Assembly (NCBI RefSeq): GCF_022346945.1
Contig: NZ_JAKRNI010000004.1
Span: forward strand, 1-64,000
Reading direction: 5' to 3'
DNA length: 64,000 nucleotides
DNA from: Microbacterium sp. ACRRU
GTDB lineage: Bacteria; Actinomycetota; Actinomycetes; Actinomycetales; Microbacteriaceae
Below, one piece after another: positions 1 through 64,000 of this stretch. Numbering within the stretch: the stretch's first letter is position 1; every line of letters starts with the position of its first letter. Below the pieces are notes generated by a model. That model ran no database searches. It saw only the letters and a program-made list of their open reading frames with translations, and was not told the DNA's origin. The position numbers and the translations under genes were made by a program.

Positions 1-45
1 CCGGTGAACCCGACCCGGCGGTCTCGCCCACCCCCTGATCCTGTG

Positions 46-62
46 ACGACGGCATCCGTCGT
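46..62 (+). terminator. Small hairpin before the DUF349 gene
   Basis: Seven-base perfect arms ACGACGG / CCGTCGT around a 3-base loop. It follows a possible stop codon (TGA at 36-38) of a gene entering from the left edge in frame 3, so it may end that transcript. There is no T-run, and the upstream gene is too short to identify. Confidence 0.3.
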
Positions 63-64
63 AC

Positions 65-70
65 TAGGCT
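65..70 (+). promoter_or_regulatory. Possible -10 element for the DUF349 gene
   Basis: TAGGCT lies 50 bases before the chosen GTG start. The same hexamer occurs before other genes in the window (29515 and 12567), and TAnnnT is the usual -10 form in actinobacteria. No clear -35 was seen. Confidence 0.3.
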
Positions 71-119
71 CGGACCGTCCTTCTCCCCCAGGCGGCCCTG
101 CCGCGATGAGGTGCTCTCC

Positions 120-1724
120 GTGACTTCCGTTCCTTCTCCTGACTCCCCCGACACCCCCGCCGACGTCATCGACGACGCGGAGACGGTCGTCGAGGCGCCC
201 TCTGACGGCGTCGGCGAAAGCGCCGCTGCGTCCGACCCCTCCGCCGACCCGGCCCTGACGGCTGTGGCGCCGGACGCCGACGATACCCCGACGGCCGAGG
301 GTGAGGAGTCCGCCGCCGAAGAGGCCCCCGCAGCCGAGGGTGAGGCGTCCGCCGCCGAAGAGGCCCCCGCAGCCGAGGGTGAGGCGTCCGCCGCCGAAGA
401 GGCCCCCGCGGATGAGGAGCCTGTCGCGGCGTCCGCGCCCGTGGTTCCCGCGCCCGGCCCCCGCCCCGGGCCCCGTCCGGGCGCTCGCGTCGCGGCCCCG
501 GTCGAGCCGTGGGGTCGCGTCGACGAGGACGGCACCGTGTCGGTGCGCGAGGGCGATCAGTGGCGTGTCGTCGGGCAGTACCCCGACGGGACCGCCGACG
601 AGGCTCTCGCCTACTATCAGCGCAAGTTCGCCGACCTGGCGGGCGAGGTCACGCTCCTGGAGGTGCGTCACCGTCGTGGTGGGGCCTCCGCGTCCGACCT
701 CCGCTCCACGGCCGCGACGGTGCGCGGCAAGGTCGACGGCGCGGCCGCCGTCGGTGATCTCGCCGCGCTGCTGGAGCGTCTGGATGCGCTCACCGCAGAA
801 CTGGCGGAAGCCACCGAGACCGAGGCTGCTGCGGCCAAGGAAGCCGTCGAGGATGCCGTGCGCGAGCGCACCGCGATCGTCGAGCAGGCCGAGGCCCTCG
901 CCGCCCGCGACCCCCAGTCGGTGCAGTGGAAGCAGATGACGACCGACATGTCGGCGTTGTTCGACCGGTGGCAGGCGCATCAGCAGACCGGTCCGCGTCT
1001 GCCGAAGTCGACCGCGCAGCAGCTGTGGCGCCGGTTCCGCGATGCGCGGGCCACGGTCGATCGACACCGCCGCGAGTTCTTCTCGGCCCTGGACGAGACC
1101 CACAAGGCCGCCCGTGACGTCAAGACCCGCCTGGTCGAGCGCGCCGAGGCCCTCGCACCGCGCGGGGAGGACGGCATCCCCGCCTACCGTGACCTCCTCG
1201 ACCAGTGGAAGGCCTCCGGTCGTGCGGGCCGCAAGGTCGACGACGCGCTCTGGGCCCGCTTCAAGGCGGCCGGCGATGCGCTGTACGGCGCGCGCATCGA
1301 GCGCGAGACCGCCGACGCCGAAGCGTCCAAGGAGAAGATCGAGCAGAAGCGCGCCCTCCTCGCGGATGCCGCGCCCATCGTCGACGAGAAGAATCTGGCC
1401 ACCGCGCGGCAGAAGCTCACCGCGATCCAGCGTGAGTGGGACGAGATCGGTCGCATCTTCCCGCGCGACAAGGAGCGCGCTCTCGACGACGAACTGCGCA
1501 AGATCGAACAGAGCGTGCGTGCCCGCGAGGACGCCGACTGGAAGCGCAACGATCCCGAGCAGAAGGCGCGAGCCAACGACATGACGCGTCAGCTCACCGA
1601 CGCGATCGACAAGCTCGAGGCCGAGCTCGCCGCCGCCGAAGCCAAGGGCGACAAGCGCGCCGCTGCTCAGGCGGCCGAAGCCCTCGAAGCGCGCCGCACG
1701 TGGCTGCGCGCCCTCGGCGGCTGA
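120..1724 (+). CDS. DUF349 domain-containing protein
   Basis: A 534-residue cytoplasmic protein. The first ~125 residues are low-complexity, rich in Ala, Glu and Pro, and contain three copies of a 13-residue repeat. The rest is highly charged and helical, with repeated DUF349 units recognisable by W-x-R/D-F-x-A patterns such as LWRRFRDAR and LWARFKAAGDALY. These form long coiled-coil-like rods. The family has no agreed molecular role. The start was chosen at the GTG at 120, 8 bases after a GAGG; an in-frame GTG at 111 would add three residues. The gene stands alone, followed by a strong hairpin at 1760. Family assignment is firm; the function is unknown. Confidence 0.85.
   Translation: MTSVPSPDSPDTPADVIDDAETVVEAPSDGVGESAAASDPSADPALTAVAPDADDTPTAEGEESAAEEAPAAEGEASAAEEAPAAEGEASAAEEAPADEEPVAASAPVVPAPGPRPGPRPGARVAAPVEPWGRVDEDGTVSVREGDQWRVVGQYPDGTADEALAYYQRKFADLAGEVTLLEVRHRRGGASASDLRSTAATVRGKVDGAAAVGDLAALLERLDALTAELAEATETEAAAAKEAVEDAVRERTAIVEQAEALAARDPQSVQWKQMTTDMSALFDRWQAHQQTGPRLPKSTAQQLWRRFRDARATVDRHRREFFSALDETHKAARDVKTRLVERAEALAPRGEDGIPAYRDLLDQWKASGRAGRKVDDALWARFKAAGDALYGARIERETADAEASKEKIEQKRALLADAAPIVDEKNLATARQKLTAIQREWDEIGRIFPRDKERALDDELRKIEQSVRAREDADWKRNDPEQKARANDMTRQLTDAIDKLEAELAAAEAKGDKRAAAQAAEALEARRTWLRALGG
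294..410 (+). repeat. Three tandem 39-base coding repeats
   Basis: Three head-to-tail 39-base units (294-332, 333-371, 372-410), each encoding an Ala/Glu/Gly/Ser/Pro-rich 13-mer of the pattern AEGEASAAEEAPA. Units 2 and 3 are nearly identical at the DNA level. The repeat keeps frame, so copy number could vary without disrupting the DUF349 gene. Confidence 0.9.
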
Positions 1725-1759
1725 GCGTTCTCCACAGCTCGGCGCTCACGGGCACGTAA

Positions 1760-1798
1760 GGAGAGACCATCCCGCCACACTGGCGGGATGGTCTCTCC
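1760..1798 (+). terminator. Perfect 18-bp hairpin covering a start codon
   Basis: Two perfectly complementary 18-base arms (1760-1777 and 1781-1798) flank a CAC loop, 35 bases after the DUF349 stop. It is followed by CTTTCTG, a short pyrimidine run. It fits a factor-independent terminator of the upstream gene, but the right arm contains the ATG at 1788 of the next gene. Confidence 0.7.
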
Positions 1799-2327
1799 CT
1801 TTCTGTACTTCCCCGGAGAGCGGCTGTCGATGGCGGAACTCACCGCGGCCTGCCTCGACGGTCTGCTCACCCCCATCGGCGAAGGGTTCATGCCGGCCGA
1901 CGCCGTCGAGACGGCCTGGATGCGGGCGCGCAGTCTCGCTCCGCTCCTCGGTGAGCGGTGGGCCGCCGTCCGGTCGAGCGCCGCGTGGGTGCACGGTGGC
2001 ATGGGCGTCGAACCGTTCCGGCACCGGATCCAGCGCGCCAGCGCCGAGCGGGCACGTCCACCGCGACGAACCGGCGTGCTCGCCAACGACGTGCGCATCG
2101 CCCCGGAAGACGTGATGGCGATCGCCGGTGTCCATGTCGCACGGCCCGAGCGCACTCTCGTCGACCTGGCGCGTTCGGGCGAAGCCGACGAGCAGGGTGC
2201 GGCGCGCGCGTGGGCGGAAGCCGCGCCCGACCTCGCCGAGGGGGCGCGTGCGTGGCTGCAACGGCATCCGCGATTCCCTCACGCTCGACGAGCGCACGCG
2301 TTGCTGTCGAGCGTCAGGACGATGTGA
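1788..2327 (+). CDS. AbiEi-like antitoxin-family protein, no visible toxin partner
   Basis: A 179-residue protein resembling the small AbiEi-type proteins common in Microbacteriaceae. The central [11 protein letters not shown] stretch and [12 protein letters not shown] motif match the family pattern in which an antitoxin-like C-terminal domain follows a short N-terminal region. AbiEi proteins elsewhere are the antitoxin of type IV AbiE modules. No AbiEii-type nucleotidyltransferase is nearby, so the antitoxin role is not supported by context. The start at 1788 lies inside a perfect hairpin; the alternative ATG at 1830 has a GGAGAG 10 bases upstream. The N-terminal PFLYFPG segment looks conserved-type, which favours 1788. 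The 3' end overlaps relA by 14 bases on the opposite strand. Confidence 0.6.
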
Positions 2328-4566
2328 CGCGGTACACGTCGTACACCGCATCGATGCGTCGCACGGCGTTGAGCACGCGGTCGAGGTGCACGGTGTCGCC
2401 CATCTCGAACACGAACTTGCTCAACGCCAGACGGTCGTTGGTCGTCGAGACCGTGGCCGACAGGATGTTGACGTGATGCTCGCTGAGCACGCGGGTGACG
2501 TCGCTGAGCAGGCCCGACCGGTCGAGGGCCTCCACCTGGATCTGCACGAGGAAGACGCTCTTCGTCGTCGGCGCCCACTCGACGTCGATCAGCCGCTCGG
2601 GGTCTTCGCGCAACGACTTCACGTTCGTGCAGTCGCCGCGGTGCACCGAGACGCCGCTCCCGCGCGTGACGAAGCCGACGATCTCGTCGCCCGGCACCGG
2701 TGTGCAGCACTTGGCGAGCTTGACCAGGATGTCGGGGGCTCCGCGCACGAGCACACCCGAGTCGCCGCCGCGCGGGGCCCGGCTGCGGCCGACCTGCGGA
2801 AGGTCGATCGGGCCGGTCGAGGTGTCATCTGTGCTGACGAGGGCCGTGACCTTCTCGATCACCGACTGCGTCGAGACGTGTCCTTCGCCCACGGCGGCGT
2901 ACAGCGCCGAGACGTCTTCGTAGTGGAAGCCGCGCGCGACCTCGGCGAACGAGTCCTGATTCATCAGGCGCTGAAGAGGCAGGTTCTGCCGACGCATCGC
3001 GCGGGCGATGGAGTCCTTGCCCTGCTCGATCGCTTCTTCGCGGCGCTCCTTGGTGAACCACCCGCGGATCTTGTTGCGGGCTCGGGTGCTCTTGACGAAT
3101 CCGAGCCAGTCCTGGCTGGGACCGGCGTCGGGGTTCTTCGACGTGAACACCTCGACGACGTCGCCCGACTGCAGTTCGGTCTCAAGCGGCACGAGGCGCC
3201 CGTTGACCTTCGCGCCCATCGTGCGGTGACCGATCTCGGTGTGCACGGCGTACGCGAAGTCGACCGGTGTCGCGCCCTTGGGCAGCCCGATGACCCGCCC
3301 CTTGGGGGTGAAGACGTAGACCTCTTTCGCCCCGATCTCGAAGCGGAGGGAGTCCAGGAACTCCCCCGGGTCGGCCGTCTCGGCCTGCCAGTCGGAGATG
3401 CGGGCGATCCACGCCATGTCCGTGTCGGCGGCCTTGGCATCCGTTTTGCCGCCGGCCATGCGCTCTTTGTACTTCCAGTGCGCGGCGACACCGAACTCCG
3501 CCTGCTGGTGCATCTCGTGCGTGCGGATCTGGATCTCGACCGTCCGACCGCTCGGGCCGATCACGGTGGTGTGCAGCGACTGGTAGAGGTTGAACTTCGG
3601 CGTGGCGATGTAGTCCTTGAACCGGCCCGGCAGCGGCGTCCACCGCGCGTGGATGGCGCCGAGGACGGCGTAGCAGTCCCGCACCGTGCCGACGAGGATC
3701 CGGATGCCGATGAGGTCATAGATGTCGTCGAACTCACGGCCGCGCACGACCATCTTCTGGTACACCGAGTACAGCTGCTTCGGCCGGCCCATGACGCGTC
3801 CGCGGACGCGCAGCTCGCGCAGGTCCGCGTCGATCGCGTCGATGACGGTCTGAACGTACTGCTCGCGCTGCGGGGTGCGCTGTCGCACGAGGCTCTCGAT
3901 CTCGGCGTAGAGCTTGGGATGCAGAACGGCGAAGGAGAGATCCTCGAGTTCGCTCTTGATCGCCTGGATGCCGAGACGGTGCGCCAGCGGGGCGTAGATC
4001 TCGAGGGTCTCGGTGGCCTTCTTGGCGGCCTTGTGCGGCGGGACGAAGCCCCACGTGCGCGCGTTGTGCAGCCGATCGGCGAGCTTGATCAGCAGAACGC
4101 GGATGTCTCGCGACATCGCCACGATCATCTTGCGGACGGTCTCGGCCTGTGCGCTCTCGCCGTACTTGACCTTGTCGAGCTTCGTGACGCCGTCGACGAG
4201 CATCGCGACCTCGTCGCCGAAATCGGCGGCGAGTTCGTCGAGCGGGTAGCCCGTGTCTTCGACGGTGTCGTGCAGCAGAGCTGCCGCGATGGCTTTGGGC
4301 CCGAGGCCCAGTTCGGCGAGGATCTGCGCGACGGCGAGCGGGTGGGTGATGTACGGCTCGCCGCTCTGACGCTTCTGCCCGTTGTGCGCCTTGTCGGCGA
4401 CCGCGTACGCGCGTTCGATGATGCCGAGGTCGCCCTTGGGATGGTGGGTGCGGACGGTGCGCAGCAGCTTGTCGACGTCGTCGCGTCGAGCTGCGCGGGA
4501 GAAGATCCGCGGAACCAGCCGACGAAGGGAGGACGGCGGCGGCGCGGAGGACGCGGTCTCGGTCAC
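2314..4566 (-). CDS. relA: Bifunctional (p)ppGpp synthetase/hydrolase RelA/SpoT
   Basis: A 750-residue long RSH protein that makes and degrades the alarmone (p)ppGpp during the stringent response. Domains in order: an HD hydrolase (HDTVEDT motif, residues ~95-110), a RelA/SpoT synthetase ([12 protein letters not shown] through [12 protein letters not shown], ~280-400), TGS ([27 protein letters not shown], ~430-490, split here only for naming), a zinc-finger-like CCTPVPGD segment and a C-terminal ACT domain. The intact HD motif implies hydrolase activity as well as synthesis. The GTG start follows GGAGGGG by seven bases. It is the last gene of the leftward run that includes secDF and ruv. Confidence 0.95.
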
Positions 4567-4633
4567 AGATCCCCTCCCCCGTGTGCGGCGGTCAGTCTTC
4601 CCATCCTACGCCGGGCGAGGCCGGTGCCCGCCG

Positions 4634-5620
4634 TCAGGCGGGGACACCGGCCTTCTCGCGCGCGGCGAGCACGCGGGCGTCCCGTTCCTTCATCGACGGC
4701 TCGCGCTCGCGCAGCAGCGCGTAGAGCGGGACGGCGACGAACAGCGTCGAGTACGCGGCGACGATCGTGCCGACGAAGATCGACAGCGAGATGTCGCTGA
4801 GCGTCCGGGCGCCGAGCGGAACCCCGATGAAGAGGATCGCGCCCACCGGCAGGATTGCGACGACCGTGGTGTTGATCGAGCGGATGAGTGTCTGGTTCGC
4901 CGCGAGGTTGACCGACTCCGCGAAGGTCCGACCGGAGATCTCCCCGTCGTCCCTCGTGTTCTCGCGCACCTTGTCGAAGACGACCGTGGTGTCGTACAGC
5001 GAGTACGACAGGATCGTCAGGAATCCGATGACGGCGGCGGGCGAGATCTCGAAACCGAAGATCGCGTACACGCCGATCGTGATGACCAGCACGTCGACCA
5101 GGCCGATGATCGCGGCGACCGACATCTTCCACGTGCGGAAGTACACCGCCAGGATGACGAACGTCAGTGCCAGGAAGATCGCCAGGCCCCACAGCGACTG
5201 GCGAGTGACGTCGGCGCCCCATGTGGGTCCGATGAACGAGTTCGTGATCTCCGACGTCGGGACCCCGTACCCCTCGGCCAGGGCGGCGGAGACGTCCTGC
5301 GTCTGCTCATCGTTCAGCTGGTCGGTCTGCACCCGCACGGCCTGATCGCTGATGGTGGTCACGCGGGTCGCGGCATCCGGAACCACGGATGCCACGGCTT
5401 CGGTGGCGATCGCCTGGTCGAACGACGCGGGGTTGGAGACGGTGAACTGCGATCCACCCGTGAACTCGATCGAGAACTGGATCGGGCGGAGGAGCGGGAC
5501 CAGGGCCGCACCGATCACCAGGACCGCGGCGATGATGAACCACAGGCGACGACGCTGGACGAACGGGAAGGACGTCTTCCCCGAGTAGAGGTCGTTGCCG
5601 AGCTGCGTCATGGAGCGCAT
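4634..5620 (-). CDS. secF: Protein translocase subunit SecF
   Basis: A 328-residue membrane subunit of SecDF, which uses the proton gradient to help SecYEG complete export. It shows a first membrane span (~30-50), the extracytoplasmic P1 region containing FTGGSQF, and five further spans with the typical GFLTILSYSLYDTTVVFDKVREN motif (~205-230). The length is usual for actinobacterial SecF. The ATG start shares one base with the secD stop (TGATG), so the two are translationally coupled. relA begins 67 bases downstream. Confidence 0.96.
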   Translation of the reverse strand: MRSMTQLGNDLYSGKTSFPFVQRRRLWFIIAAVLVIGAALVPLLRPIQFSIEFTGGSQFTVSNPASFDQAIATEAVASVVPDAATRVTTISDQAVRVQTDQLNDEQTQDVSAALAEGYGVPTSEITNSFIGPTWGADVTRQSLWGLAIFLALTFVILAVYFRTWKMSVAAIIGLVDVLVITIGVYAIFGFEISPAAVIGFLTILSYSLYDTTVVFDKVRENTRDDGEISGRTFAESVNLAANQTLIRSINTTVVAILPVGAILFIGVPLGARTLSDISLSIFVGTIVAAYSTLFVAVPLYALLREREPSMKERDARVLAAREKAGVPA

Positions 5621-7329
5621 CAGTCGTCTCCCTCCTTCGTGGGGCGGCTACTGCTCTGCGCGGCGGCCAGCTCAGCGCGCTTGCGCTCGGCGATCGTCTG
5701 ACGGCGCTGCGCCTCGGCGCGGGACCGCGAGGCCCGGCCCGAGACCGCCGCCGCGGGGGCGCGGAACTGGGCGCGACCGCGATACACGGCGCCGAGAGCG
5801 GCGGGGTCCATGCCCGACAGCGGATGGCCCGAGCCGAAGAACCGCGTCCGTGCCAGCAGCTGCATAACCGGGTGGGTGAAGAGGATGAAGATCAGGATGT
5901 CGATCGCGGTCGTGAGGCCCAGCGTGAACGCGAAGCCCTTCACCGTGGCATCCGCGAGGATGTAGAGCACGACGGCGGCGAGGATATTGATCGACTTCGA
6001 GATGTAGATCGTGCGCTTGGCGCGCGCCCAGCCGTCTTCGACCGCAGCGGTGATCGACTTGCCGTCGCGCAGCTCGTCACGGATGCGTTCGAAGTAGACG
6101 ATGAACGAGTCCGCGGTGAACCCGATGGTCACGATGAGGCCCGCGACACCGGCCAGCGACAGGCGGAAGCCCATGCGCCAGGCGAGGATGCAGAGCGTCA
6201 CGTAAGTGAGGACCGCCATCACGCCGAGCGAGGCGATGATCACCGTCCCCAGCGCGCGGTAGACCACGAGCGAGTAGACGGCGACGAGTCCGAGACCGAT
6301 GAGGCCCGCGAGGAAGCCGACCTGCAGCTGCTGCGATCCGAGAGTGGCCGAGACGGTGTCGGAGCTGACCACCTCGAAGCTCAGCGGCAGCGCGCCGTAC
6401 TTCAGCTGATCGGCGAGGGCCTTCGACGACTCCTGCGTGAAGTTGCCCGTGATGCTGGGCCGGCCGTCCAGGATGATGCCGTTCATGGACGGGGCCGAGA
6501 GGACCGACCCGTCGAGCACGAACGCGAACTGGTTCAGCGGGGGCTGTGCGCCGTAGAGACGCTGGCTGATCTCGCCGAACGTCTGCGTGCCCTGGTCGTT
6601 GAAGGCCAGGTTGACCGCCCAGCGGCCCGTGTTCTGCTCCTGGCCGTTCGTGGCATCCGTGATGTCGGTGCCGTCGAGCTCGACCGGGCCCAGGATGTAC
6701 TTCTGCCCGTCGTCCACGCCGCAGGTGATCATCGGCTGATCGGCCGGAGCCTGCGCGGGGTCGGTCGGCGGGTTGGCGCAGTCGTAGGCGAGGAACTGCG
6801 CCTGGAGCGCGGGCGTGATGTAGGCCGGGTCGCTCGCGTTCGTCGGCGACGCGGTGGGTGTCGCCGGCAGGCTCGGGTCGGGCGTCGGGTACGGCGTGGA
6901 GTTGCCGTCCTCGCCGACGAACGACGTGGCGGGAGACCCGGCGAACAGCACGGGCCGCAGCTGGAGCTGCGCCGAGCTCTGGATGCGCTGACGCGTCGCC
7001 TCATCGGCCTGGCCGGGGATCTGCACGACGATGTTGCGCCCACCCTCGGTCGCCACGTCGGCCTCGCCGACGCCCGACGCGTCGACACGCTGGCGGATGA
7101 TCGCCACCGCCTGCTCGAGCTGTTCGGCGTCGGGATCGCTGCCGTCGACGGTCTGCGCCGACAGGATGATCTGCGTGCCGCCCTGGAGGTCGAGCGCCAG
7201 GTCGGGGGTCCAGGAACTGGCCTGGAAGGTGTACACGCCCAGCGCGTTGATGCCGAACAGCACGCCGGTGATGGCGAGCAGGCCGGTCAGCACGCGCCAC
7301 GCGTGGCGGACGGGAGTCGAGGGCGCCAC
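5620..7329 (-). CDS. secD: Protein translocase subunit SecD
   Basis: A 569-residue partner of SecF. The N-terminal span is followed by LDLQGGTQI, the typical first periplasmic motif. A large outer domain of ~300 residues contains an actinobacterial Pro/Thr/Ser-rich insertion (~145-175). The C-terminal membrane half has GFTADSFIVYFERIRDE and the terminal AFTLGLTTAIDILIFILFTHP motif. A charged Arg/Ala-rich tail ends the protein. It starts at GTG 7329, 48 bases after yajC, as part of the yajC-secD-secF order. Confidence 0.96.
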   Translation of the reverse strand: MAPSTPVRHAWRVLTGLLAITGVLFGINALGVYTFQASSWTPDLALDLQGGTQIILSAQTVDGSDPDAEQLEQAVAIIRQRVDASGVGEADVATEGGRNIVVQIPGQADEATRQRIQSSAQLQLRPVLFAGSPATSFVGEDGNSTPYPTPDPSLPATPTASPTNASDPAYITPALQAQFLAYDCANPPTDPAQAPADQPMITCGVDDGQKYILGPVELDGTDITDATNGQEQNTGRWAVNLAFNDQGTQTFGEISQRLYGAQPPLNQFAFVLDGSVLSAPSMNGIILDGRPSITGNFTQESSKALADQLKYGALPLSFEVVSSDTVSATLGSQQLQVGFLAGLIGLGLVAVYSLVVYRALGTVIIASLGVMAVLTYVTLCILAWRMGFRLSLAGVAGLIVTIGFTADSFIVYFERIRDELRDGKSITAAVEDGWARAKRTIYISKSINILAAVVLYILADATVKGFAFTLGLTTAIDILIFILFTHPVMQLLARTRFFGSGHPLSGMDPAALGAVYRGRAQFRAPAAAVSGRASRSRAEAQRRQTIAERKRAELAAAQSSSRPTKEGDD

Positions 7330-7377
7330 GTGGTCGGCTTTCTGTGCGGCGGTGAACGGAAAAAGCGAAAGCGGGCG

Positions 7378-7830
7378 TCAGACCTGCGGACGGTCCTTGT
7401 CGTCGCGGTCGGCCTCGGCCGGGCGGGCGGCGCGGTGGTCGTCGCTGATCGAGGTGATGTCACCGTCGGCGACACCGGCGATGTACTCGGCCTCGGTCTC
7501 TTCCGCCTCGATGAACTCGTCTTCGGTGACGTAGCCCTGAGCGGGGTTGACGACGCGGAGCACGGCCTGGCTGTGGACCTTGATGACCACACCGGGGGCG
7601 ATCTCGACCTGGGCGGGCTTGTCGAGGTCTTCCCCGTCGTACTCGACGACCGTGCCGTACAGGCCGCCCTGCAGCAGCACCTCGGCGCCGGGAACGGTCT
7701 GCCGCGCCTTCTCTTCCAGTTCGAGCTTCTGCTTCTGCATGCGGCGACGCGAGCTCCAGAACATGAAGACCAGCAGGCCGATCAGCAGGATGATCAGGCC
7801 GTAGTTGGCGAAGAAGTTCGCGAAATCCAT
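7378..7830 (-). CDS. yajC: Preprotein translocase subunit YajC
   Basis: A 150-residue single-span membrane protein associated with SecDF. The helix spans residues ~5-23 (NYGLIILLIGLLVFMFWSS), followed by RRRMQKQK and the conserved small beta domain with PGAEVLLQGGLYGTVVEYD. The acidic C-terminal tail is longer than in proteobacterial YajC, as usual in actinobacteria. It lies directly before secD in the same direction, with ruvB 79 bases upstream. Confidence 0.94.
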   Translation of the reverse strand: MDFANFFANYGLIILLIGLLVFMFWSSRRRMQKQKLELEEKARQTVPGAEVLLQGGLYGTVVEYDGEDLDKPAQVEIAPGVVIKVHSQAVLRVVNPAQGYVTEDEFIEAEETEAEYIAGVADGDITSISDDHRAARPAEADRDDKDRPQV

Positions 7831-7909
7831 GGAGGCGGTGCACCTTTCGATTCAGGCGCGCCGTGCGGCACTGCCTGGAGGGGTCGGGGAATCCCTCGCC
7901 GAGTATAGG

Positions 7910-8959
7910 TCATCCCCCTTGACTGAACCGGAGCAGTCCGTCCGGGTGAGGAGCGCCGAGGTGGTCATACGCCTCGGGTGTGGCGACTCGACCTCGCGGT
8001 GTGCGTCCCATGAACCCGATGCGCACGAGGTAGGGCTCCACCACGGACTCGATGGTCTCGGGTTCCTCCCCCACCGCGACGGCGAGCGTGCTGAGCCCCA
8101 CGGGACCTCCGCGGAAGCGGCGCACGAGCGCGTCGAGCACTGCCCGGTCGAGGCGGTCGAGGCCGATGGCATCCACGTCGTAAAGGTCGAGCGCCGCGTC
8201 GACGGTGCGCACGTCGGCGTCGCCGGCCTCCGCGCCCGTCGAGGGACCGTGGACGACGAGGTAGTCGCGCACACGCCGCAGCAACCGGTTGGCGATGCGA
8301 GGGGTGCCGCGCGAGCGGCGGGCGATCTCGGATCGAGCGGTGCCGGGGAGCCCCACGTCGAGCATGGATGCCGAGCGCGAGACGACGCGCTCGAGCTCTT
8401 CCGGCTCGTAGTACTCCAGATGCGCGGTGAAACCGAAGCGGTCGCGCAGAGGGTTGGGGAGGAGGCCTGCGCGCGTGGTGGCGCCCACGAGGGTGAACGG
8501 CGCGAGGTCGAGGGGGATGCTCGTGGCCCCCGCGCCCTTCCCCACCATGATGTCGATACGGAAATCCTCCATCGCGAGGTACAGCATCTCTTCGGCCGAG
8601 CGGGCCATGCGGTGGATCTCGTCGATGAAGAGGACTTCGCCCGGCGTCAGCGACGACAGCAGTGCGGCGAGGTCGCCGGCGTGCTGGATCGCCGGTCCGC
8701 TCGAGAGGCGCAACGGACGCCCGCTCTCGTGCGCCACGATCATCGCGAGCGTCGTCTTTCCCAGACCGGGAGGGCCGGACAGCAGGATGTGGTCGGGCGA
8801 GCGTTGCTGGATGCGGGCGGCGTCGAGCAGAAGCTGCAGCTGTCCGCGCACCTTCTGCTGACCGACGAACTCGCTCAGCGACGTCGGCCGCAGGGCGCCT
8901 TCGATCGCGAGCTCGGTCTCGTCGTCGGGTGTGCCCGCGTCGCGCACGACGTCAGCCAC
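7910..8959 (-). CDS. ruvB: Holliday junction branch migration helicase RuvB
   Basis: A 349-residue AAA+ motor of the RuvAB complex that drives branch migration of Holliday junctions. It has Walker A ([12 protein letters not shown], ~61-72), Walker B ([10 protein letters not shown]), sensor 1 ([11 protein letters not shown]), the arginine finger region ([13 protein letters not shown]) and the C-terminal winged-helix DNA-binding domain. The GTG start overlaps the 3' end of ruvA by 8 bases, giving the order ruvC-ruvA-ruvB. Confidence 0.97.
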
Positions 8960-9572
8960 CGACGGGCTCCTTGCGCGCGGGGCCGAGGAGCGCGAGCGTC
9001 AGTCGGAGCAACGCCTGGACCGAGGCGCGGTCGGCCTCGGCGGCGTTCTCCGCGACGGATGCCACGGCCTCGGCGGCCACGCGTTCGCTCCAGCCGAGTC
9101 CGACCAGCGCCTGCGTCACCTGGACGGGGACCTGCCCGTGCGGGGCCACCGCGGCCGGCGCCTGTGCGGGCGCGACGGCCAGCTTGCCCGCCAGCTGCAC
9201 GACGATGAGCTTCGCGGTCTTGGGGCCGATTCCCGACACGCGCTTGAACGGTGCGTCGTCGTCGTCGGTCACCGCCTGTGCGATCTGCGGGACGGTCAGG
9301 GACGACAGCACGCCCATCGCGGACTTCGGGCCCACGCCGGTCACACCGATCAGCTGCGTGAACACGGTGAGCTCTTCGCGGGTCTCGAAGCCGAAGAGCG
9401 ACAGTGCGTCCTCCCGAACGACCAGGTGCGTGTGCAGGTGCACCGGGTCGCCGACATGGGTCGTGCGGGCCACCTGCGGCGTCACGGCCACGGAGAGCCC
9501 GACTCCGCCGACGACCACGACGAGCGTGTCGTCGCCGACGTGCGCGGCCGCACCCTGCAGCGAAGAGATCAT
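8952..9572 (-). CDS. ruvA: Holliday junction branch migration protein RuvA
   Basis: A 206-residue DNA-junction-binding subunit that targets RuvB. An N-terminal OB-fold domain is followed by two helix-hairpin-helix segments ([17 protein letters not shown] and [17 protein letters not shown], ~95-150). An Ala/Pro-rich linker leads to the C-terminal domain III that binds RuvB ([19 protein letters not shown]). Nine bases separate it from ruvC. Confidence 0.96.
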
Positions 9573-9581
9573 GCGTCGAGC

Positions 9582-10187
9582 CTACGCGCCGGTTCGGACC
9601 TTTGTTCGAGCGACACGCGCCGCGGGGGGCACCTGCCGCTTCTCGGCATCCCGCCAGGCCTTCTGCGCCGGGGTCAGGGCGCCACCGGTTGCGGGTGCCG
9701 CTGCTCCCCCGCGCCAGGCATGGCACAGCGCGAGGGCCAGGGCGTCGGCCGCGTCCGCCGGCTGCGGAAGTGCGTCGAGGCGCAGCACGCGTGCCACCAT
9801 CGTCTGCACCTGCAGCTTGTCCGCCGAGCCGTATCCGGTGATGGCGGCCTTGACCTCGCTGGGGGTGTGAGTGGCGGCCGGGATGCCGTGCTCCGCCGCC
9901 AGCAGCAACGCGATGCCGCTCGCCTGCGCGGTTCCCATGACCGAGTGCCGGTTGTTCTGGGCGAAGACCCGCTCCACGGCGACGACGTGCGGACCGTGCG
10001 CGGCGAGCACGCTGCGGATGCCGGCCGCGATCGTGGCGAGCCGCTTCTCGATCGGATCGGAAACGGCGGAGCGCACGACCCCGACGTGCACGAGCGACGC
10101 CGTGCGGTCGGGTGACACGTCGACGACGCCGATGCCGCAGCGCGTCAGGCCCGGGTCGATACCGAGGACACGCAGCGAACGAGACAC
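9582..10187 (-). CDS. ruvC: Crossover junction endodeoxyribonuclease RuvC
   Basis: A 201-residue resolvase that cuts Holliday junctions. Catalytic acids of the RNase H-like fold are visible: the Asp in [11 protein letters not shown] near the N-terminus, the Glu in [11 protein letters not shown], and the Asp pair in [13 protein letters not shown]. The C-terminal tail after the core is about 30 residues longer than in E. coli and basic. GTG 10187 is preferred because GTGGGGG lies just upstream; an in-frame GTG at 10196 adds three residues. Confidence 0.95.
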
Positions 10188-10234
10188 GACCCCCACGCTA
10201 CGCGCGGGGGTCGTGGAGTCGAGCAGGGCGCGCC

Positions 10235-10993
10235 CTACTCGTCGTTCTCGAGCTCGGCCTGCACCTCGGGGGTCAGGTCGAAGTTCGTGTAGACGTTCTG
10301 CACGTCGTCGCTGTCTTCCAGCGCGTCGATGAGGCGGAACACCTTGCGCGCGGTGTCGGCGTCGACCTCGACTTTGAGCGAGGGCACGAACTCCACGTCG
10401 GCGGAGTCGTATTCGATGCCGGCCTCCTGCAGCGCAGAGCGGACGGTCACGAGGTCGCTCGCCTCGGTGATGACGCCGAAGCCCTCGCCGTGCGGTTCGA
10501 CCTCTTCGGCGCCGGCTTCTAGGACCGCGAGCATGACGTCATCCTCGGTCGTTCCCTCGGAGGGGACGACGATGACGCCCTTGCGGCTGAAGTTGTACGC
10601 AACGCTCCCCGGGTCGGCGAGGGTGCCGCCGTTGCGGCTGAGCGCCGTACGGACCTCGGCGGCGGCGCGGTTCTTGTTGTCGGTCAGACACTCGATGAGG
10701 AACGCGACACCGTTGGGGCCGTAGCCCTCGTACATGATCGAGGAGTACTCGACGGCCTCGCCGCCGATGCCGGCGCCGCGCTTGATGGCGCGGTCGATGT
10801 TGTCTTTGGGGACCGAGGTCTTCTTGGCCTTGAGCACCGCGTCGAAGAGCGTCGGGTTGCCCTGGAGGTCCGGCCCGCCGAGCTTGGCGGCGACCTCGAT
10901 GTTCTTGATGAGCTTGGCCCACGACTTGGCGCGGCGGGCGTCGACGACCGCCTTCTTGTGCTTGGTCGTGGCCCATTTGGAGTGTCCGGACAT
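10235..10993 (-). CDS. YebC/PmpR family protein
   Basis: A 252-residue member of the YebC/TACO1 family. The start is set at the ATG that yields [15 protein letters not shown], the conserved N-terminus; the open frame extends upstream but lacks similarity. Later motifs include GKGAGIGG-like [15 protein letters not shown] and [19 protein letters not shown]. Family members have been described both as transcription factors and as helpers for translation of difficult peptide stretches. It lies between pdxT and ruvC in the same direction, an arrangement common in actinobacteria. Confidence 0.94.
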
Positions 10994-11003
10994 GGGTTCC
11001 AGT

Positions 11004-11624
11004 CTAGAACGAGGGCGCCGAGACCCCGACGTGATTGCGGACCCGGTGGAGGAACCGAGCGTGGAAGCGCGTCTCGCCGGTGGATTCGGGGTGGAACGAC
11101 AGCCCGAGCAGGTTGTTCTGCTCGACGGCGACGACCCGTCCATCGGGCAGGCTCGCGAGCGGGGTGGCATCCGGTCCCACCTCGGTCACCACGGGCGCAC
11201 GGATGAAGACGGCGTGGACCGGCGGATCGCCGAGGGCGGGGACGTCGAGGTCGGTCTCGAACGACTGCGTCTGGGAGCCGAAGGCATTGCGCCGGACACG
11301 CACGTCGAGGCCGCCGAAGGTCAGCTGACCCTCGATGGCGCCGTCGAGGCGGTCGGCCAGCAGGATGAGACCCGCGCACGTGCCGAGCACGGGCATGCCG
11401 TCGGCGATCGCCGCGCGGATCGGGTCGCGCAGGTCGAAGGCGCGGGAGAGCTTGTCGATCACGCTCGACTCGCCCCCGGGGAGGACGAGTCCGTCGACCT
11501 CGGCGAGTTCTGACGCCCGCCGCACGGGCCGAGCGTCGGCGCCCAGGTCAGCGAGCACGTGAAGGTGCTCGCGGACGTCGCCCTGAAGGGCGAGGACGCC
11601 GACGCGGGGGCTGTTACCAGCCAC
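11004..11624 (-). CDS. pdxT: Pyridoxal 5'-phosphate synthase glutaminase subunit PdxT
   Basis: A 206-residue class I glutaminase that releases ammonia from glutamine for the PdxS synthase. The nucleophile Cys is in [12 protein letters not shown] (~residues 84-95), the N-terminal [12 protein letters not shown] motif is present, and the catalytic His/Glu pair is in [13 protein letters not shown]. It starts with GTG and overlaps the pdxS stop by 11 bases, fitting the 12:12 PdxS:PdxT complex. Confidence 0.96.
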
Positions 11625-12498
11625 GCTCGGCCAGGCGGTGCGGTGCGGGCAGGTCGGCGACGTTGATGCCGACCATCGCCTCGCCGAGACCGCGCGAGGC
11701 CTCGGCGACGATCTTGGGGTCGTCGTGGAAGGTGGTGGCCTTCACGATCGCCGCCGCGCGCTGCGCCGGGTTGCCCGACTTGAAGATGCCCGAGCCGACG
11801 AAGACGCCGTCCGCGCCGAGCTGCATCATCATGGCGGCGTCGGCGGGGGTGGCCACTCCCCCGGCCGTGAAGAGCACCACGGGGAGCTTCCCGGTCTCGG
11901 CGATCTCGGCGACCAGCTCGTACGGTGCCTGCAGCTCCTTGGCGGCGACGTAGAGTTCGTCCTTCGTCTTGGCGCGCAGCGCGTTAATCTCGCCGGTGAT
12001 CGTGCGGATGTGCTTGGTCGCCTCGGAGACGTCGCCGGTGCCGGCTTCGCCCTTCGAGCGGATCATGGCCGCACCCTCGGTGATGCGGCGCAGGGCCTCG
12101 CCGAGGTTGGTGGCGCCGCACACGAACGGCACGGTGAAGTTCCACTTGTCGATGTGGTTGACGTAGTCGGCCGGCGAGAGGACCTCGGACTCGTCGATGT
12201 AGTCGACGCCGAGCTCCTGCAGGATCTGCGCCTCGACGAAGTGTCCGATGCGCGCCTTCGCCATCACCGGGATCGAGACGGATGCCACGATGTCGTCGAT
12301 CAGGTCGGGGTCGCTCATGCGCGCCACGCCGCCCTGGGCGCGGATGTCGGCGGGCACGCGCTCGAGCGCCATGACGGCGACGGCGCCGGCGTCCTCGGCG
12401 ATACGGGCTTGCTCTGCCGTGACGACGTCCATGATGACGCCGCCCTTGAGCATCTCGGCGAGTCCGCGCTTGACGCGGGAGGTTCCGGTGTCGGTCAT
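11614..12498 (-). CDS. pdxS: Pyridoxal 5'-phosphate synthase lyase subunit PdxS
   Basis: A 294-residue TIM-barrel synthase that makes PLP directly from ribose 5-phosphate, glyceraldehyde 3-phosphate and ammonia. Motifs include [30 protein letters not shown] with the substrate-binding Lys, and the [28 protein letters not shown] phosphate-binding region. The ATG at 12498 gives the usual N-terminus. It heads the pdxST pair and is divergent from the MocR regulator across 95 bases that hold a 7-4-7 inverted repeat. Confidence 0.97.
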
Positions 12499-12529
12499 TG
12501 TCGATTCCCTTCGCGCTTCGGGGCGCTTT

Positions 12530-12547
12530 GTTTGGCTTAGGCCAAAC
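12530..12547. promoter_or_regulatory. Inverted repeat between pdxS and mocR, possible operator
   Basis: Perfect 7-base arms GTTTGGC / GCCAAAC separated by TTAG, centred in the 95-base region between the two divergent starts. MocR-type PdxR proteins are known to control adjacent pdxST genes, so this is a plausible binding site. No binding data are implied. Confidence 0.45.
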
Positions 12548-12593
12548 CGTAGCATGACGCAGGACATAGGCTGGAGGAAGCGAAAGGGGGCGC

Positions 12594-13934
12594 ATGGCCG
12601 TCGACATCATCGGGCGCTCGGCATCCGAGATCGCCGCGAGTCTGCGCGAGCGCATCGAGCGCGGCCACCTCCAGGCCGGCGATGCGCTGCCGCCCGTGCG
12701 GGCGCTGGCGACGGAGCTCGGCGTCAACCGGAACACGGTCGTCGCGGCGTACCGCCTCCTCGCGCAAGCGGGGCTCGTCGTGGCGCGCGGGCGCGGTGGC
12801 ACACGGGTCGCGGGACACGCGCCCGTGGCGCAGGAGGGGTATGCCGCCGGGACGGTGCTGCGCGACGTCGGCACCGGAAACCCCGATCCGGCGCTCATCC
12901 CCGACCCGGCCGCGGCGCTCGCTCGCTCCGGTCGCCCCGTGCTGTACGGCGAGCCCGTCGTCGACCCCGGGCTCGAGGCGTGGGCGCGCGAATGGATGGC
13001 CGAGGGCCTTCCCTCCGGTGCCCCGCGCATCACCGTGACCAGCGGCGCGAGCGACGCGATCGAGCGCCTGCTCGCCCAGGCCCTGCAGCGCGAGGACGCC
13101 GTCGCGCTGGAAGACCCGTGCTTCCTCTCGGCCCTGCACACGGTGCGGCAGGGCGGCTACCGCGCGGTGCCGGTCGCGGTGGATGCCGAGGGCATGACCG
13201 TCGACGGGCTGCGTGCTGCGCTCGCGGACGGCGTCCGGGCGGTCATCTGCACGCCGCGCGCCCACAACCCCACCGGTGCGAGCCTCACCGCGGAGCGCGC
13301 CGCGCAGCTTCGGGCGGTGCTCGCCGACCATCCGTACGTGCTGGTGATCGAGGACGACCACTTCTCTCTGCTCTCACGGGCGCCGCTGCACTCCGTGATC
13401 GGCGAGACGCAGCAGCGGTGGGCGCGGATCCGGTCGGTGTCGAAGTTCCTCGGACCCGACATGTGCCTGGCCGTCGTGGCATCCGATGTCGAAACCGCCG
13501 AACGCCTCGCGCTGCGTCTCACCCCCGGCACGACGTGGGTGAGTCACATCCTGCAACGTCTGACGCTCGCTCTCGTCACCGACCCGGAAGTCCGTGCCGG
13601 TATCGACCGGGCGGCGGCGCACTACGCGCGACGCAACGACGCCTTCGCTGCGGCCCTGACCGCGCGCGGACTCCCTCTCGTCGTGGGCGATGGCCTGAAC
13701 CTGTGGGTGCCGCTCCCGGCACCGGCCGCCCAGGTGCGTGAAGACCTCATGCGGCGGGGGTGGCTCGTCCGCGACGGGGACCACTTCTTCCTCTCCCCCG
13801 AGGCCGCCGGCGACTACCTCCGTCTCACCGTGCATCAGCTCGACGATGCCGAGGCGGCGTCGCTCGCCGACGACCTCGCCAGCGCCGTGACCGCGCTCCG
13901 CCCGTCCGCACGAGGTGGGAGGATCGAGGGATGA
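12594..13934 (+). CDS. MocR-type regulator (GntR wHTH plus aminotransferase fold), probable PdxR
   Basis: A 446-residue fusion. Residues 1-~75 form a GntR-type winged helix ([35 protein letters not shown]). The rest is a fold-type I aminotransferase domain with the PLP-binding Lys at residue 284 in [10 protein letters not shown] and the Asn in [10 protein letters not shown]. MocR proteins sense PLP; those next to pdxST usually activate PLP synthesis. It is divergent from pdxS, and its stop overlaps the start of pyridoxal kinase by 4 bases (ATGA), which ties regulator and salvage together. A GAAAGGGGG lies ahead of the ATG. Confidence 0.9.
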
Positions 13935-14974
13935 AGGTGCTCTCGATCCAGTCCGCCGTCGCCTACGGCCACGTCGGAAACTCCGCCGCCGTCTTCCCGC
14001 TGCAGCGCATCGGGGTCGAGGTGCTGCCGGTGTACACGGTCAACTTCTCCAACCACACCGGGTACGGCGCGTGGCGAGGTCCGCTCATCTCTCCCGCCGA
14101 CGTCGCCGACGTCATCACGGGGATCGAAGAGCGCGGAGTCTTCGGCGACATCGACGTCGTGCTGTCGGGCTATCAGGGCGGCGAAGGCATCGCCGACGTG
14201 ATCATCGACACGGTGGCCCGAGTGAAGAAGGCGAATCCGGATGCCGTCTACGCGTGCGACCCCGTGATGGGCAATGCGAAGTCCGGATGCTTCGTCGCCC
14301 CGGCCATTCCCGAGCTGCTGCGAGAGCGCGTCGTCCCCGTCGCCGACATCATCACGCCCAACCAGTTCGAGCTGGGATTCCTCACCGGGACCGACCCGGG
14401 GAGCATCGCGTCGACCCTGGAGTCGGCTGACCTCGTCCGCGCGCGCGGGCCGCGCACGGTGCTGGTCACGAGCGTCGAGCGCCCCGACCGTGGGCCGGAC
14501 ACCATCGAGATGATGGTCGTCGACGACTCGGGTGCGTGGATCGTGCAGACCCCGCTCATCCCGATGAAGGCGAACGGCTCCGGAGACGTGACCGCTGCGT
14601 TGTTCACCGCGCACTTCCGTCGGACGGGGGATGCCGCCGACGCTCTCGCGCGCACCGCGTCGAGCGTGTTCGATCTGCTTTCGAACACGTACGAGTCCGG
14701 TTCCCGCGAGCTGCGGCTCGTCGAGTCGCAAGAGGCCTACGCGAACCCGCGCCTCGGTGGCGGGGAGTCAGCCGCCGTAGACCTCGGTGTAGGCGTCGAT
14801 CCACGCGTCGCCGTCGTCGGGGCACAGGAACGTCGTTCCGTAGACCATGAGGCTCGCGATCGGGGCTTCGGCCGCCGTGCGCTCGCTCCCCTGCAGTTCG
14901 GCGGGGACGAGCTGGGCGAAGATCGGCGAGGTGGCGACGTGGGCCTGCAGCGTGGTGGCATCCACCACGTGTGA
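13931..14974 (+). CDS. pdxY: Pyridoxal kinase PdxY with unusual C-terminal extension
   Basis: A ribokinase-fold kinase that phosphorylates pyridoxal in vitamin B6 salvage. The N-terminal IQSAVAYGHVGNSAAVFPLQ is the substrate-loop signature, YACDPVMGN is the mid motif, and MKANGSGDVTAALFTAHF holds the anion hole and catalytic Asp. The recognisable domain ends near ANPRLGG (~residue 278), normal for PdxY. The frame stays open for another ~69 residues to 14974, giving 347 residues in all, and runs 207 bases antisense into the lipoprotein gene. That tail has no recognisable fold; the stop may have been lost, or a frameshift may exist. It is translationally coupled to the MocR gene. Confidence 0.88.
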   Translation: MKVLSIQSAVAYGHVGNSAAVFPLQRIGVEVLPVYTVNFSNHTGYGAWRGPLISPADVADVITGIEERGVFGDIDVVLSGYQGGEGIADVIIDTVARVKKANPDAVYACDPVMGNAKSGCFVAPAIPELLRERVVPVADIITPNQFELGFLTGTDPGSIASTLESADLVRARGPRTVLVTSVERPDRGPDTIEMMVVDDSGAWIVQTPLIPMKANGSGDVTAALFTAHFRRTGDAADALARTASSVFDLLSNTYESGSRELRLVESQEAYANPRLGGGESAAVDLGVGVDPRVAVVGAQERRSVDHEARDRGFGRRALAPLQFGGDELGEDRRGGDVGLQRGGIHHV

Positions 14975-15379
14975 ACTGAGGATCGCCGTCTCGCACGCAT
15001 CCGCGACGAGGGCGAGCGAAAGGCTCTCGTCCTGAGCCGTCCACTCCGCGCCCTGCTCCTGGGCGTAGGCCTTCTGCTCGTCGATGAACTGCTTCTGCGC
15101 GGGAGTGACCGCGACCAGCGGGGTGCCGTCCAGGGGAAGCTGCTGTTCTTCGAAGAAGCGCTCGCGCTCGGCGAACGGGTTGTCGAGGTCGTCGCCCGTG
15201 CCCGGGCTCGTCGGGTCGTCCGGCAGCGGCGCGGGGTCGGATGGTTCGGCCGGTGCGGTGAGCGGCGCGCCTGCTGCATCGGGTCCGAGCGGGCTCGGGA
15301 GCCGGATGCATCCGGTTGTCGTGCCGAGCGCCGCGACGAGGACGAGGGAGAGGGCGAGGGGACGCAGGCGAGCCTTCAT
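14768..15379 (-). CDS. Putative secreted lipoprotein of unknown function
   Basis: A 203-residue protein with a lipoprotein signal: a basic start (MKARLRPL), a hydrophobic core and a cysteine at residue 24 in LGTTTGC, predicted to be lipidated and anchored outside the membrane. A Pro/Asp/Ala-rich linker (~30-70) follows, then a helical region with DACETA and a final FLCPDDGDAW segment; two non-lipobox cysteines may form a disulfide. I do not recognise a named family. Its 3' end overlaps the open-frame tail of pdxY on the other strand. Confidence 0.7.
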   Translation of the reverse strand: MKARLRPLALSLVLVAALGTTTGCIRLPSPLGPDAAGAPLTAPAEPSDPAPLPDDPTSPGTGDDLDNPFAERERFFEEQQLPLDGTPLVAVTPAQKQFIDEQKAYAQEQGAEWTAQDESLSLALVADACETAILSSHVVDATTLQAHVATSPIFAQLVPAELQGSERTAAEAPIASLMVYGTTFLCPDDGDAWIDAYTEVYGG

Positions 15380-15433
15380 CTCCTCACCGTAGCGTCGTGG
15401 GACGCGACCCCGGGTGGGCTTGCAGTCGACTCG

Positions 15434-16000
15434 TCAGGCGTCCCAGGCTTCGGCCACGGCGCGGCGGACGTCTCCGAGAAGCTGCGGGAGGGCCTTGGTC
15501 TTGGCGATGATCGGGAAGAAGTTGGCATCCGACGCCCACCGCGGAACGATGTGCTGGTGCAGATGAGCGTCGACGCCGGCGCCGGCGATCGCCCCCTGGT
15601 TCATGCCCAGGTTGAAGCCGTCACAGCGCGACACCGCCCTCAGCACGCGCATCCCCTGCTGCGTGAGGGCGCCGATTTCGGCGACCTCTTCCTCGGTGGC
15701 CTGGTCGTACGTCGCGATGTGGCGGTACGGGCACACGAGCAGGTGCCCGGAGTTGTACGGGAACAGATTCAGCAGAACGTAGGCGGTCGTCCCACGCGCG
15801 ACGATCAGCCCGTCCTCATCGGATTTGCCCGGAGCGGCGCAGAACGGGCAGTTCTGCTCCATCGGCTCGCGTCCGGCCTGGATGTAGGCCATGCGGTGCG
15901 GGGTCCACAGCCGCTGGAACTCGTCCGGCACGCCCGGGAGCTCCGCGGCCGCGATGATCTCGGCATCGCCGGCCGCGGAGGCATCCTGGTCGGTCGTCAC
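15434..16000 (-). CDS. HIT family hydrolase
   Basis: A 188-residue histidine-triad protein. The triad is [10 protein letters not shown] (~residues 139-148), preceded by [14 protein letters not shown]. An N-terminal NCPFC (C-x2-C) suggests a zinc site, as in the actinobacterial Ap4A phosphorylase-like branch. These enzymes act on nucleoside phosphate-linked substrates; the exact one cannot be told. The GTG start overlaps the thrS stop by 4 bases (GTGA), so it is coupled to thrS. Confidence 0.9.
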
Positions 16001-18006
16001 GCGAGGTCCTCGGCCGTGTCGACGAGCGTCCGCGCCGCGATCGCTCCGGTGATGCGGGCGATGGCCTCATCGACCGGGATGCCGTTGAGCTGCGTGCCGT
16101 CGCGGAACCGGAACGACACCGTGCCTCCCGCGCGGTCGGCCTCGCCCGCGATGAGCTGGAGCGGAACTTTCTGCGTGGTGTGCGTGCGGATCTTCTTCTG
16201 CATGCGGTCGTCGCTGTGGTCGACCTCAGCGCGCACGCCCTTGGTGCGCAGTTCCGCGACGATGCCGTCGAGGTACTCGCCGTACTCCGCCGCCACCGGG
16301 ACGGCCACCACCTGCACGGGCGAGAGCCACACGGGGAACGCGCCGGCGTAGTGCTCGAGCAGGATGGCGAAGAAGCGCTCGACCGAGCCGAACAGCGCGC
16401 GGTGGATCATCACGGGGCGGTGCTTCTCACCATCGGGCCCCGTGTACTCCAGCTCGAAGCGTTCGGGCTGGTTGAAGTCGAGCTGGATCGTCGACATCTG
16501 CCACGTCCGGCCGATCGCGTCGCGCGCCTGCACGGAGATCTTCGGGCCGTAGAACGCCGCGCCGCCCGGGTCGGGCACGAGCTCGAGGCCGGAGGCCTCG
16601 GCCACCTCGCGGAGGGTGTCGGTCGCCTCGGTCCACAGGGCGTCGTCACCGATGAACTTCGGGTTTCCCTCTTCCTTCGTCGACAGCTCGAGGTAGAAGT
16701 CGTTCAGCCCGTAGTCGCGAAGGGTCTGCAGCACGAAGTCGAGGCTGTGCGTGAGTTCCGCCTTCACCTGGTCGGCGGTGACGTAGATGTGGGTGTCGTC
16801 CTGCGTCATCCCGCGCACACGAGTGAGACCCGCGAGCGTTCCGCTTTTCTCGTAGCGGTAGACCGAACCGAACTCGCTCAGGCGCAGCGGCAGCTCGCGG
16901 TAGCTGCGTCCGCGCGAGCGGAAGATGAGGTTGTGGAACGGGCAGTTCATGGGCTTCAGGTAGTACTCCTGGCCCTCGCGTGACACGTGCCCGTCGGCAT
17001 CCACCACCTCGTCGAGCACCATCGGGGGGTACATGCCATCGGCGTACCACTGCAGGTGGCCGCTGGTCATGAACAGGTCGCCCTTCGTGATGTGGGGCGT
17101 GTTCACCACCTGGTAGCCGCTGGCGAGCAGGCGCTCACGCATGTAGCGCTCGATCTCGTACCGGATGATGCCGCCCTTGGGGTGGAACACCGAGAGGCCC
17201 GGGCCGATCTCCTCGGGGAACGAGAAGAGGTCGAGGTCCTTCCCGAGCTTGCGGTGGTCGCGCTTGGCGGCCTCCTCGAGACGGTGCTGGTAGGCGCGCA
17301 GGTCGTCCTTGGTCGCCCACGCGGTGCCGTAGATGCGCTGCAGCTGAGGGTTCTTCTCGCTGCCGCGCCAGTACGCGCCGGCGACGCGGGTGAGGTCCCA
17401 GCCGTTGCCGACGAGGCGCGTGCCGGGGACGTGCGGGCCTCGGCAGAGGTCTTTCCACGCCGTCTCGCCGTCGCGGTTGACGTTGTCGTAGATCGTCAGC
17501 TCGCCCGCACCCACTTCGACGCTCGCGCCCTCGGCGGCCTCAACGGAGCCGCCCTTCAGGCCGATGAGCTCGAGCTTGAACGGCTCGTCGACGAGTTCCG
17601 CGCGCGCCTCGTCGTCGGTGACCACGCGGCGGACGAACCGCTGGTTCTCGCGGACGATGCGCTCCATCTCCTTCTTGATGACCTTGAGGTCTTCCGGAGT
17701 GAACGGGTCGTCGACCTGGAAGTCGTAGTAGAACCCGTCGGTGACGGGCGGGCCGATGCCGAGGTTCGCCTGCGGCTTGACACGCTGCACCGCTTGGGCG
17801 AGCACGTGCGCCGTCGAGTGCCGCAGGATCGAGAGGCCATCGGCGCTGTCGATCGTGACCGGCTCGACCTCGTCGTCGGCCGTGACGGTCGTGGCGAGGT
17901 CTTTCAGCTCACCGTTCACGCGCAGGGCGACGACCGAACGGTCGGGGAAGAGGGCGAAGCCGTCGGCGGGATAGGTCTGCTCCGACGGCAGGGCGGCATC
18001 AGTCAA
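15997..18006 (-). CDS. thrS: Threonine--tRNA ligase
   Basis: A 669-residue class II synthetase that charges tRNA-Thr. It has an N-terminal TGS-like segment ([11 protein letters not shown]), the editing domain with [12 protein letters not shown], motif 2 ([23 protein letters not shown] region) and motif 3 with [18 protein letters not shown], then the anticodon-binding domain. The only sensible start is TTG at 18006, which has CAGGAG seven bases upstream and gives the expected N-terminus; the longer open frame has no similarity. The length matches the family. Confidence 0.95.
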
Positions 18007-18087
18007 GGCGGTCTCCTGGATGGGTCGGTTCCAGGCTACCCGCCGGGCGTGACCTCGACGGCACGCCCGGTGCCCCATAGTGGAGCG

Positions 18088-19239
18088 GTGACTCTGGCCA
18101 TCATCGGCGGCGTGCTGTGGCTCCTCGGCATCGTCGCTCTCGCTGTCGGCATCCTCCCCGGCGACGAGGCCCTCGCCGTCGCCGACCGCGTGTGGCCCAT
18201 CCTGCTGTTCGTCGTCGCCGTGACGATCGTGGCGGAACTGGCATCCAAGGCGGGGCTCTTCGACGTCGTCGCTGCACGCCTCGCGCGGCTCGCGCGGGGC
18301 CGGACCGTGTGGCTGTGGGTGCTGGTGCTGGCCTTGGCCACGGTGGCGACGGCCTTCCTGTCCCTGGACACCACCGCCGTCCTGTTGACACCGGTCGTGG
18401 TGGCGATGGCGGTCACCCGGAAGCTCGATCCCCTCCCCTTCGCGTTCGTCACGGTCGTGCTCGCCAACACGGCCTCTCTCGTGCTGCCCGTGTCGAACCT
18501 GACCAATCTGCTGGCCTCCGACGCGCTGGGCGGACACGACCCCATCGCGTTCCTCACCCTCCTCGGGCCGTCGGCGCTCATCGCGATCGCGGTATCGGTC
18601 GCGGTCCTCACGGCCGTGTTCCTGCGGAAGCTGCCGCGAACCTACCCGGATGCCACGGCCCCCGCCGTCGCGGATCCGGTGCTGCTGCGCGTCTCCGCGG
18701 TCGTCACGGTCGCGCTGCTCCCGCTCCTGGTGATCGGACTGGAACCCTGGATGCCAGCACTCGCGGCCGCCGTCGTGCTCATCGTCGTGTTCGCGTGGCG
18801 TGCACCGCGGGCCCTTGGCATCCGTCTCGTCCCCTGGTCGCTCCTGGTGTTCGCGGGGGGTCTGTTCCTCGCGGTGGGGGCTCTCGAGGCCGTCGGTATC
18901 GGGCGGGTGACCTCGGTGCTCGCCGGGTCCGGCGACGACCTCGTCTCGCTGTGGCAGCTCGCCGGTGTCGGCGCCCTCGCGGCGAACGGCATCAACAACC
19001 TGCCCGCCTACTTGGCGATGGAATCGGTGGCCGGCTCGCCCGTGCGGCTCGCCGCCCTTCTCATCGGTGTGAATGCCGGGCCGATCGTGACCCCGTGGGC
19101 CTCGCTCGCCACGCTGCTGTGGCATGACCGTCTGGTGGCGGCGGGCGTTCGGGTGCGCTGGAGTCGTTTCGTGCTCATCGGCGCGGTGATCGCCCCGCTC
19201 ATCCTCGTTCTCGCGGTGCTCCCGTTGGCCGCGGGATAG
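18088..19239 (+). CDS. SLC13/ArsB-type membrane transporter
   Basis: A 383-residue polytopic membrane protein with about ten hydrophobic segments. It belongs to the ion-transporter superfamily (SLC13/ArsB/NhaD-like): conserved [16 protein letters not shown] and [17 protein letters not shown] in the first half, and [13 protein letters not shown] with [17 protein letters not shown] in the second, the duplicated substrate-loop pattern. The substrate (arsenite, dicarboxylate, sulfate or other anion) cannot be told; there is no arsR or arsC nearby. The start is taken at GTG 18088, where GGAG sits only two bases upstream, so the exact start is uncertain. It ends one base before the next convergent gene. 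Confidence 0.82.
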
Positions 19240-19240
19240 C

Positions 19241-19633
19241 TCAGCTCTCGTACGCCCGTGCCCACGCCCGGCGCGGCTCGATCACCCACGCGGCCAGGCC
19301 TTCGCGCATCGGGTAGGGGCGACCGGTGTACACACGCGCGACGTGATCGACGATGGGGAGGGCGTCATCGCCCTCTCGCCGTTCGACCGCGACGCCGCGC
19401 ACGAATGCCATCGCGAACGGGTCGTCTACGGCGGTCACGGAGACGGCGACCCGCGGATCGCGGCGCAGGTTCTTATCCTTCAGCGCGTCGATCTCGGTGA
19501 AGAAGACGAGGCGCTCGCCTTCGACGGCGATCCACACCGGCACAGAGTGCGGAGAACCGTCGCTCATCAGGGTCGACAGATGGGCGACCGCTGTGGACTC
19601 GAAGAAGGGCCGCGCCGCGTTCCAATTCGTCAT
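19241..19633 (-). CDS. Pyridoxamine 5'-phosphate oxidase-fold (PPOX class) protein
   Basis: A 130-residue split-barrel flavin/F420-type protein. The family pattern is clear: [19 protein letters not shown] near the N-terminus, [17 protein letters not shown], then [17 protein letters not shown] and the C-terminal Y-x-G-x-P-Y. Such proteins bind FMN or coenzyme F420 and reduce diverse substrates; the cofactor is not evident here. ATG 19633 is preferred because it gives the usual N-terminus; ATG 19666 and GTG 19642 are alternatives. Confidence 0.8.
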
Positions 19634-19677
19634 GACCTCCACAACACGAGAACGCGACGTGCGCATTCCCCGCAGTG

Positions 19678-20067
19678 TCAGCTGTGGGCGGGCTCGGGCA
19701 CCGGGGCGTTCGGGTTGGGAACCTCGCGGAACACCATCTCTTCACGCGGGCCCGCCTCGCGCGGAGTGTGGTCATCCGGCTCGGGCACAACATAGAGACC
19801 TCGCCCGGAGTTGGCGTTGTAGGTCAGGGCCTGCAACCACGCGTTGCTCAACTGCGGGTTCCGACTGCCGTGGTACTTGAACACGAGGGAAACGTGCGGA
19901 TGGACGTAGACCGTCGTCCGGCCTCCCCCGATGCTGATGTCGTCTTTCCACGTGAAGGGAAAACTCTCGCCACGGCGAACCTTCGCCATGATCACCGCCT
20001 GCAGATGCGCGAGAAGGCGATCCTCGAATTCCACCTTGATGTTGCCGTCGTACACGAACTTGCCCAT
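19678..20067 (-). CDS. DUF7882 family protein (often mislabelled DNA ligase-associated)
   Basis: A 129-residue protein matching a small family seen throughout Microbacteriaceae: MGKFVYDG at the start, LLAHLQAVIMAKVRRGESF, FTWKDD and a strand-rich TTVYVHPHVSLVFKYHG segment, with a Pro-rich tail. Databases often call relatives ATP-dependent DNA ligase, but no nucleotidyltransferase motif (KxDG) is present. The AGGAGG ribosome site sits just before the ATG. Function unknown. A 161-base leader separates it from the PPOX gene upstream. Confidence 0.7.
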   Translation of the reverse strand: MGKFVYDGNIKVEFEDRLLAHLQAVIMAKVRRGESFPFTWKDDISIGGGRTTVYVHPHVSLVFKYHGSRNPQLSNAWLQALTYNANSGRGLYVVPEPDDHTPREAGPREEMVFREVPNPNAPVPEPAHS

Positions 20068-20228
20068 GGAAACCTCCTGGGGACAGCCCGGCCGCGCATT
20101 CCTGACAAGAATGGGGACGCGGGTTCCGGGGGTGTCACCGCTCGGTGCCCACGCTCTCGCGCTCCCTCACCGAGCGCAAACCCTCTTGCGTCGAGTGCGT
20201 TTGGCGGGTATGGCCATATCGCGCAGCG

Positions 20229-20642
20229 TCAGCTCGCGCGCGAGATGCGAAGGATCACACGGTCGCCCGGGCGCCGTTGGACGCGGCGGACCAGCGCCTC
20301 GAAACCGAGGATGGCGCGGAACTGCCACCCGTATTTGCGCCGCAGGGCGGCATCGGCGCGCGAGTCCTCGGTGCTCGGGCCGGCGACCCGCGCGTGAGCG
20401 TGCACGGTGATGGCATCCGGTTCGACCGCGCCCATGCGCGAGCACGGACGCAGGACGACGCGACCGTCGTGGCGAAGACGCTTGACCTTGCCCGTGTTGC
20501 GCTCGCTGGTCACCACGAGCTCGTCTCCCTCTCGCGCGATCCACACCGGCGTAGCGACCTCGGCGCCACTGCGTCGGAAGGTGGTGAGCGAGACGAAGGG
20601 GGCGGATGCGATTTCACGCCAGTGCGTATCGGGGACGGTCAT
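20229..20642 (-). CDS. PPOX class (F420-type) oxidoreductase family protein
   Basis: A 137-residue split-barrel protein different from the one at 19241. FVSLTTFRRSGAEVATPVWI followed by GDELVVTSERNTGKVKRLRHDGRVVLRPC is the pattern of the F420-dependent PPOX branch (the Lys/Arg run contacts the deazaflavin phosphate in characterised members). The C-terminal helix and DRVILRIS strand are complete. The substrate is unknown. A cofE-like gene at 51022 gives weak support for F420 use in this organism. Confidence 0.8.
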   Translation of the reverse strand: MTVPDTHWREIASAPFVSLTTFRRSGAEVATPVWIAREGDELVVTSERNTGKVKRLRHDGRVVLRPCSRMGAVEPDAITVHAHARVAGPSTEDSRADAALRRKYGWQFRAILGFEALVRRVQRRPGDRVILRISRAS

Positions 20643-20800
20643 GCCGCGACGCTACCGCGCGCTGCGCATCCCGCGGGCAGGGTTGCGTGACTGCGGGATC
20701 TGCCCTGTTTCCGTGACGACGTGCACTGTTCACGCGAATGGAACACGCGGCGCCTCGCCGAGCGCGGAGGGCCGTGCGACCCTCGAAGAAGGAGGTTCGC

Positions 20801-21136
20801 ATGTCTCGCCACCACATCGCGACCCACGCCTACGACTTCCGTACGGGCTGGGTCCGTATCTCCCCCACGACCATGACGCCCGAACAGGCCGCTGCGCTCC
20901 GCGATCGGGGCTTTACCATCGTCCGCTCCCGACGGGGGTGGTTCGGGACGCGGGAACTGCCGCTGAGCTGGTACTTGCGCGGTGCGACCCCGGGTATGCG
21001 GGAGTCGGTGCGCGAACCGGTGAAACCCGCGGAGTCGAGTCCTCAGGTCCAGAACACGTCGGATGCCGAAGCGCCGAGCCCGATGCGGTCGCCGACGCGT
21101 CGCGCGCGCCCGCGTTCGAGGGACACGGACGCGTAG
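20801..21136 (+). CDS. Hypothetical small protein, Arg/Pro/Ser-rich C-terminus
   Basis: A 111-residue protein that I do not recognise. AAGGAGG five bases before ATG 20801 is the strongest ribosome site in the region and fixes the start. Residues 1-65 look folded (YDFRTGWVRISPTTMTPEQAAALRDRGFTIV), with a short helix after TPEQAAALRDRG; the last 45 residues are Ser/Pro/Arg-rich and probably disordered. It is flanked by a leftward PPOX gene and leftward tRNA genes, so it is a single-gene unit. Confidence 0.6.
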   Translation: MSRHHIATHAYDFRTGWVRISPTTMTPEQAAALRDRGFTIVRSRRGWFGTRELPLSWYLRGATPGMRESVREPVKPAESSPQVQNTSDAEAPSPMRSPTRRARPRSRDTDA

Positions 21137-21178
21137 GCCGTCGAACCCCGGCCGCGAGTCGGCGGGCGGGGACAGCAA

Positions 21179-21203
21179 AAACCCCCAGGCGAGCCGGGGG
21201 TTT
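21179..21203 (-). terminator. Terminator of the leftward tRNA cluster
   Basis: Eight-base arms AAACCCCC / GGGGGTTT immediately after the encoded CCA of tRNA-Val, ending in a T-run when read leftward. This is the clearest classical terminator in the window. Confidence 0.85.
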
Positions 21204-21207
21204 CAGG

Positions 21208-21282
21208 TGGTGCGCGATACTGGGATCGAACCAGTGACCTCTTCCGTGTCAGGGAAGCGCGCTACCGCTGCGCCAATCGCGC
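21208..21282 (-). tRNA. tRNA-Val (GAC)
   Basis: A full cloverleaf read leftward: acceptor arms GCGCGAT / ATCGCGC, anticodon stem CTTCC/GGAAG with loop CTGACAC (anticodon GAC, reading GTC), T-loop GGTTCGATCCC. The 3' CCA is encoded (21208-21210). Last gene of the Gly-Cys-Val leftward group. Confidence 0.96.
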
Positions 21283-21308
21283 CTATACAGGCTGTTCAGT
21301 TGTGAGCG

Positions 21309-21379
21309 AGGTGGCGACGGGATTCGAACCCGTGTAAACGGCTTTGCAGGCCGGTGCCTAGCCGCTCGGCCACGCCACC
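21309..21379 (-). tRNA. tRNA-Cys (GCA)
   Basis: 71 bases, acceptor arms GGTGGCG / CGCCACC, loop containing CTGCAAA (anticodon GCA), T-loop GGTTCGAATCC. CCA is not encoded. It sits 26 bases upstream of tRNA-Val in the same direction. Confidence 0.95.
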
Positions 21380-21442
21380 GTGTGTGGTTCGACCCACGTG
21401 TCGTGATCCTCCGTCGGGACCTGACGGCGATCTTCACACTCG

Positions 21443-21515
21443 AGCGGATGACGAGACTCGAACTCGCGACCCCAACCTTGGCAAGGTTGTGCGCTACCAA
21501 CTGCGCTACATCCGC
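21443..21515 (-). tRNA. tRNA-Gly (GCC)
   Basis: 73 bases, acceptor arms GCGGATG / CATCCGC, anticodon stem CAACC/GGTTG with loop TTGCCAA (anticodon GCC), T-loop GTTCGAGTC. CCA is not encoded. First gene of the leftward group. Confidence 0.95.
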
Positions 21516-21667
21516 ATTTCGTTCCCGGGGCTTGCCCCGAGCACTCGTAAGACATTACCCGATTCCGGGGCGTGCGCAAAACCCGACGCGCCCCGCGCGT
21601 GTCCTCCGAGATGGTCGGATCGGGCCTCGCTGATCCGGTAAGGTAGTCGAGTCCCGTTCGGGACGTT

Positions 21668-21743
21668 GGGCGATTGGCGCAGTTGGTAGCGCGCTTCCTT
21701 CACACGGAAGAGGTCGTCGGTTCGAGTCCGGCATCGCCCACCA
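21668..21743 (+). tRNA. tRNA-Val (CAC)
   Basis: 76 bases including an encoded CCA. Acceptor arms GGGCGAT / ATCGCCC, anticodon stem CTTCC/GGAAG with loop TTCACAC (anticodon CAC, reading GTG). Divergent from the other three tRNA genes, with its own terminator directly downstream. Confidence 0.96.
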
Positions 21744-21746
21744 CAC

Positions 21747-21768
21747 AGCCCCCGGTTCGCCGGGGGCT
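21747..21768 (+). terminator. Terminator after tRNA-Val (CAC)
   Basis: Nine-base arms AGCCCCCGG / CCGGGGGCT with a TTCG tetraloop, starting 4 bases after the encoded CCA. Followed by TCGTCGTTG, a weak T-tract. Confidence 0.85.
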
Positions 21769-21866
21769 TCGTCGTTGATGCGACCGCCCGGTATCGCGAG
21801 ACTTCATCGCGCTGACAAGTCACCGGCAGCGTGCGCGGCAGATGTCAGCGCGATGCGGTTTCGCGG

Positions 21867-22382
21867 TCACCCCACCCGCCACCCGTACCGAGCGGAAAGG
21901 GCGGATGCCACGGCGTCGAAGCGGCGGCGGTCCAGGGCCGCGGCCTCGCGGCGCATGCCCGCGTCGTGCACGAGGTAGAGCTGTTCGATGTCGACCCACG
22001 ACGGGCGGCCCTGCGGGTCCCACTCCCCCGCGCCGAGCGCCAGGTAGTCGCGGTCGCCGGCGTGCGGCTTGCTGGTCAGGCGTACGGCGTAGGAGCGGGT
22101 GGCATCCGCTCGACCGATGATGAGGACAGGGCGGTCCTTGCCGCGCCCGTCGCGCTCCTCGTAGGGCACCCACGTCCACACGATCTCGCCGCCGTCGGGG
22201 GCGCCGTCGCGGTTCGGTGCGTACGACAACGTCAGGCGGCGGGGAGGCGCGACCTCCACCGTCGCGGTCCCCTGAGCCCCGGGAGTCTGCCGCGGCGCGC
22301 GGGGAGCGGGTCGCGAGGCCGTCGACGGCCGGAAGGCCCGCAGAAGGGCGGAGACGAGGCGCGTGGCTGTTCCCATGCTCAC
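21867..22382 (-). CDS. PemK/MazF-like family protein without adjacent antitoxin
   Basis: A 171-residue protein whose core (residues ~60-165) matches the PemK/MazF fold: GEIVWTWVPYEE, then GKDRPVLIIGR, the strand pattern used by mRNA-cleaving MazF toxins. The first ~55 residues are a basic, Pro/Ala-rich extension that classical MazF lacks. No small antitoxin gene lies on either side (a terminator and tRNA-Val at one end, amt at the other), so toxin function is only inferred from the fold; many actinobacteria carry such solitary members. Start GTG 22382, with an in-frame ATG two codons later. Confidence 0.7.
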   Translation of the reverse strand: MSMGTATRLVSALLRAFRPSTASRPAPRAPRQTPGAQGTATVEVAPPRRLTLSYAPNRDGAPDGGEIVWTWVPYEERDGRGKDRPVLIIGRADATRSYAVRLTSKPHAGDRDYLALGAGEWDPQGRPSWVDIEQLYLVHDAGMRREAAALDRRRFDAVASALSARYGWRVG

Positions 22383-22421
22383 ACCCTAGACAGCGCGGCC
22401 GGCGCCGCCGGGCGCACGAAG

Positions 22422-22457
22422 AACGGGGCGCCACGGATGAATCCGTGACGCCCCGTT
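22422..22457 (-). terminator. Terminator of amt
   Basis: Near-perfect 17-base arms (AACGGGGCG...ATCCGTG) with one mismatch, 14 bases after the amt stop and followed leftward by TTCTTC. Confidence 0.75.
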
Positions 22458-22470
22458 CCGATGAGGTGTG

Positions 22471-23745
22471 TCAGCCGCGGCTGTCGGTGAGGACGTAGCC
22501 CTCCTCGCCGTGCACGACGGTGTCGATGCCGGCGATCTCGTCCTCGTTCTTCACACGGAAGCCCATGGTCTTCTCGATCGCGAAGCCGATGATGTAGGCG
22601 AGCACGAACGAGTAGATGAGGACCGCGAAGGCCGCGATCGCCTGGACCAGCAGCTGCGTGAGCGAACCGCTGTAGATGAGGCCCGTGCCGTTGGCGAAGA
22701 TGCCGAGGTACAGGGTTCCGATGAGACCACCGACGAGGTGGATGCCGACCACGTCGAGCGAGTCGTCGAAGCCGAGCTTGAACTTCAGCTCGATGGCCAG
22801 CGCGCAGACGGCACCGGCGACGAGACCGAGCACGATGGCCCAGAACGGCGTCAGCGACGCGCAGGCCGGGGTGATGGCGACCAGACCGGCCACGGCACCC
22901 GAAGCGGCACCGACGGACGTGGGCTTGCCGTCCTTGAACTTCTCGACGACCAGCCAGGCCAGCAGAGCCGCGGCAGGAGCGGCGATGGTGTTGACGAACG
23001 CGAGAGCGGCGGTGCCGTCGGCAGCGAGCTCCGAACCGGCGTTGAAGCCGAACCAGCCGAACCACAGCAGGCCGGCGCCGAGGAGCACGAACGGCGGGTT
23101 GTGGGGGACGTGGGCGCCCTTCTGGAAGCCGACGCGCTTGCCGAGCACCAGGGCGAGGGCGAGGGCAGCCGCACCGGCGTTGATGTGAACGGCCGTACCA
23201 CCGGCGAAGTCGATCGCGCCGACGCCGAAGACGTCCTGCATCCCGTGGGTGATCCATCCGCCGTACGAGAACGAGGCGTCATCGGCGAGACCGAAGTTGA
23301 AGACCCAGCTAGCGACCGGGAAGTAGACGACCGTCGCCCACACGAAGGCGAAGACCATCCAGGAGCCGAACTTCGCGCGGTCGGCGATGGCGCCCGAGAC
23401 GAGCGCGACGGTGATGATGGCGAATGTGGCCTGGAAGGCGACGAAGGCCAGGGGCGGGTAGGCCGCGCCCTCCGGCGTCTCGAGGACCCCCGACAGGCCG
23501 AGCTCGTTGAAGTCGATCGCCCAGGGGAACTGAGTGGTTCCCTCCTCCGTGGCGGGGAAGGCGATCGCGTAGCCGTACAGCACCCACAGGACTCCGATGA
23601 GTCCCATGGCGCCGAAGCTCATCATCATCATGCTGATGACGCTCTTGGCTTTGACGAGTCCGCCGTAGAAGAACGCGAGTCCTGGCGTCATGAGCAGCAC
23701 GAGTGCAGCTGCTATCAGGATGAATGCGGTGTTGCCTTGATCCAT
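22471..23745 (-). CDS. amtB: Ammonium transporter AmtB
   Basis: A 424-residue Amt/MEP/Rh channel that imports ammonium. Eleven predicted membrane segments; typical motifs PGLAFFYGGLVKAKS at the first span, GFNAGSELAADGTAA, and GIHLVGGLIGTLYLG with one of the pore histidines (DVVGIHLVGG). The ATG gives MDQGNTAFILIAAALVLL. There is no glnK directly downstream, unlike the common amtB-glnK operon. A GTAAC-N6-GAAAC box lies 89 bases upstream of the start, pointing to GlnR control. Confidence 0.95.
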   Translation of the reverse strand: MDQGNTAFILIAAALVLLMTPGLAFFYGGLVKAKSVISMMMMSFGAMGLIGVLWVLYGYAIAFPATEEGTTQFPWAIDFNELGLSGVLETPEGAAYPPLAFVAFQATFAIITVALVSGAIADRAKFGSWMVFAFVWATVVYFPVASWVFNFGLADDASFSYGGWITHGMQDVFGVGAIDFAGGTAVHINAGAAALALALVLGKRVGFQKGAHVPHNPPFVLLGAGLLWFGWFGFNAGSELAADGTAALAFVNTIAAPAAALLAWLVVEKFKDGKPTSVGAASGAVAGLVAITPACASLTPFWAIVLGLVAGAVCALAIELKFKLGFDDSLDVVGIHLVGGLIGTLYLGIFANGTGLIYSGSLTQLLVQAIAAFAVLIYSFVLAYIIGFAIEKTMGFRVKNEDEIAGIDTVVHGEEGYVLTDSRG

Positions 23746-23834
23746 CTCGAAGAGAACCTCTCTGCAGGGACGCAGGTGTAGCGTCGGGTCCCCTCAGTGT
23801 TCCCAGCCCCGGTTTCCACGGGCGTTCGAGTCGT

Positions 23835-23850
23835 GTTTCGAGTGCGTTAC
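23835..23850 (-). promoter_or_regulatory. Likely GlnR box upstream of amtB
   Basis: Read leftward: GTAAC, six bases, GAAAC, the half-site arrangement described for actinobacterial GlnR. It ends 89 bases before the amtB ATG. A weaker partner, GAAAC-N6-TTTAC, lies at 23866-23881. The same box occurs at nearly the same distance before glnA. Confidence 0.6.
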
Positions 23851-23913
23851 AGGCACGGAGTCCGTGTAAACATCGCGTTTCGCAGCACCGCGAAGCGTCG
23901 ATGAAGCGGTCGC

Positions 23914-24951
23914 TCAGGAGTGCGTCAGGGCGACCAGACGCGATACGGCCCGCAGATACTTCTTGCGGTAGCCGCCCGCGAGCATCTCCTCGCTGAACAC
24001 CGTGTTCAGGGGAGCGCCCGTGGCACGAATGGGAATCTGCGCGTCGTAGGCGCGATCGACGAAGGCGACCAGTCGCAGCGCCGCCGACTGGTCGTGCAGC
24101 ACCTGCACGTCGCGCAGTCCGATCGTGTCGACGCCGTCGATGAGGCGGATGAATCGCGACGGGTGCACCCGTGCGAGGTGACTCACGACGGCCGCGAAGG
24201 AGTCGTCGGTGGCGACGCCGCGCGCACCGGCCGCCTCGATCGCCTCGGCGTAGTCGGCATCCGAGAGCGTCCGGGCCTCCCCGTCGATCGCGCGCTGGCG
24301 GAAGTCGGTGCCGTCGATGCGGATCGTCCGGAAGCTGTCGGCCATCGACTGGATCTCGCGCAGGAAGTCCTGGGCCGCGAAGCGTCCTTCTCCCAGAGCG
24401 TTGGGCGGCGTGTTCGAGGTCGCGGCCAGTCGGGTTCCGGATGCCACCAGCTCACCGAGCAACCGCGTCATGACCATCGTGTCGCCCGGGTCGTCGAGCT
24501 CGAACTCGTCGATGCACAGCAGGTCGGAGCCGCGGAACAGCTCGACCGCCTTGGCGTACCCGAGGACGCCGACCAACGCGGTGTACTCGATGAACGAGCC
24601 GAAGTACTTCCGGCGGGCAGGCATGGCGTGGTAGATCGCGGCGAGGAGGTGGGTCTTGCCGACGCCGAAGCCGCCGTCGAGGTACACGCCCGGCTTGACC
24701 GGCGGGGTCTTCTCGGCGCGCCGGAAGAAGCCGCCCTTCTTCGCGGGCGCGCTCTGCCGCCCCGCGAAAGCCTGCAGCAGCTCCTTCGCTTCCTGCTGCG
24801 AGGGGTAGGCGGCATCCGCCCGATACGACTCGAACGTCGCGCCGTCGAACTGCGGCGGCGGCACGAGTGCGCTCACCATCTCGGCGCCCGAGACGGCCGG
24901 CTCGCGATCGATGAGGTGGACGACGCCGGTCGTCGCGGGCGTAGAAGTCAT
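23914..24951 (-). CDS. zapE: Cell division ATPase ZapE (AFG1-like)
   Basis: A 345-residue P-loop ATPase of the AFG1/ZapE family. Walker A is [16 protein letters not shown] (~residues 92-107), Walker [12 protein letters not shown], sensor-like [15 protein letters not shown], and the family's [14 protein letters not shown] plus [10 protein letters not shown] near the C-terminus. ZapE acts on the Z ring in E. coli; mitochondrial relatives act in protein quality control. ATG 24951 gives MTSTPATTG; the open frame further upstream is non-homologous and runs into the divergent rhodanese leader. Confidence 0.92.
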
Positions 24952-25069
24952 GGCCGTCCTGTGTCGCAGTCTTACGGAGGGGTGTCTGCTTCGACGCGGC
25001 GGTCCTAGGGTCGAAGGAGCGGTGTCCACCCTACGCCGCCCGCTCCCCCACCCCGATCGAGGAGACACC

Positions 25070-25972
25070 GTGACCGTCGAGTTCGACACCAGCTCCCCCA
25101 AGTTCGCCGCGTACGCCGAACCCGGCCGCCTCGTCACCGGCGACTGGCTGCAGGAACGCCTCGGCCAGCCGGGCCTGGTGGTCGTGGAATCCGATGAGGA
25201 CGTGCTGCTGTACGAGACCGGCCACATCCCGGGGGCCGTCAAGGTCGACTGGCACACCGAGCTCAACGACCCGGTCGTGCGCGACTACGTCGACGGCGAA
25301 GGGTTCGCGGCGCTGCTGAGCCGCAAGGGCATCTCTCGCGACGACACGGTCGTCATCTACGGCGACAAGAACAACTGGTGGGCCGCTTACGCCCTGTGGG
25401 TGTTCTCGCTCTTCGGCCACGAGGACGTGCGGCTGCTGGACGGCGGCCGCGACAAGTGGATCGCCGAGGGGCGTCCCCTCACCACCGAGCGCACGGAGCG
25501 CGAGGCGACCGAGTACCCCGTGGTCGAGCGCAACGACGCCCTCATCCGTGCCTACAAGGAGGACGTGCTTGCGCACCTCGGCAACCCGCTCATCGACGTC
25601 CGCTCCCCCGAGGAGTACTCGGGTGAGCGCACCTCCGCACCCGCCTACCCCGAAGAGGGTGCTCTGCGCGCCGGTCACATCCCCAGCGCGCAGAGTGTCC
25701 CGTGGGCCAAGGCCGTGGCCGAAGACGGGGGGTTCAAGTCGCGCGAAGAGCTGGATGCCATCTACCGCGACGGCGCGGGACTGAAGGACGGCGACAAGAT
25801 CGTGGCGTACTGCCGCATCGGCGAGCGCTCGAGCCACACGTGGTTCGTGCTCAAGCACCTGCTCGGTTTCCATGACGTGCGCAACTACGACGGCTCATGG
25901 ACCGAGTGGGGCAGCGCGGTGCGCGTGCCGATCGTCTCGGGTTCCGAGCCGGGCGAGGTCCCCGGCCGCTGA
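25070..25972 (+). CDS. Sulfurtransferase, tandem rhodanese domains
   Basis: A 300-residue thiosulfate/3-mercaptopyruvate-type sulfurtransferase with two rhodanese domains. The first (~20-135) lacks the active Cys; the second carries it in [15 protein letters not shown] (~residue 246). RSPEEYSGE and [11 protein letters not shown] are typical. The CRIGERS loop is characteristic of actinobacterial SseA-like enzymes. GTG 25070 follows GAGGAGA. The sufE-like gene begins 34 bases downstream, so sulfur handling is probably shared. Confidence 0.92.
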
Positions 25973-26006
25973 GCCGACGCGTCACGGGCGTGGGAGGATG
26001 ACGGTG

Positions 26007-26447
26007 ATGTCCGACACCGCCCTCCCCGCCCGCCTCGCCGAGATCCGCGACGAGTTCCTCGAGCTCGACGAGCCCGACCGTCTCCAGTTGCTCCTGGAGT
26101 TCTCGCACGAACTCCCCGAGGTGCCCGCGCGGTACGCCGACCATCCCGAGATGTGCGAGCGCGTGGCAGAGTGCCAGTCGCCCGTCTACATCGTCGTCGA
26201 CGTCGATGAGGACGGAGTCGTGGCGATGCACGCGACGGCTCCGGCGGAAGCGCCGACGACGCGAGGCTTCGCCAGCATCCTGGCGCAGGGACTGACCGGG
26301 CTGTCGACCGACGAGGTGCTGGCCGTGCCCGACGACTTCCCGCAGAGCATCGGCCTCACGCGCGCGGTGAGTCCCCTGCGGATCGCCGGGATGACGGGAA
26401 TGCTCATGCGCGCGAAGCGCCAGGTGCGCGCGAAGACCGGCGTCTGA
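26007..26447 (+). CDS. sufE: SufE family Fe-S cluster assembly protein
   Basis: A 146-residue SufE-fold protein that accepts sulfane sulfur from a cysteine desulfurase. The acceptor Cys is in RVAECQSPVYI (~residue 52), and the C-terminal region has GLTGLSTDEVLAVPDDF. No sufS is adjacent; the neighbour is a rhodanese. GGGAGG upstream fits the ATG at 26007, although ATG 25998 and GTG 26004 are in frame. Confidence 0.9.
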   Translation: MSDTALPARLAEIRDEFLELDEPDRLQLLLEFSHELPEVPARYADHPEMCERVAECQSPVYIVVDVDEDGVVAMHATAPAEAPTTRGFASILAQGLTGLSTDEVLAVPDDFPQSIGLTRAVSPLRIAGMTGMLMRAKRQVRAKTGV

Positions 26448-26462
26448 CGCGCGGCATCCGCC

Positions 26463-27671
26463 TCACTCTTCGGCGGCGAATCCGTGGCTGCGAACCCAGT
26501 CCCGGATGACCCGGCTCCAGCGTGCCTCGTCGTAGTTCCACAGCTTGGTGTGGCGGGCGACCGTGAAGGTCTCCATGGTGACCAGATCGGGGCGGGCCTC
26601 GGCGAGGGCGTGCGATGCGTCGCTCGGCACGAAACCGTCGTCGTCGCTATGGAGGATGAGGACCGGATGCCGCAGCTCCGTCGCGCGGGCGACGGCGTCG
26701 AGCCGGTCGAGGGGGATCGCCGAGCCACTCCGCGTCAGCATCGCGCCCCAGTCCGAGCCGAGGATCTGCTGCGCGAGGGCCAGCACGGGCGAGGGCAGGC
26801 GCATGAGCTGCCCCTGGTAGCGCAGAACCGTGCGCCAGTCGACCACCGGCGACTCGAGGATGAGGCCGGCGATGACGTCGCGATGGGGTGACGAGAACTC
26901 GGTCTGCAGACAGATCGCGCCTCCCATCGACCAGCCCATGAGGAGGATGCGACGGGCGCCCTGTCGGCGCGCGTAGCCGATCGCCGCGTCGACGTCGCGC
27001 CACTCGGTCGCGCCGAGCCCGTAGGTGCCCGTGCGGCTGCGCGGTGCGTCTCCGTCGTTGCGGTACGACACGAGCAGACTCGTGATGCCGAGCTCGTGGA
27101 AGACAGGGACGGCGCGCAGCGTCTCGGAGCGGGTGGTGCCGCGACCGTGCACCTGGATGACCCAGACGTCGGTATCGACGGCGGCGGGGAACTCCCAGGC
27201 GGGGCACGGTCCGACCGGTGTGCCGATCAAGGCGTTGCGGTACGGGATCTGCAGGTCGTCGGGCTCGTCGTAGTACCAGCCGCTGAACGCGGCGGCGGGA
27301 GCGAGCTGTGCGTCGGCCGGTACGTGGGTGAGGAGCTTGCGCGTGACGCTCGCCTCATCCTCTTTGACCACCGACCCCAGGCGGAGGTAGGACGTGCTGC
27401 CCGTCGTGAACAGACCGTACCTCCCCGGGAGCGCCGTATCGGGCGTGCGCTGCAGCGTCACCGTCTGGGCGGCGGCATCCAGACCCACCAGCTCGACATC
27501 GGGAACGCGGCCCGCGGGGGTGACGACGGTGCGAGCCATCCGCAGGGACACCGCCCCGAGGGCGGTCGCGCTCAGGCCGAGGGCCGTGGTCAATGCCGCG
27601 ATCGCGACCCGCAGAGGTGCGGCCGCGGGGTGCGGGGCACGGCGCCTCGCGGCGCGCCTGGGAGCGTTCAT
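26463..27671 (-). CDS. Membrane-anchored alpha/beta hydrolase
   Basis: A 402-residue hydrolase with a basic N-terminus and one hydrophobic segment (~residues 20-45), suggesting anchoring with the enzyme outside. A beta-rich N-terminal part (~45-165) precedes the catalytic domain. The nucleophile elbow is GWSMGGAI, the oxyanion-type VIQVHGRG lies before it, and LILHSDDDGFVP and the final ARHTKLWNYD supply the acid and His. It resembles extracytoplasmic esterase/lipase-like proteins of actinobacteria; the substrate is unknown. Confidence 0.82.
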   Translation of the reverse strand: MNAPRRAARRRAPHPAAAPLRVAIAALTTALGLSATALGAVSLRMARTVVTPAGRVPDVELVGLDAAAQTVTLQRTPDTALPGRYGLFTTGSTSYLRLGSVVKEDEASVTRKLLTHVPADAQLAPAAAFSGWYYDEPDDLQIPYRNALIGTPVGPCPAWEFPAAVDTDVWVIQVHGRGTTRSETLRAVPVFHELGITSLLVSYRNDGDAPRSRTGTYGLGATEWRDVDAAIGYARRQGARRILLMGWSMGGAICLQTEFSSPHRDVIAGLILESPVVDWRTVLRYQGQLMRLPSPVLALAQQILGSDWGAMLTRSGSAIPLDRLDAVARATELRHPVLILHSDDDGFVPSDASHALAEARPDLVTMETFTVARHTKLWNYDEARWSRVIRDWVRSHGFAAEE

Positions 27672-27690
27672 CGAGGCCTCACTCTAGTCT

Positions 27691-28287
27691 GTGGCCGTGA
27701 CTGACCCCCGCTCACCCGAGGCGGCGACCCCCTTCGCCCGGGCGGCCGACGAGTTGCGCGCGACTTCGTTCCGCGACGATTTCGTCGTGCGCGAGATTCC
27801 GTCTCCGACGGGGTTGGCTCCCCAGTCGCTCGCGCTGGCCGGCGACGTCCGTCCCGACGCGCACGCGACGGATTCACCTTTCGGCACGGGACGGTTCATC
27901 CTGCTCCACGACCCGGATGAACCGGAACCGTGGGGCGGCGCGTGGCGTGTGGTGTGCTTCGCGCAGGCACCGCTCGAGCCCGAGATCGGCATCGACCCGC
28001 TTCTGGCGGAGGTGGCGTGGTCCTGGCTCATTGACGCGCTGGATTCCCGCGGCGCCGAACGCCACTCCGAGTCCGGAACCGCGACCAAGACACTGTCGAC
28101 CGGGTTCGGGGCGCTCGCGGCGCAGGGTGAGGGGTCACAGATCGAACTCCGCGCGTCCTGGTCGCCGCGCGGCCCTTTTCGCCCGCACCTCGAGGCGTGG
28201 GCTGAGCTGGTCTGCATGCTCGCCGGACTCCCGCCGGGGTCCGAGGGTGTTGCCGTCCTCGGAGCCCGGAGGCCCCCGCGTGGTTGA
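27691..28287 (+). CDS. DUF3000 domain-containing protein
   Basis: A 198-residue actinobacterial protein of the DUF3000 family, found next to RNase D in many relatives. Recognisable stretches are FRDDFVVREIPSPTGLAPQSLALAGDV, GRFILLHDPDEPEPWGGAWRVVCFAQAPLEPEIG and the LRASWSPRGPFRPHLEAWAELVCMLAGLPP tail (named piecewise). No catalytic motif is evident. GTG 27691 or 27697 may be the start; TAGTCT directly before suggests a leaderless or very short leader. It overlaps the RNase D start by 8 bases. Confidence 0.85.
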   Translation: MAVTDPRSPEAATPFARAADELRATSFRDDFVVREIPSPTGLAPQSLALAGDVRPDAHATDSPFGTGRFILLHDPDEPEPWGGAWRVVCFAQAPLEPEIGIDPLLAEVAWSWLIDALDSRGAERHSESGTATKTLSTGFGALAAQGEGSQIELRASWSPRGPFRPHLEAWAELVCMLAGLPPGSEGVAVLGARRPPRG

Positions 28288-29476
28288 GTACACCGTCATC
28301 GAGGACGCCGCGGGCCTTGCCGCGGCGTCGACGTCGCTGGCATCCGGGAGTGGTCCCGTGGCCGTGGACGTCGAACGCGCTTCGGGCTTCCGCTACTCGC
28401 AGCGCGCCTATCTCATTCAGGTCTTCCGTCGTGAGGCCGGGGTGTTCCTCTTCGACCCGTCGGCCATCGAGGACTTCACCCCGCTGCAGAACGCGATCGG
28501 CGACGCCGAGTGGGTCTTCCACGCCGCCAGCCAGGACCTGCCCTCTCTGCGCGAGCGGGGATTGGAGCCCCGCGCGATCTTCGACACCGAGCTCGGGGCG
28601 CGGCTGCTGGGTCACGAGCGCGTCGGCCTCGGCGCCGTCGTCGAGCAGACGCTGGGCATCACCCTCGCGAAAGCCCACTCCGCCGCGGACTGGTCCACGC
28701 GTCCGCTGCCGGCGTCGTGGCTCGAGTACGCCGCGCTCGACGTCGAACATCTCGTCGACGTGCGCGATCGACTCGCTGCTGAACTGGACGAGCAGCAGAA
28801 GACCGAGTTCGCGCGGCAGGAGTTCCAGGCCGTGCTCGAGCGTCTCCCCAAGCCTCCGCGCGACGACCCGTGGCGCCGCTTGAGCGGTCTGCACACCGTG
28901 CGCGGACGCCGGTCCCTCGCCGTCGCTCGTGCGCTGTGGCAGGCGCGAGAGGACTACGCGCGGGAGCAGGACATCGCCCCCGGCCGGCTCGTGCCGGACC
29001 GGGCGCTCGTGGCCGCCGTGCTCGCCGACCCGCAGAGCAAGCAGGCGCTCGCGGGGGTGAAGGAGTTCAACGGTCGAGCCAGCCGCACGCAGCTCGACCG
29101 GTGGTGGAACGCGATCGTCGCCGGACGCGAGGCGACGGACCTGCCGCCGGACCGCGTGCCCAGCGACACTCTTCCTCCGCCTCGCGCGTGGGTCGATCGC
29201 AATCCCGACGCGGACCGGCGCCTCAAGCTGGCGCGACCGGCCGTGGAAGCGCGCGCCGAGGAACTGCGGATGCCCACCGAGAACCTTCTGACCCCCGAGA
29301 CGCTCCGCCGAGTGGCGTGGTCTCCGCCCGCCGACGTGACGGTCGAGGCCATCTCCGCGGCCCTCGAGGAGCTTGGCGCCCGGCCGTGGCAGATTGAGCA
29401 GACTGCACAGGTGATCGTCGATAGCTTTGTAGCTTCCCTCAATCCCGATCCGGACGAGTCCGAGGCGACTTCGTAG
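28280..29476 (+). CDS. rnd: Ribonuclease D
   Basis: A 398-residue DEDD-type 3'-5' exoribonuclease that trims tRNA and other small RNAs. Exo I is VAVDVERASGFRY (D and E), Exo II has FDTELGARLL, and Exo III is YAALDVEHLVDV with the Tyr. A HRDC domain follows (~215-290), with a second HRDC-like C-terminal part. GTG 28280 lies seven bases after CGGAGG and inside the end of the DUF3000 gene. Confidence 0.92.
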   Translation: MVEYTVIEDAAGLAAASTSLASGSGPVAVDVERASGFRYSQRAYLIQVFRREAGVFLFDPSAIEDFTPLQNAIGDAEWVFHAASQDLPSLRERGLEPRAIFDTELGARLLGHERVGLGAVVEQTLGITLAKAHSAADWSTRPLPASWLEYAALDVEHLVDVRDRLAAELDEQQKTEFARQEFQAVLERLPKPPRDDPWRRLSGLHTVRGRRSLAVARALWQAREDYAREQDIAPGRLVPDRALVAAVLADPQSKQALAGVKEFNGRASRTQLDRWWNAIVAGREATDLPPDRVPSDTLPPPRAWVDRNPDADRRLKLARPAVEARAEELRMPTENLLTPETLRRVAWSPPADVTVEAISAALEELGARPWQIEQTAQVIVDSFVASLNPDPDESEATS

Positions 29477-29490
29477 GTTCGGACAACCGA

Positions 29491-29520
29491 TTCACGGCGC
29501 CGGACCGCATTTCCTAGGCT
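29491..29520 (+). promoter_or_regulatory. Possible promoter of the fadA-fadB pair
   Basis: TTCACG and TAGGCT separated by 18 bases, 27 bases before the fadA start. It resembles the -35/-10 arrangement of the primary sigma factor. No experimental support. Confidence 0.35.
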
Positions 29521-29547
29521 GGCTGCATCCCAAACAATGGAGGCAGA

Positions 29548-30756
29548 GTGGCCGAGATGTCGGACGTCTTCTTCGTCGACGGTATGCGTACCCCCTTCGG
29601 GCGCGCCGGCGAGAAGGGCATGTACTGGAACACCCGCGCGGACGACCTGGTGGTCAAGGCGATCATCGGGCTGATGGAGCGCAACGGCGACGTGCCGAAG
29701 GACCGGATCGACGACGTGGCGATCGCCGCGACGTCACAGACCGGTGACCAGGGACTCACCCTCGGGCGCACGGCGGCGATCCTCGCGGGACTGCCGATGA
29801 CCGTGCCGGGGCTTGCGATCGAGCGCATGTGCGCGGGTGCGATGACGAGCGTCACCACCATGGGCGCCTCGATCGGCGTCGGAATGTACGACCTCGCCCT
29901 CGCGGGCGGCGTCGAGCACATGGGGCATCACCCCATCGGTGCCAACGCCGACCCCAACCCGCGTTTCGTGGCCGAGAAGCTCGTCGACCCCGGCGCGCTC
30001 AACATGGGCGTAACGGCCGAGCGTATCCACGACCGGTTCCCGCACCTGACCAAGGAGCGCGCCGACCGGTTCGGCATGGCCAGCCAGCACAAGGCTCAGG
30101 CCGCGTACGAGGCGGGCAAGTTCCAGCCCGATCTCGTCCCGGTGGCCGTGAAGGATGCCGAGGGCGCCTGGGGCCTCGCCACCGAGGACGAGGGGCGCCG
30201 CCCCGAGACGACCCTCGAGGGCCTGGCATCCCTGAAGACCCCGTTCCGCCCGCACGGACGTGTGACCGCGGGCACGTCGTCCCCCCTCACCGACGGTGCG
30301 ACGATCAGCCTGTTGGCGGGTGCCGACGCGGTGAAGGAGTTCGGCCTCACACCGAAGATGCGGATGGTCTCGTTCGCCTTCGCCGGTGTGCAGCCCGAGA
30401 TCATGGGCATCGGTCCGATCCCCTCCACCGAGAAGGCGCTGAAGAAGGCCGGACTCACGATCGACGACATCGGTCTGCTCGAGCTGAACGAGGCCTTCGC
30501 GATCCAGGTCATCTCGCTCCTGGACCACTTCGGCATCGCCGACGACGACCCGCGCGTCAACCCGTGGGGTGGCGCCATCGCCCTCGGCCACCCGCTCGCG
30601 GCATCCGGTGTCCGTCTCATGATCCAGCTCGCCGCGCACTTCGCCGAGCGTCCCGACGTGCGGTACGGCCTGACCGCCATGTGCGTGGGTCTCGGTCAGG
30701 GCGGCTCGGTGATCTGGGAGAACCCGTTCTTCGACGGAAAGAAGAAGCGCAAGTGA
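29548..30756 (+). CDS. fadA: Acetyl-CoA acyltransferase (beta-oxidation thiolase)
   Basis: A 402-residue thiolase that cleaves 3-ketoacyl-CoA. The acyl-accepting Cys95 lies in ERMCAGAMTS; the GHPLAASG histidine and AMCVGLGQGGS cysteine complete the active site. LNEAFAIQ is also conserved. GTG 29548 follows TGGAGG. Its stop overlaps the fadB start by 4 bases (GTGA), so both subunits of the trifunctional complex are coupled. Confidence 0.95.
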   Translation: MAEMSDVFFVDGMRTPFGRAGEKGMYWNTRADDLVVKAIIGLMERNGDVPKDRIDDVAIAATSQTGDQGLTLGRTAAILAGLPMTVPGLAIERMCAGAMTSVTTMGASIGVGMYDLALAGGVEHMGHHPIGANADPNPRFVAEKLVDPGALNMGVTAERIHDRFPHLTKERADRFGMASQHKAQAAYEAGKFQPDLVPVAVKDAEGAWGLATEDEGRRPETTLEGLASLKTPFRPHGRVTAGTSSPLTDGATISLLAGADAVKEFGLTPKMRMVSFAFAGVQPEIMGIGPIPSTEKALKKAGLTIDDIGLLELNEAFAIQVISLLDHFGIADDDPRVNPWGGAIALGHPLAASGVRLMIQLAAHFAERPDVRYGLTAMCVGLGQGGSVIWENPFFDGKKKRK

Positions 30757-32891
30757 CCGACTACTCGACGATCGACTTCTCGCCCCTCGACGCCCTCACC
30801 GGCGACGAGGTGGTCACCCACTCCCCCGTCCGCGACGTGCGGCTGCCCTCGGGCAATGTGCTCGCGCTCGTGACGCTCGACAACGGGCGCGACCACACGC
30901 GGCCGAACACCCTCGGGCCGGCCACGCTCGCCGAACTCGGCCGCACCCTCGAGACGCTGAAGCAGCGCGCAGCGGCGGGCGAGATCCACGCGGTGGCGAT
31001 CACCGGCAAGCAGTACATCCTGGCCGCCGGCGCCGACCTGTCTGACGTCGCGAAGCTGCCCTCGAAGGAGGTCGCGCGGCTCATCGCTCAGCGTGGACAC
31101 CAGGTGCTGGGCTCCCTGTCCGACCTGGGCGTGCCGTCGTTCGCGTTCGTGAACGGCCTCGCTCTCGGTGGCGGTCTCGAGATCGCGCTGAACTCGACCT
31201 ACCGCACGGTGGACGCCTCGGCGGCCGCGGTCGCGCTGCCCGAGGTGTTCCTGGGCATCATCCCCGGCTGGGGCGGCGCCTACCTGCTGCCGAACCTCAT
31301 CGGCATCGAGAACGCGCTCGAGGTCGTGGTGTCCAACCCGCTCAAGCAGAACCGCATGCTCAAGCCCCAGCAGGCCTTCGACCTCGGGATCATGGATGCC
31401 ATCTTCCCGGCGGCCTCCTACCTCGAGGACTCGCTGCGCTGGGCCGACGGCGTGCTCACGGGCCGCGTCAAGGTCGAGCGGAAGAACGAGCCCGGCAAGA
31501 TCGAGCGCCTCACGAAGTGGCCGATCGCGATCAAGGTCGCGCGCGGCATGCTCGAGTCGAAGATCGGCACGGTCCCCCGCTCCCCCTACGTCGCGCTCGA
31601 CCTGCTCGACAAGGCCAAGAGCGGCACCAAGGCCGAGGGCTTCGCCCGCGAGGACGAGGCCCTCGCCGACCTCATCACGGGCGACCAGTTCGCGGCATCC
31701 ATGTATGCCTTCGACCTCGTGCAGAAGCGTGCCAAGCGGCCGGTCGGCGCGCCGGACAAGGCGCTGGCGAAGAAGGTCACGAAGGTCGGCGTGATCGGCG
31801 CCGGTCTCATGGCCTCGCAGTTCGCGCTGCTGTTCGTGCGGAAGCTGCGGGTCCCCGTCGTCATCACCGACCTCGACCAGGGACGCGTCGACAAGGGCGT
31901 GGCATCCATCCGCGAGGAGATCGGCAAGCTCGAGGCGAAGGGCCGCCTCGATGCCGACACCGCGAATCAGCTGCGCGCGCTCGTCCACGGCACCACCGAC
32001 CGGGGCGAGTTCGCCGACTGCGACTTCGTGATCGAGGCCGTGTTCGAGGAGGTGGGCGTCAAGCAGGAGGTGTTCTCCGCGATCGAGAAGATCGTCGCCG
32101 ACGACACGATCCTCGCCACCAACACGTCGTCCCTCTCGGTCGCCGAGATCGGTTCGGCGCTCGAGCACCCTGAGCGCCTCGTCGGCTTCCACTTCTTCAA
32201 CCCCGTGGCGGTCATGCCGCTCATCGAGGTCGTCAAGACGGATGCCACCTCCGACGCCGCACTCTCCACCGCGTTCGTCGTCGCGAAGGGGCTCGGCAAG
32301 AACGCGGTGCTCACGGCAGACGCTCCCGGATTCGTCGTCAACCGTCTGCTGGCCAAGGTGATGGGCGAGGCCGCCCGTGCGGTGTACGAGGGCACGCCGA
32401 TCACGGTGGTCGAGAAGGCGTTCGCCCCGCTGGGCCTGCCGATGGGACCGTTCCAGCTCATCGACCTGGTCGGTTGGAAGGTCGCCGCCCACGTGCAGGA
32501 CACGATGGCGGGCGCCTTCCCGGAGCGCTTCTTCGCGTCCGAGAACTTCCACGAGCTCGCGGCGCTCCCCGAAGTCGTCGAGAAGGACAAGGGCGGTCGC
32601 GTCACCGGCTGGACCAGGGCCGCGCAGAAGGTGCTCGTCACCGGCAAGACGCCCGTCGCGCCCGAGATGATCCTCGCTCGCGTGCAGGACGGCCTTGCGC
32701 AGGAGATCAAGATCATGCTCGACGAGGGCGTGGTCCCCGAAGTGCAGGACATCGACCTGTGCCTGATCCTCGGCGCCGGGTGGCCGTTCATCGACGGCGG
32801 TGCGTCGCCCTACCTCGACCGCGAGGGGGCGTCCGAGCGCGCCTTCGGCGACACGTTCCACCACCCGCCCATCCGCGGCATCGGCGGCTGA
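30753..32891 (+). CDS. fadB: Multifunctional fatty-acid oxidation enzyme FadB
   Basis: A 712-residue fusion of enoyl-CoA hydratase/isomerase and 3-hydroxyacyl-CoA dehydrogenase. The crotonase half shows AGADLSDV, NGLALGGGLEIAL and ALPEVFLGIIPGWGG (~residues 90-175). The NAD-binding half begins with GVIGAGLMASQFA (~348), then FHFFNPVAVMPLIEVV and the C-terminal PGFVVNRLLAKV and LGLPMGPFQLIDLVG. With fadA it forms a beta-oxidation complex. A long hairpin follows the stop. Confidence 0.95.
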   Translation: MTDYSTIDFSPLDALTGDEVVTHSPVRDVRLPSGNVLALVTLDNGRDHTRPNTLGPATLAELGRTLETLKQRAAAGEIHAVAITGKQYILAAGADLSDVAKLPSKEVARLIAQRGHQVLGSLSDLGVPSFAFVNGLALGGGLEIALNSTYRTVDASAAAVALPEVFLGIIPGWGGAYLLPNLIGIENALEVVVSNPLKQNRMLKPQQAFDLGIMDAIFPAASYLEDSLRWADGVLTGRVKVERKNEPGKIERLTKWPIAIKVARGMLESKIGTVPRSPYVALDLLDKAKSGTKAEGFAREDEALADLITGDQFAASMYAFDLVQKRAKRPVGAPDKALAKKVTKVGVIGAGLMASQFALLFVRKLRVPVVITDLDQGRVDKGVASIREEIGKLEAKGRLDADTANQLRALVHGTTDRGEFADCDFVIEAVFEEVGVKQEVFSAIEKIVADDTILATNTSSLSVAEIGSALEHPERLVGFHFFNPVAVMPLIEVVKTDATSDAALSTAFVVAKGLGKNAVLTADAPGFVVNRLLAKVMGEAARAVYEGTPITVVEKAFAPLGLPMGPFQLIDLVGWKVAAHVQDTMAGAFPERFFASENFHELAALPEVVEKDKGGRVTGWTRAAQKVLVTGKTPVAPEMILARVQDGLAQEIKIMLDEGVVPEVQDIDLCLILGAGWPFIDGGASPYLDREGASERAFGDTFHHPPIRGIGG

Positions 32892-32897
32892 GTCCCC

Positions 32898-32947
32898 GTA
32901 CACGACAGCGGCGCCGTCCCCGAGGGGGCGGCGCCGCTGTCGTGTAC
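32898..32947. terminator. Bidirectional hairpin between fadB and dxs
   Basis: Perfect 19-base arms (GTACACGACAGCGGCGCCG and its complement) around a 12-base loop, lying between two convergent stop codons. There is no T-run on either side, so termination is inferred from position and stability. Confidence 0.7.
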
Positions 32948-32956
32948 GGAAAAGCC

Positions 32957-34906
32957 CTACGGGCGCGACTTCTCCCACTCGTCCAGCGTGGGAACGGCCC
33001 CGGTCGGCGTCTGCCGGGCCATCGGGATGCGCGTCCCGAGCACCTGGGCCACCACGTCGTGGGCGATCTTGGACGCCGTGAGACCGGCATCCTCGAGGAT
33101 CTGCTCGCGAGACGCGTGATCGATGAACTCATCGGGGATGCCGAGCTCGTCGACCGCGGTGTCGACGCCGGCTTCGCGCAAGACCTGCCGAACGCGGGTG
33201 CCGACGCCGCCGACGCGGATTCCGTCCTCGATCGTGATCACGAGGCGGTGTTCGCGCGCGAGGTCGACGATGGACGGCTGCACGGGGATCGCCCAGCGGG
33301 GGTCGACGACCGTGGCACCGATCCCCTGCGCGCGCAGACGCTCGGCGACCTCCATTGCGAGATGGACCATGGGGCCGATCCCCACGAGGAGAACATCGTC
33401 GGAGGACCCGCGGGCGAGGACGTCGACACCGTCCGGCAGGCGCTCGATCGCCTCGAGATCGGCCGGGACCCCTCCCTTGGGGTAACGGACGACCGTGGGG
33501 GCGTCGTGGACGCCGACGGCCTCACGGAACTCTTCGCGCAATCGCTTCGCATCGCGGGGAGCGGCGATCCGGATGCCGGGCACCAGCTGCAGCATCGCCA
33601 GATCCCAGATGCCGTGGTGGCTCGGGCCGTCGGGGCCGGTGACCCCGGCACGGTCCAGCACGAACGTGACACCGGCCTTGTGCAGGGCGACATCCATCAT
33701 GACCTGGTCGAAGGCCCGGTTCATGAAGGTGGCGTAGATGGCGACGACGGGATGCAGGCCACCGAAGGCGAGGCCCGCCGCCGAGGCGACCGCGTGCTGC
33801 TCGGCGATACCGACGTCGTACACCCGCTCCGGGAAGCGCTCGGCGAATGACTGCAGACCGGTGGGGCGGAGCATGGCAGCGGTCATGGCGATGATGTCGT
33901 CGCGCTCTGATCCGACGGCGGTGAGCTCTTCCGCGAACACGTCGGTCCACTGCTGCCCACCGGCCGAGCCGAGCGCCTCGCCCGTGACGGGGTCGATCTT
34001 GCCGACGGCGTGGAACTGGTCGGCCGTGTCGCTCAGGGCGGGCGCGTAGCCGCTGCCCTTGTCGGTGATGGCGTGCACGATGACCGGTGCGCCGTAGGAC
34101 TTCGCCAGTTCGAGCGTCTCGATGAGGGACTCGAAATCATGGCCGTCGATGGGACCGAGGTACTTGATGTCGAGGTTGCTGTAGAGCGCCTCGTTGTTGG
34201 TGAACCGCGAGAGGAAGCCGTGCGTGCCACCCCGCACGCCGCGGTAGACCGCGCGCGCAGCGGGCCCCAGGCGGCGGAACAGGGTGTCGGAGCTGCGGTG
34301 CAGGTGGCGGTACGCCTCGTTGGTGCGGACGCGGTTGAGGTACCGGGCCATGCCGCCGATGGTCGGGGCGTAGGAGCGGCCGTTGTCGTTGACGACGATG
34401 ACCAGGTTGCGGTCGTTGTCGTCGCTGATGTTGTTCAGCGCCTCCCACGTCATTCCGCCGGTGAGCGCGCCGTCACCGACGACGGCGATGACGTGGCGAT
34501 CGGTGCGCCCCGTGCGCGAGAACGCCCGAGACACACCGTCGGCCCAGCTCAGCGAGCTCGACGCGTGCGAGGACTCGACGATGTCGTGCTCGCTCTCGGA
34601 GCGTTGCGGGTAGCCGGCGAGGCCGCCGCGGGAGCGCAGCTTCGCGAAATCCTGTCGACCGGTGAGGATCTTGTGCACGTACGACTGATGGCCGGTGTCG
34701 AAGATGATCGGGTCGGCCGGTGAATCGAAGACGCGGTGCAGGGCGATGGTCAGTTCGACGACGCCGAGGTTGGGACCGAGATGGCCGCCCGTGCGGGCGA
34801 CGTTCTCGACGAGGAAGGAACGGATCTCGGCGGCGAGTTGCCGCAGCTCATCGGGCGTGAGTCCGTCGAGGTCACGGGGACCGTGGATGCCGGGTAGGAG
34901 AGCCAT
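32957..34906 (-). CDS. dxs: 1-Deoxy-D-xylulose-5-phosphate synthase
   Basis: A 649-residue thiamine-diphosphate enzyme that makes DXP from pyruvate and glyceraldehyde 3-phosphate, the first step of the MEP isoprenoid pathway. The N-terminal third has HLGPNLGVVELTIALH and the ThDP motif VGDGALTGGMTWEALN; the transketolase middle has DRAGVTGPDGPSHHGIWDL, and the C-terminal domain is complete. Length is normal. The ATG start precedes the 231-base spacer that separates it from acnA. Confidence 0.96.
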   Translation of the reverse strand: MALLPGIHGPRDLDGLTPDELRQLAAEIRSFLVENVARTGGHLGPNLGVVELTIALHRVFDSPADPIIFDTGHQSYVHKILTGRQDFAKLRSRGGLAGYPQRSESEHDIVESSHASSSLSWADGVSRAFSRTGRTDRHVIAVVGDGALTGGMTWEALNNISDDNDRNLVIVVNDNGRSYAPTIGGMARYLNRVRTNEAYRHLHRSSDTLFRRLGPAARAVYRGVRGGTHGFLSRFTNNEALYSNLDIKYLGPIDGHDFESLIETLELAKSYGAPVIVHAITDKGSGYAPALSDTADQFHAVGKIDPVTGEALGSAGGQQWTDVFAEELTAVGSERDDIIAMTAAMLRPTGLQSFAERFPERVYDVGIAEQHAVASAAGLAFGGLHPVVAIYATFMNRAFDQVMMDVALHKAGVTFVLDRAGVTGPDGPSHHGIWDLAMLQLVPGIRIAAPRDAKRLREEFREAVGVHDAPTVVRYPKGGVPADLEAIERLPDGVDVLARGSSDDVLLVGIGPMVHLAMEVAERLRAQGIGATVVDPRWAIPVQPSIVDLAREHRLVITIEDGIRVGGVGTRVRQVLREAGVDTAVDELGIPDEFIDHASREQILEDAGLTASKIAHDVVAQVLGTRIPMARQTPTGAVPTLDEWEKSRP

Positions 34907-35012
34907 GTGACTCCTCTCGTGCGGTGCGCGCAGAGGTCCGCGCGTCTGTCGATTCTAGTCTCGGCAGTGACTACGGGCTCGGCAACGGCTTGCGCGCGGC
35001 GCCACCTCCAGC

Positions 35013-35076
35013 GCGTGAGTCGCCAGAATTTGTCGCCTGCGCCGGAGGCGAGGCGACAAATCCTGGCGACTCACGC
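35013..35076. repeat. REP-like 26-bp inverted repeat
   Basis: Arms at 35013-35038 and 35051-35076 match over 26 bases with one A/G difference; the loop is GCGCCGGAGGCG. It lies in the acnA-dxs spacer next to, but separate from, the acnA terminator. The arms contain GTCGCCAG and TTTGTCGCC. Size and position resemble intergenic repetitive palindromes, but a second copy was not seen in this window. Confidence 0.75.
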
Positions 35077-35091
35077 CCGGGGGGAACGCGA

Positions 35092-35125
35092 CCGCGCCCC
35101 GGGGGCCGAGGCTCCCGGGGCGCGG
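35092..35125 (-). terminator. Terminator-like hairpin after acnA
   Basis: Twelve-base arms CCGCGCCCCGGG / CCCGGGGCGCGG around a 10-base loop, 12 bases past the acnA stop read leftward. No T-run. Confidence 0.65.
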
Positions 35126-35137
35126 ATCGGGCGGGGA

Positions 35138-37978
<2,841 letters not shown>

Positions 37979-38087
37979 GATCGTCTCCTTCGTCGGCGAA
38001 TGCGCGAGCGTCGGCCCGCTCGTCTCCCATCTTCCCCACGCGGCGAACAGGATGCCAGGAAGGCCGACCTAACCGCGTGGGCGGGAG

Positions 38088-38111
38088 ATTTATCTTGATA
38101 TCAAGATAAAT
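38088..38111. promoter_or_regulatory. Perfect 24-bp AT-rich palindrome upstream of acnA
   Basis: Twelve-base arms ATTTATCTTGAT / ATCAAGATAAAT with no loop, between the DUF3159 stop (4 bases away) and acnA (110 bases to the start). It is strikingly AT-rich for this genome. The TATCTTGA-TCAAGATA form resembles sites of MarR-family repressors; it is not the known AcnR site. It could also act at the end of the DUF3159 transcript. Confidence 0.55.
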
Positions 38112-38114
38112 ATA

Positions 38115-38864
38115 TCAGGACTCGCGGCGGGGGGAGAGCGCGCGCACGGCGAGCCAGGTCACGGCGAGCATCGGCGCGAACAGCGGCAGGCCCATCACGA
38201 TCTTGAGGGTGCCCAGGGTGGTGACGTCACCGGCGAAGTACAGCGGCAGCTGAACGATCAATCGCGCGGCGAACAGGACCGCCCAGCCCAGGGAGAGCAG
38301 CGAGTAGACGCGGCGCTTGCGCTTGTCGGCGCGCCAAGAAGTGCCCTCGCCGAGAAGGTACCCGGCCGCCAGTCCGATGAGCGGCCACCCGACGAGGACC
38401 GAGACCAGAAAGGCGGTCCCGTATGCCCCGTTCGTGAAGAAGCCGAAAACGAAGTTGTCCTGTCCGCGCCCGGTGAACAGCGCCAGGAGCGCGGCCGCCA
38501 CCGTCGCGAACAGTCCGCCGAGGGCGGCACTCGGCGGGGACTTCGCGACGAGGCGGGCGATCGTGAAGACGAGGGCCAGACCCACCGAGACACCCAGGCT
38601 GAGAGGGAGGTTGCCCTGCCGGGTCTCGGGATCGACCGTCACGGTGAACAGCACGACGAAAGCCAGCGACGGCAGAACGGATTCCAGGATGCCGCGCCAT
38701 CCGCCCATGGCCGCCCACACCGCTCTCCCGGTCGACGAGTGCTTCGACGGGTCGAGCCCGGCGCGCCGGGCCGCGTTGCCGAGCGCTGCGGACACGCTGT
38801 CGGCGGCGCTCGGCGGCTCGAGTGGGATGCGGTCGGCGTCGTCGGGACGCGGCGCCTCGCTCAT
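38115..38864 (-). CDS. DUF3159 family membrane protein
   Basis: A 249-residue protein with a cytoplasmic Ala/Pro-rich N-terminus and about six hydrophobic segments in two clusters (~75-165 and ~180-245), matching DUF3159 of actinobacteria. FFTNGAYGTAFLVSVLVGWPLIGL and RRVYSLLSLGWAVLF (given in part) are the most recognisable parts. Role unknown. Its ATG overlaps the DUF3710 stop by 4 bases, within the operon dut-DUF3710-DUF3159. Confidence 0.88.
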   Translation of the reverse strand: MSEAPRPDDADRIPLEPPSAADSVSAALGNAARRAGLDPSKHSSTGRAVWAAMGGWRGILESVLPSLAFVVLFTVTVDPETRQGNLPLSLGVSVGLALVFTIARLVAKSPPSAALGGLFATVAAALLALFTGRGQDNFVFGFFTNGAYGTAFLVSVLVGWPLIGLAAGYLLGEGTSWRADKRKRRVYSLLSLGWAVLFAARLIVQLPLYFAGDVTTLGTLKIVMGLPLFAPMLAVTWLAVRALSPRRES

Positions 38865-39469
38865 GCGGTGCCGGGGGTGTTCGGCATCCGGAGCGGGATG
38901 AGATCCCGCGGCGGCATCGGAGACCCGCCGCGCACCACCACGATCGAGCGGAAGAGGTCCTCGACCGCGGCGGCCGCGTCGACATCCGAAGCCGCGGCTC
39001 CGCCGATCACACCGCGGAGGAACCAGCGCGGACCGTCCACACCGACGAAGCGAGCCAGGCGTTTGGCCGACCCGTCCGCGCCGGCGACGACGGGAACCTC
39101 GGCGAGCAGCTCCGGACCGAGGGGGCCCTCGCGCTCTTCGACGCGCCCGCCCTGCTGCTTGACCTGCTGGCGGATCTGCTCGCGGGTCTCGGCCCACAGC
39201 CCGCTCGTGCGCGGCGCGGCGAAAGGCTGCACCTGCAGGGTCGATTCGGCGTAGTCGAGGCCGACGGCGACGATGCGCTTGGTCTGCTCCTCGACCTCGA
39301 GTCGCAGGTTCAGGCCCTCACGCGGGAGGATCTTGATGCCGCCGAGGTCGATGTAGGGGCGAACGGCGTTGGCCTCGGCCTCATCGAACGGGCCGGCGGT
39401 CTCGCGATCGACGGGCCCGCTCTTCGCGGGCGGCGCGGCTTCGATCTGCTGTTCGGAGTCGTCGGTCAT
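38861..39469 (-). CDS. DUF3710 family protein
   Basis: A 202-residue soluble protein of DUF3710. GPFDEAEANAVRPYIDLGGIKI at ~28-50, VQPFAAPRTSGLWAETREQI and VGVDGPRWFLRGVIGG are the conserved segments (given in part). No catalytic residue pattern is known. It is widely paired with dut and DUF3159 in actinobacteria and here overlaps both by 4 bases (ATGA each side), so the three are translated as one unit. Confidence 0.9.
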   Translation of the reverse strand: MTDDSEQQIEAAPPAKSGPVDRETAGPFDEAEANAVRPYIDLGGIKILPREGLNLRLEVEEQTKRIVAVGLDYAESTLQVQPFAAPRTSGLWAETREQIRQQVKQQGGRVEEREGPLGPELLAEVPVVAGADGSAKRLARFVGVDGPRWFLRGVIGGAAASDVDAAAAVEDLFRSIVVVRGGSPMPPRDLIPLRMPNTPGTA

Positions 39470-39921
39470 CGGGTGCTCCCTGAGGGGGTCTGGTAGCCGC
39501 TGGATCCAAAGCCGCCGACTCCTCGCACACTGGCGGGGAGCTCGTCGACGGGGATGAAGCGAACGGGCGGGACGGGCATGACGATCAGCTGGGCGATGCG
39601 GTCGCCGACGGCGATCTCATAGGCCTCGTCGAGGTCGGTGTTGAGGAGAGCGACCTTGATCTCGCCGCGGTAGCCCGCGTCGACGGTGCCGGGCGAGTTC
39701 ACGATCGTGATCCCGTGCTTGGCCGCCAGACCGCTCCGCGGCACGACGAACGCGGCATAGCCGTCGGGCAGCGCGATTCGCACACCCGTGCCGACGAGCG
39801 CGCGCTGGCCGGGCTCGAGGCGCACCGCCTCGGCCGCGACGAGGTCGGCGCCGGCGTCCCCGGGGTGGGCGAAGACCGGAGGCTCGGATGCGACAATGAG
39901 GACGTCCACCGTTTCGGTCAC
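39466..39921 (-). CDS. dut: dUTP diphosphatase
   Basis: A 151-residue trimeric dUTPase that hydrolyses dUTP to dUMP and keeps uracil out of DNA. All five motifs are present: GDAGADL, PRSGLAAKHGI, GTVDAGYRGEIKVALLN, GDRIAQLIV and RGVGGFGSSG. GTG 39921 gives MTETVDVLIVASE. It shares a 12-base gap with the divergent DUF3093 gene. Confidence 0.96.
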   Translation of the reverse strand: MTETVDVLIVASEPPVFAHPGDAGADLVAAEAVRLEPGQRALVGTGVRIALPDGYAAFVVPRSGLAAKHGITIVNSPGTVDAGYRGEIKVALLNTDLDEAYEIAVGDRIAQLIVMPVPPVRFIPVDELPASVRGVGGFGSSGYQTPSGSTR

Positions 39922-39933
39922 CCCACGAGGGTA

Positions 39934-40425
39934 ATGCAGAAGAGGGGGTGCGGCATCCGCACCGGAATCGAGTACCGCGAACGTCTGAGCCCATCGCTGT
40001 GGGCGCTCGTGGCGGCCGCTGTCTGCGGGCCGATGGCGGCACTGGTCTTCTCGCCCATCGACACCACGCTGGCGCTCGTGATCGGACTGGTCGTGGCGGT
40101 GGCCGTGGTGGCGGCGCTGGTCGCGCTCTCCCCCGTCGTCGAGGTGAGCGACGGTGAACTTCGGGCCGGGCGCGCGCACATCCCGGTCGATCTCCTGGGG
40201 ATTCCCGCCGGGGTCGTGGGAGACGAGGCCAGAACGGCCCGCGGGAGTGGTCTCGACCGGCGGGCCTTTCACGTGATCCGGGGCGGGATCGACGGGATCG
40301 TCACGGTTCCCGTGACCGATCCCGAGGACCCGACCCCGATGTGGGTGGTGTCCACCCGGACGCCGGATCGCCTTGTCGCGGCGATCCAGCGTGCTCAGGT
40401 CAGGCTGCGCACTCCCGGCAGATGA
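39934..40425 (+). CDS. DUF3093 family membrane protein
   Basis: A 163-residue protein. YRERLSPSLWALVAAAVCGPM begins the first of two adjacent membrane helices (~15-65); a beta-rich cytoplasmic domain follows, ending in PMWVVSTRTPDRLVAAIQRA. This is the DUF3093 arrangement always near dut in actinobacteria. ATG 39934 follows GAGGG by four bases. Its end overlaps the DUF4193 gene by 26 bases on the other strand. Confidence 0.88.
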   Translation: MQKRGCGIRTGIEYRERLSPSLWALVAAAVCGPMAALVFSPIDTTLALVIGLVVAVAVVAALVALSPVVEVSDGELRAGRAHIPVDLLGIPAGVVGDEARTARGSGLDRRAFHVIRGGIDGIVTVPVTDPEDPTPMWVVSTRTPDRLVAAIQRAQVRLRTPGR

Positions 40426-40693
40426 AGCCGGGGCCGCTCTCTTCGGCGATCTGCGAACGGTGCTTCACCAGGAAGCAGTTCATGCAGGTGAACTCGTCCT
40501 CCTGAGGGGGGAGAACGACGACGTCGAGCTCGATGTCCGACAGGTCGGCTCCGGGCAGCTCGAAGCCTGAGGGGTTGTCCGCATCCTCGTTGTCGATCGA
40601 CCCCGACGTCTTGTCGGGTACGCGCTCCTTGAGGGCCTCGATCGACTCGCTGTCGTCCTCGGTCTTGCGGGGTGCGTCGTAATCGGTGGCCAT
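40400..40693 (-). CDS. DUF4193 family zinc-ribbon protein
   Basis: A 97-residue acidic protein with a C-terminal zinc ribbon: CMNC then CREC 20 residues later. The first half is Asp/Glu-rich and probably disordered. The family is highly conserved in actinobacteria next to dut and SepH; the function is not established, though zinc-binding transcription-linked roles are plausible. Confidence 0.9.
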   Translation of the reverse strand: MATDYDAPRKTEDDSESIEALKERVPDKTSGSIDNEDADNPSGFELPGADLSDIELDVVVLPPQEDEFTCMNCFLVKHRSQIAEESGPGFICRECAA

Positions 40694-40904
40694 GCGTGAA
40701 GGTCTCTACTTCCGGTTTTTCGTGGTGCATCGCCCGAACGGGCGGCCATAGTTTGCATGACCCGACCCCGATAAGCAAATGCGCTCGACGGAGTGTGCCG
40801 GGGCTGCGAGGCGGCAAACTCGCGGCGCGCCCGCGATATTCCCGGCTCCGGGCCCGGTGCCGTGTCAGCATGGGCGTCGACCGCAGATCGGAGGGGTGTT
40901 TCGC

Positions 40905-41954
40905 ATGGAACAGCTCAAAGTCATCGGAACCGAGGATGACGTTCTCGTCGTCGCGACCGAGACGGGCGAACGATTCGCCCTGCCGCTCGACGAGGTGCTG
41001 CGCGCAGAGGCGCGCCGTGCGCGCCGTGGGCGCGAGCACGACGACGAGCGCGCGCCCCGCCCGAGCCCGCGCGAGATCCAGGCGCACATTCGTGCCGGGC
41101 TCTCGGCGCGCGAGGTCGCGACCCTGCTGAACGCCCGCGTCGAGGACGTCGAGCGTTTCGAGGGTCCGGTTCTGGCGGAACGGGAGCACGTGGTGGCGCA
41201 GGCTCTCGCCGTGCCCGTCCTCCTGGGCGGTGCTCTCGAGCAGGACGCGCCGATCACTTTCGGTGCGGCTGTCCGGGCCAAGCTCACCGAAGCCGGTGCA
41301 TCGTCGGAGCGATGGACGAGCTGGAAAGACTCGTCCGGCTGGATCGTGAAGCTCGAGTTCACGGCCAATGACATCGATCACGACGCACGATGGGGCTTCG
41401 ATCCGCGTCGCAGCAGTCTCTCGCCGCAGAACTCCGACGCGATCCAGCTGTCGCGGCAGGGCTCCCTCCCCGAGGGGCTGATCCCCCGCCTTCGCGCACT
41501 CGACACTCCGCTCCCCAAGGACGACTCGCGGTTCGACAGCGGGGCCTTCGGCCCGCGGCGCCTCGACATCGAGGACGAGCCCGGCGTCGAGGCGACGGGA
41601 CCCGTCGCGTCCGCCGTGCAGGCGGCAGCCATCAAGCGTGCGCCGGATGCGCCCGTCACGTCCTCCGAGACCGCCGACCTCCTCGAGGCGTTGCGGCGCC
41701 GTCGCGGCCAGCGCGAGCCGCTTCCCGGGCCCTCAGAAGCCCGTGAGCCCGAACCGCGCACGCCGAGCGCGCCCGTGGCGTTGTTCGACGCGCTCGAGCC
41801 GGGGTACGTCGCCGAAGAGTCCGAGGTCGAGCGGGAGGCGGAGCGAGCGCCCGCTGTTCCGTCGGCACCGGAGTCCGGGCGCCGTGCCAAGGGGCGGCCG
41901 TCGATGCCGTCGTGGGACGAGATCGTGTTCGGGGCGCGCACCGACGAGAGCTGA
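40905..41954 (+). CDS. sepH: Septation protein SepH
   Basis: A 349-residue protein with an N-terminal DUF3071 domain: MEQLKVIGTEDDVLVVATETGERF (residues 1-24, in part) and a helix-turn-helix-like RPSPREIQAHIRAGLSAREVATLL. SepH binds FtsZ and promotes Z-ring assembly in actinobacteria. The C-terminal half is a low-complexity Pro/Glu/Arg linker ending in a conserved short acidic motif around PSWDEIVFGAR, the usual FtsZ-facing end. GGAGGGG precedes the ATG. Confidence 0.9.
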   Translation: MEQLKVIGTEDDVLVVATETGERFALPLDEVLRAEARRARRGREHDDERAPRPSPREIQAHIRAGLSAREVATLLNARVEDVERFEGPVLAEREHVVAQALAVPVLLGGALEQDAPITFGAAVRAKLTEAGASSERWTSWKDSSGWIVKLEFTANDIDHDARWGFDPRRSSLSPQNSDAIQLSRQGSLPEGLIPRLRALDTPLPKDDSRFDSGAFGPRRLDIEDEPGVEATGPVASAVQAAAIKRAPDAPVTSSETADLLEALRRRRGQREPLPGPSEAREPEPRTPSAPVALFDALEPGYVAEESEVEREAERAPAVPSAPESGRRAKGRPSMPSWDEIVFGARTDES

Positions 41955-41989
41955 CGTCCGGCTCCGGGCCGGCGCTGCCGGGTTCGAGT

Positions 41990-43117
41990 TCAGGCGAACG
42001 CACCGAGGCGCACGAGCGGCACCGTGCGCTCCTCATCCGTCAACGATCCGTGCTGTCCCACCATGCGCTGCGGACGCTTGTCCGCCTCGCGGTCGTCGTA
42101 GTACGCGAACCGGCCCCGCGCCGCGACGATCACGTCGCCGATCCGGTCGCGCACGTCCGCCGCCACCGTGCCGAACAGTCCGGCTCCGATGGCCTGATGC
42201 CGCGTCATGACCCACGCGCGGGAATGCTCCCGTTCGCGCCAGCGGGCGGCGACGGCATCCCTCTCACCGTCCGCGGTGTACAGATGGAGCATGCGCGGTT
42301 CTCCGCCGATGAGATCCACGCCGTCGACGAGCGGGTCGTCGTCGGTCAGCAGCACGTGCCGGTGCGCCGGGACGTCGACCATGCCGTGGTCGGCGGTGAC
42401 GAGGACGCCCGTGCCACGATCGATCGCGCCGGCGAGGTCGCGCGCGGCGGTGTCGACCCTCTCCAACGCGTCGATCCAGCGGTCGGACTCCCAGCCGTCG
42501 CGGTGCCCCGCGCTGTCGAGGTCGGGCGCGTACAGGTAGATGAGCGCTCCCGGATGCCGTGCGGCGAGGTCCGCGGCGATCGCGGCGCGCTCACGGACGT
42601 CGCTCGCTGATACGAACTCCGCGCCGCGGAGGGTCGCGGCGGTGAAGCCGGTCCCGGTGTACTCGGGGCGCGACACGACGAAGCAGGGTCGCCCGCGCTC
42701 GGCCTCGATCTCGAAGAGCGGGCGACTGCGCTGCCACACCCGGGGGTCGAGGCCGTCGGTCTCCCAGCCGTGCAGCTGATTGGAGGCGATCTGCGTGCCG
42801 GGGATGCGGGTGCGATAGCCCACGATTCCGTGCTCGCCGGGATCGGTTCCGGTCAGCAGGCTCGTCAACGCCGCCGCGGTGGTCGAGGGGAAGACCGTGC
42901 GGGCAGTATCGCGACGTGAGCCCGCGGACGCGAGAAAGCGCGCGTGTCCGCGGCGCTCGGCGAGGTTGTGCGCGCCCAGCCCGTCGACGACGAAGACCAC
43001 GGCGCTCCGCGCCGGGGCGAACCACTCGGACCGCGCCTCCAGTGCCGCGATCGCCTCGGTCACCACACCGGTGAGGCTCCGGGCGCGCGGCGAGGCCGCC
43101 GGTAGGCTGAGAGACAT
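41990..43117 (-). CDS. Alkaline phosphatase-fold phosphodiesterase
   Basis: A 375-residue type I phosphodiesterase/nucleotide pyrophosphatase. Metal site and nucleophile motifs: [13 protein letters not shown] (Asp), [14 protein letters not shown] with the nucleophilic Thr, APDLDSAGH and [13 protein letters not shown] near the end. No signal peptide is seen, so it is probably cytoplasmic. The substrate is unknown. ATG 43117 chosen; the divergent parC-like gene begins 70 bases away. Confidence 0.88.
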
Positions 43118-43187
43118 CGGGGCCAGTCTTCCATACGACTCTCCGCCCCCGTCGCGAACGACGCCCGCCCGACCCGAGGCCGCACCT

Positions 43188-45647
43188 ATGCCCGATTCCC
43201 GTTCCTCCGCCGCTCCCCCTGCCGCAGAGCGCATCGAAGACGTCGATGTCTCCGCCGAGATGCAGGGGTCGTTCCTCGAGTACGCCTACTCGGTCATCTA
43301 CTCGCGAGCGCTTCCCGACGCCCGTGACGGCCTGAAGCCCGTGCAGCGCCGCATCCTCTACCAGATGGCCGAGATGGGTCTGCGGCCCGACCGCGGCCAC
43401 GTCAAGAGCGCCCGCGTCGTCGGCGAGGTCATGGGAAAGCTGCACCCCCACGGCGACGCCCCCATCTACGACGCCCTCGTGCGCCTCGCGCAGCACTTCT
43501 CGCTGCGCGTGCCGCTCATCGACGGCCACGGGAATTTCGGCTCACTCGACGACGGCCCCGCCGCTCCGCGCTACACAGAGGCACGGCTCGCGCCCCCCGC
43601 CCTCGCCCTCACCGAGAACCTCGACGAGGACGTCGTCGACTTCGTGCCGAACTACGACGGACAGTTCCAGCAGCCCGACGTGCTCCCGGCGGCCTTCCCG
43701 AACCTGCTCGTCAACGGAGCGACGGGTATCGCGGTCGGCATGGCGACCAACATGGCGCCGCACAACCTCATCGAGGTCGTCGGTGCGGCGACGCACCTGC
43801 TGCAGAACCCCGAGGCCACCGTCGAGGAACTCATGGAGTTCGTGCCCGGGCCGGACCTGCCGTCGGGCGGGATCATCGTGGGCCTGGACGGCATCAAGGA
43901 CGCGTACACGAACGGCCGCGGATCGTTCCGCACCCGCGCGAAGGCCGCGATCGAGTCGCTGGGCCCGCGCCGGACCGGCATCGTGATCACGGAGCTGCCC
44001 TACCTCGTCGGCCCTGAGCGCGTGATCGAGAAGATCAAGGATGCCGTGCAGTCGAAGAAGCTCACGGGCATCGCCGACGTCACCGACCTCAGCGACCGCC
44101 AGCACGGGTTGCGCCTGGTGATCGGCATCAAGACGGGATTCGACCCGAAGGCCGTGCTCGAGCACCTTTATCGGCTGACCCCTCTCGAGGACTCGTTCGG
44201 CATCAACAATGTCGCGCTGGTCGACGGGCAGCCGCAGACCCTCGGTCTTCGTGACATGCTGCGGGTGTACCTCGACCACCGCATCCGCGTCGTCACGCGG
44301 CGCAGCGAGTTCCGGCTGGCCCGTAAGCGCGAGCGCCTGCACCTGGTCGAGGGTCTGCTCATCGCGATCCTCGACATCGACGAGGTCATCCAGGTCATCC
44401 GTTCGTCCGACGACGGCGAACAGGCGCGTACGCGGCTGCAAGAAGTGTTCGACCTGTCGCACCCGCAGGCCGAGTACATCCTCGAGCTGCGCCTGCGGCG
44501 CCTCACGAAGTTCTCGCGCATCGAGCTCGAGGCCGAGCGCGACCAGCTGCAGGCCGAAATCGATCAGCTGGTCGAACTGCTGGGGAGCGAGACGCTTCTG
44601 CGCGGTCAGGTCGCGAGCGAACTCGAGGCCGCGGCCGAGGCCTACGGCACCCCCCGCCGCACCATGCTGCTCAATGGCGGCCCCGTCCAGCCGCGCTCGG
44701 CGAAGGCCGCCGCGGCCGCCGATCTGCAGATCGCCGATGCCCCGTGCCGCGTCTTCCTCTCGGCGACGGGGCGTATGGTGCGAGCCGAGCTCACTGCCGA
44801 CGCACCCGGCGGTGGAGTCGTTCCGCCGGCGAGGCGGGCGAAGCACGACGCCGTCCGCTCGGCTGTCGACACGACCACCCGCGGTGACATCGGCGCCGTC
44901 ACGTCGGCCGGGCGCCTGGTCCGCTTCTCCCCCGTCGACCTTCCCTCCGTCCCGGGCAACGCCGTTCAGCTCGGCCCGGGGACCAAGATCGATCAGTACC
45001 TCGCCCTCGCCAAGGGTGAGCACGTCGTCGCGCTCGTGCCGCTGACCGACGGTCCGCCCATCGCCCTCGGCACGGCGCAGGGCATCGTGAAGCGGGTCGC
45101 GGCGACCGAGCTCGGCACGAAACCCGAGATCGAGATCATCTCCCTTCGCGACGGTGACCGCGTCGTCGGCGCGGCACCGGCATCCGATGCCGCGGAGCTC
45201 GTGTTCGTCGCGAGCGACGCGCAACTGCTGCGTTTCGACGCCTCGTCCGTGCGGCCGCAGGGACGTTCGGCCGGTGGCATGGCCGGCATCCGCTTGTCCG
45301 ACGGCGCGCACGTCATCGCTTTCGCCGTCGTGGGCGGCTCGGCGTTCGACGCGGTGGTGGTCACCGTGGCGGGCTCGTCGGCGGCGCTGGCGGGAACGGA
45401 TGCCGGCAGCGCCAAGGTCTCGGCCTTCACGGAGTTCCCGGCCAAGGGGCGGGCGACGGGTGGCGTTCGAGCGCAGCGTCTGCTGCGCGGGGAGGACGCA
45501 CTGACCCTCGCGTGGATCGGTTCCGACCCGCGGGCCGTGGGAACCGACGGCGTCGTGCGGACGCTGCCGGAACCCGGCGCCAAACGGGACGCGTCGGGTC
45601 AGCCCCTCGATGCGGTCGTCGGCGCGATCGGCACCGCGATCCGCTGA
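43188..45647 (+). CDS. parC: Topoisomerase IV-like subunit A (ParC)
   Basis: An 819-residue type IIA topoisomerase subunit that cuts and rejoins DNA. The catalytic Tyr129 is in [10 protein letters not shown]; the breakage-reunion region has [12 protein letters not shown] and [10 protein letters not shown]. The residue matching GyrA Ser83 is Ala91. The C-terminal six-bladed domain contains a degenerate GyrA-box-like [11 protein letters not shown], fitting a ParC rather than a GyrA. The partner gene, parE, is convergent rather than in an operon. Confidence 0.9.
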
Positions 45648-45702
45648 CCCGAGGGCCCATCCCGCTGCTGCTGGCGAGCGGGCCCGTGCCGGGTCGGGTC
45701 AG
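45644..45702. terminator. Bidirectional hairpin spanning both parC and parE stops
   Basis: Outer arms CTGACCCGA / TCGGGTCAG contain both genes' TGA codons; inner pairs CCCGCT / AGCGGG and GGGCCC / GGGCCC extend the structure. A shared terminator is likely, although no T-run is present. Confidence 0.55.
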
Positions 45703-47768
45703 ACGTCGATGCGTTCGCGCGCGAGACGGTCGCTCGAATCGACGATGAACTCCCGCCGCGGGGCGACGTCGCTGCCCATGAGCAGGTCGAAGACCTTCGC
45801 CGCTTCTTCGATGTCGCGCACCTGCACGCGGCGCAGAGTCCGCCCGGCGCGATCCATCGTGGTGGTCGCGAGCTGATCGGCATCCATCTCGCCCAAGCCC
45901 TTGTACCGCTGGATCGGCTCCTGCCACCGCTTGTTCGACTTCTTCAATTTCGTCAGGAGTCCGTGCAGCTCCTGTTCGCTGTACGTGTAAATCGTCTCGT
46001 TCGGCTTGGACCCGGGGTTCATGACGATCACGCGGTGCAGCGGCGGAACGGCCGCGAAGACACGCCCCGCCTCGACGAGGGGGCGCATGTAGCGGAAGAA
46101 GAGCGTCAGGAGCAGGGTGCGGATGTGCGCGCCGTCGACATCGGCGTCGCTCATGAGGATGATCTTGCCGTAGCGGGCCGCGTCGAGATCGAACGAGCGG
46201 CCGGAGCCGGCGCCGATGACCTGAATGATCGAGGCGCACTCCGCGTTCGACAGCATGTCGCTGATGGACGCCTTCTGCGTGTTGAGGATCTTCCCGCGAA
46301 TGGGAAGGAGCGCCTGATAGGCGCTGTTGCGCGCGTCGCGAGCTGTGCCGAGCGCGGAATTGCCCTCGACGATGAACAGCTCGGAATCCGCGACGTCGTT
46401 GGAGCGGCAGTCGACGAGTTTGGACGGGAGCGACGACGACTCGAGCGCGTTCTTGCGGCGCTGCGTCTCTTTGTGCGTGCGCGCCGAGATGCGCGCCTTC
46501 ATCTCGGAGACGACCTTCTCGAGGAGCAGCGCCGTCTGCGCCTTGTCGTCACGCTTGGGCGATGCGAAGCGCGCCGCGAGCTGTTTCGCGACGACCTGCG
46601 CGACGATCTGCCGCACCGCCGGTGTCCCGAGGATCTCCTTCGTCTGCCCCTCGAACTGCGGCTCGGGCAGGCGCACCGTCAGCACGGCGGTCAGGCCCGC
46701 GAGGATGTCGTCCTTCTCGATCTTGTCGTTCCCGACCTTGAGCTTGCGGGCGTTCTGCTCGACTTGCGAGCGCAGCACCTTCATCAGACCCTGCTCGAAA
46801 CCCTGCTGGTGGGTTCCGCCCTTCGGGGTGGCGATGATGTTGACGAACGACCGGGTCGTGGTGTCGTAGCCGGTCCCCCACCGCACGGCGAGATCGACCT
46901 CGCACTCGCGCTGCACCTCGGTGGGCACCATCGATCCACCGGCTTGGAGCACGGGGACCGTCTCGGTGAACGTCCCGGTACCCGTGAGGCGCCAGGTATC
47001 GGTGATGGCGGTGTCGGGGGCGAGGAAGTCGGCGAACTCGGAGATGCCCCCGTCGAAGCGGTAGCTCGTCTCGATCGGCTCGTCGCCGCGCTCGTCAGCG
47101 ATCACGATCTCGAGGCCGGGGACGAGGAACGCCGTCTGGCGCGCGCGCTGGACGAGCTCGTCGAACCCGAACGACGCGTCCTTCGTGAAGATCTGCCGGT
47201 CGGCCCAGTAGCGGATCCGGGTGCCGGTGACCCCGCGTGCGGCCTTGCCGACGACGCGCAGCTCGCTGCTGCGCTCGAACGGCGTGAAGGCCGAGTCGGG
47301 ACCCGTTCCCGCGAACACGCCCGGTTCGCCCCGGTGGAACGACATGGCGTAGGTCTTGCCACCGCGATCGACCTCGACGTCGAGACGCTCGGACAGCGCA
47401 TTGACCACGGATGCGCCGACACCGTGCAGGCCACCGGACGCGGCGTACGAGCCACCGCCGAACTTGCCACCGGCGTGCAGCTTCGTGAAGACGACTTCGA
47501 CACCGGTGAGACCCGTGCGCGGCTCGACGTCGACCGGGATGCCACGGGCGCGGTCACGCACCTCGACGCTGCCGTCACGGTGGAGCACGATGTCGATCCG
47601 TGAACCGAACCCGGCCAGGGCCTCGTCGACGGAGTTGTCGATGATCTCCCACAGGCAGTGCATGAGACCGCGGGAGTCGGTGGAACCGATGTACATACCC
47701 GGGCGCTTGCGCACCGCTTCGAGGCCCTCGAGGACCTGGAGATGATGGGCGGAATACTCGGAGGTCAC
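45699..47768 (-). CDS. parE: Topoisomerase IV-like subunit B (ParE)
   Basis: A 689-residue ATPase subunit that pairs with the ParC-like protein. The GHKL ATP site shows IIDNSVDEALAG and RARGIPVDV; the transducer is complete; the TOPRIM region has EGNSALGTARDARN (Glu468), PIRGKILN and LMSDADVDGAHI. The residue matching E. coli GyrB Asp426 is Asn470. GTG 47768 gives TSEYSAHHLQVLEGLEAVRKRPGMYIG, the expected N-terminus (in part). Confidence 0.9.
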   Translation of the reverse strand: MTSEYSAHHLQVLEGLEAVRKRPGMYIGSTDSRGLMHCLWEIIDNSVDEALAGFGSRIDIVLHRDGSVEVRDRARGIPVDVEPRTGLTGVEVVFTKLHAGGKFGGGSYAASGGLHGVGASVVNALSERLDVEVDRGGKTYAMSFHRGEPGVFAGTGPDSAFTPFERSSELRVVGKAARGVTGTRIRYWADRQIFTKDASFGFDELVQRARQTAFLVPGLEIVIADERGDEPIETSYRFDGGISEFADFLAPDTAITDTWRLTGTGTFTETVPVLQAGGSMVPTEVQRECEVDLAVRWGTGYDTTTRSFVNIIATPKGGTHQQGFEQGLMKVLRSQVEQNARKLKVGNDKIEKDDILAGLTAVLTVRLPEPQFEGQTKEILGTPAVRQIVAQVVAKQLAARFASPKRDDKAQTALLLEKVVSEMKARISARTHKETQRRKNALESSSLPSKLVDCRSNDVADSELFIVEGNSALGTARDARNSAYQALLPIRGKILNTQKASISDMLSNAECASIIQVIGAGSGRSFDLDAARYGKIILMSDADVDGAHIRTLLLTLFFRYMRPLVEAGRVFAAVPPLHRVIVMNPGSKPNETIYTYSEQELHGLLTKLKKSNKRWQEPIQRYKGLGEMDADQLATTTMDRAGRTLRRVQVRDIEEAAKVFDLLMGSDVAPRREFIVDSSDRLARERIDV

Positions 47769-47933
47769 GATCTCCCAGCGTAATCGGGGCCTCCGACATC
47801 GCCTTGCAGACACACGGCCAGGTCAGGCCGTCGTACGCGCACAGCGAAATGTCAGGCCCCGGCGGCATAGGGGAAACATCCGCGTGGTTCTATTGTCAGA
47901 CTCGCCCAACGACCACCGAGGAGGGCACCCGAG

Positions 47934-48155
47934 ATGAACACCACGACCGCACCCGACGCGTCCGTCGTCCTCGACCACCGCCTGACGGCGGCGGATCGCT
48001 GCGACTCCTGCGGAGCGCAGGCCTACATCGCCGCCGAGGTCAACGGCAGCGAGCTCCTTTTCTGCGCTCACCACGGACGCAAGTACGAAGAGAAGCTCCG
48101 CAGCATCGCGACGTCGTGGCACGACGAGACCGCTCGTCTGCACGCCGCCGACTGA
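47934..48155 (+). CDS. DUF7455 family small zinc-binding protein
   Basis: A 73-residue protein with the pattern CDSCGAQAY then LLFCAHHGRKY, giving a compact zinc site typical of this actinobacterial family. No enzyme function is known. GAGGAGGG precedes the ATG at good spacing. It is divergent from parE and converges on the alanine racemase gene. Confidence 0.88.
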   Translation: MNTTTAPDASVVLDHRLTAADRCDSCGAQAYIAAEVNGSELLFCAHHGRKYEEKLRSIATSWHDETARLHAAD

Positions 48156-48186
48156 TCCCACACGTCCGAACGGGCTCCGGCCGCTC

Positions 48187-49245
48187 CTACTGAGCGGGAC
48201 GGGGCCCGTTCGCCGTATACCGGCGCGGGATGTTCGGCGAGACGCGCAGCGCGATCTCCTCGCCGATGGTGTCGATCATCTCGGCGAGGTCGGTCGCGGA
48301 TGCCGCGCCTCCGCGCCCGAACACGGTGACCTCATCACCCTCAGCGGCGCCCGGCCACCCGTCGATGACGCTCGTTGTGGGTTCGATGGCGAGCACACGG
48401 CGCGGCCCGGCGGGCGTCGTCGCCGAGAAGCGTCCCGCGAGAGCCGAGGGCACCCCGTGCAGGTGGCCGATGTCGACACGCACGCGATCCGCGTCCACGT
48501 CGGTCACGGTGGCGACGAGGCCCCCGATCGGCTCGATCCCGAGTTCCGCCTCCCCCGGCCCGCCCGCCGGACGGATGCCGTACGAGAACGCCCCCACGCG
48601 CACGAGGTCCTCCCGGAACGGGGCCCGTGCGAACCCGGCCGCGCTGGCGGCCAGGTGCGAGAACGTCGGGGACAGGCCGGCCGCGACGGCCGTCGAACGT
48701 GCGGCGAGGAAGATCTCGCGGGCGTCGTCGTCGTCGGCGTCCGAGGCTTCCGCGATGTGCGACCACAGGCCCTCGAAACGGGCGACTCCGGAGTCGACGA
48801 GACCCGAGAGGAGCTCGAGCGCCGCGCTCCACCGCTCGGGACGGATGCCGTTACGGTGCAGCCCCGTGTCGATCTTGAGGTGGACACGAGCCGGGGTCGA
48901 CGGCACGGGGAGGTGTGCGAGGTCGTCGAGGAGGGCTTCGTCGCCGATGCCGAGATCGAGGTCGTCGGCGATGCCGTCTGCGAGGTCCTGGGGGCCGCCC
49001 AGCAGCCAGACGAAGATGCGCGCCTCGGGGCCGACGACGGCGCGGACCGCGCGACCCGTCGCAACGTCGAACGCGCCGAACCACTCGACGCCTTCGGCCC
49101 ATGCGCGCTCCACGATCCGCTCGAGGCCGTGCGCATAGGCGTCGTCCTTCACGACGAGCATGTGCCGTGCGGGCGCGATCGCCGCGCGGACCCGCGCGAG
49201 GTTCCGAGCGAAGGCGTCGAGATCGACCTGGTAGATGGCACTCAT
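48187..49245 (-). CDS. Alanine racemase-like barrel subunit, no recognisable SYG tyrosine motif
   Basis: A 352-residue fold-type III PLP protein. The barrel is complete: the PLP-binding Lys33 in VVKDDAYAHG (usual KADAYGHG), KIDTGLHRNG (~124-133), SHIAEASD and VRVGAFSYGIRP (~216-226). The C-terminal domain is diverged: the SYGxT motif carrying the catalytic Tyr is not recognisable, and VDIGHLHGVPSAL replaces the GYADG strand, while GDEVTVFG and the terminal SPNIPRRY remain. It starts 4 bases inside the stop of a small Alr C-domain gene that keeps the missing motifs. In normal Alr dimers the Lys of one chain works with the Tyr of the other, so I infer a heteromeric racemase making D-alanine for peptidoglycan. 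A diverged homodimer or another PLP role is possible. Confidence 0.8.
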   Translation of the reverse strand: MSAIYQVDLDAFARNLARVRAAIAPARHMLVVKDDAYAHGLERIVERAWAEGVEWFGAFDVATGRAVRAVVGPEARIFVWLLGGPQDLADGIADDLDLGIGDEALLDDLAHLPVPSTPARVHLKIDTGLHRNGIRPERWSAALELLSGLVDSGVARFEGLWSHIAEASDADDDDAREIFLAARSTAVAAGLSPTFSHLAASAAGFARAPFREDLVRVGAFSYGIRPAGGPGEAELGIEPIGGLVATVTDVDADRVRVDIGHLHGVPSALAGRFSATTPAGPRRVLAIEPTTSVIDGWPGAAEGDEVTVFGRGGAASATDLAEMIDTIGEEIALRVSPNIPRRYTANGPRPAQ

Positions 49246-49886
49246 GCGACCACCGTCCGAACAGCGCGCGAGCCGACCGTTGCGACGATCTCGGCGGCGC
49301 TCCAGCCCGTGGCATCCGTCCACTCGCTCAGCGACGGGTGCCCGGCGTCCGGGTCGCCGAAGAACACCACGTCGCTTCCGCGTCGCGGTCGTGCGTCATC
49401 GACGTCGACGACGCAGACGTCCATGGCGACGCGCCCGACGATGCGGTGACGGTGCCCGGCGATCGAGACGTCGACGGTGTTGCCGAGCGAGCGGACCACG
49501 CCCTGCGCGTAGCCGCCGGTGACCAGGGCCACGGTGGTGTCGCGGCTGGCGCGGTGCGTGTAGCCGTACGACACCCCCTCGCCGGCCAGGAGCGGCTTGG
49601 TGCCGAGCACGCGGCCGTGCAACGCCATCACCGGGCGTGCGCGGGGGTCGCCGCCCGGCAGGCCGAATAGCGTCTGCGCGTCGATGCTCTCGGCATCCAC
49701 CTCGAGCGATGTCAGAACGGATGCCACCCACGCGGCGCCGTGCCCCCACGCGTCAGCCGCCAGCGGGTCGATGAGCCCGCCGCCGGAGGCCAGCGACGCG
49801 TTAGCACGGAGGTTCTGCTCCGACAGACGAGCCACCGGAGTCACTCCCCCGCCGCTATCGGAACGGTCGGGAGGCGTGGAGGTCAC
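49242..49886 (-). CDS. Alanine racemase-like small subunit, barrel mostly deleted
   Basis: A 214-residue protein. Residues ~20-60 resemble the first part of an Alr barrel, but LAADAWGHG (~42-50) has Ala where the PLP Lys belongs. The frame then passes through ~30 unconserved residues directly to the C-terminal beta domain: SYGYT with the presumed catalytic Tyr107 (Tyr265 equivalent), GGYAQGVVRSL for the GYADG motif, and VGRVAMD with Met155. The last R-x-P-R-x-Y is absent. The pattern complements the downstream barrel protein, to which it is coupled by ATGA. The frame is intact and motifs are retained, which argues against a decaying pseudogene. The GTG start is likely leaderless or nearly so. 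Confidence 0.75.
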   Translation of the reverse strand: MTSTPPDRSDSGGGVTPVARLSEQNLRANASLASGGGLIDPLAADAWGHGAAWVASVLTSLEVDAESIDAQTLFGLPGGDPRARPVMALHGRVLGTKPLLAGEGVSYGYTHRASRDTTVALVTGGYAQGVVRSLGNTVDVSIAGHRHRIVGRVAMDVCVVDVDDARPRRGSDVVFFGDPDAGHPSLSEWTDATGWSAAEIVATVGSRAVRTVVA

Positions 49887-49932
49887 GCCATCTAGACTAT
49901 CCGGGTCCCTCGTTCCCGACCCCGGAGCCTCA
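49887..49932. promoter_or_regulatory. Shared divergent promoter between the racemase pair and ATP-grasp gene
   Basis: Only 46 bases separate the two starts. The segment contains TAGACT (rightward) and its near mirror TAGTCTAGA (leftward), giving overlapping -10-like elements. Back-to-back transcription and coordinate control are likely, but no separate operator was seen. Confidence 0.4.
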
Positions 49933-50955
49933 ATGCCTCAGCAGGGTTTCTCCCTCGTCCCCCGCCTGCGCTACCTCGCCGGACGCGCCCGCCGCATCGA
50001 CGTCGGCTCGGTCCTCGAGCGCGCAAAAGAGGCGTCGACGCAGCACGGCAAGTCGCTCCCCCTCGTGGTCGCCGACATGCTCTATCAAGCGGGCGTGAAG
50101 AACGTCGGATTCCAGGACTACATCGACTACGACTTCGCCATCCTGACCCCGGCGGAGCGGGCGACGTACATGACCCACCCGGTCTCGAACCAGATCTCGC
50201 AGAAGTACGACCACCCCGACTTCCGGTACATCTTCCAGGACAAGGTCGAGTTCGACCGTCGCTTCAGCGAGTTCCTCCGCCGCGACTGGATGGTCGTCGA
50301 CGCCGACAACGCCGACGAGCTGCGGGCGTTCACCGAACGCCTCGGCACGATCGTTACGAAAGAGCCCGTCGGACAGGCCGGCACCGGCGTGCACCGGTAT
50401 CACGCGGCCGAGATCGAGGACTGGACCGCCTTCCACCGCGGGCTGCTCGAGCGCGGCGAGGTTCTCGTCGAAGAGGTCATCCGCCAGCACGACGACCTCG
50501 CGGCCGTGTGCCCCGGCACGGTCAACACGACGCGCGTGACGGCCTTCTTCGACGGTGAGAAGACGCACATCCTCGCGATGGCGCAGAAGTTCGGCCGCGG
50601 CGCGGTGAGCGACCAGATGACCTTCGGCGGCTTCTACACGATGCTGGACGAGAACGGTCACGCCCTGGGCGCCGGCTACGACTCCCACGGTCATGTGCAC
50701 GAGGTGCACCCCGACTCCGGCGTCCGAATCGGCGACTTCCAGCTGCCGTTGGTCGACGAGGTGAAGGCGTTCGTCGATCGCGTCGCCCGCGTCGTGCCGC
50801 AGGTGCAGTACGTCGGGTGGGACATCGTCGTCGGTCCGGACGGTCCCGTGCTCGTCGAGGGCAACTGGGGCGCCGGCGTCTATGAGAACAAGCCCAGCGT
50901 CACGGGCATCCGCACCGGACACAAGCCGCGTTATCGCGCCGCGATCGGGTTCTAA
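49933..50955 (+). CDS. ATP-grasp family protein (sugar-transfer-associated type)
   Basis: A 340-residue protein resembling the ATPgrasp_ST family. The middle holds TIVTKEPVGQAGTGVHRY (ATP-lysine and loop), VLVEEVIRQHD, then NTTRVTAFFDGE, and the C-terminal VQYVGWDIVVGPDGPVLVEGN carries the metal-binding Asp/Glu/Asn. Such enzymes form amide or ester bonds using ATP; relatives are linked to surface polysaccharides or peptide tailoring. The substrate is unknown. It is divergent from the alanine racemase-like pair and ends at a strong terminator, so it stands as a single gene. Confidence 0.75.
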   Translation: MPQQGFSLVPRLRYLAGRARRIDVGSVLERAKEASTQHGKSLPLVVADMLYQAGVKNVGFQDYIDYDFAILTPAERATYMTHPVSNQISQKYDHPDFRYIFQDKVEFDRRFSEFLRRDWMVVDADNADELRAFTERLGTIVTKEPVGQAGTGVHRYHAAEIEDWTAFHRGLLERGEVLVEEVIRQHDDLAAVCPGTVNTTRVTAFFDGEKTHILAMAQKFGRGAVSDQMTFGGFYTMLDENGHALGAGYDSHGHVHEVHPDSGVRIGDFQLPLVDEVKAFVDRVARVVPQVQYVGWDIVVGPDGPVLVEGNWGAGVYENKPSVTGIRTGHKPRYRAAIGF

Positions 50956-50977
50956 CGACGCCGACCCCGGATGCCGA

Positions 50978-51009
50978 GAAGGCCCGCCCCGTGATCGGGG
51001 CGGGCCTTC
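50978..51009. terminator. Bidirectional terminator between ATP-grasp and cofE-like genes
   Basis: Perfect 13-base arms GAAGGCCCGCCCC / GGGGCGGGCCTTC around GTGATC, followed by TTGCGTT. It lies between convergent stops. Confidence 0.8.
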
Positions 51010-51021
51010 TTGCGTTCGGTG

Positions 51022-51716
51022 TCAGGCGGGGCGGACGATGCCGAGCGGCGTCGACTCGTGTCCCTGGCCGAGCGGGTTGTCTTTGAGGATCGTGACGAGA
51101 CGCTTCTCGCCGGCCTTGTCCATCGTGGACCCGAGGATGTTGCCGCCCAGGTCGTTGATGTCGACGACGGCGACTTCGAGGTCGATCCCGAGAAGCGCCT
51201 TCAGGCGCGCCGCGACCTCGCGAGGGCGCTCCGGCCCGAGCACCACGGCCTGGTTGTACGGCGGGATCGTGCCCTTGGTAGGGCCGTCGATCGCGCGGGC
51301 TTTGTCTCCCGCGATGCGGTAGAAGTCGCCCTTGCGCCCGAACGCCTTGGTCACGGCCGACACGGCAGCGGCGAACAGGATGCGCGGAGTTCCGCACTCA
51401 CGGAGGGCCATCTCCATGGTCTCGGGCATGCCGAGGCCGATGCCGTACGGGGTCCGCGTGACGTACTTCGACAGGAAGAGCGCCAGCTTGCGGGGCTTGA
51501 TCGAGTCGAGCTTGAACGAACGCCCTTGCGTGATCGCCACGATCTTTTCGGTGACGAACAGCAGGTCGCCCGGCTGAACGGCATCCTTCGCGTACTCGAG
51601 GATGAACGCGTCGAGGTCGTCGCCCGGCATGACGACCCGCGTGCGGATCGGGATGCGCGCGTACGTGCTGCCCTCGACGGTGACGGTGAGCGCCTTCCCG
51701 GCGTTGGCCTGCCCGC

Positions 51717-51720
<4 letters not shown>
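51022..51720 (-). CDS. CofE-like F420-0:glutamate ligase family protein
   Basis: A 232-residue protein of the CofE fold, which in F420 makers adds glutamates to the cofactor. Similar regions are [31 protein letters not shown] and the C-terminal HESTPLGIV. It is close in size to stand-alone CofE, but no other F420 biosynthesis gene is visible here, so a different peptide-ligase role cannot be excluded. The ATG overlaps the rpoD stop by 4 bases, so it is translationally coupled to the primary sigma factor. Confidence 0.75.
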
Positions 51721-53039
<1,319 letters not shown>

Positions 53040-53333
53040 GTTTCGCCTTTCACCGGGAACGTACGTTGCACGGCCGCCGGTCGTTCTCGGACACTAGTAA
53101 GACCCTTGTCAAGTCCGATCCTGTGGAGCGGGCTCCAGGTTCGGCCGACAACGGGTCAGGTTCTTCATTGTCTCACATCCGCGGCGCAGGACTTGACGTG
53201 CACCGGGTATCTATGCGTATGCAACGGTCGCGGGCGGGTGGGTATTCCTCCCGGCGAGGCGACTTGTCCGCTTCGCCCGCTGTCATGGCGCCATCAGCGC
53301 CTCGACCGCCGGCGTAGACGTGCCCGTTCGGCG
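53040..53333 (-). other. 294-base spacer upstream of sigA
   Basis: No convincing gene is present; the open frames are short and lack a start with a ribosome site. On the leftward strand TTGACA occurs near 53108-53113, but no -10 sits at proper spacing. The stretch holds the sigA leader and the end of the PAC2 gene's 3' flank. Confidence 0.4.
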
Positions 53334-54260
53334 TCAGCCGAGCCTTCCGCGACGGTCGTCGTCGCCCGGGCGCGTCGCGAGGAACCGTTCGAGTTCTGCT
53401 GCCAATTCATCCGCGCTGGGCAGATCGCCCGTATGGATGATCGGTGTCGCCTGAGTCGATCCGGCCATGTAGGCGTCGTAGCGCTCCTCGAGGCCCTGCA
53501 GCATGCGGGTCAGTTCGTCGCTGCCTTCGACCTGCTCGGTGACCTTGGCGATGAACTCGCGGTTCTCTTCGCGGAGGACCTCTCCCGAGAAGACCAGGCC
53601 GGTGGCGACCGTGAGGCTGTCGAGCGCGGCCAGCGCGGCGGCCGGATATTCGGTGTCGCCGAGATAGTGCGGAACGAGCAACGCGAAACCGGCGACCTTG
53701 GCGCCCGCTTCGGCGAAGCGGTACTCGAGCAGGTGCCCGACCGTCGAGGGCACGTGCGTGTGCGGGCGCCAGACCGAGTGGGCCTCGGCCAGGTCGGGGC
53801 GGGTGCCGCTGACCGTGGTGCCGATGGGCCGCGTGTGCGGGACGGGCATAGGGATCGCGTGCACCCACGTGACGGACGACGCCTGCAGTCCGGCGCTGAG
53901 CTCGAGCACGCTTTCGGCGAAGGCCTCCCAGAGGAAGTCGGGCTCGTAGCCCGTCAGCAGCAGGAACGGGTGTCCGAGGGAGTCGTGCGCCAGGGACAGC
54001 TCGAGCCGCGGAGGCCGGTAGTCCGTCAGGTGGTCCTCGACGAACGTGATGAGCGGACGACGGGCACGGTAGTCCAGAAGGACGTCGTTGTCGAAGACGA
54101 CGACGGGATGGGGCTCGAGGTCATCGCGGAAGTACTCGACCAGGCGGGTGATGGCGCCGCCCGCGTCGGTGAAACCGGTCAGCGCGATCACGAGCGGCAA
54201 CCCGGACGGCACCGGCGGCGCGGCAGGAGCGCGGTCGTACAGCGGTGCGGGGTAGGGCAT
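53334..54260 (-). CDS. PAC2 family protein
   Basis: A 308-residue protein of the PAC2 (proteasome assembly chaperone-like) family, common in actinobacteria. Typical segments are LVIALTGFTDAGGAI, FLLLTGYEPDFLW, the VPHTRPIGTTVSG turn and GFALLVPHYLGDTEYPAAALAAL. Bacterial members have no established role. It ends with a helical Glu/Arg-rich tail. Divergent from pepA across 85 bases. Confidence 0.9.
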   Translation of the reverse strand: MPYPAPLYDRAPAAPPVPSGLPLVIALTGFTDAGGAITRLVEYFRDDLEPHPVVVFDNDVLLDYRARRPLITFVEDHLTDYRPPRLELSLAHDSLGHPFLLLTGYEPDFLWEAFAESVLELSAGLQASSVTWVHAIPMPVPHTRPIGTTVSGTRPDLAEAHSVWRPHTHVPSTVGHLLEYRFAEAGAKVAGFALLVPHYLGDTEYPAAALAALDSLTVATGLVFSGEVLREENREFIAKVTEQVEGSDELTRMLQGLEERYDAYMAGSTQATPIIHTGDLPSADELAAELERFLATRPGDDDRRGRLG

Positions 54261-54345
54261 GACTCCACTCTACGAGCCGGGTCGGACTCGGCGGCGGCGG
54301 TGCGTCCCGCTTCTAGCGAACATCCGCGAACCTAGGATGGACGCT

Positions 54346-55812
54346 ATGCCTTTCCCCTCTGTGACGCACACCGATGTCCCCGTCCTCGACTCCGATGCCG
54401 ACGCGATCCTCCTCGTGGTCGCGAAGTCCGACGCGACGACATCCGACCCGCAGGGATGGGACGGCCTGAACGCCGCGCTCGCCTCCGTCGGATTCACCGG
54501 TGCCGCCGGTTCGTTCCAGCGTGTGCACGTCCCCGGTGTCTCGCGGCCTGTGGCGGTGGCGGGCGCCGGTTTGTCTCCGGATGCCGCTGCTCTCCGCGAC
54601 GCGGTCGGTACAGGCCTGCGGCAACTGACCGGGTTCGAGCACGTGGCGGTTCAGTCGCTGGTGGACGCGCCGTGGGCGCCGCTCGCGGAGGGTGCTGCTC
54701 TCGGCGGCTATCGCTTCGCCGGCTACAAGAGCGAGGCGCCCAAGGCACGGGCCTCCCGCGCGACGGTCTACGCCTCCGAGGCGCCCAGCGAAGCCGAGAG
54801 CACCGCCGTTGCGGCCGTCGCCGGGGCTGTCGCGCTGGTGAAGGACCTCGTGACGACACCGGCCGAGTGGTTGGGACCGGCTGATTTCGCCGACGCGGCG
54901 ATCGAGGCTGTCGCCGACCTTCCCGTAAAGGTGACGGTGCTCGACGAAGAGGCGCTCACCGCAGGCGGCTATGGCGGCATTCTGGGTGTCGGTCAGGGAT
55001 CCGACCGTCCGCCGCGCCTCGTCCACCTGGAGTACTCCCCCGCCGACGCCGAACGCCACGTCGCGCTGGTCGGTAAGGGCATCACGTTCGACACCGGTGG
55101 GCTGTCGCTGAAGCCCGCGGCATCCATGGTCGGCATGAAGTACGACATGTGCGGGGCGGCAACGGTGCTCGCGGTCCTGCGCGCTGCGGCGGAGATGGCG
55201 CTGCCGGTCCGTGTCAGTGCGTGGCTGTGCATCGCCGACAACATGCCGTCGGGTCGTGCGACCCGCCCGGGCGACGTGCTGCGCATGCTGGACGGGACGA
55301 CCGTCGAGGTGCTGAACACCGACGCGGAAGGTCGTCTGGTGCTGGCCGACGGGCTCGTGGCGGCGAGCCGCGAGAACCCCGATCTCATCGTCGATGTCGC
55401 CACGCTCACGGGGGCGATCACCGTAGCCCTCGGCAACCGCCACACGGGAGTGATGGGCGCAGACGAAGCGGTCGCCGAGTATCTGTCCGCCGCGGGACGC
55501 GTGGCTGAACTGGCGTGGCAGCTGCCCCTGCCCGCGCACATGGTCGACGAGCTGGACTCCCCGATCGCGGATCTCCAGAACGCGAAGATCGGCGACCCCG
55601 CGGGCGGTTCCCTGTTCGCGGGGCTCTTCCTCCAGCACTTCGTCGGACGCGTGTCCGACGAAGCGGACGCACCACGGATCCCGTGGGTACACCTCGACAT
55701 CGCCGGTGTCGGCATGAACAAGGGTGCTCCGTATGGATTCACCGACAAGGGTGTGACCGGCGCGACCGTGCGTTCGCTCGTGGAGTTGATCTCGGCGGGG
55801 AGCACGCGGTGA
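54346..55812 (+). CDS. pepA: Leucyl aminopeptidase
   Basis: A 488-residue M17 metallopeptidase that removes N-terminal residues, binding two zinc or manganese ions. The catalytic domain shows VGKGITFDTGGLSLKPA with metal ligands, KYDMCGAATVL, and NTDAEGRLVLADGL with the ligands and catalytic Arg. ATG 54346 is taken as the start, with AGGATGG at suitable spacing; ATG 54337 and ATG 54259 are in frame. Its stop overlaps the lpd start by 4 bases. Confidence 0.94.
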   Translation: MPFPSVTHTDVPVLDSDADAILLVVAKSDATTSDPQGWDGLNAALASVGFTGAAGSFQRVHVPGVSRPVAVAGAGLSPDAAALRDAVGTGLRQLTGFEHVAVQSLVDAPWAPLAEGAALGGYRFAGYKSEAPKARASRATVYASEAPSEAESTAVAAVAGAVALVKDLVTTPAEWLGPADFADAAIEAVADLPVKVTVLDEEALTAGGYGGILGVGQGSDRPPRLVHLEYSPADAERHVALVGKGITFDTGGLSLKPAASMVGMKYDMCGAATVLAVLRAAAEMALPVRVSAWLCIADNMPSGRATRPGDVLRMLDGTTVEVLNTDAEGRLVLADGLVAASRENPDLIVDVATLTGAITVALGNRHTGVMGADEAVAEYLSAAGRVAELAWQLPLPAHMVDELDSPIADLQNAKIGDPAGGSLFAGLFLQHFVGRVSDEADAPRIPWVHLDIAGVGMNKGAPYGFTDKGVTGATVRSLVELISAGSTR

Positions 55813-57182
55813 CCGACCACCGCGCCGACGTCGTCGTCCTCGGCGGAGGCAGCGGCGGGTACGCGGCTGCCTTGCGTCTGGCCGAACTCGGAAAAGACGT
55901 CGTGCTCATCGAGAAGGACAAACTCGGCGGCACCTGCTTGCACCGCGGATGCATCCCGACGAAGGCGTTGCTGCACGCGGCCGAAGTCGCCGACGCCGCG
56001 CGCGGAGCCGCGGACATCGGTGTGCGGGCCTCGCTCGACGGCATCGATCCGCTGAAGGTCCGGACCTATCGCGAGGGCATCGTCGCGAAGAAGTTCAAGG
56101 GCCTCGAGGGCCTCATCGCGGCGCGGGGCATCCGGGTGGTCTCGGGCACGGGCGTGCTCGAGCCGGGCCCGGCCGTCCGTGTCGGAGAAGACCTCTACCG
56201 CGGGGACGACGTCATTCTCGCGACCGGTTCGTACAGCCGAACGCTCCCCGGTCTCGAGACGGGGGGACGCGTGCTCACCAGCGAGCACGCGCTGGAACTC
56301 GATGTCATTCCCGAGCGGGTCGTCGTTCTCGGCGGCGGCGTGATCGGCGTCGAATTCGCGAGCGTGTGGCGATCGTTCGGCGTCGAGGTGACGATCGTCG
56401 AGGCGCTTCCGCACCTCCTGCCCGCGGAGGACGTCTCGTCGAGCAAGGCGCTCGAACGGGCCTTCCGCAAGCGCGGTATCGGGTTCCACCTCGGACGACG
56501 GTTCCAGACGCTCGCTCAGACGGATGACGCCGTCTCCGTCACCCTCGACGACGGCACGGTTCTCGACGCGGACTTCGTGCTCGTCGCGGTGGGACGCGGG
56601 CCCGCCACTGCGGCCATGGGGTTCGAGGAGTCCGGCGTCCGCCTCGAGCGCGGGTTCGTCCACACCGATGATCGACTCCGCACGACGGCCGCCCACGTCT
56701 GGGCTGTCGGCGACATCGTCGCCGGGTTGCAGCTCGCTCACCGCGGCTTCCAGCAGGGGATCTTCGTGGCCGAACAGATCGCGGGTCTCGCTCCGGTTCT
56801 CGTCCCCGACATTGATGTTCCGCGCGTGGCCTACTCCCACCCCGAGGTCGCCTCGGTCGGGCTGACCGAGCTGCAGGCGAAGGACCGCTACGGCGCTGAC
56901 GCCGTCCTCGCATACGAGTACAACTTGGCCGGCAACGGCCGCAGTGAGATCATCGGGACCTCGGGCATCGTCAAGATCGTCCGCCGCGTCGACGGTCCTG
57001 TCGTCGGCGCGCATCTCGTGGGCGACCGGGTGGGCGAATTGATCACCGAAGCGCAGCTCGCCGTCGGGTGGGAAGCGCACCCCGAGGACATCGCGCCGTT
57101 CGTTCACGCCCACCCCACTCAGAGCGAAGCGCTGGGCGAGGCGTTCTTGGCACTCGCCGGCAAGCCCCTGCACGCACTCTGA
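55809..57182 (+). CDS. lpdA: Dihydrolipoyl dehydrogenase
   Basis: A 457-residue E3 flavoprotein that reoxidises lipoyl groups of 2-oxoacid dehydrogenases. The FAD loop is VVLGGGSGGYAAA, the redox disulfide is GGTCLHRGCIPTK (Cys-x4-Cys), the NAD loop VVVLGGGVIGVEFA, the second FAD site VWAVGDIV, and the active-site His-Glu pair HAHPTQSE. GTG start coupled to pepA; sucB follows after 54 bases, so E3 and E2 are probably co-expressed. Confidence 0.95.
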   Translation: MTDHRADVVVLGGGSGGYAAALRLAELGKDVVLIEKDKLGGTCLHRGCIPTKALLHAAEVADAARGAADIGVRASLDGIDPLKVRTYREGIVAKKFKGLEGLIAARGIRVVSGTGVLEPGPAVRVGEDLYRGDDVILATGSYSRTLPGLETGGRVLTSEHALELDVIPERVVVLGGGVIGVEFASVWRSFGVEVTIVEALPHLLPAEDVSSSKALERAFRKRGIGFHLGRRFQTLAQTDDAVSVTLDDGTVLDADFVLVAVGRGPATAAMGFEESGVRLERGFVHTDDRLRTTAAHVWAVGDIVAGLQLAHRGFQQGIFVAEQIAGLAPVLVPDIDVPRVAYSHPEVASVGLTELQAKDRYGADAVLAYEYNLAGNGRSEIIGTSGIVKIVRRVDGPVVGAHLVGDRVGELITEAQLAVGWEAHPEDIAPFVHAHPTQSEALGEAFLALAGKPLHAL

Positions 57183-57236
57183 TCCCCCAGCCGTCACTAA
57201 GCTAGACACCGCATCCGGTACGAAGGAGACATATCC

Positions 57237-59006
57237 ATGAGCACTTCCGTCGTCCTCCCCGCTCTCGGCGAGAGCGTGACCGAGGGAACGGTCACCCGCT
57301 GGCTCAAGCAGGTCGGTGACACTGTCCAGGAGGACGAAGGTCTGCTGGAGATCTCGACCGACAAGGTCGACACCGAGATCCCCTCGCCCGTCTCGGGCGT
57401 GATCGAAGAGATCCTCGTTCAGGAGGACGAGACCGTCGAGGTCGGCGCCATCCTGGCCAAGATCGGCGACGGCTCCGGAGCCCCGTCCTCGGACGACGCG
57501 CCCGAAGCAGCTCCCGCCGAGGCCGCTCCGGCGCCGACGGAGGACGCCCCCGCTGAGGCGGCTCCGGCCGAAGAAGCCCCCGCCGACGACGCCCCTGCCG
57601 CGCAGGCAGCTCCGGCTTCCGGCGCCTCTGACGACTCCACCGAGGTCACGCTGCCCGAGCTGGGAGAGAGCGTCACCGAGGGTACGGTCACCCGCTGGCT
57701 CAAGGCCGTGGGCGACGATGTCGCGGTCGACGAGCCCCTGCTCGAGATCTCGACCGACAAGGTCGACACCGAGATCCCCTCGCCCGTGGCAGGAACCCTC
57801 CAGGAGATCCTCGTTCAGGAGGATGAGACGGTCGCGGTGGGCTCTGCCCTCGCTCGCATCGGTAGCGGCGCTTCGGCACCCGCCGAAGCACAGCCCGCTC
57901 CCGCGATCGAGGACAAGCCGATCCAGCAGCCTCAGCCGAACGAGGTGCCGCAGGAGCCCGCCGCCGCAGAGCAGCCGGCCGAGCAGCCGGCTCCCGCCGC
58001 GGAGAAGCCGGCCGAGCAGCCCGCTCCCGCCGAGCAGAAGCCGGTCGCTGCAGAAGCGAAGCCCGCTGCTCCGGCCGCCGGCGGCGAAGAGGTCACCTAC
58101 GTCACGCCGCTCGTGCGCCGCCTGGCGCAGCAGCAGGGCGTCGACCTGTCGACGGTCAAGGGCAGCGGCGTCGGAGGCCGGATCCGCAAGGAGGACGTGC
58201 TCAAGGCCGCGGAAGCCGCGAAGGCCGCTCCTGCCGCCGCGTCCGCCCCGTCTGAGGCTGCGGCCCCCGCTGCTCCGGTCGAGGTGTCGCCGCTGCGCGG
58301 TACCACGCAGAAGATGTCGCGCCTGCGCAAGGTCATCGCCGAGCGGGCCGTCGCTTCGATGCAGGGCACGGCGCAGCTGACGACGGTCGTCGAGGTCGAT
58401 GTGACCAAGGTCGCCGCCCTCCGCGATCGTGTGAAGGGCGAATTCCAGCAGAAGACGGGCGACAAGCTGTCGTTCCTGCCCTTCTTCGCTCTCGCGGCCG
58501 TCGAGGCGCTCAAGACGTACCCGATCATCAACTCGACGGTCGAGGGCGACGAGATCATCTACCCGGCGCAAGAGAACGTCGCGATCGCCGTTGACACCGA
58601 ACGCGGTCTGCTGACGCCCGTCGTGAAGGACGCCGGCGACAAGAACATCGCCCAGCTTGCCCGCGAGATCGCCGACCTCGCCGCGCGTACGCGTGACAAC
58701 AAGCTCAAGCCCGACGAGCTCGCGGGCGGGACGTTCACGCTGACCAACACGGGTTCGCGCGGCGCGCTGTTCGACACGCCCATCGTGTTCCTGCCGCAGT
58801 CGGCCATCCTCGGCCTCGGCGCGGTCGTGAAGAAGCCCGGCGTGGTCTCGGTCGATGGCAAGGATGCGATCTCGGTCCGCTCCTACGTCTACCTGGCGCT
58901 CTCGTACGACCACCGCATCATCGACGGCGCGGACGCTGCGCGGTTCCTCGGCGCGGTCAAGACCCGCCTCGAGGCGGCGCAGTTCGAGGGAGACCTCGGC
59001 ATCTGA
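57237..59006 (+). CDS. sucB: 2-Oxoacid dehydrogenase E2 (dihydrolipoyl acyltransferase)
   Basis: A 589-residue E2 core. Two lipoyl domains, each with TDKVDTEI and lipoylated Lys43 and Lys175, are joined by Ala/Pro/Glu linkers. A peripheral-subunit-binding domain (VTPLVRRLAQQQGVDLSTVKGSGVGG, in part) precedes the catalytic domain with RKVIAERAVASMQGTAQLTTVVEVDV and the terminal SYDHRIIDGADAARFL holding the catalytic His. It most resembles actinobacterial SucB; the E1 gene is not in this window. AAGGAGA precedes the ATG. Confidence 0.93.
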   Translation: MSTSVVLPALGESVTEGTVTRWLKQVGDTVQEDEGLLEISTDKVDTEIPSPVSGVIEEILVQEDETVEVGAILAKIGDGSGAPSSDDAPEAAPAEAAPAPTEDAPAEAAPAEEAPADDAPAAQAAPASGASDDSTEVTLPELGESVTEGTVTRWLKAVGDDVAVDEPLLEISTDKVDTEIPSPVAGTLQEILVQEDETVAVGSALARIGSGASAPAEAQPAPAIEDKPIQQPQPNEVPQEPAAAEQPAEQPAPAAEKPAEQPAPAEQKPVAAEAKPAAPAAGGEEVTYVTPLVRRLAQQQGVDLSTVKGSGVGGRIRKEDVLKAAEAAKAAPAAASAPSEAAAPAAPVEVSPLRGTTQKMSRLRKVIAERAVASMQGTAQLTTVVEVDVTKVAALRDRVKGEFQQKTGDKLSFLPFFALAAVEALKTYPIINSTVEGDEIIYPAQENVAIAVDTERGLLTPVVKDAGDKNIAQLAREIADLAARTRDNKLKPDELAGGTFTLTNTGSRGALFDTPIVFLPQSAILGLGAVVKKPGVVSVDGKDAISVRSYVYLALSYDHRIIDGADAARFLGAVKTRLEAAQFEGDLGI

Positions 59007-59023
59007 TCGCCGTCGACTCCGGC

Positions 59024-60061
59024 TCATGATGGCTGGTCCGCAACGTCTTCGACGGAGCGGACCAGCCATCGGTCTTTCTCCCGGATCAGGGTGACGTATT
59101 GCCGACGATCAGATCCGGTGAGGCGAACCACGGCGAGCCCTCCGAAGTCGTCGATGACATCGAGCTCCGACTCGCGGGGATCGAGCGGTGTGGGCTCTAT
59201 CGCGTTCGAAGCGTGCTCTAGGAAAGAGGAGGCGCACGCCTCGTCCGTGCAGTCGGCGAGCGACTGCAGGACGGTCGACGCTGCTACGCGCACGTCGGGT
59301 TCGCTCGAGGGCGACGGCGGAGCCGGCGACTCCGCGCCGGGCGCCGGGCTCGGACGGAGAGACGGACTCGCCCCCGATGCCGGGGGCGAAGACTGCACCG
59401 CCGTCGGGGCGGGCGATGTCGACGATGTGCTGCTCGCCGAGTCGCTCTGCGGCGTCGTGACTGTGAACCCCACCACCGCGACGGCGGTGGCGACTGTTCC
59501 GCAGACCACAGCGATGCGCTGCGTCCGCCTCTGTCCCATCGCCGCGCGCACGCCGTCGATCAGAGTCGTGGCGTCAGCATCGATGGGCCGTTGGCCCGGT
59601 GCCTGTGGTGCGTCGGTTCGGACAGGCGTAAGCGGGCCCAGCACGACGGGCTGAGGCTCCACCACGGCCAGGAGCCGCGCCTCCAACGCGTCCCACGTGC
59701 GCGGCGGAGTGGTGAGAACACCGTCGCGCAGGCGGACGAAGCCGGGCTGGACATCCGCGTGGACGAGGCGTGCCAGCTGATCCAACACGGCGACCGTCGC
59801 CGACAGGAGGTCATCGCCGTCGGGATCATCGACGAGGACCGGTCGGCCCTCCGCCGTGAGGTGCCACTGTGCCCGAGCGGCGCGCGACGGCGCGGCGCCG
59901 CATCCGCGCAGCACCCCGATCGCCAGCGTCGCGGCTTCTCCCGCCGTGAGGACGAGAGCGCTACGTCGCCGCCTGTCCAGGTATCCGACGACGGTGCCGA
60001 CCGTGGTGTCGAGGGGGCGAGTGCGCATGAGTCGATGGTTTCGAATCGACAACGCCGTCAT
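59024..60061 (-). CDS. Membrane-anchored hypothetical protein
   Basis: A 345-residue protein with no family I recognise. Residues ~25-165 form a cytoplasmic Ala/Leu/Arg-rich region (TVVGYLDRRRRSALVLTAGEAATLAIGVL is its start, in part). One membrane helix lies near 185-203 (IAVVCGTVATAVAVVGFTV), followed by a Ser/Pro/Ala-rich linker and a small outer domain with CTDEAC and a C-terminal YVTLIREKDRWLVRSV strand pair. The GGAGGA six bases before ATG 60061 supports this start; ATG 60028 is in frame. Confidence 0.65.
   Translation of the reverse strand: MTALSIRNHRLMRTRPLDTTVGTVVGYLDRRRRSALVLTAGEAATLAIGVLRGCGAAPSRAARAQWHLTAEGRPVLVDDPDGDDLLSATVAVLDQLARLVHADVQPGFVRLRDGVLTTPPRTWDALEARLLAVVEPQPVVLGPLTPVRTDAPQAPGQRPIDADATTLIDGVRAAMGQRRTQRIAVVCGTVATAVAVVGFTVTTPQSDSASSTSSTSPAPTAVQSSPPASGASPSLRPSPAPGAESPAPPSPSSEPDVRVAASTVLQSLADCTDEACASSFLEHASNAIEPTPLDPRESELDVIDDFGGLAVVRLTGSDRRQYVTLIREKDRWLVRSVEDVADQPS
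59029..59071 (+). terminator. Terminator after sucB
   Basis: Perfect 14-base arms GATGGCTGGTCCGC / GCGGACCAGCCATC with a 15-base loop, followed by GGTCTTTCTC. The hairpin overlaps the 3' end of the convergent gene at 59024. Confidence 0.7.
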
Positions 60062-60147
60062 CGGTTCCTCCGCCGGAATTCGGGAGGGGAACGTGATTCG
60101 CCCGGGTGGGGAGGAGGCGTGCCGGACGCGAAGATAGAATCGTTCCC

Positions 60148-60858
60148 ATGGCCGCTCGCACCTCCACCCCCGAGAAGCGTCCGGGATTCTTCTCCCAGCT
60201 TCGCACCCTGTACACCTTCACGCAGAAGGAGTACCGCTGGCTCCCCTTCGTGTTGGCCGGCATCGTCCTCGCGGGTATCGGTCTCGGCGTCCTCATCGGA
60301 TTCCTCATCCCGCCGGTTGCCGTGTGGAGCGTCATCCTGTGGGGTGTCACGGGTCTCCTGGCCGGCATCCTGATCGCGATGATCGTCATGACGCGCCTGT
60401 CGACTCGGGCCATGTACCGCAAGATCGACGGGATGCCCGGCGCCACCGGTCACGTGCTGACATCATCGCTCGGCCGCAACTGGCAGGCGTCGGAGACTCC
60501 GATCGGCGTCAACCCGCGCACGCAGGAGGCCGTCTACCGCGCCATCGGCCGTGGCGGTGTCGTCCTCATCGGCGAGGGGTCGCGCACGCGGTTGTCCCGC
60601 CTCGTCAACGAAGAGCGCGCGCGTGTGCAGCGCGTCGCCGCGGGCGTCCCGGTGACGGTTCTGTACGTGGGCCACGGCGACGACGAGGTCCAGATCAAGG
60701 ATCTGGCTTCCACCATCAAGTCGCTGCCGAAGAAGGTCGACCGCACGACCCAGGCTGCGGTGATCAAGCGCGTTTCGTCCGTGTCGCAGGGCTTGTCGTC
60801 GCTTCCCATCCCGAAGGGCGTGGACCCGACGAAGATGCGCGCTCCGCGCCCCCGCTGA
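60148..60858 (+). CDS. DUF4191 family membrane protein
   Basis: A 236-residue protein. FFSQLRTLYTFTQKEYRWLPF leads into two adjacent membrane helices (~33-85). The cytoplasmic domain contains GMPGATGHVLTSSLGRNW, RGGVVLIGEGSRTRLSRLV and VQIKDLASTIKSLPKKVD, the DUF4191 pattern. Function unknown; in related actinobacteria it sits near RDD and glnA, as here. TAGAAT 13 bases before ATG suggests a leaderless transcript. Confidence 0.9.
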   Translation: MAARTSTPEKRPGFFSQLRTLYTFTQKEYRWLPFVLAGIVLAGIGLGVLIGFLIPPVAVWSVILWGVTGLLAGILIAMIVMTRLSTRAMYRKIDGMPGATGHVLTSSLGRNWQASETPIGVNPRTQEAVYRAIGRGGVVLIGEGSRTRLSRLVNEERARVQRVAAGVPVTVLYVGHGDDEVQIKDLASTIKSLPKKVDRTTQAAVIKRVSSVSQGLSSLPIPKGVDPTKMRAPRPR

Positions 60859-60867
60859 TTCCGCAAG

Positions 60868-60893
60868 AACGGCCCCGCTCCGGCGGGGCCGTT
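60868..60893. terminator. Terminator between DUF4191 and RDD genes
   Basis: Perfect 11-base arms AACGGCCCCGC / GCGGGGCCGTT with TCCG loop, 10 bases past the DUF4191 stop and just before the RDD stop, followed by TCGCTTCTC. Confidence 0.8.
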
Positions 60894-60900
60894 TCGCTTC

Positions 60901-61329
60901 TCAGCGTCGAACCAACACTGTGCCGACCGCTTTGTCGTGGAGCCCCCGCTGGTCGGCATCCCACACCACGGCGGGAATGATGAGCCCGAGCAGCAGCGTG
61001 CGCACGATCGGGCGCCAGATCCCCACCCATCCCCCGGATGCCAGCTCCAGACGCATGCCTAGGAGTCGATGCCCGGGGCTCCCGCCGATGAGCGGGATGA
61101 AAACGATCTGGACCAGGAAGAAGATGAGGTTCGTCGCGATCGGGTTCGCGAACGGAACACCGGTCACCGGGTCGGGGGTGGAGAAGAAGGCATACCCGAT
61201 GAGCCCGGCGGACGCGACGTCCACCAGGAGCGCCGCGATGCGTCGGCCTGGGCGGGCGATGGAGCCCCGCCCCTCGCGGGGAAGGCCGAGCCGCTGGCCC
61301 GGGTACTCGTTATCGGCGGGGACGGTCAC
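60901..61329 (-). CDS. RDD family membrane protein
   Basis: A 142-residue protein with three membrane segments. The RDD signature is RPGRRIAALLVDVASAG (~residues 25-41), and GGSPGHRLLGMRLE plus WDADQRGLHDKAVGTVLV finish the domain. Some RDD proteins affect ion transport or respiratory-chain function, but the role of this one is unknown. GTG 61329 is preferred though GGAGGA lies very close; ATG 61359 would add ten residues. Confidence 0.85.
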   Translation of the reverse strand: MTVPADNEYPGQRLGLPREGRGSIARPGRRIAALLVDVASAGLIGYAFFSTPDPVTGVPFANPIATNLIFFLVQIVFIPLIGGSPGHRLLGMRLELASGGWVGIWRPIVRTLLLGLIIPAVVWDADQRGLHDKAVGTVLVRR

Positions 61330-61352
61330 TCCTCCAGCGTAATCGGGGCTGC

Positions 61353-61368
61353 GTAACATGCCCGAAAC
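61353..61368 (+). promoter_or_regulatory. Likely GlnR box upstream of glnA
   Basis: GTAAC, six bases, GAAAC, ending 92 bases before the glnA ATG. A -10-like TATAGG lies at 61399-61404, placing the box around -50. It matches the box before amtB in sequence, orientation and distance. Confidence 0.6.
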
Positions 61369-61460
61369 ACGCGAGATATCGCCGAGACACCGGTTCTGTA
61401 TAGGGTCGAGGAGGCTGGCCGAGGCCGGTCGATCCCGAATGTTCTACCTCTGGAGTCTTC

Positions 61461-62885
61461 ATGTTCAAAGATTCGTCCGAGGTGCTGAAGTTCATCCAGG
61501 ACGAGGACGTCAAGTTCCTCGACATCCGTTTCACGGACCTTCCTGGTGTGCAGCAGCACTTCAACATCCCCGCCTCGACCGTCGACGAGGAGTTCTTCAC
61601 CGTCGGACAGCTGTTCGATGGCTCGTCGATCCGCGGGTTCGCGAACATCCACGAGTCGGACATGCAGCTCATCCCCGACGTGACGACGGCGTACCTCGAC
61701 CCGTTCCGCGAGGCGAAGACCCTCATCATGGTCTTCGACATCTACAACCCGCGCAACGGCGAGATCTACTCGAAGGACCCGCGTCAGGTCGCCAAGAAGG
61801 CCGAGAAGTACCTCGCCTCCACGGGTATTGCCGACACGGCGTACTTCGCTCCCGAGGCCGAGTTCTACATCTTCGACGACGTCCGCTACGAGGTGAAGCA
61901 GAACTCCAGCTTCTACTCGGTGGACTCCGAAGAAGGCGCGTGGAACACCGGTCGTGAGGAAGAGGGCGGGAACCTCGCCAACAAGACCCCCTACAAGGGC
62001 GGCTACTTCCCCGTCTCCCCGGTCGACAAGCAGGCTGACCTGCGCGACGACATCAGCCTCAAGCTCATCGAGGCCGGTCTCATCCTCGAGCGTGCACACC
62101 ACGAGGTGGGCACCGGTGGCCAGGCCGAGATCAACTACCGCTTCGACACGATGGTGCACGCGGCCGACGACATCCTGAAGTTCAAGTACATCGTCAAGAA
62201 CACCGCCAACGAGTGGGGCAAGGTCGCCACCTTCATGCCGAAGCCGCTCTTCGGCGACAACGGTTCGGGCATGCACACGCACCAGTCGCTGTGGAACGAC
62301 GGCAAGCCGCTGTTCTACGACGAGACCGGCTACGGCGGTCTGTCCGACATCGCGCGTTGGTACATCGGCGGCATCCTGGCTCACGCCCCCGCCGTGCTCG
62401 CCTTCACCAACCCGACCCTCAACAGCTACCACCGCCTGGTGAAGGGCTTCGAGGCTCCGGTCAACCTGGTGTACTCGGCCGGTAACCGCTCGGCGGCCAT
62501 CCGTATCCCGATCACGGGCACGAACCCGAAGGCGAAGCGCATCGAGTTCCGTGCTCCGGATGCCTCGGGCAACCCGTACCTGGCCTTCGCGGCGCAGCTG
62601 ATGGCCGGTATCGACGGCATCAAGAACCGCATCGAGCCGCACGAGCCCGTCGACAAGGACCTCTACGAGCTCCCGGCCGAAGAGGCGAAGAACATCCCGC
62701 AGGTTCCGAACTCGCTGCTCGACTCGCTCGAGGCCCTGCGCGCCGACCACGAGTTCCTCCTCGCCGGTGGCGTGTTCACGCAGGAGCTCATCGACACCTG
62801 GATCGAGTACAAGATCGAGAACGAGATCCAGCCGATCGCTCAGCGCCCGCACCCCTTCGAGTACGAGCTGTACTTCGGGGTCTGA
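61461..62885 (+). CDS. glnA: Glutamine synthetase, type I
   Basis: A 474-residue dodecameric enzyme that joins ammonia to glutamate. N-terminal [15 protein letters not shown], the active-site regions [26 protein letters not shown] and [17 protein letters not shown] are present (in part), and the adenylylation Tyr402 is in KDLYELP, showing control by GlnE-type modification. Length and motif set fit GlnA1 of actinobacteria. A GlnR-type box precedes it. Confidence 0.97.
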
Positions 62886-62899
62886 TCGCCTGATCCTCC

Positions 62900-62945
62900 A
62901 CGACGAAGCCCGTCCCCGCCGTTTTGCGGGGGCGGGCTTCGTCGT
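62900..62945 (+). terminator. Terminator after glnA
   Basis: Arms of about 19 bases (ACGACGAAGCCCG... and complement) with one slip around GCCGTTTTGC, 14 bases after the stop. Confidence 0.75.
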
Positions 62946-63043
62946 TCCGTGGCGGACTGTAGACGATGCCGCACCCGGAAGGGAGGCCCGATCGAGATCT
63001 GGGCCCGTGCGGCAGAGTGGTCCTGACGATGAAAGGGGCCATC

Positions 63044-63406
63044 GTGAGCGACTACCGAGTCGATCCGGATCGTGTGATCGGGGTACTGGCGGGGGTGGAC
63101 GATGCGGGCGCGGGCATTTCCCAAGCGATCGACGACATGGGCTCCCTGGTGTTGGAGGGGCAGAGCCTCGTCGTCGACGGGCGCCGCACTCTCGCGAGTG
63201 CGTGGAGCGACCTGCTCGATGAACGACGGTACGTGCCCGGGAAACTGGCGCACATCGTTGCCTCTGCCGCGTCGTCGGTGAGCGAGGCGACCACGGCCGT
63301 CGTCACCGGCGATGTCGACATGTCGGTCACGACGGCGGAGGCGAAGTCGCGGGCCATGGACGAGTGGGGCATCGATTCCTCCGTGTCCTACGGGCAGGGG
63401 TACTGA
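63044..63406 (+). CDS. DUF6507-like small helical protein, possible WXG100-type partner
   Basis: A 120-residue protein, predicted helical, resembling DUF6507 proteins. It starts at GTG 63044 with AAAGGGG upstream. It contains ASAWSDLLDERRY (a W-based turn between helices), an Ala/Ser-rich second half and a short Tyr/Gly tail (SYGQGY). The next gene begins by TGATG overlap. This size, shape and pairing suit a type VII secretion partner; that is inference. Confidence 0.6.
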   Translation: MSDYRVDPDRVIGVLAGVDDAGAGISQAIDDMGSLVLEGQSLVVDGRRTLASAWSDLLDERRYVPGKLAHIVASAASSVSEATTAVVTGDVDMSVTTAEAKSRAMDEWGIDSSVSYGQGY

Positions 63407-64000
63407 TGAGCACTCCGAGCGTCGATGATCTGCCCCAGCTGGTCGACCCCGCCGTGCTCACGGGTCTCGGCGACCGGATCGTCTCCGTTGCGAACGCGAC
63501 GCAAACGTCGATGGCCGATGTGCAACAGCGGTGGAGTGTCCTGGGCGACACCGAGGTCTTCCATGTCACGGGTGCGGAAGCGGTGCCGCGCATGCTCGAC
63601 CGCCCTGTCTCCGATGCGCGGGGCTTCTCCGAGGCGCTCGTCGAGGCGCGCAACGCGCTGTGGGATGCCGGGTCATCGGAGTTCCCCAGTCTGAAACAGC
63701 GCCGTGAGGAGTTGGCATCCCGCATCCCGTCCGTTGTCGCCGCCTACGATTCCGCGGCGGAGGCCTCGGCTCTCGCAAACGCGACGTATCGTTCGACGCG
63801 GGGATCCGACGTGGATGCCTCGGTTGCCGCGGACGCGTCGCTCGCCCGCTTGAACGCGTCCACGACACTGAACTCCGCCGAGAGCGCACTCGACACCCTT
63901 CGCTCCGATATCGACCGCTTCCGCCGGGACGTGGAGGATGCCGAGGATCGGCTCGCATCGCGCCTGCGCAACGTATCGGGCGGGACGGAGGTGCTCGGTG
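63406..64000 (+). CDS. Partial large helical protein, possible type VII secretion substrate
   Basis: Open from ATG 63406 to the window end with no stop (198 codons seen). The start overlaps the preceding TGA (TGATG). The visible part is Ala/Ser/Asp-rich and helical: QQRWSVLGDTEVFHV near residues 43-57, then heptad-like repeats through DSAAEASALANATY and LDTLRSDIDRFRRDVEDAEDRLASRL. This looks like a long helical N-terminus such as those of LXG or WXG-type toxins or secretion baits. The C-terminus, which would define its activity, lies outside. Confidence 0.55.
   Translation, partial: MSTPSVDDLPQLVDPAVLTGLGDRIVSVANATQTSMADVQQRWSVLGDTEVFHVTGAEAVPRMLDRPVSDARGFSEALVEARNALWDAGSSEFPSLKQRREELASRIPSVVAAYDSAAEASALANATYRSTRGSDVDASVAADASLARLNASTTLNSAESALDTLRSDIDRFRRDVEDAEDRLASRLRNVSGGTEVLG

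Follow-up and report, generated by a model that had tools for sequence, protein, structure and literature searches.

In the window (the whole 64,000-nucleotide stretch of Microbacterium sp. ACRRU DNA that was analysed), two genes related to alanine racemase (Alr) adjoin on the minus strand, the small gene first and then the large one, with the following features:

48187..49245, minus strand: large subunit gene (352 amino acids, ATG start), with an intact fold-III barrel bearing the PLP lysine Lys33 and a degenerate C-domain without the catalytic tyrosine
49242..49886, minus strand: small subunit gene (214 amino acids, GTG start), an Alr C-terminal domain without the PLP lysine and with the barrel mostly deleted
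49242..49245, minus strand: ATGA overlap of the small-gene stop and the large-gene start
49147..49149, minus strand: Lys33 codon of the large protein, equivalent to Lys39 in Geobacillus Alr, read by hand
49566..49568, minus strand: Tyr107 codon of the small protein, equivalent to Tyr265 in Geobacillus Alr, read by hand
48259..48261, minus strand: Glu329 codon of the large protein; in the alignment, this residue takes the place of the specificity residue Tyr354

An earlier note on this DNA had located both genes and their ATGA overlap correctly but left the strand unstated, and both in fact run on the minus strand. From the overlap we infer that translation of the two genes is coupled.

To follow the active-site residues beyond the window, we used an alignment of 14 large proteins to scan named genomes and kept the best 80 of at least 593 stretches as loci. 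Row L011 of alignment A2, which was out of frame, was dropped before counting. Residues were read, in Geobacillus numbering, at fixed columns of a profile built from 16 full-length Alr-type proteins, one of them the complete second tandem copy of L037; these reference rows were chosen by their Lys and SYG/SYD motifs, so that their 16/16 for both is by construction. Among the 81 large proteins (window plus best 80), Lys39, Tyr43, Arg136 and His166 were each present in all 81 and Arg219 in 80, L108 being cut by a contig end. Tyr265 occurred in none of the 81 (deleted in 80, not reached in L108), and a second alignment, in which the stretch around Tyr265 is deleted from the large-protein C-domain, placed no Tyr within four columns of it in any of them. 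SYG/SYD motif matches did turn up in 27/81 large proteins but were discarded as candidates, 15 lying at the barrel end near residue 220 and the other 12 around residue 60, with none at Tyr265. Conversely, all 80 small proteins (window plus best-80 loci) carry Tyr265, Arg290, Arg309 and Met312, and 79 of the 80 carry Tyr284 and Asp313; in the window, the small protein retains Tyr107, Tyr126, Arg132, Arg152 and Met155. Lys39 was found in 0/80 small proteins of this set, ten of which were unaligned at that column; a motif search found none either. Neither chain thus holds both catalytic bases, and the gene pair taken together does.

In PMC3146814, the equivalents of Tyr265, Tyr284, Arg290 and Arg309 are assigned to the opposite monomer, with Tyr354 and Ile352 on the monomer that bears the lysine, and Met312 and Asp313 likewise belong to the monomer opposite the one with Lys39 and Tyr354 (PMC3146814, PMC4517790). 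By these published assignments, the two genes divide the active site along the monomer–monomer boundary of Alr. The reciprocal Lys/Tyr partition that the earlier note had claimed for the window recurs in the best 80 named loci, as far as the contigs reach, and in 17 of 17 pairs elsewhere (below): the split is real, very well conserved and more than chance.

Domain matches and predicted folds agree with this division. The large protein gave a complete Pfam Ala_racemase_N match (E 2e-44) and, for Ala_racemase_C, positions 73–127 only, at 25.8 bits against a cut-off of 25, while the small protein matched positions 1–126 of the 127 in Ala_racemase_C (E 2e-31) and gave no Pfam match to Ala_racemase_N. 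Neither chain, then, combines Ala_racemase_N with a complete Ala_racemase_C, and both fall short of the 168-bit equivalog cut-off of NCBIfam TIGR00492 (large, 108.9 bits; small, 98.7 bits). AlphaFold models had pLDDT values of 94.8 (large) and 89.8 (small). Compared with whole Alr chains, the large model scored a best Z of 41.8 (5fag_B; 346 residues aligned, rmsd 1.7); the prediction is thus of an entire Alr chain, with a C-domain that is degenerate rather than wholly missing. This refines the earlier claim that the large gene lacks the Tyr motif, which held: the C-domain is still predicted to fold, though degenerate and with the Tyr265 stretch deleted. For the small model the best Z was 23.2 (rmsd 2.7) over 201 residues spread across chain positions 11 to 382, so that it would correspond to an Alr fold minus most of its barrel, as the earlier note had it: Pfam sees the C-domain only and the structural match spans the barrel gap. 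PDB sequence matches listed for either chain were alanine, serine, lysine, histidine and broad-specificity racemases plus one engineered protein.

Seventy of the best 80 named loci are titled Microbacterium, and two of the 80, L073 and L097, share one chromosome, that of M. sufflavum SSW1-51, where the two copies of the pair lie far apart; the L073 copy is preceded by a co-directional ATP-grasp gene, and its fetched 21 kb show neither a sigma factor nor a gyrB/parE-type gene. The earlier note had proposed looking for the adjacent pair in relatives, and both genes were there in 79 of the best 80 loci, the small gene directly upstream of the large in each; the remaining locus has a contig end 120 nt from its start. 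With our choice of starts, the 4-nt overlap occurs in 68 of the 79 loci of this set that have both genes. Across the genus, the large gene was found at E <= 1e-98 in 296 of 366 genomes and in 278 of the 340 good ones, counts that cover the large gene only, and 70 of the 366 lack it at that threshold. That absence, together with the loss of an essential residue from each chain, is what one would expect if the genes were decaying pseudogenes or functionless remnants. Against such decay, dN/dS was 0.15–0.31 for the large gene and 0.12–0.27 for the small gene in all 11 comparisons of near relatives of our choosing, the large gene is kept in most genomes of the genus, the gene overlap is conserved, and every catalytic residue survives on one of the two chains. 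Purifying selection acts on both genes, which are not decaying, and we give the remnant explanation a negligible chance.

Beyond Microbacterium, we chose 20 regions from other genera of the family among homologue-search matches, comprising 17 split pairs and three tandem pairs. Complementary residues were found in 17/17 of the split pairs, which come from ten further genera, and the tandem pairs (L165, L166 and L167), at another locus, keep both bases in both copies. In genus g58 (3/3 loci) the small partner has a full-length barrel with Asp at Lys39 and would, from its sequence, be an intermediate stage of loss. We also came across full-length Alr-like proteins with both bases and either His (L196, L201, L202, L204–L206, L232) or Ala (L233–L235) at position 354, which perhaps have other racemase specificities.

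Genus g78 carries a second split, reversed in order and at another alr locus, in 5/5 sampled genomes (G140, G077, G192, G238, G278): the large gene comes first (with Lys39 and Tyr354, without Tyr265), followed by the small one (with Tyr265, and Lys39 replaced by Thr). Among the proteins with a C-domain in these five genomes, which also have further barrel-only matches, none with both bases was found, and so this split pair probably serves D-alanine; D-amino-acid transaminase matches were far below the family cut-off (best 64 versus 277 bits), and g78 may have another source of D-alanine besides the split pair. In genus g74, all five sampled genomes (G073, G136, G188, G234, G274) have a single frame in which a Lys-bearing barrel is followed by a Tyr-bearing C-domain. 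These fusions are alanine-type, and G234 also has the window pair's relatives in fused form (832 residues), its C-domain matches being confined to the two fused frames. In G136 (2.1 Mb, 99% complete), the 629-residue fusion frame is the sole C-domain match, the sole other barrel match above cut-off is a stand-alone 242-residue frame, and no transaminase matched at E <= 0.001; the other three g74 genomes carry an additional frame with both bases. D-alanine is generally essential, and the g78 and g74 genomes therefore argue that a site assembled from two half-dead parts works. In a barrel tree, the large halves of the alanine-type splits of g78 and g74 (L199 and L200, one representative each) fall outside the window's clade.

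Taken together, we consider it likely, at a probability of roughly 80%, that the large and small proteins assemble into a heteromeric PLP racemase whose single active site is composite. In this enzyme, the large subunit would contribute the barrel with its PLP lysine and the contacts to phosphate and pyridine. The small subunit would add Tyr107 as second base and, at the entryway, Tyr126, Arg132, Arg152 and Met155, which are those contributed by the other monomer in a normal Alr homodimer. The alternative site, from the small-protein barrel and the large-protein C-domain, would be dead, its barrel being mostly deleted. We infer the physical complex, its activity and its single active site from this distribution of residues, and conservation, the natural single-frame fusions and the complete tandem copies in three genera all support the heteromer with one Lys/Tyr site that the earlier note had envisaged. 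A different division of labour, in which the large protein alone catalyses a Tyr-free reaction and the small one acts as regulator or chaperone, would draw on the barrel PLP-site residues and complete Alr-like predicted fold of the large protein, and because that protein retains a folded C-domain of its own in the model, a large–large dimer is possible. A regulator, on the other hand, need not preserve the partner-facing site residues, each kept in 79–80 of the 80 small proteins of the best-80 set, and two such halves are fused in another genus; we regard activity of the large protein by itself as quite improbable.

The composite racemase would not be the only one in its genome. At C22:80567-81637 of the window's genome (99.99% complete) lies a full-length alr with both domains and with Lys39, Tyr265 and Tyr354, which makes the pair an extra racemase locus; D-alanine would come from this canonical gene. 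Similarly, complete Ala_racemase_C was found away from the pair in 23/23 other pair-bearing genomes, being split or fused in G140 and G073. The earlier note had named what would tell against its proposal: a canonical alr elsewhere together with a large protein active alone, or close relatives that keep the large gene without the small one. The canonical alr was found, and such relatives were not seen, the small gene being absent from just the contig-end locus among the best 80.

The residue at position 354 also sets the pair apart from Alr. In place of Tyr354, which lies in the inner layer of the Alr entryway, Glu was found in 80/80 large proteins covering the site (window and best 80), and all 17 large proteins of other genera have an acidic residue there (10 Glu, 7 Asp). 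Tyr354 is described as keeping Alr alanine-specific, with Thr or Ala at that position in lysine-preferring racemases, in which docked D-Lys has its side-chain nitrogen close to Thr391 (PMC3485190), and Asp or Glu at the 354 site of a thermophilic Alr lowered its alanine activity (PMC4517790). The acidic residue and the canonical alr elsewhere make the label 'alanine racemase' doubtful for the pair: of the earlier note's description, kinship to racemases stands, and alanine as the substrate is doubtful, the substrate probably being something else. Were the heteromeric enzyme to act on alanine, it would be a second alanine racemase, in keeping with its closest solved relatives, mostly alanine racemases, and with the separate g78 split that keeps Tyr354 and probably serves D-alanine. 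Alanine is nonetheless an unlikely substrate given the canonical alr of the window genome, an acidic residue in every large protein of the clade that covers the site (best-80 set and the 17), and the absence of the large gene, at E <= 1e-98, from 70 of the 366 genomes of the genus, which indicates that it is dispensable.

Arguing from position only, an acidic residue 354 would suit a substrate with a side-chain amino group. Since the locus is rich in peptidoglycan genes, our guess for the heteromeric racemase, at about even odds, is a basic amino acid (ornithine, lysine or diaminobutyrate) supplied in its D-form for the cross-bridge of type B peptidoglycan. In PMC10757982, where the diamino acid is mostly given by cluster, 12 of 13 pair-bearing named species with an entry are D-ornithine species, in a comparison whose sequenced strains are not all type strains: M. 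testaceum, M. proteolyticum, M. oxydans, M. maritypicum, M. paraoxydans, M. hydrocarbonoxydans, M. galbinum, M. sufflavum, M. excoecariae, M. indicum, M. nanhaiense and M. sorbitolivorans. M. enclense, listed there as an L-lysine species, carries the pair (L038), an exception that counts against a role confined to D-ornithine.

The stretch that holds the pair is bounded by the principal sigma factor gene and a gyrB/parE-type gene; its further contents vary by genome and in the window include:

49933..50955, plus strand: divergent ATP-grasp gene (PF14397) beside the pair, the proposed user of its product
51022..51720, minus strand: F420_ligase-family (CofE-like) gene behind the sigma factor gene

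Four nucleotides (51717-51720) are common to the CofE-like gene and the end of the principal sigma factor gene, to which this ligase-like gene may be coupled. Scoring loci cut by contig ends as without the neighbour, we found the CofE-like gene in 61 of the best 80 named loci, where ATP-grasp genes also occur, MurJ in eight, and MurT and GatD homologues in 11 (L051, L069, L083, L089, L090, L094, L096, L103, L104, L112, L115). Of the 17 loci from other genera, 13 have MurT and GatD homologues close to the pair, on either strand; in L158–L160, L162, L164, L170 and L176 these lie between the sigma factor and small genes. They appear to occupy the place held by the CofE-like and ATP-grasp genes in the window, as expected of a modular slot for peptidoglycan genes. 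On the substrate reading given above, a neighbouring ATP-grasp or Mur-type ligase would use the D-form of the basic amino acid.

We inspected the same stretch in 19 of the 70 genomes without the large gene, having dropped G368 (68% complete) from an initial 20. The stretch from the sigma factor gene to the gyrB/parE-type gene was present in 19/19, with no Alr-like gene within it in any, and it held CofE-like and ATP-grasp genes in 17 and MurT and GatD homologues in two, one of which has the parE–DUF7455 order inverted. Two consecutive ATP-grasp genes occur in eight of these 19 pair-less genomes (L145, L147–L149, L152–L154, L157). Two ligases would suit a bridge of the Gly/L-Lys type made in two steps.

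In a tree of the ATP-grasp proteins, those from loci with the pair (77 rows) and without it (25 rows) are unmixed, requiring three label changes compared with 22.6 in shuffles. A species tree from the gyrB/parE-type gene (111 rows, 19 of them pair-less) also needs only three, and the association could therefore reflect ancestry alone; we count it as weak support rather than proof of shared function, since the species tree separates the labels nearly as well. M. enclense (L038:5532-9354) and L057 have a different upstream cassette, with MurJ and two ATP-grasp genes, beside large proteins 77–78% identical to that of the window, which suggests an exchange of the cassette next to the pair. Cassette type was considered as a marker of L-lysine versus D-ornithine and rejected, given that M. 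nanhaiense and M. sorbitolivorans, D-ornithine species in PMC10757982, share the M. enclense cassette of a co-directional ATP-grasp gene and MurJ.

As to origin, a quick barrel tree (95 rows) grouped the large proteins as one clade (48 rows, 99*) separate from canonical Alr, and the complete second tandem copies L165, L166 and L167 fall inside it, already with Glu or Asp at 354. By this tree, the acidic residue 354 came first and loss of the Tyr later. The tandem-duplication origin proposed in the earlier note gains from these complete copies in three further genera, with the refinement that, by the tree, the duplicate carried its acidic residue 354 before the Tyr was lost. Quick trees also hinted at two or more independent origins within the window's clade, an idea we did not retain because the AU test did not reject a single clade (p 0.061 for the 45 Tyr-less large proteins; p 0.87 for the 44 small proteins, for which the one-clade tree in fact scored better).

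If correct, the composite-site reading would provide a clean natural case of a homomer turned into an obligate heteromer by reciprocal loss, on separate overlapping genes and with several stages preserved: a complete tandem pair, a full-length partner that has lost its Lys, a partner with the barrel deleted, and a fusion. If the substrate reading also holds, it would point to genes, for a racemase and for a ligase, that are responsible for the D-diamino acid in type B peptidoglycan. A wider proposition, that Microbacteriaceae have obligate heteromeric PLP racemases built from two reciprocally broken paralogues, with a single composite site per pair, that type B peptidoglycan owes its D-diamino acid to the window pair as the missing racemase, and that Alr of sister genera has likewise been split or fused, with a single-chain pseudo-dimer as the sole Alr found in one genome, we consider evenly poised between right and wrong. 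No paper found in the literature searched, largely non-subscription, appears to describe a heteromeric, heterodimeric or split alanine racemase, or such genes for type B peptidoglycan.

Alanine racemase is a textbook example of a homodimer as well as a drug target. Canonical Alr (PF01168 plus PF00842, TIGR00492) resembles the pair in the fold of both chains, the PLP lysine motif and the composite site at the dimer interface; it differs in being a homodimer with Lys and Tyr on one chain, whereas the pair has them on two genes and has Glu in place of Tyr354. In enterococci, the D-aspartate ligase Aslfm and an aspartate racemase provide a precedent for a racemase gene beside an ATP-grasp ligase that places a D-amino acid in peptidoglycan, a system similar to the pair by idea only, its racemase belonging to a different family. 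The lysine racemase Lyr and the broad-specificity racemase Bar (4DZA, 4DYJ; PMC3485190), both among the structural matches to the two models, share the fold of the pair and a residue 354 other than Tyr, which may admit larger substrates, but they are homodimers with Thr or Ala at that position, in contrast to the Glu or Asp of the pair and its bases on two chains. Similar in the way it works is the trypanosomatid deoxyhypusine synthase, which, as described in PMC3663545, likewise combines a catalytically impaired paralogue with an inactive one, albeit in a eukaryotic and unrelated enzyme.
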